From: Pseudonocardiales bacterium
GTDB taxonomy: Bacteria > Actinomycetota > Actinomycetes > Mycobacteriales > Pseudonocardiaceae
Direction of reading: 5' to 3'
DNA: 41,861 nt
Assembly: GCA_023252195.1 (NCBI GenBank)
Contig: JAHEXI010000007.1
Location: 1-41,861 of the forward strand
Position 1 is the stretch's first letter, and each line of letters begins with the position of its first letter. A program made the translations under genes and the position numbers. This document shows positions 1-41,861 of this stretch, piece by piece. Under the pieces are notes generated by a model. The model had not been told where the DNA came from. It did no database searches and worked only from the letters and a program-made list of their open reading frames with translations.

Positions 1-120
1 GCCCAGTCCTCCACGAACAACACCCCTTCGTCCTCCCCAGCTCGGTGCGAGCCAGGATCGCGGCGCAAGGGGTCAAAATTCGGATGCCGCGCGGGGGTCA
101 GTTTTCACGTGCCGTCGACA
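1..120. mobile_element. IS21-like terminal end fragment
   Basis: Two related blocks lie at 69-89 and 94-114. Each begins GGGGTCA, runs through an AT-rich stretch and ends in TGCCG. The second is followed by TCGACA at 115-120. Repeated GGTCA-TTTT-TGCCG blocks ending in GACA resemble the multi-repeat terminal inverted repeats of IS21-family elements in actinobacteria. The rest of such an element would lie left of the window. Nothing in bases 1-66 is recognisable as IstB. The assignment rests on remembered end structure only. Confidence 0.3.
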
Positions 121-585
121 CGGAGCGGGGTCTGGCGGCAGATCACAGCAGGCACCTCGACCGTCACCAGCTGCCGCGTCGGTCAACACCAGGGCGTAAA
201 TAGGGCGCCAACAGCCGTAGACAGCCAGATACGACCGGACAGCACCGGACGTGACGAAGATCGACCCAAGACCTGTTCGATGCAGTTCGCGGGCCGTTTG
301 TGCTGCGTGGCGGGTCAAGGATTCGAACCTTGGAAGGCATCAGCCGATGGATTTACAGTCCGCTGCCGTGCGACCCCGGAGGTAGGTGCACGCTCACGAG
401 CCCCTTCTGCGCACCACATCACCAGCCCGTGCAGCCAATCGCCGTGGACAGGCGGTCCCGTCGCGTTCCAGCAGCTTGCCATGGCCTGGACCAGCCGGGC
501 TGGCACGCTGGATTGTGTCCTGACAGTAGGTCGCAGCACGCATAACATGTCGGGATAGATCAATTTCAAAGGTGAGGGGGACTCC
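121..585. other. Non-coding stretch holding a tRNA-Tyr fragment
   Basis: No convincing gene. Open frames on both strands here are translations across a tRNA fragment at 308-375 and lack ribosome sites. The last 20 bases hold a GGTGAGGGGG ribosome site serving the gene at 586. Confidence 0.5.
308..375 (-). other. tRNA-Tyr (GTA) 3' fragment, likely att remnant
   Basis: Read on the minus strand, this stretch ends in the acceptor 3' strand ACCCGCC. It has a T-arm with the GGTTCGAATCC loop region and 5-bp stem, a long variable arm, and an anticodon arm with GGACTGTAAATCC (anticodon GTA), all typical of tRNA-Tyr. Similarity stops in the D-loop: no matching 5' acceptor strand GGCGGGT is present. 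A 3'-only tRNA fragment is what a tyrosine-integrase element leaves at its far end. No integrase is adjacent, so the element is gone or lies left of the window. Confidence 0.7.
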
Positions 586-909
586 ATGACCGCCGAAGAC
601 ATGACATCTGCCGAGATCGGCACGGACACCGGTATCCAGCAGATCCCCGCGATGATCAAGATTCGAGAAGTCCCCGCGGCGGCAGAGGCCCGCGAGAAGC
701 TACTGCAGGCGATCGCGGCCGAAGCACAGGCCATCACCGACAACTCTAGCGGGCAGTCCTCGGCAGCGCTGGAAAGCCTGGCCCGCGCCTACGCTCTGGT
801 AACCGCTGGCGCGACGGCTACGGCGACCACCAGCGAGACCACCAGCCTCCCCCTGGCGACACGAGCCGGCGGACATCAGGTCGGTCTCTGTCTCGAACTG
901 GAGCCCTGA
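586..909 (+). CDS. Small hypothetical protein upstream of ATP-grasp ligase
   Basis: A 107-residue protein of unknown function. The ATG follows a GGTGAGGGGG ribosome site about 7 bases upstream. Residues 30-70 form an Ala/Glu/Leu-rich helical segment. The C-terminus is Thr/Ser-rich (around TATATTSETTS, residues 77-87) and ends in acidic/hydrophobic residues. There is no signal peptide or membrane segment. The ATP-grasp ligase starts 180 bases downstream on the same strand, so the two may be co-transcribed. A substrate peptide for that ligase is conceivable but unproven. I do not recognise the family. Confidence 0.5.
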   Translation: MTAEDMTSAEIGTDTGIQQIPAMIKIREVPAAAEAREKLLQAIAAEAQAITDNSSGQSSAALESLARAYALVTAGATATATTSETTSLPLATRAGGHQVGLCLELEP

Positions 910-1088
910 AAAAGGGAAGCCCGGCCAACAAACGAACATGATCTACCTGCGGTGGTGCCCGCAGGGCTCTCCCGCTCGCCGGGAAAAGGCGTGCCCCACG
1001 TGATCTCAAGGATCCGGTTCGCTGTCCTTGCGGTGGCTGGGCTGACCGGGGATCGGTCGATCTCCCTCGTGGAGGAGCGGTGTAGCGG

Positions 1089-2045
1089 ATGGGTACGGGC
1101 GTTGTTGTTCTGATGACGGACCACAACTCGGGGGAGGGCAGCCGCGTCCCGCTGGAGAAGGCCGTCGAAGTTCTCACCGGGGCGCCGCCGTTGTCGATCG
1201 ATGCCCGGCACTTCATGCGCGGTGGTAGCGGCCGGGTGAGTTTCGGCGGCAGCGGGTTCTGGATGGAGGTCGCATCGGAGGGGCTCGTCGTGAGCCCCGA
1301 GGTGCTGATCGTGTACGAAATCCCTCCGGCCGAGCGTGGGCGGTTGGTGGCCTTCCAGCGGCAACTCTCACCCGAGGGACCGGTGTCTTTCGATGTGGAC
1401 GCCGATGCCTGGTGCAATGCCACCGACAAACGGCGCACCGTTGACTGCTTTCGCCGTGCGGGCATCGCGCAGATGGAGACGATCGCGTTGTGCCGGCCGG
1501 ATCTGGGCACGGCGCTGGATGCGTTCGAACGGCTCGGCCAAGACGTCTGGGCGCGGCCGACGGTCGGAGCAGGCGGCGCCGACGTCTTTCACCTGACCAC
1601 CCGCACGCACCTGCGCGCCGCGCTCGGCCACTATGCAGCGTCGGAGCAAGACTGGTTGCTCTCTCGCGACGCCCGCAACATCACCAAAGATGGGCGCCGT
1701 CACCAGTTTCGGGTCGTCGTCCTGCACGACCACGTGCTGCGAGTGTGCGAACACGTCCAGGCCGATCCCGACGCGCCGTGCAACGAGTCACGGGGTGCGG
1801 TGTCCACGGTCATCCCCACCGAGGACCTCCCGCCGCAGTACCGCCGCCTCGCAGTAGCCGCGACGCGATCGCTGGGCTTGCCCTTCGGTGGTGTCGATCT
1901 TGCCACCGAGAACGGCGGCGTGGTCTTCGAGGTCAACGTCCATCCAACACTCGACGTACCGGCAGGAATGGAGACGGTCGCGATCCCGTTCGTGCAGGCT
2001 CCTCTTCGGGTCATGAAGCAGGGCGCCGGGGTTGTCAACGCCTGA
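1089..2045 (+). CDS. RimK-like ATP-grasp ligase
   Basis: A 318-residue protein of the ATP-grasp superfamily, RimK/pre-ATP-grasp type. These enzymes join a carboxylate to an amine or thiol through an acyl-phosphate. Residues 1-95 form the N-terminal pre-ATP-grasp part and the rest is the ATP-grasp fold. Near the C-terminus, GGVDLATENGG followed by VFEVNVHPTLDVP carries the Asp and Glu-x-Asn that bind Mg-ATP. The ATG at 1089 follows GGAGGAGCGG. The gene ends about 100 bases before a tRNA-Asn fragment, so it sits in apparently mobile DNA. It could be an orphan peptide-modifying (graspetide-type) ligase or a glutamate ligase; the substrate is unknown. Confidence 0.8.
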   Translation: MGTGVVVLMTDHNSGEGSRVPLEKAVEVLTGAPPLSIDARHFMRGGSGRVSFGGSGFWMEVASEGLVVSPEVLIVYEIPPAERGRLVAFQRQLSPEGPVSFDVDADAWCNATDKRRTVDCFRRAGIAQMETIALCRPDLGTALDAFERLGQDVWARPTVGAGGADVFHLTTRTHLRAALGHYAASEQDWLLSRDARNITKDGRRHQFRVVVLHDHVLRVCEHVQADPDAPCNESRGAVSTVIPTEDLPPQYRRLAVAATRSLGLPFGGVDLATENGGVVFEVNVHPTLDVPAGMETVAIPFVQAPLRVMKQGAGVVNA

Positions 2046-2148
2046 CCGCAGTTTTGACCGCAACGAGCAGCACCGTGCTGCACTCGGACACCATCCGGCG
2101 AACGGCTCATGCCCAGGTTGCGCGATGCGATCAGGGATCTGCCTGCAT

Positions 2149-2193
2149 CTGTTAATCGCAGGGTTGTTGGTTCAAGTCCAACTCGGGGAGCCA
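2149..2193 (+). other. tRNA-Asn (GTT) 3' fragment, likely att remnant
   Basis: The stretch holds the anticodon loop CTGTTAA, a T-arm GTTGG-TTCAAGT-CCAAC with perfect 5-bp stem, the acceptor 3' strand TCGGGGA, discriminator G and encoded CCA. That is the 3' half of a tRNA-Asn. The 5' half (TCCCCGA...) is missing upstream. This looks like a duplicated attachment core left by an integrative element. A related, more diverged copy lies at 20572-20616 at the end of the integrase gene. Confidence 0.75.
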
Positions 2194-2598
2194 AACCGCA
2201 GGTCGGGTAGATCCACCAGGTCGATGGCGAGATTCACCCCCAGAAGGCCTGCAGGTTCGGGGCACGACTCACTCCGCAAGCCTCCGATCCGCACCCCACT
2301 CAAGGCTACCGGATCCGACCTGCCGATGATCTCCAGCAATCCAGCCGCGTCCTCCGAAACGATCTCGCGGGCCCATGTAGAAGTCCTGAGTGAGCGACAC
2401 GAAAGTGGCCGCTGTCTTGCGGAACACGTGCGATGTCACGACGGATAGCCCGGTCGAGCGAACACGTCGTATCAGCCGGCTCGGGTGTTGCTCGGGTCCG
2501 GGAGCATCCCGGTTGGGGAAGTGAACACAACACCCCATCAGTGCTCCCGACGAAGAAGGCCCCGCCGGGCTGCTGTTCCGGGCACCGCGCGACGTACC
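2194..2598. other. No recognisable gene
   Basis: About 400 bases between the tRNA-Asn fragment and the broken membrane-protein gene. Open frames on both strands are short, lack ribosome sites and show no recognisable family. Confidence 0.4.
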
Positions 2599-3060
2599 GT
2601 GACGGTCGTGCTCGTCCAGCCGATGCCTTCGCTCACCGACCTCGCGCTGGGGCTGGTGACTCTTTACCTGGTCTGGCGGTTGCCGCGCGGCGGTGAGGTG
2701 TCGAGACATTGGCGTGCGGCGTTCGCGTGGGCGGCGGGGACTGCGCTCGCAGGAGCCGTCTACCACGGTGTCCTCGTCGGGATTGCCCGGGTGAACACCC
2801 TGAGCTGGGCGGTCACGAGCATCATGGTCGTTGTCGTCGTGTCCTACCTGCTGGCGGCGTCCGTGGTGTAGGTCCTGGGGCGGCGTCGAGCCGTCGTGTT
2901 TTGGCTGCTGCGCTCGGTGGGCCTAGTGGCGCAGCCGCCATGCTGCGCCTCGTGCTCGGGGCCGCGGCGCTGGCAGCACTGGACCCGGACTCTGCTTACC
3001 ACTTAGGGCAAATCGGCGGAATGGTGCTGCTCTACCACGCCGTCGCTACGGGCGAGCCAG
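2599..3060 (+). pseudogene. Broken multi-spanning membrane protein gene
   Basis: From a GTG at 2599 (or ATG 2623) the frame encodes a polytopic membrane protein. Its helices start at LTDLALGLVTLYLVWRL, continue past an invariant-looking YHGV, and include a strongly hydrophobic IMVVVVVSYLLAASVV. The frame stops at 2871 (TAG). The protein evidently continues in the next frame (residues such as LRLVLGAAALAALDPDS, then a YHLGQIGGMVLLYHAV helix) up to the IS256 fragment. A frameshift in the 2860-2900 interval, plus loss of the 3' end to the IS fragment, makes this a pseudogene. I recall a similar actinobacterial DUF family (DUF6962-like), but function is unknown. Confidence 0.55.
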
Positions 3061-3061
3061 C

Positions 3062-3240
3062 GTGCTTGGCCGCGTCCGGCCGGTCCAGCGAGCGGGTGAC
3101 GAGGGTGGAGGCACTTGAGCGCGGCTTGTTCGATCGGGAAGTGTCCTCTGGCTCGCCGGCGCGTCGGTAGTGGGCGTTGAGTGACTCAACCGCGTTGGTC
3201 GAACAGATAATCTTGCGGAGCTCGACGTCATAGTCGAGGA
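3062..3240 (-). mobile_element. IS256-family transposase C-terminal fragment
   Basis: Minus-strand translation gives LRKIICSTNAVESLNAHYRR, the hallmark C-terminal block of IS256/Mutator transposases (usually R-x-I-x-TTNA-x-ESLN). After a frameshift it is followed by GHFPIEQAALKCL, the next conserved block of this family. Only the last sixth of a transposase is present and it is frame-broken, so this is a dead remnant. Confidence 0.75.
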
Positions 3241-3716
3241 ATCCCGTAGACTTTCGCTGTCCTCATACTCAATGCTGCGTATGGGTGGTAGATCGCTGGC
3301 AGGGGGGTTGCTGTGCGGGTCGCAAAACGAGTTCTGCTGTGTGTTGCGGCGGTGTGCTGGTGTTGGTTTCTCCGGGATTGGATCCTGCTTACCGCCCGGC
3401 AGTGGCGGCGCAGGAGGCACTAAGCAGAACCCCGGATGTCACCCTCCGACACGATCTGTGTGCCCGCCGTGGTGGGCTCGGACATCTCGCCTCGTCACGT
3501 GTTTGGTCGCCGCGTCCGACAGACCCAACCCGTGTCGGCGCTGCGCCTTGTGGCTGAGCGCATAGCCGCAACTTACTCACCAGAGTCGCGTGCCTAGCGA
3601 TCTCCAGGAAAGTACGGCATTATACTCCCATGAGGGGACCTTCTTGGAGTGATCCAAATCACAGAGCGTGGGCGTATGCCGAGCCGCGCATGCAGTCGGT
3701 AACCATTGGTCGGCCG
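3241..3716. other. No recognisable gene; possible promoter near 3600
   Basis: Short overlapping frames run from 3272 to 3580 with no family resemblance and no agreeing ribosome site. A short AT-rich stretch GGCATTATACTCCC at about 3610-3629 stands out and could hold the promoter of the secreted protein downstream. Confidence 0.35.
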
Positions 3717-4379
3717 ATGCGCCGGCGGCTGAGGCTGGTGACGGTCACAGCCATCCTGGCTTTGATGCCGATGGCGTGCGCTTACAACGGGCTCAGCATG
3801 CCGGCAGTGACTGCGATGACCCTCCATGGCGACGGCACGCTCACCCAGCCGACGCCGGAGTCGGCCTCAACGCCCAACACCGGCACCCTTGCATACACCT
3901 ATAACCCGACATCGGCGCCACAGGGCGCGCGCTTGGCGGTGGTGATGGCGCCGTCGGACGAGTCCACCAACGCGGAATTGACAGTCTCCGGTTTGCTGCC
4001 CAACCGGGGTTACGCGGTGCACGGGAACGTCAACGCCTGTAGTCCTAACCCCGCCGCGGAAGGGCCGCTTTACCAGAACCGTGTCGATCCCGCCGTCAAT
4101 CCCACCTCGATCTCCGGCGAAACATCGACGAACCCTGAATACGCCAATCCGCGCAACGAGGTTTGGCTGGATGTGCACACCGATGGTGCCGGCTCAGGTA
4201 CGTCACGCACCGCAGTGCCCTTCGTCTTCACCGACCGGGGGCCAGGCTCGATCGTGGTGGACGACGCGACGGACACTCCCACAGCTTTGGGTCAGGCGGC
4301 TAAGGGCGGTGGCGCCCGGGCAGCCTGCCTTTCGCTGTCAGCTGTTCAGCCGAGGGATCACCCGCGCGGTTCCGCCTAG
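3717..4379 (+). CDS. Secreted Cu/Zn superoxide dismutase-like protein
   Basis: About 220 residues. I chose the ATG at 3717 because it directly begins a signal sequence (MRRRLRLV, then a hydrophobic run to MPMAC, a weak lipobox). Upstream ATGs at 3630 and 3690 only add a hydrophilic leader. The body has the actinobacterial SodC-like blocks: GYAVHGNVNAC, then NPRNEVWLDVHTDGAGSG, then a VPFVFTDRGPGSIVV strand and a closing Cys. The metal-ligand histidines of true Cu/Zn SODs (the HVH and HEHH positions) are mostly absent; only isolated VHG and VHT remain. A non-catalytic, cell-surface SOD-fold protein is therefore more likely than an active dismutase. Confidence 0.65.
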   Translation: MRRRLRLVTVTAILALMPMACAYNGLSMPAVTAMTLHGDGTLTQPTPESASTPNTGTLAYTYNPTSAPQGARLAVVMAPSDESTNAELTVSGLLPNRGYAVHGNVNACSPNPAAEGPLYQNRVDPAVNPTSISGETSTNPEYANPRNEVWLDVHTDGAGSGTSRTAVPFVFTDRGPGSIVVDDATDTPTALGQAAKGGGARAACLSLSAVQPRDHPRGSA

Positions 4380-4499
4380 CGCCCCAGCACGATAGCGCAG
4401 TGGTGGCAACAGGTCGCCTCACTTCCGGCCCGGTTTGTAGTTGCTTTTGGCCTGCGACGTTCCGTAGGACGTTCAGCTTCTGAAGATGGTGGCGGAAGG

Positions 4500-5722
4500 C
4501 TATCGAGCGAAGGCCGTGGCGGGTCCATCCACGGGTAGACCGTTGAGTTCGATGCAGCGGTGGTTGCGGTCGTAGGTGAGCGCGGTGCTGATGCTGAGGG
4601 AGGGGGAGGGATCGCCGGTGAGTGGGACTGGGTCGGCCAGCTGTCCGGTGCCCGTGGTGAATGCGATGCTGCCTAGCTGAGTGTGGGCATGCAGGAATCG
4701 GTCACGTAGCGCGGTTGCTGAGGTCAGCGCTCCGCCGGTATTGCCGCGTAGATCCAAGATCAGCAACTGGCTGTGGTGTGCGTGCGCTTCGGTGAGCAGG
4801 GTGTCGTAGCCGGTGGCGAGATCGAGCGATCCGTCGAAGCTGTCGAGCTGGACGTAGGTGCGGCGTCGGTCAAGATGCCGCCAGCGCAGGGTGGAGTCCA
4901 GGGTGGGCGCGATCGCTATTTCATTCCAGCGGGTGTGGTTGCCGCAGTGGTCGCGGGCGGTGAATTCGCGCTGGGGTCCGGTCATGGCCATAAAGTTGCG
5001 GGCGGCGACCTGTGCGTGCTGCTGGGGTGTGGCCCCGCAGGTGGTCAGCCACCGTGCCGGGTTGGCGACATCGATCACCCAGCCGGTGCGAACAGCGGCT
5101 TCATGGGCAGCCGAGCCATCGGGGACGCGTGTGAGCTCGGCGCCGGCCGGTGTCATCCGGGCGCGATAAGGAGGATGAAACCTGCGGGTTGGGCGGCGAG
5201 CCGAGGTGTGGGCGTCGCCGAGCTCGGCGATCCACCGCTGAACGCCGAGCAGAAATTCCTCGCCGTGCATTCGGGCAGGCGGGCATGGCGTTGGGTGATC
5301 TGGTCCCAGTCCAGGCCGCGCAGTGCGAACCCGGGGTATGTGTTGGCCACTTCGGTGTAGATGCGGTCGACCGCAAGCACAGAATCAGCCAGAGGCGTGT
5401 CGGTGGCACGGGTCTGTTGGCTCCAGGCCAGAGTGTGCAGCAGGTTCAGGGTGGTCGCGAACTCCGCCGCTGAGTTGGCGAAGGACGTCAGTTCCCGTCT
5501 GGCTGGATCCCATGCCAGCGTGGGGGCTTCCTCGGAGTCACCACGGTCGCGGATGATCCACCGCTGGTGATGCCGGTTCGCGTCCGCCACGAATTCGACC
5601 GAGGTACCCAGAACAAACTCGTCCTTCTCCGCCCGCAACAAGCCCAGCATGGCCCGCGCCTCCGAGCGCCCGACGAACTCCAGCCCGAACGGGTCTGCTG
5701 CCACCACCCCGACCAGCGACAC
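4500..5722 (-). pseudogene. S41-family peptidase, frameshifted and C-terminally short
   Basis: Two minus-strand frames together make one S41 (tail-specific/C-terminal-processing) peptidase. The first (from 5722) carries the N-terminal helical part ending near LDWDQITQRHARLPE. The second carries EEFLLGVQRWIAELGDAHTS, typical of the region before the PDZ-like domain, then LILDLRGNTGGALTSA, the conserved S41 DLR-x-N-x-GG block. One base appears lost near 5262-5275. The second frame stops at 4500, before the region where the catalytic Ser (SA-x-E block) would lie. The gene is thus both frameshifted and missing its active-site end. A sequencing indel could explain the shift, but not the missing end. 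Confidence 0.65.
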
Positions 5723-5988
5723 GGCCCGAAGTTAACTGGAAGCAACGCGCTGAACAACGTTGGACCCCGCCGCGATCTGCCCGGCGTAGCGCAGCCCGAC
5801 CTGGACGGGTTTGCCGATGCCTCGTTTGACCGTGGCAGGACACCGTGCGCTGCACCCTGGCCAGACGCTGGTCTAGGTGTCGAGCAGGGCCGGGAGTGCG
5901 GGCGCGACAAGCCACCCAAGATCAACACTGAGACTGATCTACGGATCGAGGCTAAACTGCCTATGAACAATCTTGCGCTCAGGAAGCG

Positions 5989-6471
5989 GTGGTGGAGTTG
6001 GCAAGAACGGGTGCTAGGTCCGGGAGACCCGGTGGAGCTGGACTGTTCAATGTCGTCAGTGTCGTAATCCTCGTCGTTGGTGTGCTCGTGATCGGTATAG
6101 CGGCTGCCCTGCTCGCCCGCACGCTGGCTGCGGCACAGAGCATCGACAAGAAAACGCAGACTATCGCGGAAAACGCTAGCAAGATCAACTCCTCGACCAA
6201 CTCGGTCGTGGAGTTGAACCGGACGAATGAGCTTGCATCTTCGATCTTATCGAGTGCGAAGCCGCTGCAGGGCCTGCTCAACACGGCCGACAGCACCGCC
6301 CGGGACATCGCTGGCCTGGCGAAGTCGATCAATACGACTGCGGGAACTATCAAAGACACCGCAGGTACGGTCAACGGTACGGCTGGCACGATCAACAACG
6401 CCGCTACCGGCATCAACAGCAGTGTCGGGACGATCAGCGGCACCACGCGGGGCATCGGATCACCGGATTAG
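5989..6471 (+). CDS. Membrane-anchored heptad-repeat protein
   Basis: A 160-residue protein of unknown function. The GTG start follows CAGGAAGCGGTG. A single strong membrane helix spans about residues 19-48 (NVVSVVILVVGVLVIGIAAA). The remainder is an extended helical domain rich in Asn, Ser and Thr. From about residue 118 the protein is a string of seven-residue units of the type T-A-G-T-I/V-N-x (TAGTIKD, TAGTVNG, TAGTINN, AATGINS, SVGTISG). It resembles the long coiled coil of chemoreceptor or tape-measure-like anchors but has no recognisable signalling motif. It stands alone, flanked by the S41 pseudogene and a non-coding gap. Confidence 0.6.
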   Translation: MVELARTGARSGRPGGAGLFNVVSVVILVVGVLVIGIAAALLARTLAAAQSIDKKTQTIAENASKINSSTNSVVELNRTNELASSILSSAKPLQGLLNTADSTARDIAGLAKSINTTAGTIKDTAGTVNGTAGTINNAATGINSSVGTISGTTRGIGSPD

Positions 6472-6746
6472 AGACACGACGCACACGTTGACCTTCTGCT
6501 CCTAGAAGCAACTCTGCGTGCGCCCGCATGAGGCGGCCTGGGCGATGACCGCGCACAGACGCCGGCTACCTCGTTGGTGTGCGCTGCGTTTTGGCCGCCG
6601 TTGAGCAGCCGTCACTCACTGTCTCCAATGGCTCTCGAGAAAAATGCCGACCGGTCGCACGCGACGCCGCCTCCCCGTGTATCGAGAGGTCGCCATTCGG
6701 TACCCAGCGGTGGTGACCGCCCGAAGCTAAACGGATTCGCCTTCAG

Positions 6747-7031
6747 CTAATGTCTACCTTTCACGAAGGGACGCTTGTCTGAGCCGTCCACGTTGTTTCT
6801 ATCCCGCACGAAATCGCGCATTGCTTCGTCAAACTCTGGAACACCACCACGATTACAGTCCACGATGATCCCCATGCTCTGAGCCATAGGCCACACGGGT
6901 AAATCTGGATTGAATACAACATTTCTGTTACGAGCTGCTTGCACTAGGAGTACAAAGCCGTCGTAATCGTCGTCTTCGATTGTCTGTAGAGCTCGCAGAA
7001 CAGCAGCTTTATCGATCTTCTTACGCATCAC
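6747..7031 (-). CDS. Hypothetical protein, low GC
   Basis: About 94 residues if the GTG at 7031 is used. GAGGGG lies 9 bases upstream of it; a TTG at 7073 would extend the protein by 14 residues. Base composition is clearly lower in GC than the neighbours. The sequence begins RKKIDKAAVLRALQTIEDDD, is acidic and soluble, and ends PFVKGRH. No domain is recognised. The compositional contrast suggests recent acquisition. Confidence 0.5.
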   Translation of the reverse strand: MMRKKIDKAAVLRALQTIEDDDYDGFVLLVQAARNRNVVFNPDLPVWPMAQSMGIIVDCNRGGVPEFDEAMRDFVRDRNNVDGSDKRPFVKGRH

Positions 7032-7191
7032 CAGCCACCACCCCTCATGTCTGAATGTGTCATCGTCGAGCAACGTTGTCGGTAGGGATTGATGTTACAG
7101 CAAACTAAATCAAACATCGCGTCGCCAGCGCCGCTGGCGCCCACCAACCTGCGCCGTTTGGAGACCGCACGCCAGCGCGGCTACTTCGGTC

Positions 7192-7995
7192 TTACGGCGG
7201 CGCGGGGTGGTCCGGTTGGCACCGAGGGCAGTAATAGGTGCTCCTGGCGTAGACATCAGCTCCCTGTACCGAGCGGATCACTCGCTCCCCGCAGCGGCGA
7301 CACGGTCTGCCCGCCCGCTCGTATACCCAGTGCTGCTTGCCGCGGGCCAACTCCCCCGTGGTGGACTGCTCAGGACGGTCGGCGTTCGCCAAGAGAAGCC
7401 GCCGAGCCAGCGCCACCACGGCGTCGGCGTCGACCTCGCAGACCGGCATCCAGGGTGGCACCCCCAACAGGAAGCACATCTCCGTCTTGTACAGGTTTCC
7501 GATGCCGGCCATGATCCGCTGATCGAGTAGGGCGAGGCCGAGTTCAACGCCGGGTTGCTCGCGCAGCCGTTGCGCCGCTATAGCTGCGTCGTTGTCATCC
7601 CAATTGGCGTTGAGTAAGTCCGGACCCAGGTGCCCCACGAGCCGGTGTTCGTCCGAGGTGGCCACCAGTGCCATGTCATGCAGGAGGAAACCCACTGCAA
7701 CCCGGTCCTGTGTGGTCAACACTGCCCGGGCTTGGTGGTGTGGTCGTCGCCACCGCTGTCCTGGTTGGTAAAGGTGCCAGAAGCCGTCCATCCGGAAATG
7801 CGTGTGCAGGCTTCGTCCGTCGTCGAAACGGGTAAAGAGGTGCTTGCCGACGCTGTGCACGCCCAGCACGGCTCGCCCCGACAGATCATGTTCGGCGAGC
7901 CGTGGATGGCGCAGTTCCCCACGGGTAAGGCGCTGGCCGCTCAGCGCCGCCGCCATCTGCTTGGCTGCCAAGTACACGGTGTCGCCTTCGGGCAT
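7192..7995 (-). CDS. nei: Nei/Fpg-family DNA glycosylase (endonuclease VIII)
   Basis: A 267-residue base-excision repair glycosylase/AP lyase of the actinobacterial Nei2 type. It removes oxidised pyrimidines or purines from DNA. The start is fixed by the mature catalytic N-terminus MPEGDTVY (Pro2 nucleophile, Glu3). The conserved Lys is in VGKHLFTRF. The helix-two-turn-helix region is around LLDQRIMAGIGNLYKTE. The C-terminal zinc finger reads CRRC...YYCPRC (C-x2-C-x16-C-x2-C). Its ATG overlaps the stop of the upstream gene in TGATG, so the pair is translationally coupled. All catalytic and zinc residues are present, so it should be functional. Confidence 0.92.
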   Translation of the reverse strand: MPEGDTVYLAAKQMAAALSGQRLTRGELRHPRLAEHDLSGRAVLGVHSVGKHLFTRFDDGRSLHTHFRMDGFWHLYQPGQRWRRPHHQARAVLTTQDRVAVGFLLHDMALVATSDEHRLVGHLGPDLLNANWDDNDAAIAAQRLREQPGVELGLALLDQRIMAGIGNLYKTEMCFLLGVPPWMPVCEVDADAVVALARRLLLANADRPEQSTTGELARGKQHWVYERAGRPCRRCGERVIRSVQGADVYARSTYYCPRCQPDHPAPP

Positions 7996-8813
7996 CAGGC
8001 AGCGCTCGGCGCCCGGTGCAGGGACAGCACTCCGTCGGCCGGCCCGATCTGAGACCAACTGCCGGAGTCCATGGTCCAGGTGCGCCCGTCGAAGGTCACC
8101 CGGTCGACGCCGAGGCGCGACGCGTGGGCGACGAGCCAGCTGCAGATCGACCAGCCGCGGGCCACGGAGTGCGCTCCGCTGAGAGTGGCAGTGCCAAGCT
8201 CGGCGACCGCGGTGTCGACCAGGTCGGTACTCGACGGGCTGATAGTGAGGCCTCGGCAGGTCAGCGCGCCGGGTGCCTCGCCGGTGAGGGCGGCAGCGGC
8301 GGCTCGGGCCCGCGGTTCCCACTGCGCGTAAGCAGACGGCACCGCCGAGCGCTGGACGAGCTGAGCGGCTTCGGTGACGCTGAGCTCAGACCAATCCGGT
8401 TGGGCGCGAAGCCGCTGGTAGAACGCGGTGGACGCATAGACCGGGTCGAGTACCTGCGCCCGAGTTCCCCAGCCTTGGCTGGGTCGCTGCTGGAACAGAC
8501 CTGCCGAGTCCCGGTCGCCGACCGGCAGGTCGTGCAGGCCGGACTCCTGCAGCGCAGTCGCCAGCGCGATCGTGACAGCGTGGTCGGGCATGCCCAGTTG
8601 AATGCCGATCGCGGCGATCGTGGCGGCGTTATCGGCCTGCTCCCCGGACAGCGGGAACGTCACGAGAGCACCAGACACCGGGTCCGCGACTGTGGTGACG
8701 GCGCAGCCGGGCGTTGCGCCGAGGTTCCGAATGAGAGGCCACACCGCCAGGGAGGCCACCACCAACACCACGACCACAGCGAGGGCGATCAGGCCTTTCC
8801 GGGCGTTCCACAC
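7995..8813 (-). CDS. Membrane-anchored lysozyme/transglycosylase-like protein
   Basis: About 272 residues from the GTG at 8813, which follows GGAAGGGAGACC. The longer frame upstream is Pro/Arg-rich and unlikely. An N-terminal membrane anchor (LIALAVVVVLVVASLAVWPL) is followed by a domain with ALQESGLHDLPVGDRDSAG and LFQQRPSQGWG. The Glu in the first block and the GLFQ-like motif are typical of SLT/lysozyme-fold proteins common beside repair or core genes in Pseudonocardiales. It probably acts outside the membrane on peptidoglycan. A C-terminal part (residues 200-270) with TFDGRTWTMDSGSW has no known role. Coupled by a 1-base overlap to nei. Confidence 0.7.
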   Translation of the reverse strand: MWNARKGLIALAVVVVLVVASLAVWPLIRNLGATPGCAVTTVADPVSGALVTFPLSGEQADNAATIAAIGIQLGMPDHAVTIALATALQESGLHDLPVGDRDSAGLFQQRPSQGWGTRAQVLDPVYASTAFYQRLRAQPDWSELSVTEAAQLVQRSAVPSAYAQWEPRARAAAAALTGEAPGALTCRGLTISPSSTDLVDTAVAELGTATLSGAHSVARGWSICSWLVAHASRLGVDRVTFDGRTWTMDSGSWSQIGPADGVLSLHRAPSAA

Positions 8814-8944
8814 TGGCGGTCTCCCTTCCGGGCCAGTGTATGAGCCGGACAAGGATGATCTCCAGCGGCTGCTGCGGTGTAGCGGCGTCGGCGGCTGACT
8901 CCCGCCCGGGTTCACCGGAGCGGGAGTCACCGGCCGCCATGTGT

Positions 8945-9106
8945 CTAGCTGCAGTCTCCCCGGTGGCCGTGGCCCCGGTCGTCCCAATTGTCGTAGCGCC
9001 AGTTCCGGTTGTCGTAGTCGTCGTTACGCCAGCTGTCCTCGTGCCAGCGCCTATCGTTATCGCCGTGGTGATGGCCGCCAAGGCTGAAGATTTCCGCGAT
9101 CCTCAT
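8945..9106 (-). CDS. Very small His/Asp/Arg/Trp-rich protein
   Basis: A 53-residue protein starting MRIAEIFSLGGHHHGD. The ATG at 9106 is preceded by GAAGAAGGGGCGG, a good ribosome site. After the short hydrophobic head, the tail is almost entirely His, Asp, Asn, Arg and Trp (for example WRNDDYDNRNWRYDNWDDRG) and ends in GDCS. I recall similar tiny proteins with the MRIAEIFSLGG head and a polar or metal-binding tail in other actinobacteria. Metal binding or an envelope role is a guess. The plus-strand frame over the same bases is a Val/Pro-rich shadow. Confidence 0.6.
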   Translation of the reverse strand: MRIAEIFSLGGHHHGDNDRRWHEDSWRNDDYDNRNWRYDNWDDRGHGHRGDCS

Positions 9107-9509
9107 ATCCGCCCCTTCTTCTCTCTTCTCGGTGACATCACCGTGGTTATCGTTGCGCCACGGTGAAGTCGGTTGGCGCGTAGCTGCACGTGAGACGTAG
9201 ACGAATGCGTCTTTCGATCTTGATGTGCGACCCACGTAGTCGCGGGGCGGTGGGGATCGCTCGTGGCGACACCATCCATGCTCACAACTCCCCGTGGACG
9301 TGATCGGTCCGCCGACGCGGCCTTCCAATAGGCTACGCTCCGTTCCCTATTACAGCGAGAAACGGATCGTACTCTATTTGGGTGGTTGTGGCCGGGGTAG
9401 GCGCTTGATCACGTCACGCTCAGCACTTGGCCGAGGATCGGCGGGCGGTGTTCGGACTGGAGCGAAAAACAGACTAGAGTACGCGACGTTCCTATGGCAC
9501 AGTCGTGTC

Positions 9510-11228
9510 ATGACTCGCCCCGCCGAGACACAATCCGCGGTGAGCCCCAACGGGGCGGCCCGCCGGCCGGATGGTGGCGGGCCCGGTTTCCCAGCGCACC
9601 GGGCGGTCCAACCCGCCGTGGGTTGGGGCTTGCCACTGACGGTGCTGATCGCCGGGATGTTCATGTCGATCCTGGACACCACCATCGTCAACGTCGCCAT
9701 CCCCACCATCCAGAACGAGTTCGGGGTGAGCACCGACGACGTGCAGTGGGTGGTCACGGGCTACACGCTCGCGTTGGGTGTGGTGGTTCCGGTCACGGCA
9801 TGGCTGGGCGACCGTTTCGGGCTCAAGCGGGTGTACAACCTGGCGCTGCTGGCGTTTGCCGCCGGGTCCGCGCTGTGCGGGCTGGCCTGGGACCTCAACA
9901 GCCTGGTGGCTTTCCGGATCTTTCAAGCGATCCCGGGCGGGATCCTGCCGGTGATCACGCTGTCGATCCTGTACCGGATCGTGCCGCGGGACCGGCTCGG
10001 CGCCGCGATGGGCCTGTATGGCCTGGGCATCGTCTGTGCCCCGGCAATCGGACCCACCTTGGGCGGTTACCTGGTCGAGTATGTGAACTGGCGGCTTATC
10101 TTCTACATCAACGTGCCCATCGGAATCCTCGGTGCGGTGGCCGCGGCAGTGGTATTGCCGCGATTTCCCAGGATCGCCGGGCGTCGATTCGACGTGCTGG
10201 GTTTCGTCACCGTGGCGGGTGGGCTCTTCGCGCTGCTGCTGGCGATGTCGGAGGGAGCGTCCTGGGGTTGGGGCTCCTACCGGGTCCTCGGCCTGATCAC
10301 CTACAGCGTGCTGAGCCTGGCGCTGTTCGTGGTGATCGAACTGGAGGTCGCCGAACCGTTACTGGATATCCGGATATTCCGCTACTGGCCATTCACCAAC
10401 TCGCTGCTACTGATCGCAGTGCTCTCAGTCGTGCTGCTCGGCGTGCTGTTCTACATCCCGCAGTTCCTGCAGGTGGCCCAGGGCTGGGGAGCGTTTGACA
10501 GTGGTCTGACGCTGCTGCCCCAGGCCCTGGCGATGGCGGTACTGATGCCGATCGCTGGGCGGGTCTATGACCGCATCGGACCCCGCTGGCCGGCGGCGGT
10601 CGGCCTGACCCTCACCGCCGCTGACCTCTACTGGCTGCACACAATCACTCTCGACACTCCCCGCGAGCACGTCATGTGGATATTGGTGGGGCTCGGCGCC
10701 GGCTTGGGGATAGCCATGATGCCGATCATGACCGGGGGTATCGCGGTCATCCCGATGGCCCAGGTCAACGCCGCTAGCGCGGTCAACAACGTGACGCAGC
10801 GAGTGTCCGGAGCGCTCGGGCTGGCCGTGCTCACCGCGATCCTGACCATGCAACGGGCCCAACAGACTGCCGGTCGCGCCGCGTTGCTGCCGGCGGACAC
10901 CCCCACCCCACACCTCGGCCCGCAGGGAACCCCGGACTGGGTTGGGATGTACGCCACCTACCAGCAGACCCAGCTGCAGGTATTCGTCGCAGCGATCGAC
11001 GACTTGTTCCTGATCGCCGCAGCTATGGCCGCGCTGGGCGCGCTCGGGGCACTGCTGCTGCGGTCCGGGCCCGCCCCCGCCGCCCGGACCGGTTCCACCC
11101 CGCCACAGCAGGCGACCGGGTCCCCGATCCCAGCCAACGGGCCGGTCCAGGACGCCGTCGCTCCAGCGGCGAGCAGCGACCCAGCTCGACACACCGACAG
11201 GTTGGTCGACGTCAGAAGTCAATCATAA
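9510..11228 (+). CDS. DHA2-family MFS multidrug exporter
   Basis: About 572 residues. The family start is the ATG at 9510 (MTRPAETQ); the open frame to the left has no family similarity. This is a 14-helix EmrB/QacA-type drug:proton antiporter. The first helix carries the motif D LDTTIVNVAIPTI (SILDTTIVNVA), then GDRFGLKRVY (motif A) and an RIFQAIPGG helix (motif B). Motif C is in the GIVCAPAIGPTLGGYLVE stretch. The C-terminal 60 residues are a disordered Ala/Pro tail. No regulator gene is adjacent. It converges on the grd operon with a 16-base gap, so it is not part of it. Confidence 0.9.
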   Translation: MTRPAETQSAVSPNGAARRPDGGGPGFPAHRAVQPAVGWGLPLTVLIAGMFMSILDTTIVNVAIPTIQNEFGVSTDDVQWVVTGYTLALGVVVPVTAWLGDRFGLKRVYNLALLAFAAGSALCGLAWDLNSLVAFRIFQAIPGGILPVITLSILYRIVPRDRLGAAMGLYGLGIVCAPAIGPTLGGYLVEYVNWRLIFYINVPIGILGAVAAAVVLPRFPRIAGRRFDVLGFVTVAGGLFALLLAMSEGASWGWGSYRVLGLITYSVLSLALFVVIELEVAEPLLDIRIFRYWPFTNSLLLIAVLSVVLLGVLFYIPQFLQVAQGWGAFDSGLTLLPQALAMAVLMPIAGRVYDRIGPRWPAAVGLTLTAADLYWLHTITLDTPREHVMWILVGLGAGLGIAMMPIMTGGIAVIPMAQVNAASAVNNVTQRVSGALGLAVLTAILTMQRAQQTAGRAALLPADTPTPHLGPQGTPDWVGMYATYQQTQLQVFVAAIDDLFLIAAAMAALGALGALLLRSGPAPAARTGSTPPQQATGSPIPANGPVQDAVAPAASSDPARHTDRLVDVRSQS

Positions 11229-11244
11229 GCGGTCGGGGGAACGG

Positions 11245-11706
11245 TTAGGTGGACGCTTGCTCGCGGAACTCCCGGACCGCGTCGGCGATGTCATCCACCT
11301 CCAGCACGTCGAGCATCAAACCGACCTGCTCTTCCCACACCTCGGCGGGAACGGCAGCACGCAGCTCATCTTCGAGGACGTGGTACACGGGGAGGCCCAA
11401 CTGGACCCCGGCCAACGGTCCTGCCCAGCTCGGATCACCGAGCACCACCGTCTCGGCGGCGATCCCGGCGCTTTCCGCGTCCGGTGCGCCGAGCACAACC
11501 AGCAGCGACTCGGCGCCGTGCTGGTCGACCAGGCGCTTGATCGTCTCCTGGGTGGACAGGTCCATGGCTCCGGCAGCCGTTCAAACGAAGCATTCGGTGG
11601 CGACGAAGGCCACCGGGGCCCCGGCCGCCTGGACACAGGCCGCAATCGCCGGTCCCGCGATACCGTCGCGTTCACCGATCACGATGACCTGTTTACCGTC
11701 GAACAT
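11245..11706 (-). CDS. grdA: GrdA-like selenoprotein A, in-frame TGA as Sec42
   Basis: Selenoprotein A of glycine/sarcosine/betaine reductase, the small shared carrier that takes the carboxymethyl group from component B as a selenoether. Reading through one TGA (11581-11583) gives a continuous 153-residue protein. Before it lies [20 protein letters not shown] and TECFV. After it comes [12 protein letters not shown], then [20 protein letters not shown] and [19 protein letters not shown]. The clostridial protein has Cys-Phe-Val-Sec-Thr-Ala-Ala-Gly-Ala-Met-Asp-Leu at exactly this point (Sec44). The ATG abuts the thioredoxin stop (TGAATG). Without recoding only 41 residues would be made. A methionine downstream (11565) would give a 106-residue fragment lacking the active site, which pipelines will call as a truncated gene. 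Confidence 0.93.
11553..11580 (-). promoter_or_regulatory. Candidate SECIS region of grdA
   Basis: Immediately 3' of the grdA TGA on the minus strand is a 4-bp stem GGCT-GCCGG-AGCC (11578-11566). A second short stem follows, TGGA-CCTG-TCCA (11564-11553). Bacterial SECIS elements are hairpins directly after the UGA with a guanine in the apical loop. Both are short, so which one, if either, binds SelB is uncertain. Confidence 0.4.
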
Positions 11707-12045
11707 TCACGCCTCCTTCGTTGGTAATTCGGCTAACGCATTGGCGAGCCACGTATCGACCTGATCCGCTACCAGGTTGGGGTCGCAGATGCGGGCCATT
11801 TCCTGGCCGTCGCGGAGCAGCAGGATGGTGGGCAGCCCGCGGACCTGCAGTGACATGCACAGCCGTCGAGCCTTGCTCGCATCCAGCTTGACCACGGTCA
11901 GATCGGGGTGTGCATCGGCGATGCTCGCCATGTGCGGGCTCAGCGCCACGCACGGGTGGCAGCTTTGCGCCCACACATCAACGAGCACCAGACCCGATCC
12001 GATAAGATCATCGAAAGTTTCTTTGGTGGCATCCACCACAGTCAT
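11707..12045 (-). CDS. Thioredoxin with CHPC active site, grd operon
   Basis: A 112-residue thioredoxin. The fold is complete: LVLVDVWAQSCHPC (active site Cys29-His-Pro-Cys32), then DLTVVKLDASKARRLC and VRGLPTILLLRDGQ with the cis-Pro. The active site differs from the usual WCGPC: the Trp is Ser and the dipeptide is His-Pro. Clostridial glycine reductase operons also carry a dedicated thioredoxin with a divergent dipeptide that re-reduces selenoprotein A, so the same role is inferred. It starts 5 bases after grdC stops, and its stop abuts the grdA start. No thioredoxin reductase is in the window. Confidence 0.88.
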   Translation of the reverse strand: MTVVDATKETFDDLIGSGLVLVDVWAQSCHPCVALSPHMASIADAHPDLTVVKLDASKARRLCMSLQVRGLPTILLLRDGQEMARICDPNLVADQVDTWLANALAELPTKEA

Positions 12046-12049
12046 CAGC

Positions 12050-13477
12050 TCAGCCTCCGTTGCGTTGCAGCAAGATGCTCATGCCGTCGGACCGCTGACT
12101 CATCCGCCCGAGAAACAAACTCCCCTTAGCTAACAACAACACCCGGTCGGCCGGTCCGGTGGTCAGCCGGGTCAGGGCATGGGGTAGGTAACACACCGCT
12201 GACGCCAGGTGTCCCTGAGTGGGAGCGTAACCCGGCATGCCTCGCTGCGCGACGAAGGAGCCGATCTCATCGCGGGTGATCTCCTTGCGGCGGACGGCCA
12301 ACGCGGCGATCGTGCGGTAGTTGCGCGCCGCGACGTCTCCTGAGCCCTGCGGTTCGGTGATCTCGGGGTTGTGCAGCTCGGTGGCGTAGTCGTCGACGTC
12401 GCACATCCGGGCGCCGATCGCTTCCAATGGCTGCACCGTCAGGTCGTGCAGGATCTGCGCACCGGAGCCGCCCGAGGACACTCGGTGACGCCCGACGGCG
12501 TCGAGTCTGATCCGGGGTGAGATGCCGTCGTCGGCGGTCACCAGCACCGCGACGCCGCCGAGCACGTCTTCCAGCACGGGCAGGCCGTGGCGCAGGTGCC
12601 CCTCGAACTTCATCCCGAGCTTGGGCTGCGAGCCGCCGGCGAGAACGACGACCTGCTCGAACACTCCCGCCACCACGAGGCTGGCGGCGATCACCAGCGC
12701 GGGGATCGGCGCCGCACAGAAGTTCTTGACGTCCGCTCCGGAGGACTCGGTCAGCCCGGCGACCGCCGCGATCGTCTTGCCCATGTTGCCCCCGCCGCGC
12801 TGGTAGCGGTCCCCGACGGCTTCCTCAGAGCAGGAGATCGTGTAGCCGATCCCCGCTGGGTCGACGCCGTGGTCCTGCAGCAGGCGCAGCAGCGCCAGGG
12901 TTCCGGTGGCCTTGCACGCCAGGTTTTCCAGCAGTATGTGCGCGACCAGCGACTCGTCCTCTTCGTGCGCACCACGCAACGCGCCCGCGAGGCAGTCCGG
13001 CGCCAGGTGCACGGGCAGCGCGCCGCTGGCCAGCGCAGCGTCAACGTCGCCGGCTGCCGCGGAGACCCGGGCCAAGTCCAGGTGCGCCGCCAGCGGGTGC
13101 TCGGCCAGCTTCTTGGCGGCCCGCTCTGCGACCTCCGGGGTGAGTACCAGCAGGTCGAACTCATCCACCGCGGCCATCAAACCGAGGAACTCGTCCTCCG
13201 GCATCAGCTCGCCGAACGGCGCGAATCGTTGTGCGCCGGCCATGCTGGTCCCCACCCAGGGGCGCGGTGGCAGCTCGCGGGGGTGACATGAGCCCAGGAA
13301 GGCCTGGTGCGCCGGGTAACCGACGGCGTCATCGAAGCTGCGCAGATGGGCCAGGAAACTACGTGTCAGTTCGGCGTCGGCGGGCAGCGTGCGCGCCGGT
13401 TTGGAGCCGAGCCGGGCCAGGCCCGGGGTGTGCGCCAGCACGAGGCTGACTGCCCGGATCACCGCTGCTTCAGGCAT
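12050..13477 (-). CDS. grdC: Glycine/betaine reductase component C beta subunit (GrdC)
   Basis: A 475-residue FabH-like protein that accepts the carboxymethyl group from selenoprotein A and forms an acetyl thioester. Family blocks are plain: DRYQRGGGNMGKTIA, NFCAAPIPALVIAASLV (conserved Cys), VVVLAGGSQPKLGMKFEG, GLPVLEDVLGGVAVLV, NPEITEPQGSGDVAARNY and GYAPTQGHLAS. The ATG at 13477 overlaps the grdB stop by 8 bases, so translation is coupled. The frame further upstream to 13651 is a shadow of grdB. Clostridial component C also needs GrdD (PlsX-like) to release acetyl phosphate. No grdD is seen, so the fate of the acetyl group is open. Confidence 0.92.
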   Translation of the reverse strand: MPEAAVIRAVSLVLAHTPGLARLGSKPARTLPADAELTRSFLAHLRSFDDAVGYPAHQAFLGSCHPRELPPRPWVGTSMAGAQRFAPFGELMPEDEFLGLMAAVDEFDLLVLTPEVAERAAKKLAEHPLAAHLDLARVSAAAGDVDAALASGALPVHLAPDCLAGALRGAHEEDESLVAHILLENLACKATGTLALLRLLQDHGVDPAGIGYTISCSEEAVGDRYQRGGGNMGKTIAAVAGLTESSGADVKNFCAAPIPALVIAASLVVAGVFEQVVVLAGGSQPKLGMKFEGHLRHGLPVLEDVLGGVAVLVTADDGISPRIRLDAVGRHRVSSGGSGAQILHDLTVQPLEAIGARMCDVDDYATELHNPEITEPQGSGDVAARNYRTIAALAVRRKEITRDEIGSFVAQRGMPGYAPTQGHLASAVCYLPHALTRLTTGPADRVLLLAKGSLFLGRMSQRSDGMSILLQRNGG

Positions 13478-14780
13478 CGGCCCGCTCCACAACGTCGACT
13501 TCGAAGATTGTCGGGTGTTCGACGGAGGTGGCGACCGCGTCCAGTGCGCGCAGTACCAACCGCCGCCGCCACGCCTGCTCGGCGTGGGGGGACAGGCTCG
13601 GATCACCCGAGGGGTAGGGAATGCCCCGACCCGGCACGATGCGCGGCGCACCCACCTGTTCGGCGATGGTGACGAGGTTGGTGATCACGGCGGTGGGGAT
13701 ACCGGAGCGCTCCAACTCCTTGGCAAGCGTTGACCCGCAACGCGTTCCAGTTCCTCAAGTGGCGGTCAGGATCGCGGCCTGCACGCCTGCCTTACGCAGC
13801 TCCGCGGCCCACTCGACACCGAAGCGCCGCGCGGTGGCCACCGGCGTGCCGTTGCCTACCGTAACCATGAACTCGCCATGCAGCCGCCCGATCGCGCCCT
13901 CGCGTTCCAGCGTGCGGGCGGCGTCCAGCGGTAGCACCCGGTTCGGGTCGGCATTGGCGGCGGTGGTCGCGAAGCCACCGGCCACCGACTCCCACTCCCC
14001 GGAAGCGAGTGCGTCGATCCCCTCGATCGGGTAGCGCAGCCAGCGGGTGGCGCGAGCCGACTCGAGCCGGTCCGGGTTCCCGGCGGGCACCACGGCAGCC
14101 TCGGTGACCAGCGCGATGGTCGCGCTGGCCGGCTTGTCCACCGGTGCGGCCGGCTCCACCGCGTCGAAACCACCGACGGGGATCTCGGTGCTCTGCTGGT
14201 CACCGCCGAGCCGCCGCAAGACGAGCTCGACGGCCCGCGCTGCGGCGCGCTGCTCGACCAGCCGGCCGATCCGGGCCGCCTTGACGACCCGGCCGTCTTG
14301 CGCGGTCAGCGTTGCGCCGGTGGCCAGCTTTGCGATCGCGGCGGCGACCCGCTGCAACGTCGGGCGCATCTCCCGGGCGGTGGCGCCCGAGGCCACTACC
14401 GGGGCGGCGCCCGCGTCGGTGATGCCGGGGTTGTCCGGGTGCATCGTGGCCAGCGCCGGTAGCCCGGCGGCGTCGGCAGCGGCGACCAGCCGGGCGCACG
14501 CCAACCCGTAGCGGCCACTGCCGAAGGCGGGACCGGCGACCAGCAGCTCAGCGCCGGCGCCGCGGGCCAGGTCGAGCAGTTCCTGCGCGGCGGTGGCGTT
14601 GGAGGCGGCATGGTTGTCGCCGCACACGATGGTCGCGATGATCCGGTGCTGGTCCCCGAGCAGCTGAGCCAGTAGCCGTCCCGGACCGACCGTCCCGTCG
14701 AGCATCCGGGGGCCGATACCCGCGGTTTCCTCGCCGCCGAGACCGGCATAGAACTGGTTGAGGTAGTGCACGATGCGCAT
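13470..14780 (-). CDS. grdB: Component B selenoprotein (GrdB), in-frame TGA as Sec342
   Basis: The substrate-activating selenoprotein subunit of glycine/sarcosine/betaine reductase. Reading through TGA at 13755-13757 gives 436 residues, the normal family length. The first 341 residues start MRIVHYLNQFYAGLGGEE and contain DNHAASNATAAQELL and a GPAFGSGRYGLACA block. The region before the TGA reads ELRKAGVQAAILTAT. After it comes GTGTRCGSTLAKELERSGIP and NLVTIAEQVGAPRIVPG, then GIPYPSGDPSLSP. The clostridial motif is Sec-Gly-Thr-Cys-Thr-Arg-Cys-Gly, so Sec is at the catalytic place. The start overlaps the grdE stop (TGATG). Standard gene calling splits it at the TGA. Confidence 0.95.
13727..13743 (-). 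promoter_or_regulatory. Candidate SECIS hairpin of grdB
   Basis: On the minus strand a perfect 6-bp stem GCGTTG-CGGGT-CAACGC begins 12 bases after the TGA (13755-13757). Its loop contains GGGT, with the guanines 19-21 bases downstream of the TGA. That spacing and loop match bacterial SECIS elements. It lies within coding sequence, as these elements do. Confidence 0.7.
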
Positions 14781-16072
14781 CAGGCCGTGGCTCCCAACTT
14801 CAGACCGGCTAGCTGCTGCTCGTCCGGCCGGCAGGACAGCCGCCCGGCGCCCAGTGGGCTCAGGGCGGACAGGACCGCCGCGGTGGGCACCTCGACCGCG
14901 GCGGTCGCGTCCGCGTCGGCGATGCGCAGGCGGGTGCCGCCCAACGCCCGCTCGACTGCGGGCAGCGCCACCCGCTGATCGTAGTTACCGGTACTGACGA
15001 TTGCGCCTCGCCGCGGACCGGCGACCAGCGGTGGACCGGTGCCGTCGGCGCCGGACATCTCGGCGTACAGCGCCACCGCGGTCAGACCGTCGGCCTCGAG
15101 GGCGTCGACTTTCAACATCAGGTCGTTGTCGGCGTTGCCGGCGCCTTCCTTGGTGACGATGGCGGCATCGAAGCCGGCAGCCCGGCACAGCCAGGCGGCG
15201 TGCGTGGAGACCAGTTCCTTGTCACCTTGCTGCACTGGCTCCGGGCACAGCACTACTCCGGCGAAGTGCAGGTCCCGGCCGTCGCGGGCGCGGAGCTCGG
15301 CGATCACCGGGTGGTTTTGGTGCAGGTAAGTCGGGTTGCGCAGCGCCGGGTGCCCGTACTGGCCGCTGACCACGGCCCCATCCTCGATCTCGGCGGGGTC
15401 GAACAGGGTGGGCAGGCTGCCCGCCATGCTGCGCCCGTAGACGAAGACGTCCTTGAACGCGCCCTGAGTCTGCAGGTTCGTGATCACGCCGACCCGGGGG
15501 AGGCCGCCAGTAGGGGTGCCCGGGCGGTGCGGTGGCGCCAGCTCCTCGACCGCGTCGGGCGCGGCGTCGACGGCGGCGTCGGCGAGGTGCACCGCTACCC
15601 GCAGCAGCCCTCGGCGTAGCGCGATCTCAGCTTCCTGCCAGGAGGCGCCGTCAGCGCGGTCGAACTCGATCACGATGTTGTTCGTCCGACCGAACGGGGA
15701 CAGCTGCGCGGCCGGACCGGACATGTCGATCAGGCCCTCCTGATTGCGCGGCAGGAACCCGGCTGCCAGCACTGCGGCGCCGCGCAGCACGTGAATGTCG
15801 CCGCCGCGTTTGCGGTTGACCGGCGCCATCCAGCCGGGAAACGCTCCGCCGGCTGGTCCCTTGGATCGCGGCTCCACCACGTCGAGCGGCGCGATGATCC
15901 GGACCGGGTCTCCCGGCGCCGCGATGTGCACGCGCACCGATGCCAAGGCGGGATCTTCAAACAGCGCCTGGGCCCGGTCCCGGCCAACTACAAGATGATG
16001 TTGTTCATACCGGGTGGAGACGCCGATCTCAAGAGAGTGGACTTGGTGGACGATGCGCCTCGATGCCGGCAC
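14780..16072 (-). CDS. grdE: Component B proprotein-like subunit (GrdE family)
   Basis: A 430-residue protein of the GrdE/GrdG/GrdI family, partner of GrdB. The GTG start follows GAGGGGAGACC. Family blocks include GLIDMSGPAAQLSPF, GVITNLQTQGAFKDVFVYG, RNPTYLHQNHPVIAEL, FAGVVLCPEPV and ITKEGAGNADNDLML-like sequence. In glycine reductase this subunit is cut at an Asn-Cys pair (SGNC) whose Cys becomes a pyruvoyl group binding the substrate amine. Here that site reads SGQYG (residues 236-240), with Gln-Tyr in place of Asn-Cys. Cleavage and a pyruvoyl group are therefore not expected, so a substrate without a free amine, or different chemistry, is likely. First gene of the operon; 59 bases separate it from the CHAD gene. 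Confidence 0.9.
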   Translation of the reverse strand: MPASRRIVHQVHSLEIGVSTRYEQHHLVVGRDRAQALFEDPALASVRVHIAAPGDPVRIIAPLDVVEPRSKGPAGGAFPGWMAPVNRKRGGDIHVLRGAAVLAAGFLPRNQEGLIDMSGPAAQLSPFGRTNNIVIEFDRADGASWQEAEIALRRGLLRVAVHLADAAVDAAPDAVEELAPPHRPGTPTGGLPRVGVITNLQTQGAFKDVFVYGRSMAGSLPTLFDPAEIEDGAVVSGQYGHPALRNPTYLHQNHPVIAELRARDGRDLHFAGVVLCPEPVQQGDKELVSTHAAWLCRAAGFDAAIVTKEGAGNADNDLMLKVDALEADGLTAVALYAEMSGADGTGPPLVAGPRRGAIVSTGNYDQRVALPAVERALGGTRLRIADADATAAVEVPTAAVLSALSPLGAGRLSCRPDEQQLAGLKLGATA

Positions 16073-16131
16073 GACGGTCTCCCCTCAACGGCCTCCAGTT
16101 CGCATCGTAACCACGGATCACCGGTCGTTGG

Positions 16132-17649
16132 TCAGTGTCGGGTGAGCCACTTTATGTTCTTCGGTTTGCGCAGGCGCTTCCACGCCGCGGGCAGATCGCG
16201 CTCGACGCGCTGCGCGCGGGCGGATTCAACGGCGTGCATCAGGCCGTAGGTGAAGCCGTTGCCGCCCTCGAGGTGAGCCTGCGCGGCGAGCTCTCGCAGA
16301 ACGGGTCGGGACACCGCCGTGTCCTGATGGGCACCGAGCAGCTTCTGCACTTTCTTCAGGCGTCGTTGTAGCCGCTTGGCCGGCTTGCCCAACGCGGGTA
16401 TGACGGCTTCGGTGGCGTAGCGGAGCCGCTTGGCGGCCTTGCGTGTCTCGTGCAGGGCGATGTCGCGCTGCTCGCCCGCCGACTGGGAACTTGCGTCACG
16501 CATCCGCGACTTCATCCGCCGATAGGCCCGCGCCACGCTCTGGGGAAGCTCCCGGCGGGCTGGGCGGGCGGCGGCCCGGGTGAACGGCGGGTGGGCCAGC
16601 AGCGCGTCGATTATGTCGTGCAGCGCCAAGTAGCGGTGGCTGTCCAGGGCGGCGATCGCGACCTGGCGGGCATCGGCCTCGCGGCGTTCGAAGGACCGGG
16701 TGACCGCGGCGGCGACCGGCCCGAGGATCAGCTCATCGGGCAGCTCGGCCAGCATCGCATCGAGCCGCTCGGCCATCACCTCGGAGTCCCGCGCCCCGCC
16801 CAGCTCACCGGCTATCCACTTCAGCTCCATCGTCAGTTCGCGGGTCCGCTTCCGTGGGATCACCCGGCCGAACGCCTGGAGGGCACTGCGCATCCGGCGG
16901 GCCGCCACCCGCATCTGGTGCACCGCGTCCGGGGCGTCGCGGCGGACCAGAGGGTCGTACCTGCGCAGCTGTTCGGCCTGTTTCGCCAGGTAGGCCTGCA
17001 CCACGTCACCGGCAGAGGAAGCGGCGGCCGGCTTCGGGGTGGCGGGGAGCGCCGACAGCTCCTCGGCTAGCAGCCGGCCCAGCTTGGACCCATGTCCCGA
17101 GCGCTGTACGCCCACTTTAAGCAGCTGACGCTCGATGCGGTCCAGCAGCTCGACCTGGCCGTGCTCGGCGAGCTCCACCTCCACCTCACGCCAGGAGACC
17201 GCCCTGGTCTGCTCACCCATCGTGTGTGCGCTGACCTGGTCCTCGACCAGCTCCGCGAGCGCCTGACCGTCCGGGCCGGCGAGCAGCCACCGTCGCCGCC
17301 GGGTATTGAGCTGGGCGACCGGCACCACGGCGGCACCGCGGGTATACACCCGGGTCAGTCCCAGCAACTCCGCCGGCGGCTTGCGGCTGGAACGACCCAG
17401 TGGCATCCGCAGCTCGTCTCGGCTGTCCGCGTCGACCGGCAGCTTCAGGTGCCATCCCGGATCGGATCCGCCCTCCCGACGCCGCAGCGTGATGCCGACC
17501 CGGGCCAGCCGCAGATCGGCAGTGTCGAAGTACACCGCATCCAACTGTTGTTCCTGGGCGCCCGAACCGGCGTCCAGCCCGGTTAACCTGGCCGGGTCCG
17601 GCAGCTCCAGCGCGCTGGTCACCTCGTACTTGCGCTCGGTCTCGCGCAT
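16132..17649 (-). CDS. CYTH-CHAD domain protein
   Basis: About 505 residues; the ATG at 17649 follows GGGGTGACGG. A GTG at 17676 would add nine residues. The N-terminal CYTH domain has its E-x-E-x-K signature in METERKYEV and acts on triphosphate compounds as a metal-dependent hydrolase. The C-terminal CHAD domain (about residues 220-500) is an all-helical, Arg/His-rich polyphosphate-binding fold (VHQMRVAARRMRSALQAF, HETRKAAKRLRYATEA). Such proteins associate with inorganic polyphosphate granules. It lies just upstream of grdE on the same strand; a functional link is not evident. Confidence 0.88.
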   Translation of the reverse strand: MRETERKYEVTSALELPDPARLTGLDAGSGAQEQQLDAVYFDTADLRLARVGITLRRREGGSDPGWHLKLPVDADSRDELRMPLGRSSRKPPAELLGLTRVYTRGAAVVPVAQLNTRRRRWLLAGPDGQALAELVEDQVSAHTMGEQTRAVSWREVEVELAEHGQVELLDRIERQLLKVGVQRSGHGSKLGRLLAEELSALPATPKPAAASSAGDVVQAYLAKQAEQLRRYDPLVRRDAPDAVHQMRVAARRMRSALQAFGRVIPRKRTRELTMELKWIAGELGGARDSEVMAERLDAMLAELPDELILGPVAAAVTRSFERREADARQVAIAALDSHRYLALHDIIDALLAHPPFTRAAARPARRELPQSVARAYRRMKSRMRDASSQSAGEQRDIALHETRKAAKRLRYATEAVIPALGKPAKRLQRRLKKVQKLLGAHQDTAVSRPVLRELAAQAHLEGGNGFTYGLMHAVESARAQRVERDLPAAWKRLRKPKNIKWLTRH

Positions 17650-17790
17650 TGCCGTCACCCCGTCAGTCTTGGCCACAAGGACTGATATACCCGAACGGCC
17701 CCGTCACTGAAACCCGCGCCTCCCCGCGACACGCGGCTCGGCTCGTCGACCATGGTCAGTAACACGCTGGAGTGGCCGTCGGATGGCTGA

Positions 17791-18852
17791 TTACCTCAGC
17801 GCATCAGTCGCGATGACAGCTACCGCGGACAAACTGTGATCATCGCCCGATATGTCGGCCATAGCTGGCGCGCCCGCGCCGTGGCCGGCTGTGGCCGTAG
17901 CCGTAGCGTTCATTTTTATCACGTTGGAGACTAGTTCTCGTGGCTCTTCGAAGTAGTCCATCGCGATAATTCCGACGCGCCCCGGTGGGGATTCTGAAAG
18001 GTACTCGTTGAGACGTGGATTTATCGTCTTTGCGTAGCCGTGAGCCTTCAGGTTAACGGCGCTGGTGAACGTGATGTACAGATCTTTTGGAGCACGTCGC
18101 TTCGCTTCCTCCAGGTGGGTTATGATGAAGTTGTACTTGGAATCTTCGCCAGGGTCGCGATAGTGATCTTCGATAGCGCAGATGAGTCCTTTCCTGGTTC
18201 TGAAGCACCGATTTTCCGGCCAATAACTAAGGTCGAATCCGACGTGCTTACTGGCCTCGAATCTGCGTAGTAAAACGATCTTACCACGAATTTCTGCCAG
18301 TGTCGTTTCGGACGTGAGCGTCGGATTGGAAGTCTCAGAATCGGGTGCAGGAACACGGGCAGGAAGATTGTAGAATAGTGACTCGTCGTCGACATACTGC
18401 CACGTTCTCGCTTGAAATGCGTGTTCAAACGACTTCGAACGGACCACCCAGTTCGCCCGGTTCCCTCGAGGCTTTCCAAAGACTTCGGATGGGGCGAATC
18501 TGCCGAGCGTGCTATCGAAGCGCTCTTCGTTCTTCACTGACAACAAGATACTTTCTGAGGGGTGCTGCCTGAGGAAGTCGGAACAAGTATTCAGAACGTC
18601 TGCGTAGCACTTTCCCATATGCACAACGTCATGGTGAACGTAGAGGTCATCCCGATAATGCGCAAGTCTGATATCGACAAACCGTATCCCAGTGCGCAAT
18701 TGGTCTGACAAGTCGAGGTTCTGAGTCTTACCAAATCCGAGGAGGCCGCCGACGCTGCATGTATCATGGGTTCCAGGAATGCTCAGTGTTGTCACTGCAG
18801 CCGCATCGGGAATGTCGCGCATCCACGAACTGTGCGAAATGAAGTCGTCCAT
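17791..18852 (-). CDS. Phosphatidylinositol-specific phospholipase C-like protein
   Basis: A 353-residue PI-PLC X-domain protein. The ATG at 18852 follows GGAGGGGAGCG. Catalytic blocks are present: LSIPGTHDT with the first His, GIRFVDIRLAHY, then LYVHHDVVHMG with the second His. It cleaves phosphoinositides or GPI-like lipids to inositol cyclic phosphate. No signal peptide or membrane helix is visible, which is odd for a family that is usually secreted. GC content is lower than in the genes on either side, hinting at transfer. The C-terminal 50 residues (Ala/Thr/Gly-rich) lie outside the catalytic barrel. Confidence 0.8.
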   Translation of the reverse strand: MDDFISHSSWMRDIPDAAAVTTLSIPGTHDTCSVGGLLGFGKTQNLDLSDQLRTGIRFVDIRLAHYRDDLYVHHDVVHMGKCYADVLNTCSDFLRQHPSESILLSVKNEERFDSTLGRFAPSEVFGKPRGNRANWVVRSKSFEHAFQARTWQYVDDESLFYNLPARVPAPDSETSNPTLTSETTLAEIRGKIVLLRRFEASKHVGFDLSYWPENRCFRTRKGLICAIEDHYRDPGEDSKYNFIITHLEEAKRRAPKDLYITFTSAVNLKAHGYAKTINPRLNEYLSESPPGRVGIIAMDYFEEPRELVSNVIKMNATATATAGHGAGAPAMADISGDDHSLSAVAVIATDALR

Positions 18853-18947
18853 CGCTCCCCTCCGGTGCTCCACCTCCGGGCACGCCGCTGGCCACGGTAC
18901 CGACCGCCGGCAGGGCGGCCGCTGACAGTGCACGCGCAGCGTCGTGA

Positions 18948-18992
18948 CGTCCTTACCGGTTCTACGGCCGTGGCGTCCTTACCGGTTCTACG
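18948..18992. repeat. 19-bp direct repeat
   Basis: CGTCCTTACCGGTTCTACG occurs at 18948-18966 and again at 18974-18992, a 26-base period. The copies lie between the PI-PLC gene and the tRNA. They might be protein-binding sites or a small tandem duplication. Confidence 0.7.
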
Positions 18993-19134
18993 CCGGTCGG
19001 GGGAAATCGCGTCGATCCGGACCTCGGCGCACCGGGCTCGGGACGTGAGACGCCACTCAGGGTGGTTGCTTAGTGATCAGATGCCTCCCGTGATGGCGCC
19101 GAGTCGGTGGTGGGCTAGCCTCAAGCACCCGTCC

Positions 19135-19209
19135 GGGGCGGTAGCTCAGCTGGTCAGAGCAGCGGACTCATAATCCGTCAGGTCGTGGGTTCGATCCCCA
19201 CCCGCCCCA
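19135..19209 (+). tRNA. tRNA with CAT anticodon (Met or Ile2)
   Basis: A complete 75-base cloverleaf. The acceptor stem GGGGCGG pairs with CCGCCCC, the D-arm is GCTC...GAGC, and the anticodon arm is GCGGA-CTCATAA-TCCGT (anticodon at 19169-19171). The T-arm is GTGGG-TTCGATC-CCCAC. Discriminator A; CCA not encoded. CAT can be elongator Met or lysidine-modified Ile2; sequence alone does not decide. The integrase begins 86 bases downstream on the same strand. Confidence 0.95.
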
Positions 19210-19294
19210 CCTGGTTCTAGCAGCTAGAATAGTCTTTCGAAGATCGATAAAGTGGATCTCTGGGTGCCGTTGCGGGTGCGAGTACTCTCAGTGC

Positions 19295-20578
19295 ATGGCT
19301 TCGAGAGATCGAGACGGTCGCCAGCGGGGCGAGATCGAGCGGCGGGGCACGTCACTGCGGGTGAAGGTCTACGCCGGAGTGGACCCGGTGACCGGCAAGC
19401 GCGTGTACCGCAGCGAGACGGTCAAGGGCACGGACGAGAAGGCCTACAAGCAGGCAGAGCGCAAGCTCACGGCGCTGATGGCCGAGATCGACCGGCAACG
19501 AGGCACCCCGAGCGTGACGACGCTCGGGCATGTCATCGACGAGTGGCTGCGCACCGTCGAGATCGAAGACAGCACCCGCGAGGGCTACGAGGGCTACATC
19601 CGCCGCACCATTCGCCCCGTGTTGGGGTCGGTGCCGATTAGCAAGATCACGCCGCGAGCTCTGGAGAACCTGTATGCAGACCTGCGGCGCTGCCGAGTTC
19701 GCTGCGACCGGATGCCCCATATCGAGCACAAGGCAGTCGGTGACCATGATTGCGTCAAGGTCAAGTGCCGCCCTCACGAGTGCAGGCCCATGTCGGCTTC
19801 AGCGGTCCGGCAGGTGCACGCCGTGATCAGCGGGGCGCTGAACCTCGCCGTGCGCTGGGAGTGGCTGGACTCCAACCCCGCCCGGTTCGCGGTACGTCCC
19901 AAGCAGAAGCCACCTCAACCGGATCCGCCGTCCGCGGCCGATGCCGCTCGACTGCTGGATGCGGCGTTCGAACTGGACGACGACTGGGGCACGCTGGTGT
20001 GGCTGGTAATGACCACCGGTGTGCGGCGAGGCGAGATCTGCGCGTTGCGTTGGTCCCGTGTCGATCTGGACGCCGCCGTGATTGATTTCCGACGCAGCTA
20101 CCGGCTCCGGCGCGGCACTGGGACCGAGAAGGACACCAAGACCCACCAGATGCGCCGCATCGCCTTGGACGCCGAGACCGTGGTGTTGTTGCGTGAGCAC
20201 AAGGACCGGTGCCGAGAGCGCCTGAAATCGATCGGCATCGAGCTGACTGACGACATGTACGTGTTCCACGGCGTGCGCAACATCGACCCGACTACGCCGT
20301 ACTCACCGCACGCCGTATCGAGCCGCTACAAGGACATGGCCGAACGGCTTGGCATCGTCACCCACCTCCATGCATTGCGGCACTACTCGGCCACCGAGCT
20401 GCTGACCGCAGGCGTGGACCTCCGCACGGTCGCCGGCCGACTCGGCCACGGTGGGGGAGGGGCGACCACGCTGCGGGTATACGCCGCATGGGTCGCCTCC
20501 TCCGACCGCAAAGCAGCGGAGATCCTCGGCTCCCGCATGCCCAAACGTACAACCGCAGCCCAAGGATCCGACTGTTAA
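19295..20578 (+). CDS. int: Tyrosine-recombinase integrase of an integrative element
   Basis: A 427-residue phage/AICE-type site-specific integrase. The N-terminal arm-binding domain (to about residue 75) is followed by a core-binding SAM-like domain with a Cys-rich insert typical of actinobacterial integrases (CRVRCDRM, then HDCVKVKCRPHEC). The catalytic domain has Arg in TTGVRRGEICALRW, His-x-x-Arg in HLHALRHYSATELL, His in GRLGHGG and the nucleophile Tyr in TLRVYAAW. All five residues are present, so it may be active. Its stop codon lies inside a tRNA-Asn-like 3' fragment, as expected when attP overlaps the end of int. Confidence 0.93.
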   Translation: MASRDRDGRQRGEIERRGTSLRVKVYAGVDPVTGKRVYRSETVKGTDEKAYKQAERKLTALMAEIDRQRGTPSVTTLGHVIDEWLRTVEIEDSTREGYEGYIRRTIRPVLGSVPISKITPRALENLYADLRRCRVRCDRMPHIEHKAVGDHDCVKVKCRPHECRPMSASAVRQVHAVISGALNLAVRWEWLDSNPARFAVRPKQKPPQPDPPSAADAARLLDAAFELDDDWGTLVWLVMTTGVRRGEICALRWSRVDLDAAVIDFRRSYRLRRGTGTEKDTKTHQMRRIALDAETVVLLREHKDRCRERLKSIGIELTDDMYVFHGVRNIDPTTPYSPHAVSSRYKDMAERLGIVTHLHALRHYSATELLTAGVDLRTVAGRLGHGGGGATTLRVYAAWVASSDRKAAEILGSRMPKRTTAAQGSDC

Positions 20579-20616
20579 TAGCGGGATCGTTGGTTCGAGC
20601 GCCGATTCGGGCGCTA
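20572..20616 (+). other. tRNA-Asn-like 3' fragment at the int 3' end, att remnant
   Basis: CTGTTAA (anticodon-loop-like, containing the integrase stop) is followed by a G-rich run, GTTGGTTCGAG and TCGGGCGCT. Base by base it follows the cleaner tRNA-Asn fragment at 2149-2193 with scattered differences, and the T-stem no longer pairs. It is best read as a degenerate attachment core at the end of int. Confidence 0.55.
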
Positions 20617-20664
20617 AAACACCAAGTCGGCGCTCCTCGGCAAGTTGAATTCCGGCGTTTGGGG

Positions 20665-21012
20665 TCAGCAAAGCATGGGTGGGACGGATTCGAGGAGGCT
20701 GGTGGTCTGGATTATTTGGTTGGCGCCGATGAATCTTCCGGCGATGAATAGCCCGGCGGTGTGGGCTTCGGGTCCAGAGTGGCTTGCGCAGGCGTCTTTG
20801 AGGATCCATGGTGTGAGGTCGTGTTCGAAGGCGTCGACGGCGGTTTTGAGCACGCAGATTTCGGTGTCGATGCCACACATGTAGAGGTCGGTCCAGCCTC
20901 GGTCGTCGACGAGGTGCGTTCCTTCGGGTGTGAATAGCGTGTAGATGTACTTGTCTACGACCGGTGTGTGTGGGCCGACGTAGGGAGTTAACTCGGTGAC
21001 GAGTTCGGACAT
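20665..21012 (-). pseudogene. Isochorismatase-like cysteine hydrolase, N-terminally truncated
   Basis: A 115-residue C-terminal part of an isochorismatase-family hydrolase. It retains the catalytic Lys region (VVDKYIYTLFT) and the nucleophile Cys in CGIDTEICVLKTAVDAFE, then LKDACASHSGPEAHTAG. The family is normally about 180-200 residues, and the catalytic Asp-bearing N-terminus is missing. A weak AAGGACAG precedes the ATG at 21012, so a short protein may still be made. It sits between int and the repressor on the opposite strand, a usual spot for cargo genes. Confidence 0.65.
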
Positions 21013-21125
21013 TGTCGCTGTCCTTGTCTGTCGTCCGTTGTCGTCTATCGAAAAAGCGTGATAACGACGACCTTGTAGCTATGCACTCCAACGTCGCTCA
21101 CCAACTGGGTTCCTCCCTGAAAGTC

Positions 21126-21509
21126 TCAACGGCCGGTGTGTCCATGACTGATCACCGTCGCCAGGTTGGTGTTCATCTCGTGGAGCAGGTCTGTGATCTG
21201 GCTCAGGCGCTCGTCGATTGCGTCCAAGCGGGAGGACACGGTCCTGCCGTTATCGCTGACCGGGTCACCCAGCTCGGGCGGCGTGCGGCCGCGCAGTACG
21301 GCAGTGATGTGCTGGGGATGCCACCCCAGTGCGACCGAGAGCGCTTCGAGCGTCCGGGCGCTACGGCGCCGTTCGACGGTGTGATGTTGGAGTTCGCGCA
21401 CGATCGCTTGGGAGACATGCGAGCGTTGCGCGAGCTCGCGTTGACGCCATCCGAGTTCGTTCACGCGCTCTTTGATGGCGTTGGCGACCGCCACCCAATC
21501 CTCCGTCAC
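21126..21509 (-). CDS. XRE-family repressor of the integrative element
   Basis: A 127-residue DNA-binding protein. The GTG start follows GGAGGAATAC. The helix-turn-helix is in ELAQRSHVSQAIVRELQHH, with the pre-helix NELGWRQREL. The C-terminal half (SRLDAIDERLSQITDLLHEM) is a predicted coiled coil for dimerisation. It is divergent from the excisionase gene, with about 160 bases between them including a palindrome at 21625-21642. By position it probably represses excision and transfer genes. Confidence 0.8.
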   Translation of the reverse strand: MTEDWVAVANAIKERVNELGWRQRELAQRSHVSQAIVRELQHHTVERRRSARTLEALSVALGWHPQHITAVLRGRTPPELGDPVSDNGRTVSSRLDAIDERLSQITDLLHEMNTNLATVISHGHTGR

Positions 21510-21624
21510 GTATTCCTCCGCGCTCCGCCGTCGCGGCGAGGCTAGCCGGTCTTCGAGATCTCACGGCTTGACACCCCGTTTTCGGTTGCGCCCTTACCGA
21601 ATCGCGCGCTCAGATGAGCTGAAA

Positions 21625-21642
21625 TCATCACAATAGTGATGA
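21625..21642. promoter_or_regulatory. Operator-like palindrome between repressor and xis
   Basis: TCATCAC-AATA-GTGATGA, a perfect 7-bp inverted repeat with a 4-base spacer, lies about 30 bases upstream of the excisionase ATG in the divergent promoter region. A further half-site pair (GATGA...TCATC) overlaps its left side. The XRE protein is the obvious candidate ligand. Confidence 0.55.
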
Positions 21643-21672
21643 AATCCAAAATTTCTAACCAGGAGAACTTCA

Positions 21673-21954
21673 ATGAGTACCGCAATACCCAATGCGAACC
21701 CGCCGGCGTTCTACACCGTCCGGGAAGCGGCGCAGATCCTGCGCGTGGACCCCGCCACCCTCTACCGCGCGATCCGGGAAGACGCCTTCCCCGCCGTCCG
21801 GGTCCGGACCCGCTACGTGGTACCAGCGGCAGCGCTGCACAAGTTGGTGACCGAGGCCGCCGAGTCCGGTGGGTGCGTCGATGTCGCCCGGCTCGCCAGC
21901 GAACGGCGCACGGCGCGCGAGATCGAGCGGTTGAGCGGGGGTCCGTCGTGGTGA
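21673..21954 (+). CDS. xis: Excisionase-like helix-turn-helix protein
   Basis: A 93-residue MerR-like/excisionase DNA-binding protein. The ATG follows AGGAGAACTTCA. The winged helix is FYTVREAAQILRVDPATLYR followed by AIREDAFPAVRVRTRYVVP, the standard layout of small excisionases that bend attachment-site DNA. It ends in TGGTGA, overlapping the GTG start of the WhiB-like gene, so the next genes are probably one operon. Confidence 0.82.
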   Translation: MSTAIPNANPPAFYTVREAAQILRVDPATLYRAIREDAFPAVRVRTRYVVPAAALHKLVTEAAESGGCVDVARLASERRTAREIERLSGGPSW

Positions 21955-22321
21955 CCTATGACGACGACACTCCGGAGTACGCGGCCATGGCCGCCCGGCT
22001 CGACCGGCTCCAGCAGGTTCCGACCGATGTGCTGACCACTGTTGTGGTGCGCCGGGGCTGTGTCTGTGGGGTCTGTGGCCCGCGCAGGAGCCGGACTGGG
22101 AGGACTGCGCCCCCAGTGACCGGGCGCTCGCGGAGCGGCTGTGCGAGGGATGCCCGGTCATCGATCAGTGCCTTGAGCTGGAGCTGCGCACGGCCGGGGC
22201 AAGTACGACGGGTGTGTGGGGCGCGCTGCCGGAGGACGACCGGCGTGCGCTGCACCGAGTGTGGCAGCACCACCGCCAGCAACAGAACCAGAACGATCAG
22301 GAAGGAGGGGCAACGCCATGA
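21951..22321 (+). pseudogene. WhiB-like iron-sulfur regulator, frameshifted
   Basis: The first frame begins at GTG 21951 (EYAAMAARLDRLQQVPTDVL) and runs to about 22060. The WhiB domain then continues in another frame: CLWGLWPAQEPDWEDC, then CEGCPVIDQCLELELRTAG and GVWGALPEDDRRAL. This keeps the C...CxxCx5C cluster ligands and the G-V-W-G turn. Loss of a single base near 22060 (restoring Gly-Trp-Cys-Leu-Trp) joins the frames. The stop overlaps the next ATG (ATGA). WhiB-type proteins are common in actinomycete integrative elements. Either the gene is dead or the indel is a sequencing error. Confidence 0.75.
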
Positions 22322-22647
22322 CCATCGACCTCGGTCCGATGCAGGTGGTCGCCGTTCTCGGAGTGCTGTTGGCGCTGGTCATGATGTGGCGCTCGGGCAC
22401 CCGTCGGGGTCGGCGAGCGGCCGACGCGGCGCACGTCGCGTCCCGGATGGCATCGCTGCTCGGGTACGTGCTGGGCACCGCCGGTGCGATCGTCGGCGTG
22501 CAGTGGGCGGCGATCACCTACGCCCCGGGCACCACCCTGTATTGGGTGGTGCTCGCCGTGCCGGCACTGATCACCGCCTTTGTGGTAGCCCGGGCTCTCG
22601 CGGTGACGTCGCTGGATGTCACCTACCGGCGAGGTGACCGGAGATGA
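22318..22647 (+). CDS. Small membrane protein of the transfer module
   Basis: A 109-residue protein starting MTIDLGPMQVVAVLGVLLAL at an ATG that overlaps the WhiB stop. The ribosome site is GGAAGGAGGGG. About three membrane helices are visible: residues 8-23, 45-65 (LLGYVLGTAGAIVGVQWAA) and 74-92 (LYWVVLAVPALITAFVV). It ends a few bases into the transfer gene (overlap at 22644). By position it resembles the small Spd-like membrane proteins that assist mycelial spread of actinomycete elements. Confidence 0.65.
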   Translation: MTIDLGPMQVVAVLGVLLALVMMWRSGTRRGRRAADAAHVASRMASLLGYVLGTAGAIVGVQWAAITYAPGTTLYWVVLAVPALITAFVVARALAVTSLDVTYRRGDRR

Positions 22648-24783
22648 CCACACATGACGGCGCGGTGATCCCGGCCGATCCGGTACTCGATGGCGAGCTG
22701 ATCGAGGATGACCGGCCCGCCGGCCACCCGCAGCAGCACTCCTGGCCAGGGGCGTCGTGGTGGCAACGCTGCCCGCACATCCCCACCGCGCTTGCCAACC
22801 GCGCCAACGCGGCACAAGCCGCCAAGGACACCGCCGTCGCGGCGGTGCGCTCGCCGTGGCGGTTCGTCAGCGCGAGCGGTCGAGGCACTGTGCTGGCGCT
22901 GCGGGCGTGGCGGCGGTGGGTGACTGTGCACGACTACCGGGAGGGCGGCCGAACAGTCAGAGAAATTGGCGGACAAGTACGTCGAGATCCGCGAGCTGAC
23001 GCTGTTGCGGTGGCGTGTCACCGGTGCCATCGTCGGGACCAGCACAGCGGGCGTGGCGGCGGCGGACCTGCTCTACGGCGATCTGGTGCTGTGGGTTTCG
23101 GGCGTAATCGGCGCGGCCATCCTGGCGATCACCGGGCGGCGCAGGGACGGCAGCCCCGGGCGACGGCCCGTGCTCGCCGGGCCCCGGTCGCTGAGCTGGA
23201 CGATGGACCCGCAGATCCTGGTCGACGCCTTCCGCGACGCCAAACTCATCGGCAAAGACGAAAGCCTGCGCCTAGTCGAGCGCGCTAGCCGGGTCGGGGC
23301 CGGGTGGGCGATCACCATCGACCTCCCGGCCACCCGCAAGGCCACCGACGTCATCAAGAACCGCGAAGCGCTGGCGTCGGCGCTGGCCGTGGATGAGGTG
23401 CAGTTGCTCGTCGAGCGGGTCCGGGGCAACGGTGGGCACGCCGGGCGGGTCGCAATGTGGGTCGCCGACGCCGACCCCTACGCGACAGTGCCCCTGCGGA
23501 CTCCACTGCTAGAGGTGGCGTGCTGGGACGCCTGGCGACCGGTGCCGTTCGGCCGCGACGCCAGGGACCGTCGCATCTGCCTGCCACTGGTGTGGACCTC
23601 CCTGCTCGTCGGGGCGATCCCCCGCCAGGGCAAGACGTTCGCCGCCCGACTGGCTGCCGCCGGGTTGATCCTCGACGCGTTCACCCGGCTCTACATCGCC
23701 GATTTCAAGGCCGGGAAGGACTGGGACGCCGCCGCGCAGGTGGCGCACCGGTTCCTCTCCGGTGACGAACCCGCCGACGTGCTCGCGCTGGCCGCCTGGC
23801 TGGTCGAATTGGTCACCGAAGTCCAAGGCCGGTATCGGCGGATGCGCGAGCTCGACAACGAAGTCTGTCCCGAATCGAAAGTCACTCCCACGATGTCCCG
23901 TGATCCGTCGTTGAACATGCCGATTACCGGAGTTTTCATCGACGAAGTGCAGGTCCCGCTCGAAGAACGCACACCGATCAAGGTGCAAGGCAAAATGATC
24001 CCCGCCGGAGAGTACATCGGCGAATTGCTCACCTGGCTGGCCAAGAAAGGACCCGCCGCCGGAATCGTGCTCGTACTGGCCACTCAACGCCCGGACGCCA
24101 AAACGATCCCGTCAGCATTGCGGGCCGTGCTCGGCTCCCGCTTCGCGCTACGCGTGATGGACTGGCGCGATTCCAACATCATCCTCGGCGAGCAGATGAA
24201 CACCCGCGGATGGGACAGCAGCCGGTTATTACCCTCACACAAGGGTGTTGGCATCCTCCGCCCCGATGGCGACACAGCAGCCGGCGCCGACGTCCTGGCA
24301 ACGATGGTCCGCACCGACTACATGCCCAACGACGACTGGGCCACCCTCTGTGAGCGGGGCCGGGCGCTCCGCGAGACAGCCGACACCCTGACCGGCCACG
24401 CTATCGGCGCCGCATCCACCCCCGCGCTCGACCCGGCCACCGTCGCCGACGTCATCGGCACAGCCCAACCCAGCACCAGTCTGGAGTCGCCGACGGCATG
24501 CGATCCACCCGAACCGCTGGCATCAGTAGTCGAGTACCTCGGCGCCGATCTCGATGAGGGCGGCCGTGAGTTCATCCCCTCTGCCGAACTGATCACCGCC
24601 CTGAACACCGACCGGACCACCCTCAGCCGGCAAATGAGCGATCTCGGCTGTCGACCAACCCGCGAGCGCATCCCCAGCGAGGACGGCACCATCCGGCAGA
24701 TCCGCGGATACCTCACCGCCGACATCCGCACCGCCGCGCAGGCCATCCGAGACGGGCGCCTACCCGATCCAGACGATGACTGA
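22644..24783 (+). pseudogene. tra: FtsK/SpoIIIE-type DNA translocase (TraB/TraSA-like), frameshifted
   Basis: The transfer motor of actinomycete integrative elements, a septal hexameric translocase that moves double-stranded DNA between cells. The first frame (from ATG 22644) covers the N-terminus to TVHDYREGG. The natural continuation, AEQSEKLADKYVEIREL, is in the next frame, so one extra G in the run at 22941-22946 splits the gene. The second frame (TTG 22966 to 24783, 605 residues) has membrane helices, a Walker A-like GAIPRQGKTFAAR, Walker B ITGVFIDEVQ and VLATQRPDAKTIPSALRAV. The C-terminal winged helix (EFIPSAELITALNTDRTTLS) would read the clt repeats just downstream. The motor domain is intact. 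Confidence 0.85.
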
Positions 24784-24799
24784 TCAGCGCAGCAGGGCC

Positions 24800-24949
24800 G
24801 TCACACAATCCCATCACGCCGTCACAGACGCCGGAAACGCTCGTCACACCGTCACAACCCTTGTGACGACCATATCGTCCCATCTAGCAGGAACAATAGT
24901 CCGTGTGACGTTGTGACGAGCCAGCGTCGAAGCCGTCACAACGTCACAC
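24800..24949. repeat. Nine GTCACA repeats with large inverted repeat, candidate clt
   Basis: GTCACA or its complement occurs at 24800, 24821, 24843, 24851, 24862, 24904, 24912, 24935 and 24943. The last four form a perfect 16-bp inverted repeat, GTGTGACGTTGTGACG at 24903-24918 and its complement at 24934-24949, with a 15-base spacer. In Streptomyces plasmids the cis-acting transfer locus next to traB is a cluster of short repeats bound by the TraB winged helix; this position fits. A replication iteron cluster is the alternative. Confidence 0.7.
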
Positions 24950-25158
24950 TTCTGCCCCCACCAGCCCCCTCAGCTCGACTCAACGCGGAGAGCCGGAGTG
25001 TGCACCATGATCACACCATCTGAACGAAATCAGCTCTTCATCAGCTAGGCTCTCAGATCGGACACGAGAAGCCGACCACTCAGCGACCACGACGGGAGCG
25101 ACAGACAAAACGATGCCGGATCCAACCCGGCCTGACAAGGTCAGCGCCGAGCAAGCAA

Positions 25159-25305
25159 GACACCCTCAGCGACCAGCTCCGTCACGCACTGACGACCGAG
25201 GCCGCCCGGCCGCCGCTAGCCGAGCGGGTCGTCACCCCGGTCTACCGACTGCTCACCGCGACGGACATCAGCCAATGACAGATCGCGCAGCTGACCGGTG
25301 ATTGA
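25159..25305 (+). pseudogene. Broken N-terminal copy of the adjacent regulator
   Basis: In this frame the translation reads LAERVVTPVYRLLTATDISQ, a TGA, then QIAQLTGD and a final stop. Position for position it parallels LAERDVTRIFRLLVDGGMAQ-R-QIAHLVKM at the start of the regulator at 25298. It is the helix-turn-helix N-terminus of a second regulator, ended by a nonsense codon and overlapped by the start of the intact gene. It indicates a tandem pair or recombination between paralogues. The bases between 24950 and 25159 show no gene. Confidence 0.55.
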
Positions 25306-26572
25306 CCCAGACAAACCGGCCATGCGGGCGGCTCTTGCCGAACGTGATGTCACCCGCATCTTCCGCCTACTGGTGGACGGCGGCATGGCCCAGCGTCAGA
25401 TAGCCCACCTGGTCAAGATGAACCAGTCTGAGGTTTCCGAGATCTTGAGCGGCCGTCAGGTCATGGGTTACGACGTGCTCGTTCGGGTTGCTGACGGTCT
25501 CGGAGTGCCACGCGGCTTGATGGGCCTGGCTTACACTGGCCGGGAGCCGGACGACGAGCCGGAGGAGGTGGACGAGGACGTGGAACGCCGAAAGCTCCTA
25601 GCCATCGCCGGAGCCATCCTCTTTGGTGCGCCGATCTTTGGTGAGGTTGTACCGCTGACCGTCCGCCGCATCCTGACAGACCCTCCCAGCAACGTCGGGC
25701 AACGTGACGTAGTCAGATATGAACAGACAGTAACCCGCCTGGAGCAGCTTGACCGGGAAGCCGGAGGCATGGCAGCCCGTCCCGCACTGGTAGCCACGGC
25801 GACCGCAGGCGAGCAGATGCTCAGGGCTCAGGCAACCACGGAGGTACGGACGCGGCTGAGGTACGCGGTGGCTGAGGCTCACCGGCTCAGCGGCTGGGCG
25901 TCCGGTGATGTTGGCCTGGTAGACCAGATGCGCCAGCACATGCACCGCGCCTTGGACTTCGCCGCTGGCAGCCCCGTCAGGGTGGCCGGGGTGTTGTGTT
26001 CGGCCGGTGATATGGAGAAGCAGTACGGAGCACCTAACGACGCGCTTAAGATGTTCCAGCTAGCCGAGATGGGTGAAGGCCTGGATCCCCAGGCTCAGGC
26101 CGTTATAGCGGGTCTCAGCGCCACGGCGTACCAGAAGCTTGGCCTACCAGCGGAAGCAAGACAGCAGCTCAAGAAGGCTCGCAGTCTGTTCAGGTACGGC
26201 AGCAAGCCGCAACCGTTCTTCAACTTCTATGGTCCGGGGTCTGGACTTCTGGCGGCCGGCGAAGCAAAGCTCGGTGATTATGATCTTGCCCGTGAAGACG
26301 TAGTGAATGCTATCAAAACACGACCTAATTTTGATAAGCGGTGTGACGCGCTCGACGCCATCGTGCTGGCAACCACCCATGTCCAAGCCGGTGAACTACG
26401 CGGCGGACTTCCACAAGCACAGAAGGCTCTGGATCTAGTACGGGAAGTCGGCTCACAGCGAGTGCGGGATAGACTGGAACCATTGGAGACAGCGCTAGCG
26501 GCGCGTAATGACAGCACGTGTAAAGATTTGGCGAGGATGGTACGGACGGTCAGAACGCCGAGAATGGTGTAA
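25298..26572 (+). CDS. XRE-type regulator with TPR-like C-terminal domain
   Basis: A 424-residue regulator. The GTG at 25298 is used; an ATG at 25322 is also possible. The helix-turn-helix is MAQRQIAHLVKMNQSEVSEI followed by LSGRQVMGYDVLVRVADGLG, a form typical of actinomycete element regulators. The rest is helical with tetratricopeptide-like units (ALKMFQLAEMGEGLDPQAQA, LPAEARQQLKKARSLF, YDLAREDVVNAIKTRP), which suggests sensing of a peptide or small ligand. A short hydrophobic patch (LLAIAGAILFGAPIFG) follows an acidic linker. It is the last gene of the element and GC content falls toward its 3' end. Confidence 0.75.
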   Translation: MIDPDKPAMRAALAERDVTRIFRLLVDGGMAQRQIAHLVKMNQSEVSEILSGRQVMGYDVLVRVADGLGVPRGLMGLAYTGREPDDEPEEVDEDVERRKLLAIAGAILFGAPIFGEVVPLTVRRILTDPPSNVGQRDVVRYEQTVTRLEQLDREAGGMAARPALVATATAGEQMLRAQATTEVRTRLRYAVAEAHRLSGWASGDVGLVDQMRQHMHRALDFAAGSPVRVAGVLCSAGDMEKQYGAPNDALKMFQLAEMGEGLDPQAQAVIAGLSATAYQKLGLPAEARQQLKKARSLFRYGSKPQPFFNFYGPGSGLLAAGEAKLGDYDLAREDVVNAIKTRPNFDKRCDALDAIVLATTHVQAGELRGGLPQAQKALDLVREVGSQRVRDRLEPLETALAARNDSTCKDLARMVRTVRTPRMV

Positions 26573-27009
26573 AGCCTGGCACTTTACGTAATCCATTAGA
26601 TTTTAGTTGTGACAGCGGACTGGCGAGGTTCATGCGAGCCAGCTGTAGGGGTTCAAGTCCGAGGGGGGACTTGCGCACTAACCACCCGCATGGTCCTCGA
26701 CGTCGCCATGTGATGCCCGACTTTTCATAGCCTGATGGACGGGCCTGCGGTGGCCGAGTGACCGATCCACTGCGACCGGCTGGTTCTCGTTGTGTCCTGT
26801 TGTGTCCTGATGTGTGACTTGACGTCTGATGGCCTGGACACAGATCTTGGTGTGTTCGGCTTGCGCCGCAGCGCGCCGCAAGCTGGCCCACCCCGGGAGG
26901 GGAGCGGGTGTCGCTGTATTTGTCGGGGCAGCGGGTATCTGGGTGGTGCTCTGCTGGCTCATCTCTTGGCAGGACCGGCTCGGCGCAGTGCTCTCGCGTC
27001 GTGTGCGGA
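26573..27009. other. Non-coding end of the element
   Basis: No gene is recognised. A stretch at about 26640-26668 (TGTAGGGGTTCAAGTCCGAG) resembles a tRNA T-arm but does not pair well. It could be a decayed att site marking the element's far end; this is weak. From 26762 a short repeated GTGTCCTG-type sequence occurs (TTGTGTCCTGTTGTGTCCTG). Confidence 0.35.
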
Positions 27010-27500
27010 ACCCACGTCAGAAAGTCACGCCCCATGCCGACGCTCGATTTGGCCAGCGCAGACAGCTCTGTGTGCCAGTGATGACCTCTGAGGTGCAGCC
27101 CGAGGTCTTGGCTGCCACGGTGACCCCGCCGCCGGAGGGACTGCGGGGACGCGGGGTGACGCACTGGTCGGCGCGGCGGTTGGCCGACTGGCTGGCCCGG
27201 CATCGGGGCATCCGGGTCAGTCACGACTCGATCGCGGCGCTGGGTCGCTGGCTTTGCCTCCAGCCGCACCGGAGCGAGGGCTTTAAGGCCTCCACCGACC
27301 CAGCCCTGGAGGCCAAGATCCGCGACGTGGTCGGGCTGTATCGGGGTCCCCTAGGGCCGGTGGTGGTCTGCGTCGATGAGACCTCCCAGCTCCAGGTGCT
27401 GGACCGGATCGCCCTGATGCTGCCGATGCGTTCAGAACAAATCGAACGCCAAACCTACGACTACACCTGTCACGGCACCACCGCCCTGTTCGCCCGAAGG
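27010..27500 (+). mobile_element. IS630-family transposase internal fragment
   Basis: The frame encodes THWSARRLADWLARHRGIRV, then LQPHRSEGFKASTDPALEAK, then GPVVVCVDETSQLQVLDR with the catalytic Asp of the DDE core, then TYDYTCHGTTALF. These are successive blocks of IS630 transposases. The N-terminus is degenerate and the sequence breaks off just after ALFA, where the oxidase gene begins. The C-terminal catalytic residues are gone, so the element is dead. Confidence 0.75.
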
Positions 27501-27508
27501 AGAAGCAC

Positions 27509-29674
27509 ATGGCATCAGATCCGACGACGCCCGTTGACGGCCCCGTCCCGACCTCGGCGGCTGGGGTCGTGATTGATCCAGCGTGGCCGCAGGTAGGCCG
27601 GTGGGACCCGGTGTTCCCGCTGCCGAATGTCGCGATCCACACCCATGTCCTGCCTGATGGCAGGGTGTTGTTCTGGGGTCGGCGCGACGACCCGAATGGC
27701 TCGATGAACGAACACGCGTGCACCCCCCACGTCTGGGATCCTCAGACCGGCACGTTCACCTCGACACCGCAGCCGACCCTTGCGGACGGCACGACCGTCA
27801 ATCTGTTTTGCTCCGGACACACCTTTCTGCCCGACGGCAGGCTGCTGGTGGCCGGTGGGCATCTCACCGACGGCAACGGTGTCAACCAGGTGTGTACCTA
27901 CGACCACGCCACCAACACCTGGACAGCCCTGCCCGTGATGAACGGGGGTAGGTGGTACCCGACCGCCACAACCCTCGCCGACGGCAGGGTGCTGGTGTCG
28001 TCGGGCAGCGCTGCGAACAACGGCAATGTGGTCGTCAATGACACCCCGCAGATCTGGGACGGGGCCCAATGGCACAACACCGTCACCTTCATCGGGCTGC
28101 CGCTGTATCCGCGGATGCACCTCGCGCCAGATACGCGGGTGTTAATGTCCGGGTCCAACGCAGCCACCTTCTTCCTCGACACAACGGGCACCGGCACTTG
28201 GACCCCGCTGCCCGGGCCCGGTGGAGTGCGGCCGAACGGTGAGCGGCAGTACGCCCCATCGGTGATGTACGAACCCGACAAAGTGATCTACATCGGCGGT
28301 GGGAACGACGCAGGCACCGACCTGCCCAGCGCCGCGACGGACCTGATCGATCTCAGTGCCGATCCCCCGGCGTGGCATGCAGGCGCAAGCATGGGGTTCC
28401 GGCGTCGCCAGCACAACGCGACAATCCTGCCCGACGCCACCATCCTCGTGACCGGGGGAACGAGCGGCCCCGGCTTCAACGACGTGTCGCCCGGCAAACC
28501 AGTACACGTCGCTGAGCTGTGGAACCCCGCCACCGGAACGTGGAGGCAGCTGGCTGCCGAGGACGTCGACCGCTGTTACCACGCGACGGCGGTGTTGCTC
28601 CCGGACGCGACGGTGCTCAGCGCCGGTGGGGGCGAATTCATGGTCGGTTCCGCGCCGAACGATCCTCGCGACACTCACCGCGACGGGCAAATCTTCCACC
28701 CGCCCTACCTGTTCCAGGGCCCGCGCCCGCAGATCTCGGCAACGCCCACCGAGATCGTCCACGGAGAGACCTTCCCCCTCGACGTCACGGGACCCGACAT
28801 CGCGAAGGTCACCATGGTGCGGCTGCCCTCGGTGACCCACGCCTTCGACCAGAACCAGCGCATCAACGTCCTCGCGTTCAGCGCGCAAGGAACCACCCTG
28901 ACCACCACCGCGCCAGCCGAGCCTGCCCTGTGCCCACCAGGGCACTACATGCTCTTCGTCATCAGCGCGGCCGGGGTGCCCTCCCTCGCGCGGATCGTCC
29001 ATGTCAGCACCGCCCCCGCAGGTAAGGGTGCCTCGGAGCTGACGGAAGTCGGCGGGACAACGCTGCAGCCCCTCGTCGCCGAGGGCACACGCACCCAGGA
29101 ACGCGACGATGCCGTGCGAAGCCAGTCGACCGGAACCCGTGTGACCATCGGTCTGACCGCGAAATGCCCCTACGGACTCGGGCCATGCTGGGGCGGCGCG
29201 TATGAGGCATTAACGAAACTCAGCGGTGTCGCCGCAGTGCGCCCGATCCCAAACACCACCGACTCGACCGCCGAGGTTTACCTCACCGATCAGGGGCTGC
29301 CCGACCTCGACCGATGGCCAGAACAGATCGCCCGCTGGGCCAACGGGAGCTACGACTTCCGCGGCGTGGAGGTGACGCTCGCGGGCACCGTCACCGAGCG
29401 CGACGGTGTGCTGAACCTGACCGGGCCCGCCCTTCCGGCTCCGGTGCAGCTCCTGGCGCTGCGCCCCGGCGAAGAACTTCCCTGGGACCTCGAAAGTCGA
29501 CATATCCGACCCGCTTCGAACAACGAACGTGAGGCCCACCGACAGCTGCTGCAAAGACGCCGCCAGCTCGATACCGACCTTCACCTACGCGTGACGGGTC
29601 CGCTCCGAAAAATGAGTAACCGCTGGTCACTATTCGTCCGCACCACCGAGGACCAACCAAATCACCCGAGATGA
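27509..29674 (+). CDS. Galactose/glyoxal oxidase-like copper radical oxidase
   Basis: A 721-residue copper-radical oxidase, converting alcohols or aldehydes with O2 to aldehydes or acids plus H2O2. The ATG follows AAGGAGAAGC. The seven-bladed kelch propeller carries Cys101 (NLFCSGHTF) and Tyr150 (NGGRWYPTATTL) for the Cys-Tyr cofactor, and Tyr357-His358 (VDRCYHATAVL). The DUF1929 domain carries His444 (THAFDQNQR). All copper ligands are therefore present. No signal peptide or membrane anchor is seen, unlike Streptomyces GlxA, so export is unexplained. Residues 520-721 form an extra domain (CPYGLGPCWGG, LTKLSGVAAVRP) of unknown role. It directly abuts an IS630 fragment. Confidence 0.85.
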   Translation: MASDPTTPVDGPVPTSAAGVVIDPAWPQVGRWDPVFPLPNVAIHTHVLPDGRVLFWGRRDDPNGSMNEHACTPHVWDPQTGTFTSTPQPTLADGTTVNLFCSGHTFLPDGRLLVAGGHLTDGNGVNQVCTYDHATNTWTALPVMNGGRWYPTATTLADGRVLVSSGSAANNGNVVVNDTPQIWDGAQWHNTVTFIGLPLYPRMHLAPDTRVLMSGSNAATFFLDTTGTGTWTPLPGPGGVRPNGERQYAPSVMYEPDKVIYIGGGNDAGTDLPSAATDLIDLSADPPAWHAGASMGFRRRQHNATILPDATILVTGGTSGPGFNDVSPGKPVHVAELWNPATGTWRQLAAEDVDRCYHATAVLLPDATVLSAGGGEFMVGSAPNDPRDTHRDGQIFHPPYLFQGPRPQISATPTEIVHGETFPLDVTGPDIAKVTMVRLPSVTHAFDQNQRINVLAFSAQGTTLTTTAPAEPALCPPGHYMLFVISAAGVPSLARIVHVSTAPAGKGASELTEVGGTTLQPLVAEGTRTQERDDAVRSQSTGTRVTIGLTAKCPYGLGPCWGGAYEALTKLSGVAAVRPIPNTTDSTAEVYLTDQGLPDLDRWPEQIARWANGSYDFRGVEVTLAGTVTERDGVLNLTGPALPAPVQLLALRPGEELPWDLESRHIRPASNNEREAHRQLLQRRRQLDTDLHLRVTGPLRKMSNRWSLFVRTTEDQPNHPR

Positions 29675-30781
29675 GGCACATAGGAAACCGTGACCCCGTG
29701 GCCGCAAAACCGGTCAGCATCACTTACTTGCCGGTCACCGGATCTTGCCCACCGAACCGCCGCACCTGGCACATACCGCCCCGTTGCCCGATGCCGGTCA
29801 ACTCCTTGCTCGTCGCGTCGTCGGTGTCAATGGTGGCGCTTGCAGCGCGACGCCGTCAGGCGCCGTTGACTCCGGTGACACGACGTGGACGATTTCCGGC
29901 CGAGGGAGCGGCGACCCGGAACCCAAGGATTAAAAGTTTGCTGTTCCGAGTGTCGCGTAGTGCCGGGTAATGACGGTTAGGGCCGGTAAATGCACGTCAG
30001 TGGCCGTCCTTGCTGGTTTCGAGTGTCGCCCAGTGCCGGTCAGTGCCGGGTTCGCACGAAACTGCGGAGCCCGATATGAGCCCACTGTTGGTTGTTGGTC
30101 ACTGGTTTACACCACATAGACTCCACTATACACCTCAGCGGCGAGGCCGCCAGTTATTGTGATCTGGCTGCCGCCCGTTGAAGTCTTCGAGAGGAGCAAC
30201 TCCTTGATGTTGACCTTCCGCTTCAGTGGGTTGCACCACAGATTTTAGCGGCCCAGGCTCAGGGTGATCGTTGTTGGATGCCAACCTGTGGCTGGGATCT
30301 GTTGGAGTCGAGATGGCGTCCGCTCATGCCGATGACCGTGTGCATCGCAGCCTGTGCCGCCGGGGTGTACCTGCTAATAGACGCTTCACCCCTCATGGCG
30401 GCGCGAGGCCGAAATCCAGGCCCGAGGAATCGAGCCGAAGGATTTCAGAGTAGAAAGCACTGTGGCCAGGAAAGTACTGTAGGAGGATTCACAGTGTTAG
30501 CGGACATCAAGAAATCCAAACGACTGCGCGGCGGGTCCCTACGAGCATGGGCCGGGCTGAACGTTGTTCACCAATACTGGCCGAAGCTCTCGCTCGCTGG
30601 GCATTGATCGCGCGCACTCAAAGTCGGCCTGGGAGTCCGGTGACGGAATACCCTAACGCCAGGTTCTACGAGAGCCGGGGATGCGACTCCCCGACCACTC
30701 GCCTGGAATCGGGCGCAAACGGACGTTCTAAGGTCGCAGCGAGCGTTATCTTTGAACTGACGTCGGCGCTACCCACAAGCG
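29675..30781. other. 1.1 kb without a recognisable gene
   Basis: Several short frames occur without family similarity. An array of 10-bp repeats lies at 29947-30049. A well-placed ribosome site (GTAGGAGGATTCACA) precedes a GTG at 30494 giving only 37 residues (VLADIKKSKRLRGG...), possibly a truncated gene start. The remainder looks like decayed DNA. Confidence 0.4.
29947..30049. repeat. Array of 10-bp imperfect repeats (consensus NNAGTGNCGG)
   Basis: Consecutive 10-base units run CGAGTGTCGC, GTAGTGCCGG, GTAATGACGG, TTAGGGCCGG, TAAATGCACG, TCAGTGGCCG (29947-30006). After a 13-base break come CGAGTGTCGC, CCAGTGCCGG and TCAGTGCCGG (30020-30049). The repeated order (CGAGTGTCGC then xxAGTGCCGG) suggests a duplicated block. 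Ten-base spacing puts sites on one DNA face, as in integrase arm sites or iterons. Confidence 0.6.
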
Positions 30782-32419
30782 TCAATCTGACGGGGGCGTG
30801 GAGGATGCTAGACCAAGTGTGCTCGTCGTAACGGTTGGCGAAACGGCGCTGGAAGTCGCGTTGGCTGTAACCGGCACGCCGCCGGTAGCCACAGGACTCT
30901 TACGGATTTTCTCAAGTGCCGTCAGGGTTTGCCTATCTATGGGCTCAGCCTCGATGTCGACGCCGATCGGTTCCCAGCGAATGAGGAGGGTGGTTATACC
31001 GATGACAAGTGGTATCGCGGCCATAACGGCAAAGGTGATAGAGAAGCCAAACGCCGACCTCACCATTGGGAAGAAGAGGAAACCAACGAAGCTACCTAGG
31101 CGTAACATTCCCTGGGTCCAGCCAATTGCAGATCCCCGGATGGCTGTCGGAAATGATAAGGCGCCATAAGCCATGCCCTGGGGTCCTGGACCGATGGTGT
31201 GTCCGATCATGAAGACCCCGATCATGAGCCCTTCGACGATCAGGCTCCCATTCGTATGGGCGAGCGCGGTTCCAAGTAGGGCGAACACTGTCATAAAGGT
31301 GCCAACAAGTGTGAGAGGTCGGAGCCCTGTGCGGTCACAGACCGATGCCTGGAAAGTTGAGCCTAGTAGTCCCACGCCGTTGAAGAGGATCGCACCGAGG
31401 ATGGCCGTTACTAAAGACTCGCCGAAAATCACCTGAGAGATAATTGGAAGGTAGAAGATCACGGAGTAATACTGGATGCTTTGGAAGCAGGCGATCACGG
31501 CCGCGAGGATTGCCCGCCATCGATAGTGCCGAGAGAAGATGACACGTGCGGTCTCCATCGCGTTCGGTTTCGGGCGAGAAGCTTCGGGTACAGACTGGGG
31601 ATCAACTTCAACTGTGATGTTGCGGGTCCGTCGAAGAATCTTGGCCGCTTCTTGGAGATCGCCTTGATGGGCCGCCCACAGGGGGCTCTCTAGCATGTAC
31701 TTGTAACGTAAGCCCAATAGAATCAACGCTGGAACGGCGCCAAACCCGACAGCTATGCGCCAAAGGTTCGCACCAGCACCAACTTCGTAGCCAATCAAGC
31801 TTGCGATGAATCCTACGATCGCCGCCAGGTTCCAGTTCAAATAGCTGAAGTTTACAGCCAGGCCACGTTTGGCTCGATTGGAGAACTCCGCTACGAAGCT
31901 CAACGCGACGGGAAAGTCGAGACCGACACCGAGGCCCATCAACAAACGGAAAATAATCAGCACAGTCAAGTTTGGAGCTAGTGCCGCTCCGATAGCCGAA
32001 AGCACGAAGAACCATAGATCCAGTAAGAACATCCGCTTCCGGCCTAGCTTGTCTACAAGATAGCCCCCTATAAGCGCGCCAAACAGGGCACTGATAGCCA
32101 TCGTCGACGACAGCAGGCCGACCTGTGTCCCCGAAAGATGAAACTCGTCACGAAGTTGGATGGCGCCGACGCTTAGGCTCGTCATGTCGTAGGCGTCGAC
32201 AAACACACCACCCAGCGCAATGATTATGATAAGAAGGGTCCTTCGCTGTGCTTTACGATGGGCCTCCGGATTCGCATAATCCGTAGTCGCATCCACAATC
32301 CGGACAACATCGTCAACGCTGCGCAGGGTCACGACTCCGCGGTCGTCGCGAAGGCTCGCACCCGCATCGATGGCGCCGCTCGACCCAAGCGCCCCCATGT
32401 TGGCAGTCGCCTGCTCCAT
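30782..32419 (-). CDS. MFS transporter (sugar/organic-acid porter type)
   Basis: A 545-residue, 12-helix major facilitator. The ATG at 32419 follows CAGGAGGTAGCA; the open frame to 32512 has no support. Residues 1-55 are cytosolic. Then come ALGGVFVDAYDMTSLSVGA, the motif A GGYLVDKLGRKRMF, RLLMGLGVGLDFPVALSF and the second-half GLLGSTFQASVCDRTGLRPL. The pattern is that of metabolite:proton symporters for sugars, phosphate or aromatic acids. It lies at the downstream end of the sulfatase gene set on the same strand, 287 bases after the FGE gene. It may import the sulfate ester or its product. GC content is lower than in core genes. Confidence 0.85.
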   Translation of the reverse strand: MEQATANMGALGSSGAIDAGASLRDDRGVVTLRSVDDVVRIVDATTDYANPEAHRKAQRRTLLIIIIALGGVFVDAYDMTSLSVGAIQLRDEFHLSGTQVGLLSSTMAISALFGALIGGYLVDKLGRKRMFLLDLWFFVLSAIGAALAPNLTVLIIFRLLMGLGVGLDFPVALSFVAEFSNRAKRGLAVNFSYLNWNLAAIVGFIASLIGYEVGAGANLWRIAVGFGAVPALILLGLRYKYMLESPLWAAHQGDLQEAAKILRRTRNITVEVDPQSVPEASRPKPNAMETARVIFSRHYRWRAILAAVIACFQSIQYYSVIFYLPIISQVIFGESLVTAILGAILFNGVGLLGSTFQASVCDRTGLRPLTLVGTFMTVFALLGTALAHTNGSLIVEGLMIGVFMIGHTIGPGPQGMAYGALSFPTAIRGSAIGWTQGMLRLGSFVGFLFFPMVRSAFGFSITFAVMAAIPLVIGITTLLIRWEPIGVDIEAEPIDRQTLTALEKIRKSPVATGGVPVTANATSSAVSPTVTTSTLGLASSTPPSD

Positions 32420-32705
32420 TGCTACCTCCTGCGCCGTGCCCGGGAGTCCCCGGACCTTCGGACCGGTTCGCGCTGGGAGGAGTCGTACACTCGGAATGTT
32501 TCGGACACGCAAAGCCGGGTGAACGAAAAGTTACGCCACTGATGGACGGTGACGATATTGACGACCGGCGCGCCCACCAGCGGATTCCTGGCTGCTGGTG
32601 GGAGCTAAGCACCCATGCTGCCGGCTCCGGGGCCGCGGCGGCACGCCTGCGGGATGGCCGTACTGCGCGTCAGAGAATCCCAGTCAATCGTTAGTGCGCA
32701 AAGGT

Positions 32706-33614
32706 TTAGGCTGAGGGGCCTGTGCCGCTTGGCTCTCGCAGGACACAGCGGAAGCCGATGTGGCACGACGAGGTATCCACGCTCTGTGGTTGTCGTGCAG
32801 ACGGTCGGTAGCGTCGGCAATAGTTTGGCGCGCAAAGATGCGAGCCACCTTTAACGACCCTCGTATTGGCCTCGGTTTTGGCCGATTGACTTCCCGAGCA
32901 ACACGTGTTCCTCCTCGGAGATGAGATAGGTAACGCGAAGGGATCTGCGGTCCACTCCCACACGTTGCCAATCATGTCGTAGATGCCGTAGCCGTTGGGT
33001 GGGAAGGCTCTTACCGGTGACGTCCTTTCGTACTCACTTTCTGGCTTTTGCCAGGGAAACTCGCCGATCCAAACGTTGGCCATATGCTGGCCCTCGGGAG
33101 CGAACTCGTCTCCCCACGCATAGGTTGCTCCCTCCAGGCCCCCGCGCGCTGCGTATTCCCACTCCACCTCAGTTGGCATCTCTTTGCCCGCCCACTGGGC
33201 GTATCTGTAGGCATCTTCGTACGTTACGTGCACCACGGGGTGGGTTTCTAGACCATTGAGGTCACTGTCTGCGCCGTAGGGATGCCGCCAAGTTGCTCCC
33301 GGAAGATACGACCACCAGTTGCTGATGTCTCGAAGGTCGACAGGCCCGGTGGCTTGGTGGAACACCAGCGATCCTGGCACCAACATGGAGGGATCGGCCT
33401 CGGGGTAGTCATCTTCGGTGACGGGACGTTCGGCGACTGTCACATAGTCGGTGTCGTCCACGAAGCAGCGGAACTGTGCGTTCGTGACGGGACACTCGTC
33501 GATCCAAAAGCGATTGACTGCCATCAAGCGGAGCGGGCGCTCCTCTGGATAAAAGTCCATCGCACCCATGAGAAAGGTGCCTTCTCGGACTATAATCATG
33601 TTTTCTGTGTCCAC
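32706..33614 (-). CDS. Formylglycine-generating enzyme (sulfatase activator)
   Basis: About 302 residues from the GTG at 33614, preceded by CGAGAGGTGG. An upstream TTG adds seven residues. An FGE/SUMF1-type copper oxidase that converts the active-site Cys of a sulfatase to formylglycine. Recognisable blocks are FLMGAMDFYPEERPLR, EMPTEVEWEYAARGG, MIGNVWEWTADPF and the active site GGSHLCAPNYCRRYRPSAR, with both catalytic cysteines of true FGEs. An IGFRCV strand closes the fold. Its target is almost surely the adjacent sulfatase, whose stop is 77 bases away on the same strand. Confidence 0.92.
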   Translation of the reverse strand: MDTENMIIVREGTFLMGAMDFYPEERPLRLMAVNRFWIDECPVTNAQFRCFVDDTDYVTVAERPVTEDDYPEADPSMLVPGSLVFHQATGPVDLRDISNWWSYLPGATWRHPYGADSDLNGLETHPVVHVTYEDAYRYAQWAGKEMPTEVEWEYAARGGLEGATYAWGDEFAPEGQHMANVWIGEFPWQKPESEYERTSPVRAFPPNGYGIYDMIGNVWEWTADPFALPISSPRRNTCCSGSQSAKTEANTRVVKGGSHLCAPNYCRRYRPSARQPQSVDTSSCHIGFRCVLREPSGTGPSA

Positions 33615-33690
33615 GATCCACCTCTCGGCTCGCAAGTCGGGCCTTTAACTCTAGTGCAGTCTTTGCGGGACCAAGAAGACACCAATCAAG

Positions 33691-35076
33691 TTATCGTGCC
33701 AACACGACACTACCCGGAGGACCTTCTGGACGTTGCGGAACGAAGTCTATGGGCGCCCCCGCCGGGATGAGACCTTCCGTTGAGATGCTCTGCTCGAACT
33801 GCTTTATTAGACGCCGGGCGTGTTGCATGACCCACCACCGCACGTGTGTCTGGTTCACTGCTTCCCGTTCTTTTGGATCTTCTAGGAGATTAATGATTCG
33901 GGCGAATCCGAGCGGAATCTCGGGATCATGGAAATGTTGTTGACGCTTAAAGCTCACCTTGAACTGCGACCACTTGACTGCGTGCAGCTCCTCGTTCAAC
34001 CAGACCATGCAACCCTCCCGATTGGAGGTTTCTCCGCCAGAGAAGAAATCCCGCTGATCAATACCGTCGATGATTCGGTCACTCGGAGGTTCGCATCCTA
34101 TCCAGCGGAGAAGAGTCGTGAACATGTCAGTGACATGAACCATCTCGTTGCTCTCTCGGGCTGGCACCTTGCCGGGCCATCGAATGAGACACGGCGTTCT
34201 GATGCCCCCTTCAGCAGAGCTGAAGTACGAGCCGTCAAAAAAACCCGCCGTCCCTCGTCCAATGAGGTGATCCTCAGGGCCGTTATCTCCCGCGAATATA
34301 ACGATCGTGTTATCGGAAATGCCTAGCTCGGTCAAGCAGTCGAGGATGCGCCCAAAATCGTGATCCAGCATCAAAAGACAGTCGCCCCACTCGCTGTTTG
34401 TGCTTTGCCCTCTAAATTCCGGCCGCGTCACCATCGGAAAGTGCATCAGCGAATGGTTATGATAGAGATAGAAGGGTTTTCCTGCAGCAACGCTTCGCTG
34501 CATGAAGTTACGTGCTCGACGATCGTACTCAGCATCGATCTGTCCTTTTAGCTCCACGCTGAGCCGTTGGTCCTTGAGTGGTTTCACACCAGTAGCCCGT
34601 GTTCCCTCATACATGTAGGCGTAGCCATCACGGTCTCCGTCGTACCAGGGATCGTCCGGCCACAGGCATTCGTCGTAGGTGCGAGGGGGCCCGTACCACT
34701 CGTCAAAGCCATGGTCGGTTGGCCAGCGCCCATCCTCTGCTCCAATGTGCCACTTGCCGTAACAAGCTGTGGCGTATCCCGCCTCGGAAAGGATGTCTCC
34801 CATGGTGCGCTCCCATGCGACCAGGCCACCATCGTTACCCCCGAGTGCAATGGTGTGATTTCCTGAACGAATGGGATAACGACCCGTCATGAGGGCCGAA
34901 CGCGTAGGTGTACATTGGGGTTCGACAACGAAGTGCGATAGCTTCAGCCCTTCAGCGGCGAACTGGTCGATGCGCCTGGTGTCGGCGCCACGCAGTATGC
35001 CACCGCCATAGCACCCAAGCTCGCCAAGCCCTAAGTTGTCGACGTGAAAATAGACGATGTTTGGTCGATCGGACAT
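33691..35076 (-). CDS. Type I sulfatase (arylsulfatase family)
   Basis: A 461-residue sulfatase that hydrolyses sulfate esters. The N-terminus RPNIVYFHVDNLGLGELGCY has the metal-binding Asp13 (Asn14 replaces the second Asp). The modification motif CTPTRSALMTGRY has Cys55 in the C-x-P-x-R context, so it is the cysteine type needing FGE. Further ligand blocks are YGKWHIGAE, LYHNHSLMHFPM and IVIFAGDNGPEDH. No signal peptide is visible, so it acts in the cytosol unless exported otherwise, consistent with the FGE and importer alongside. The C-terminus (DPKEREAV) is a normal sulfatase ending. The substrate cannot be read from sequence. Confidence 0.93.
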   Translation of the reverse strand: MSDRPNIVYFHVDNLGLGELGCYGGGILRGADTRRIDQFAAEGLKLSHFVVEPQCTPTRSALMTGRYPIRSGNHTIALGGNDGGLVAWERTMGDILSEAGYATACYGKWHIGAEDGRWPTDHGFDEWYGPPRTYDECLWPDDPWYDGDRDGYAYMYEGTRATGVKPLKDQRLSVELKGQIDAEYDRRARNFMQRSVAAGKPFYLYHNHSLMHFPMVTRPEFRGQSTNSEWGDCLLMLDHDFGRILDCLTELGISDNTIVIFAGDNGPEDHLIGRGTAGFFDGSYFSSAEGGIRTPCLIRWPGKVPARESNEMVHVTDMFTTLLRWIGCEPPSDRIIDGIDQRDFFSGGETSNREGCMVWLNEELHAVKWSQFKVSFKRQQHFHDPEIPLGFARIINLLEDPKEREAVNQTHVRWWVMQHARRLIKQFEQSISTEGLIPAGAPIDFVPQRPEGPPGSVVLAR

Positions 35077-35127
35077 TGTGCACCTCGCGGTCAGGATGGA
35101 TAGGGGCTTCAGAGATATATGAACTGA

Positions 35128-35976
35128 TCACGGTACATCTGGCCCATCAGTGCCCTTGTGTCTATCGGCGTCGATGGAGCGGGGGAGAGTGTTAATAAGG
35201 CAAATGCGGTCCCCGCGATAGCGGATCGACTCAAGGTCGAACGGAGTCTCGTCATCGAGGTAGGTAAGGCGGTGAAGCAGTAGAAGAGGTGATCCTGGCC
35301 GGATCCCGAGCAGCACAGCAGTGGTCGCGTCCGCAGACACCGCCTCCGTGGTGACCTCGGCCCAACCAAGGGCCAGGCCCAACTGGCCCTCGATAAGGGA
35401 GAACACGTCTGTCCGGTGGAGATCGGCACCGAGTAGGGCCGGGATCGCCTCGGCGCGCAACGAGCTGGTATCGAGGGACAACGGCACTCCGCCCACTGAG
35501 CGTAACCGCTCCACGAAGATGATCGGGCTGCCTTCGTCCACTCCTAGCTTGCAGGCCACGAACGGGGTGGCGGTTTCCTCGCGCACCGATAAGACGCGGT
35601 TATCGACCGGCAGGTGGTGGCCCGCCAGTGACTCCGCCAGCCCTTCGAGCCGGTCGAGGCGCTGGCGCAGCTTGGCTCCGGTGACGAAGGTCCCCGCACC
35701 CGGTACACGAGTGATCAACCCCTCGGCGCGCAGGAGATCGAACGCTTCTCGCACCACGTTGCGGCTGACACCCAGCTCGGCGGCCAGACGAGTCTCCGGT
35801 GGCAGGGCTGGCCTCGGAGCTGCCAACCCACCGAAGGCACCCTCCATGATCTGCCTGCGCAGCGAGTCCCGGACCCAGCGCGCAGCATCAGCACGACTAC
35901 CCGGGTATGTCCTCGTCGGCGACCGGGGATACGCACGAGGCACGGGTGAGGGCCTACGCATGCGTCTACCATGCAT
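35128..35976 (-). CDS. GntR-family (HutC/UTRA) regulator
   Basis: About 282 residues; ATG at 35976, or 35961 for a shorter start, with no clear ribosome site. The N-terminal winged helix is PPETRLAAELGVSRNVVREA followed by FDLLRAEGLITRVPGAGTFV. The C-terminal UTRA ligand-binding domain (SPIIFVERLRSVGGVPLSLD, GSPLLLLHRLTYLDDETPFD) senses a small metabolite. It is the first gene of the minus-strand block leading into the sulfatase 51 bases away, so it probably autoregulates and controls the sulfatase/FGE/MFS genes. The bases after the start contain ATGCATGG and GCATGCG, a possible operator. Confidence 0.88.
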   Translation of the reverse strand: MHGRRMRRPSPVPRAYPRSPTRTYPGSRADAARWVRDSLRRQIMEGAFGGLAAPRPALPPETRLAAELGVSRNVVREAFDLLRAEGLITRVPGAGTFVTGAKLRQRLDRLEGLAESLAGHHLPVDNRVLSVREETATPFVACKLGVDEGSPIIFVERLRSVGGVPLSLDTSSLRAEAIPALLGADLHRTDVFSLIEGQLGLALGWAEVTTEAVSADATTAVLLGIRPGSPLLLLHRLTYLDDETPFDLESIRYRGDRICLINTLPRSIDADRHKGTDGPDVP

Positions 35977-36121
35977 GTTTTGTATTACCTGGCGGTAATC
36001 ACCGAGTTACGCCACCACAGTCCTCGCTCACGCCCTGGCCAGGTAACTTTGTACTGGCGTATAACAGCCTGCTCCGCCACCGATGAAAGCACGGTGCCAC
36101 CTTCGGCCAGCAGCTCTTGCC

Positions 36122-36463
36122 TCACACCGGCAGCGCGAGCGCGGTGACCACGATGAGCACCAGCACCGAGCCGCCGATCGAGCGGATCTGCCAGCGGGGC
36201 GCGAGCTGGTCAGGCAGCGGCCGCTGGGCTAACAGGCGTTGCCGCCTCCGACCCACCAGATAGGTGGCGACCGCGATCACGGCAGCCAGTCCCGCCGGAA
36301 GCAGTCGTAGCGGCCCGGTGTAGTGGTGGAGGTCGCGCAGTAACAGCAAGACGCCGTTGCCAAGCACCCCTAACGAGGTACGGCTCCACGACAGCGCGGT
36401 GCGTTCTGGCTGCAGTCCGTCGTCGGCCGGCCGGCGGCCGCTGGACGCAGGCACCGGATTCAC
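36122..36463 (-). CDS. DUF202 membrane protein, second of pair
   Basis: A 113-residue small membrane protein. The GTG at 36463 overlaps the stop of the upstream gene (GTGA). The start region [20 protein letters not shown] is the DUF202 signature (xxERTxLaWxRT), followed by about three membrane helices, the last near the C-terminus ([17 protein letters not shown]). DUF202 proteins come in translationally coupled pairs in actinobacteria; their role is unknown. Confidence 0.85.
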
Positions 36464-36849
36464 CCCACCGCCTTGATGATCATCAGGACCACGCCGAACA
36501 CCGCAATCAAGACCAGTCCTGCGGCGAGTACCCGCGGTGTCTGGTGGCGCGGCAACGCTAAGCCCCGGCGGATGGCGTAGTCGACGAGCTCCCACCGGCG
36601 CAGCCCCGCAACGGCGGTGACCATGGCCAGCGCCGCCAGCAGGCCGCCAGCGATGTGCCGGGCACCCGGGAAGGCGAACTCGGGCACCAGCTGCACCACC
36701 GCCACTGCGGCGGCCAGCAGTGCTAACGCCGTGCGCAGCCAGGCCAGAAAGGTCCGTTCGTTGGCCAGAGTAAAGCGGTAGTCCGGCTCGAATTCCTCTA
36801 CTTCGCCGCCGGTAGCGTCCTCCCGGGTCCGCTCATTCTCGCCGCCCAT
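36460..36849 (-). CDS. DUF202 (YidH-like) membrane protein, first of pair
   Basis: A 129-residue protein. The ATG at 36849 follows CGAGGAGGCGCG. A short acidic N-terminus leads to [20 protein letters not shown], the YidH/DUF202 signature, then three membrane helices ([48 protein letters not shown]). A connecting [13 protein letters not shown] lies between helices two and three. It overlaps the second DUF202 gene by four bases, so the two are an operon. The longer frame upstream to 37296 is not family sequence. Biological role unknown. Confidence 0.88.
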
Positions 36850-37027
36850 GCGCGCCTCCTCGTCGTGGTGTCCAGGATGCGCCGCCCGGGCCCCATCAGC
36901 CGCGCGAGGGCCCACCACCACTGCACCGCAGGATACGAGGCGTCCGGTGGCCCGGGTCAAAAGCGACTTTGGCGGTGCCACATCCGACGACAGCGCGGGC
37001 CCTGTGATGGGGTCGGGTAATCGAGAT

Positions 37028-37892
37028 TCACCTTGAATCGCGTCCCGCGCTCTTACGGTGCTGGAACATACCCACGCTGCCGAGGAGATATGACTCGAAG
37101 TTGGGAATGCGCAACCCGATGGAGGGCACAGCGTACCTTCCCTGGTGATCACCAAATGGGATGGCGGCGGGCGAACGCTGGTGGGAAGGACGCCAGGGTG
37201 GGGTGCCGTTGCTGATGTAGGCGGCGTGGGCCCATGGCTGGTCAGCAAAGCGTGTGGTGGCGTCCCACCGGACCCGGGAGGAGACGATGACATCACCGAG
37301 CAGCGTGGCGGCGCCGATGCCGCCGGCGGTGCCGGTGGTGATCATCAGCCGGGGCTGGACTTGACCGATCATCTGCACCCAGAGTGCGCGGATGGGCAGT
37401 TTGGGGCCGTCGGTGGACAGGTGCAGGTCCGATTTGACCAGGATGGCTGTGATGTCGCCGATTTGGGTCAGGGTCCACAGCCCGGCCTGGTCGCGGGCCA
37501 GGGACGGAGCGCCGGGCTGGACGGACTTTTTCAGCTCCGCCCAGCCGTTGCGGTACCGGGTCCAGCTGGTGGTGGGCTGGCCGGGGGGCTAACACATCGG
37601 CCAGAGCTTCGCCCTCGGCGACGGTGTAGGTGACGACCAGCACGTCGGCTGTAGGGAGTGGGTCGGTGTCTAAGGGTTGGGGGTCGATCGTGACTGGGGT
37701 TGGTGCCAGGCTGTCGGGCCACGGGATCGGATCTGGTTGTAACTGGGCGACGAGGGCCAGGGCCTCGGGCGTGTCCGGCTCGGCGGCGAAGTGGTACCCG
37801 GACGCCGTTTTGGGGTTGAACTCGATGAGGTGAGCAGCCAACGCCGCGCCTGTTGGATCGTTCACCAGTTGCTGTGCCCATGCCGAGACCAC
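37028..37892 (-). pseudogene. Nucleoside-phosphorylase-like protein, frameshifted
   Basis: The GTG at 37892 follows AGGAGCCCGACC. The first frame encodes AWAQQLVNDPTGAALAAHLI, then TADVLVVTYTVAEGEALADV. At about 37590 the frame changes and continues as SWTRYRNGWAELKKSV, SLARDQAGLWTLTQIGD and [20 protein letters not shown]. The last is the GTAGG substrate-binding block of the purine nucleoside phosphorylase/MTAN superfamily. One indel near 37585-37600 separates the halves. The gene resembles stand-alone nucleosidase-like proteins of actinobacteria; as read it is broken. Confidence 0.65.
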
Positions 37893-38059
37893 GGTCGGGC
37901 TCCTCTCACGATCAGCACCGTTGGCTGTTTTCCGGTCACACCGTGGCGTAGAGAATCGCCGGCCGACAATTGATACACGGCATTGGGGGTCAGGCGACGG
38001 CCGGCTCACCGCGCTGCTGGTGGTTCCCGCGACAGGACCGGCAAGCTCCGTGGGGGCGG

Positions 38060-38440
38060 GGCGAATGAGAGTGTGCCAACCTGGACGACGGCCTCAACCT
38101 CCACCGGGATATCGAACGGAAGCTCGGCCATCCCCACCGCAGACCGGGCCCCGCGTCCCGCGTCACGAACACTTCCACCAGCGAGTCGGAGCAGCCGTCG
38201 ATGACCGCGGGAGCCCGGTTGAACCCCGGCCGACAGTTGGCCATCCCAAAACCTTGACCACGCGACGCACCCGACCAAGATCACCCAGCTCGGCTCGCAG
38301 CACCGCAAGAATCTGCAGGCCGTTCAGCCGGGCCGCCGCCCGAGTCGCCGAAGTCATGCGGGGTCGATGCGCTGGGCGAAATACGTCCTCACATGCCGCG
38401 ATTAGCGCAGTGCCGCATCGATAGAGGCTCAAGCCGTCGC
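38060..38440 (-). pseudogene. RidA/YjgF-family protein remnant
   Basis: Minus-strand pieces in different frames read RLNGLQILAVLRAELGDLGR and RVRRVVKVLG, then NCRPGFNRAPAVIDGCSD, then GRGARSAVGMAELPFDIPVE. In this order they are the middle and C-terminal blocks of a RidA enamine/imine deaminase (normally about 150 residues). At least two frameshifts are needed and the N-terminus is not clear, so it is a decayed copy. Confidence 0.6.
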
Positions 38441-38476
38441 AGTAGCTGGCCACATCTGCCGCGATATCGTGATCCG

Positions 38477-38948
38477 ATGCTTGATCTGAGCAGCCTGGAT
38501 CTGGAGGAGATCGCTGCCGCTCTTGGCGACCAGACCGACTACGAGCATCGCTGGCTGATCAATCCGCGGACCGGACGGGTCGTGTTCTGGACTTCTGACA
38601 CCGGTATCGACGGCCAGACACCTGTTGACCTTGATGACCTGGACCTGATTGGCATCGACCCCCTCCCGTCCTACGTCTGGTACCAGGACATGGCCGACTT
38701 CGCCGAGCGGGCCAGCGATGACCAAGCTCGACGCAGGCTGGCGCGAGCCATTGAGGGCAAGGGCGCCTTTCGTCGTTTCAAAGACGTGCTGCACCAAGAG
38801 CATCCGCACCTGCTGCCCGCGTGGCACGCCTTCCGCGAGACCCGCGCCCAACGCCGCGCGGTCGACTGGCTCGTCGACAAACTCGCTCATCGACGACGAC
38901 GCAGCCACGCGGTTTCTCAATGACCACCCCGATCCTGACATGCCATAA
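38477..38948 (+). pseudogene. UPF0158-family protein, frameshifted near the C-terminus
   Basis: From ATG 38477 the protein begins LDLSSLDLEEIAAALGDQTD and has PRTGRVVFWTSD, then DMADFAERASDDQARRRLAR and EGKGAFRRFKDVL, typical of UPF0158. The usual ending (DWLVD then SLIDDDAATRFLNDHPDP) is in a second frame from about 38880 to the stop at 38948. The first frame instead ends at 38923 with an unrelated tail. Only the last 25 residues are affected, so a near-complete protein may still be made. Function of the family is unknown. Confidence 0.65.
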
Positions 38949-39269
38949 CTCCCAATGCTGTCTTCGGCCGACGATCTTGACTGCGGCAGGCACGCACATC
39001 TGCCACTGATCGCGCTCAACACAGCCCTGGGCAGGCTCAATGACATCCCGACTATCGCCCTGGCGGCGGCCAGCGCGTAGCCGCCCCACAGCTACGCATG
39101 CTGATCACTGATTGGCACGTTGTCGCACCTGACAACCGCAATTCATCCGTGGGCGCTCTCGCGGCACCGTTGCGTGGTGGATGACCTATTCGGGCAGGCG
39201 GTTGAGGCGTCGTGCGCCCTGCCGCGGACGATGTTCCGGGGTGGGTGAGCGCACCGCTAGCGTAGATCT
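38949..39269. other. Intergenic, no recognisable gene
   Basis: About 320 bases between the UPF0158 gene and the S9 peptidase gene, with no family-like frame. TAGCGT about ten bases before the GTG at 39270 could be a -10 element for a near-leaderless transcript. Confidence 0.35.
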
Positions 39270-41228
39270 GTGAGGTGCGCGCAGCCGTTCGGATCCTGGC
39301 CCACCCCCATCACGTCCGAGCTCGTCGTGGCCTCCGCGGTGCGGTTGTCGGAGGTCCGGTTCGACTCTGGCGACGTCTACTGGTCGGAGGGTCGCCCGGC
39401 CGAGGGTGGCCGTACCCAGCTGGTCCGGTGCAGCTTCGACGGCATCACCACTGATCTGCTACCCGAGGGGATGGACGCCCGGACTGCGGTGCACGAGTAC
39501 GGCGGTGCGGCGTGGTGGGTACGCGATGGTGTCGTGTGGTTCACGAACTGGGCCGACCAGAGGCTTTACCGTATCAATTCCGGCGCCGCGCCGGTTGTGG
39601 TCACGCCGGTGCCCGCGGTCCCGCGCGGGGACCGCTACGCCGACGGCGACGCCGGGCCCGGTGGGGTGCTCGTCGCGGTGCGCGAGCGGCACCCGGTCAG
39701 CGGCCGCGGCGCGCTCGACGTGCGCAACGAGATCGTCCGCATAGGGCGCGACGGCCCACCGGAGCTGCTGGTCGCCGGCCCGGACTTCGTGTCATCCCCC
39801 CGGCTGGACCCGGACGGGACCCGGCTGGCATGGGTCAGCTGGGACCACCCGTCGATGCCGTGGGACGACACTGTGCTCACGGTGCGCGATCTCGGGACCG
39901 GTGCGGACACCGTTGTCGCGGGTGGGCCGGGCGAGTCGGTGGCCGAGCCGCGCTGGCAACCCGACGGCGCGTTGCTGTTCCTGTCCGACCGCACCGACTG
40001 GTGGAACCTCTACCGCTGGACACCCCACGACGGGGTCGAGCCCGTCATCGAGATCGACGCCGAGATCGGAGTGCCGGGCTTTCGGCTCGGTTCGGCCCGC
40101 TACGCCCTACTCGCCGACGGCCGAATCGTGTTCGCCCGCTGGCGCGCAGGCTACGACGGGCTGGCCGTGCGCGGCACCGACCGCGCTGTCACCGACCTCG
40201 ACTGGCCTTTCTCCGCCGTAGCGGCGGTTCGGGCGGCAGGCCCGGACCACGTCGTCGTCGTCGCAGGCACCCCGACCGCTGAACCAGCGGTGTACCGGGT
40301 TCGGCCCGAGGGCCCAGAGATCGAGGTCCTCCGCCCTCCGCGAGAGCTGGGCATCACCACCGGTTACATGTCGGTGCCCGAGTCTGTGTCGTTCCCCTCG
40401 GTCGATCGCGACGGGAACCCGCGGGCGGCGCACGCGTTGTTCTACCCGCCTGCCAGCCCTGGCCGCACCGGTCCGGACGGCGAACTGCCGCCGCTGCTCG
40501 TGGTGATCCACGGCGGCCCCACGGGGGCAGCAGTGCCCTCGCTGTCGATCGGGTTGCAGTACTGGACCAGCCGCGGGTTCGCCGTCGTCGACGTCAACTA
40601 CGGCGGGTCCGCCGGGTTCGGGCGGACCTACCGCGACCTACTCAAGGACGCCTGGGGCGTCGTCGACGTAGCCGACTGCATAGCCGCCGCCCGCTGGCTC
40701 GCCGAGCAGGGCCGGGTCGACCCGGCTCGGCTCGCGATTCGCGGCGCGTCCGCGGGCGGCTACACCACGCTGGCCGCGCTGGCCCGCGACGACACCCCGT
40801 TCGCCGCGGGCGCCGATCATTTCGGTGTCGCCGACCTGGAGGCGCTGGCCGCGGAAACACACAAGTTCGAGAGCCGCTACCTCGACGGCCTCATCGGACC
40901 GTACCCGCAGCGGCGCGACGTGTACATCGAGCGCTCTCCCATCCACCACGTCGAAAAACTCACCCGGCCGCTCATCGTGCTGCAGGGCATGCAGGACGAG
41001 GTCGTCCCGCCCAACCAGTCGGAGATGATCGTCAACGCACTACGGGCCCGGAAGGTGCCCGTCGCCTACCTGCTCTTCGACGGCGAGCAGCACGGCTTCC
41101 GGCGCGCGGAGAACATCCGCCGCGCACTTGATGCCGAATTGAGCTTCTACGCCCAGGTGTTCGGGTTCGAGCTGCCACCGGAGGACGGCATTGAACCGGT
41201 CACCGTCGAGAACGCCGAGAACCTGTAG
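39270..41228 (+). CDS. S9-family prolyl oligopeptidase-like peptidase
   Basis: A 652-residue serine peptidase of the S9C/dipeptidyl-aminopeptidase type. The N-terminal half is a beta-propeller (repeats such as SGDVYWSEGRPAEGGR, DPDGTRLAWVSWDHPSMPW, LLFLSDRTDWWNLYRW). The C-terminal alpha/beta-hydrolase has LLVVIHGGPTGAA (oxyanion region), nucleophile Ser in LAIRGASAGGYTTLAAL, Asp in LQGMQDEVVPP and His in DGEQHGFRRAEN. The triad is complete. The GTG at 39270 has little ribosome-site sequence and may be nearly leaderless. No signal peptide, so a cytosolic peptide-degrading role is likely. It stands alone. Confidence 0.92.
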   Translation: MRCAQPFGSWPTPITSELVVASAVRLSEVRFDSGDVYWSEGRPAEGGRTQLVRCSFDGITTDLLPEGMDARTAVHEYGGAAWWVRDGVVWFTNWADQRLYRINSGAAPVVVTPVPAVPRGDRYADGDAGPGGVLVAVRERHPVSGRGALDVRNEIVRIGRDGPPELLVAGPDFVSSPRLDPDGTRLAWVSWDHPSMPWDDTVLTVRDLGTGADTVVAGGPGESVAEPRWQPDGALLFLSDRTDWWNLYRWTPHDGVEPVIEIDAEIGVPGFRLGSARYALLADGRIVFARWRAGYDGLAVRGTDRAVTDLDWPFSAVAAVRAAGPDHVVVVAGTPTAEPAVYRVRPEGPEIEVLRPPRELGITTGYMSVPESVSFPSVDRDGNPRAAHALFYPPASPGRTGPDGELPPLLVVIHGGPTGAAVPSLSIGLQYWTSRGFAVVDVNYGGSAGFGRTYRDLLKDAWGVVDVADCIAAARWLAEQGRVDPARLAIRGASAGGYTTLAALARDDTPFAAGADHFGVADLEALAAETHKFESRYLDGLIGPYPQRRDVYIERSPIHHVEKLTRPLIVLQGMQDEVVPPNQSEMIVNALRARKVPVAYLLFDGEQHGFRRAENIRRALDAELSFYAQVFGFELPPEDGIEPVTVENAENL

Positions 41229-41292
41229 CGCCGCCACGAACCACCGGAACAAAGCTAGATCGTCACCTGCGACGAATTTCTCAACGCCGACA

Positions 41293-41709
41293 TCAAACAG
41301 TCGCCGTCCCGCAGCCCCGCACGCCGTCTCCGCGCACAACTTTCCCGGCGTGCCCGCAGCAGTGCTCGCCGAAGTGCACCCCGTCGACCATCAGCGCTAC
41401 CAGATCCAGCCCGGACAGCTCCGCGGCCAGCAGCTCGGCCAGGGCGGTCTCGGTCGCGGCGACGAACCGACGCGACACCGCCGACTTCGACGTGCTGACC
41501 GCGGTCTGCTCGACACGAGCACCGACCGGTTCCAGCCCGACCGGGTAGCGCCGGGTCGACAGCCCCGCCAGCATCCGCTCCATCACCATGCGACCGAGCA
41601 CCTCGGTCTGGGAGAACAGCTCATAGGTCGCCACCGGTAGTTCTCCTGAGCCATCGGTCGCGCGCATCCTGGGCCGTTCGACCGGCACCCGGCGCCCGCC
41701 CAGGCACAC
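41293..41709 (-). mobile_element. IS256-family transposase N-terminal/middle fragment
   Basis: Minus-strand translation gives ELFSQTEVLGRMVMERMLAG, STSKSAVSRRFVAATETALA and then LSGLDLVALMVDGVHFGEH. The last carries the first catalytic Asp region of IS256/Mutator transposases. Similarity ends after FGEHC, and the C-terminal two thirds are absent. Upstream the frame runs toward a 13-bp tandem repeat. A dead fragment; it is a different part of the transposase from the piece at 3062-3240. Confidence 0.75.
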
Positions 41710-41721
41710 CGAGCCGGCCTC

Positions 41722-41861
41722 GTGGCCATGCCGGGTGGCCGTGCCGGGTGGCCGTGCCGGGTGGCCGTGCCGGGTGGCCGTGCCGGGTGGCCGTGCCGGG
41801 TGGCCGTGCCGGGTGGCCGTGCCGGGTGGCCGTGCCGGGTGGCCGTGCCGGGTGGCCGTGC
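41722..41861. repeat. 13-bp tandem repeat (GTGGCCGTGCCGG), to window end
   Basis: At least ten head-to-tail copies of GTGGCCGTGCCGG fill the last 140 bases. Only the first has a variant (GTGGCCATGCCGG). The unit length is not a multiple of three, so it is not a simple coding repeat. The array runs off the window and its true length is unknown. Confidence 0.9.

Follow-up and report, generated by a model that had tools for sequence, protein, structure and literature searches.

A Pseudonocardiales genome that encodes a heme-copper oxidase carries an operon of the glycine reductase (Grd) family, and this operon appears to represent a branch of the family, spread among respiring actinobacteria, that has neither GrdD nor the pyruvoyl group of GrdE. 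The glycine reductase system is known mainly from fermenting anaerobes, and an actinobacterial genome with such an oxidase is an unexpected setting for it. An in-frame TGA in the grdB-like gene is almost certainly read as selenocysteine (Sec), giving a full-length selenoenzyme; a Sec codon is by itself ordinary and expected in GrdB, and the branch would be the wider new finding. Within the open-licence literature, we recognised no published account of a GrdD-less or pyruvoyl-less actinobacterial form. The genes lie in the order grdE-grdB-grdC-trx-grdA, all on the minus strand of the window (the whole stretch of DNA that was analysed, 41,861 nucleotides, 65% GC):

14780..16072, minus strand: grdE-like gene (component B, second subunit), GTG start; PF09338, 322.1 bits.
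13470..14780, minus strand: grdB-like selenoprotein gene, 436 residues with Sec342; TIGR01918, 413 bits; PF07355, 357.6 bits.
13727..13743, minus strand: SECIS-like hairpin GCGTTG-CGGGT-CAACGC, from the 12th to the 28th base after the grdB TGA, loop G at +19 to +21.
12050..13477, minus strand: grdC (component C beta), start inferred; NF040746, 553.4 bits, cut-off 450.
11707..12045, minus strand: thioredoxin-like gene with CHPC; PF00085, 63.9 bits.
11245..11706, minus strand: grdA selenoprotein gene, Sec42 (TGA 11583-11581) in CFVU; NF040748, 215.2 bits, cut-off 130.

An earlier note on this DNA had placed a TGA at 13755-13757 within Sec-Gly-Thr-Gly-Thr-Arg-Cys-Gly, and translation and a script check confirm both its coordinates and its context. 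Counted from the ATG at 14780-14778, which is overlapped by the grdE stop (TGA 14782-14780), the TGA at 13757-13755 is codon 342 and is set in ILTAT-U-GTGTRCGS. The frame continues for 94 residues to a stop TGA at 13472-13470, as the note had said; the overlap that it described between this stop and grdC depends on the likely grdC start, an ATG at 13477-13475 that is inferred and unproven. The second Sec codon claimed for the operon is also present, at codon 42 of grdA.

A single in-frame TGA after codon 250 of the match was found in all 111 GrdB loci collected (106 distinct), and in each of the 96 loci for which the context was printed it lies in the same motif. In a separate sample of 396 actinobacterial genomes, 67 matched, 16 of them with full-length GrdB and 51 with partial matches only. 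All 16 full-length matches have the TGA, one of them (G245) with an additional TAG. The partial matches, at about 24-35% identity and mostly to the C-terminal half, were taken as other, shorter proteins and were not counted. The TGA is absent from some of these partial matches, and also from loci L013-L016 and L019.

In a maximum-likelihood tree of GrdB, a branch of length 0.65 and support 100/100 separates 43 rows, that of the window included, from the rest. The tree holds 81 of the 106 rows (the even-numbered L082-L130 were omitted) and is midpoint-rooted, and "clade" is used here for one side of this branch. The contig repeats L037, L041, L043, L045 and L175 were removed from the 43 clade and 63 other rows, but kept in the 111-locus count and in the count of GrdC tails below. 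The clade consists of 42 actinobacterial rows and one from Dormiibacterota. Its named members among the relatives' set, which is the best 80 of 560 confirmed loci, are metagenome-assembled and are titled Pseudonocardiales, Mycobacteriales, Solirubrobacterales/Solirubrobacteraceae, Thermoleophilaceae, Acidimicrobiia and others, besides the one Dormiibacterota. The coriobacterium Enorma (L117), likewise an actinobacterium, has GrdB of the canonical type.

The genome itself encodes tRNA-Sec (77 bits), SelB and SelA in one locus on contig C31, and SelD on contig C46, all over their cut-offs; sel genes lie inside the fetched stretch of 5 of the 43 clade loci. Full-length GrdB is present in 11 of the 150 nearest genomes. 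Within the genus, GrdB was found in 8 of 11 genomes, in one of them (G010) only as a contig-end fragment. SelD is below cut-off or missing in that genome and in two without GrdB (G001 and G006), and G008 has SelD without GrdB; G010, 87% complete, with its GrdB fragment and no SelD over cut-off, counts against the reading favoured below. Using PF04723, we found grdA in 23 of 24 grd genomes, every copy with one TGA, and in three genomes of family f59 it is located elsewhere in the genome; it was not found in G395, which is 81% complete.

Bacterial SECIS elements follow a loop-G rule. The grdB hairpin begins soon after the TGA and has G in its loop, and the numbers given for it earlier were all right: a perfect 6-bp stem, a CGGGT loop, a start 12 bases past the TGA and loop guanines at 19-21. 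Comparable hairpins, defined as a perfect 6-bp stem with a loop of 3-8 bases, G in the first two loop bases and a start 8-20 bases after the TGA, follow 20 of the 1059 TGA triplets on both strands of the window, and as lone evidence for Sec the hairpin is weak. It is, in addition, conserved at the nucleotide level in 34 clade loci (the codon table covers 34 of the 43 rows, the remaining 9 having been fetched later). Codons +4 to +6 after the TGA read ACG CGT TGC in 34/34 and codon +7 is GGG in 33/34, while codon +8 is TCA in all 24 rows with Ser and GCA in 9 of the 10 with Ala. Within their codon families, CGT, TCA and GCA make up 8.6%, 7.0% and 4.9% of usage in these genes. The same loci show synonymous variation at codons +1 to +3 and +10, and the significance of the hairpin is raised because its codons, some of them rare, are near-invariant while neighbouring codons vary. 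Shared ancestry inflates these counts, yet GrdB identity to the window protein drops to about 60% and adjacent codons do change. The few substitutions seen in the stem, mostly A to G (turning U-A into U-G), are not enough to demonstrate covariation, and in some relatives the best fold of 45 nt is a structure other than the hairpin. For grdA we saw no clear SECIS: the predicted folds change from one relative to the next, with no hairpin prominent among them.

Read with the standard code, the frame ends at the TGA after 341 residues, and a gene caller that uses this code would cut genes of this kind short there. That the TGA terminates a 341-residue protein through decay or assembly error is nevertheless extremely improbable. 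One TGA is present in every GrdB locus, the GrdA copies each have one as well, the codons after the TGA are conserved, and the Sec machinery is in the genome; we rejected a genomic error or pseudogene on the conserved downstream codons and the TGA count, in agreement with the earlier view that two Sec codons in one operon make sequencing error or decay unlikely. For the Sec reading of the grdB TGA, the support is as good as sequence can give, and what decides it is conservation across loci, not the hairpin alone.

The reading of this gene as GrdB held only in part. As a selenoprotein of the GrdB superfamily with a SECIS-like hairpin it stands, passing PF07355 (cut-off 22 bits) and TIGR01918 (cut-off 65.45 bits). 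Its identity as the GrdB of glycine reductase does not: the protein falls below the glycine-type GrdB model TIGR01917 (379.5 versus 602.2 bits), no GrdD was recognised, and the pyruvoyl cysteine is missing (below). It also fails the models for sarcosine GrdF (399.7 versus 800 bits) and betaine GrdH (365.9 versus 775 bits). The GrdB residue motif published in PMC9751293 misses all 43 members of the clade, one of which (L077) is N-terminally cut, versus 47 matches among the 63 other rows; the GrdF motif likewise matches none of the 43. UxxCxxC in GrdB and CxxU in GrdA are described as glycine reductase features in PMC6778437. All 43 clade rows have UxxGxxC, with Gly at Sec+3 where 56 of the 63 others have Cys; CxxU is kept in GrdA. 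Two further GrdB motifs are altered in the clade, GPAF(T/G)SG standing for GPAFNAG and (H/A)GGF(S/A)T for HGGYDP.

The substrate end of the system is changed as well. Where canonical GrdE/GrdG has SGNCVSACDKN, the window GrdE has SGQYGHPALRN, with no pyruvoyl-forming Cys, and the clade consensus is mostly SGQ(Y/F)GHP(A/G/S)L(K/R)N. At the cysteine site the 43 clade rows have Tyr (28), Phe (14) or a gap (1), versus Cys in 51 of the 59 other rows that are readable. Glycine and sarcosine are unlikely substrates because GrdE would have no pyruvoyl group. Losses at the two ends of the system are not always coupled: the GrdI of Enterococcus gilvus (L050) and Formimonas L089 have no pyruvoyl Cys and yet GrdD is present. 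The betaine type and the fluoroacetate type are the two known cases in the family without a pyruvoyl group, and by analogy the substrate may be one of these or another; we make no choice here.

Acetyl phosphate is formed by a thiol carried on GrdD. In the genome studied, PF02504 gave no match, and the same model scores a known GrdD at 147.1 bits; with NF040747, which gives that GrdD 552.3 bits, none of 11 genomes exceeded the cut-off. A lone match in G122, at 19.4 bits, is far below the cut-off of 350. Since neither model found one, we rejected a GrdD at another place in the genome studied. At the clade loci, tblastn with the single E. gilvus query found GrdD in 0 of 43, of which 41 have at least 1.5 kb past grdC, and the same search found it in 43 of 48 loci outside the clade with at least 1.5 kb there. 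Five actinobacterial loci outside the clade (L180-L184) also have no GrdD despite the room for it, and GrdE has no Cys in the 4 that are readable. The named clade genomes are metagenome-assembled, some relatives are incomplete, and an unrecognised substitute for GrdD may be present.

Independently of these searches, GrdC differs according to the presence of GrdD. With GrdD, its C-terminal tail has 56-61 amino acids or is fused to GrdD (L078, L100) in 45/45 loci; without GrdD it has 23-36 amino acids in 52/53, the exception being L084, whose contig stops 332 bases past the grdC match. These counts include repeated contigs and omit rows in which the tail could not be read (L082, L091 and L181 among them). 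The difference is about 30 residues, and the window grdC is of the form without the tail. The cysteine block FCAAP is kept in the alignment. In Pfam the window GrdC matches DUF5940 only; its E. gilvus homologue scores 25.2 bits with KAS III (cut-off 24) and 21.3 bits with thiolase, below the cut-off of 26.4. Transfer to CoA is our preferred exit for the acetyl group, with hydrolysis as the alternative, because KAS III and thiolase are both acyl-thioester enzymes, and GrdC would thereby pass the group to a non-phosphate acceptor, probably CoA.

All 24 grd genomes searched (19 in the clade, 5 outside it) have COX1, the heme-copper oxidase, the copy in G280 being a fragment; from these oxidase genes we infer an aerobic life of the hosts. 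Acetate kinase is present in 6 of these genomes and absent from the genome studied; every one of the six belongs to the 19 searched in the clade, a point against the reading favoured below. With the oxidase present and acetate kinase absent, this genome does not suit the classical role of the system, ATP gain from acetyl phosphate in a fermenting anaerobe. Grd outside strict anaerobes has a precedent: PMC1794560 lists GrdA and GrdB for the microaerophile Symbiobacterium (then counted as actinobacterial).

These results bear on the possibility that the operon encodes a normal glycine (or sarcosine) reductase forming acetyl phosphate, with an unrelated enzyme in place of GrdD and another carbonyl used by GrdE. 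Family membership is clear from TIGR01918, the GrdA and GrdC proteins both score above the cut-offs of their models, and TVGNGT is nearer the GrdB than the GrdF form. The failure of the GrdB motif, the broken UxxCxxC, the missing pyruvoyl Cys, the lack of GrdD and the GrdC tail, and the lack of acetate kinase in this genome make it quite improbable. Sarcosine reductase GrdFG (Peptoclostridium L048) gives the best scores after TIGR01918, 399.7 bits for GrdF and 227.1 bits for GrdG, but both are under their cut-offs (800 and 780), GrdG has SGNC, and no clade row has the GrdF motif. The clostridial GrdABCDE systems (Acetoanaerobium L049, Tissierella L087) are similar in GrdA CxxU, a GrdB-type selenoprotein, GrdC FCA(A/G)P and a clustered thioredoxin gene. 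Unlike them, the operon described here has no GrdD, GrdC tail or GrdE pyruvoyl Cys, has UxxG, GPAF(T/G)SG and (H/A)GGF(S/A)T in place of UxxC, GPAFNAG and HGGYDP, and is carried by a genome with COX1.

The neighbourhood does not name a substrate. All five genes are present in 30 of the 43 clade loci, one of which (L067) has grdA before trx; in the others trx, or trx and grdA, are missing from the fetched stretch, or the contig end cuts them (L077). We clustered the ORFs within 9 kb of grdB, contig permitting, at 34 loci, and 8 clusters reached three loci: one is SelD, others coincide with selA/selB, and the rest appear to be antisense or spurious frames. No substrate-naming neighbour gene or conserved transporter was recognised within this range at these loci. 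The thioredoxin-like protein has ThioredTrxAClost as its best NCBIfam match, at 70.8 bits under a cut-off of 140. Searching by sequence at E up to 0.1, we found no solved structures for GrdB, GrdE or GrdC.

A reductase of glycine betaine (or a similar quaternary amine) that yields trimethylamine would need no Schiff base, as in GrdHI, and we judge this unlikely here. The GrdI of E. gilvus also has no Cys at the aligned site (SGSFMPC), and GrdI is not a pro-protein according to PMC10838667. On the other side, the GrdH model is missed by a wide margin, no conserved transporter was recognised beside the operon, and the sole GrdHI locus that we examined (L050), where a BCCT transporter adjoins, retains GrdD, the GrdC tail and UxxCxxC. 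By analogy with the fluoroacetate reductase FarEB of Cloacibacillus, the enzyme might instead be a detoxifying reductase of haloacetates or other small substituted acetates, which we hold to be unlikely. As described in PMC10838667, FarE has no pyruvoyl cysteines and FarB no CxxC, a comparable pattern, and FarE is the second NCBIfam match of the GrdE protein. Its 122.9 bits are far under the cut-off of 675 and under the 227.1 bits of GrdG, however, and no conserved flanking gene was recognised beyond the sel genes; FarEB, by that description, belongs to an anaerobe, feeds the A and C proteins of glycine reductase, and has antiporter and radical SAM genes in its operon.

The reading that we favour, and consider reasonably probable on present sequence evidence, is a GrdD-less reductase with hairpin-aided Sec that acts on a non-glycine acetate derivative and passes the acetyl group to an acceptor other than phosphate. 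In the established scheme, as set out in PMC13188914 and PMC10838667, the activated substrate is attacked by the selenolate of GrdB; the intermediate is then borne by GrdA, and acetyl phosphate leaves from component C. For the system described here, SelB and tRNA-Sec would decode the TGA, aided by the hairpin starting at the 12th base downstream. No pyruvoyl Schiff base would be involved when GrdEB binds an acetate derivative, X-CH2-COO-, and the presumed chemistry, in the reductive direction, would begin with displacement of X as leaving group by the GrdB selenolate. The carboxymethyl group would then move to the GrdA selenocysteine (CxxU), with the operon thioredoxin supplying reducing power, and GrdC would take the group as an acetyl thioester on the FCAAP cysteine. 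This middle of the cycle should stand because GrdA and GrdC pass their model cut-offs. Without GrdD, the product acetyl group would go to CoA (or be hydrolysed) and not to phosphate, and the enzyme would serve acetyl-unit supply or detoxification in a respiring cell, not ATP formation from acetyl phosphate.

Both the substrate-binding and the product-releasing ends are altered alike across several actinobacterial lineages. This poses two testable questions: the fate of the acetyl group on a GrdC without GrdD, and the substrate that needs a selenolate but no pyruvoyl group. We tentatively suggest that the operon may encode a Sec-dependent, thioredoxin-driven cleavage of the C-X bond of a non-glycine acetate derivative, with the acetyl group delivered directly to CoA through a GrdC that has no GrdD partner. 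If true, this would add another substrate branch to the family, with a role in the aerobic metabolism of respiring actinobacteria and without acetyl phosphate.

The pyruvoyl-forming cysteine of GrdE, absent from the window's GrdE-like protein, is also missing from the GrdEB-like pairs of L097 (Binatia), L131 (Myxococcota) and L089 (Formimonas), all of which sit on long branches in the GrdB tree. GrdA, GrdC and GrdD were not found in the stretches fetched around L097 or L131. The C-terminal extension of GrdC that accompanies GrdD may serve as the contact site for GrdD, an idea that agrees with the arrangement at the grd loci L078 and L100, where a single frame spans both proteins (852 and 865 amino acids, respectively, counted from the start of the match).

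The genus mate G009 has two grd loci (G009:C26:29368-30675 and G009:C148:3925-5232), with GrdB proteins 81% and 79% identical to that of the window; contamination of this genome is about 4%. Near the window's own operon, positions 19135-20578 have the look of an integrated element, given the succession of two genes:

Window 19135-19211, tRNA-Met
Window 19295-20578, tyrosine-recombinase gene, after the tRNA-Met

Within the fetched stretches, selA, selB and/or selD were found near the grd operon at L038, L047, L055, L060 and L172. FDH-like matches of several genus mates contain one TGA, and the window's own genome holds the following:

G000:C5:27678-29501, FDH-alpha-like gene without TGA
G000:C41:156257-157207, fragmentary FDH-like matches containing TGA and TAG

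Shorter proteins resembling the C-terminal part of PrdB/GrdB (L156, L165 and other partial matches) occur in many of the 396 sampled actinobacterial genomes. One in-frame TGA is frequent among these partial matches, as in this example:

L165:1468-2610, 381 codons in the stretch taken, motif UPLCTR

The PrdB model scored 115.8 bits against this L165 stretch, under the cut-off of 300. These shorter proteins are possibly a second selenoprotein family.
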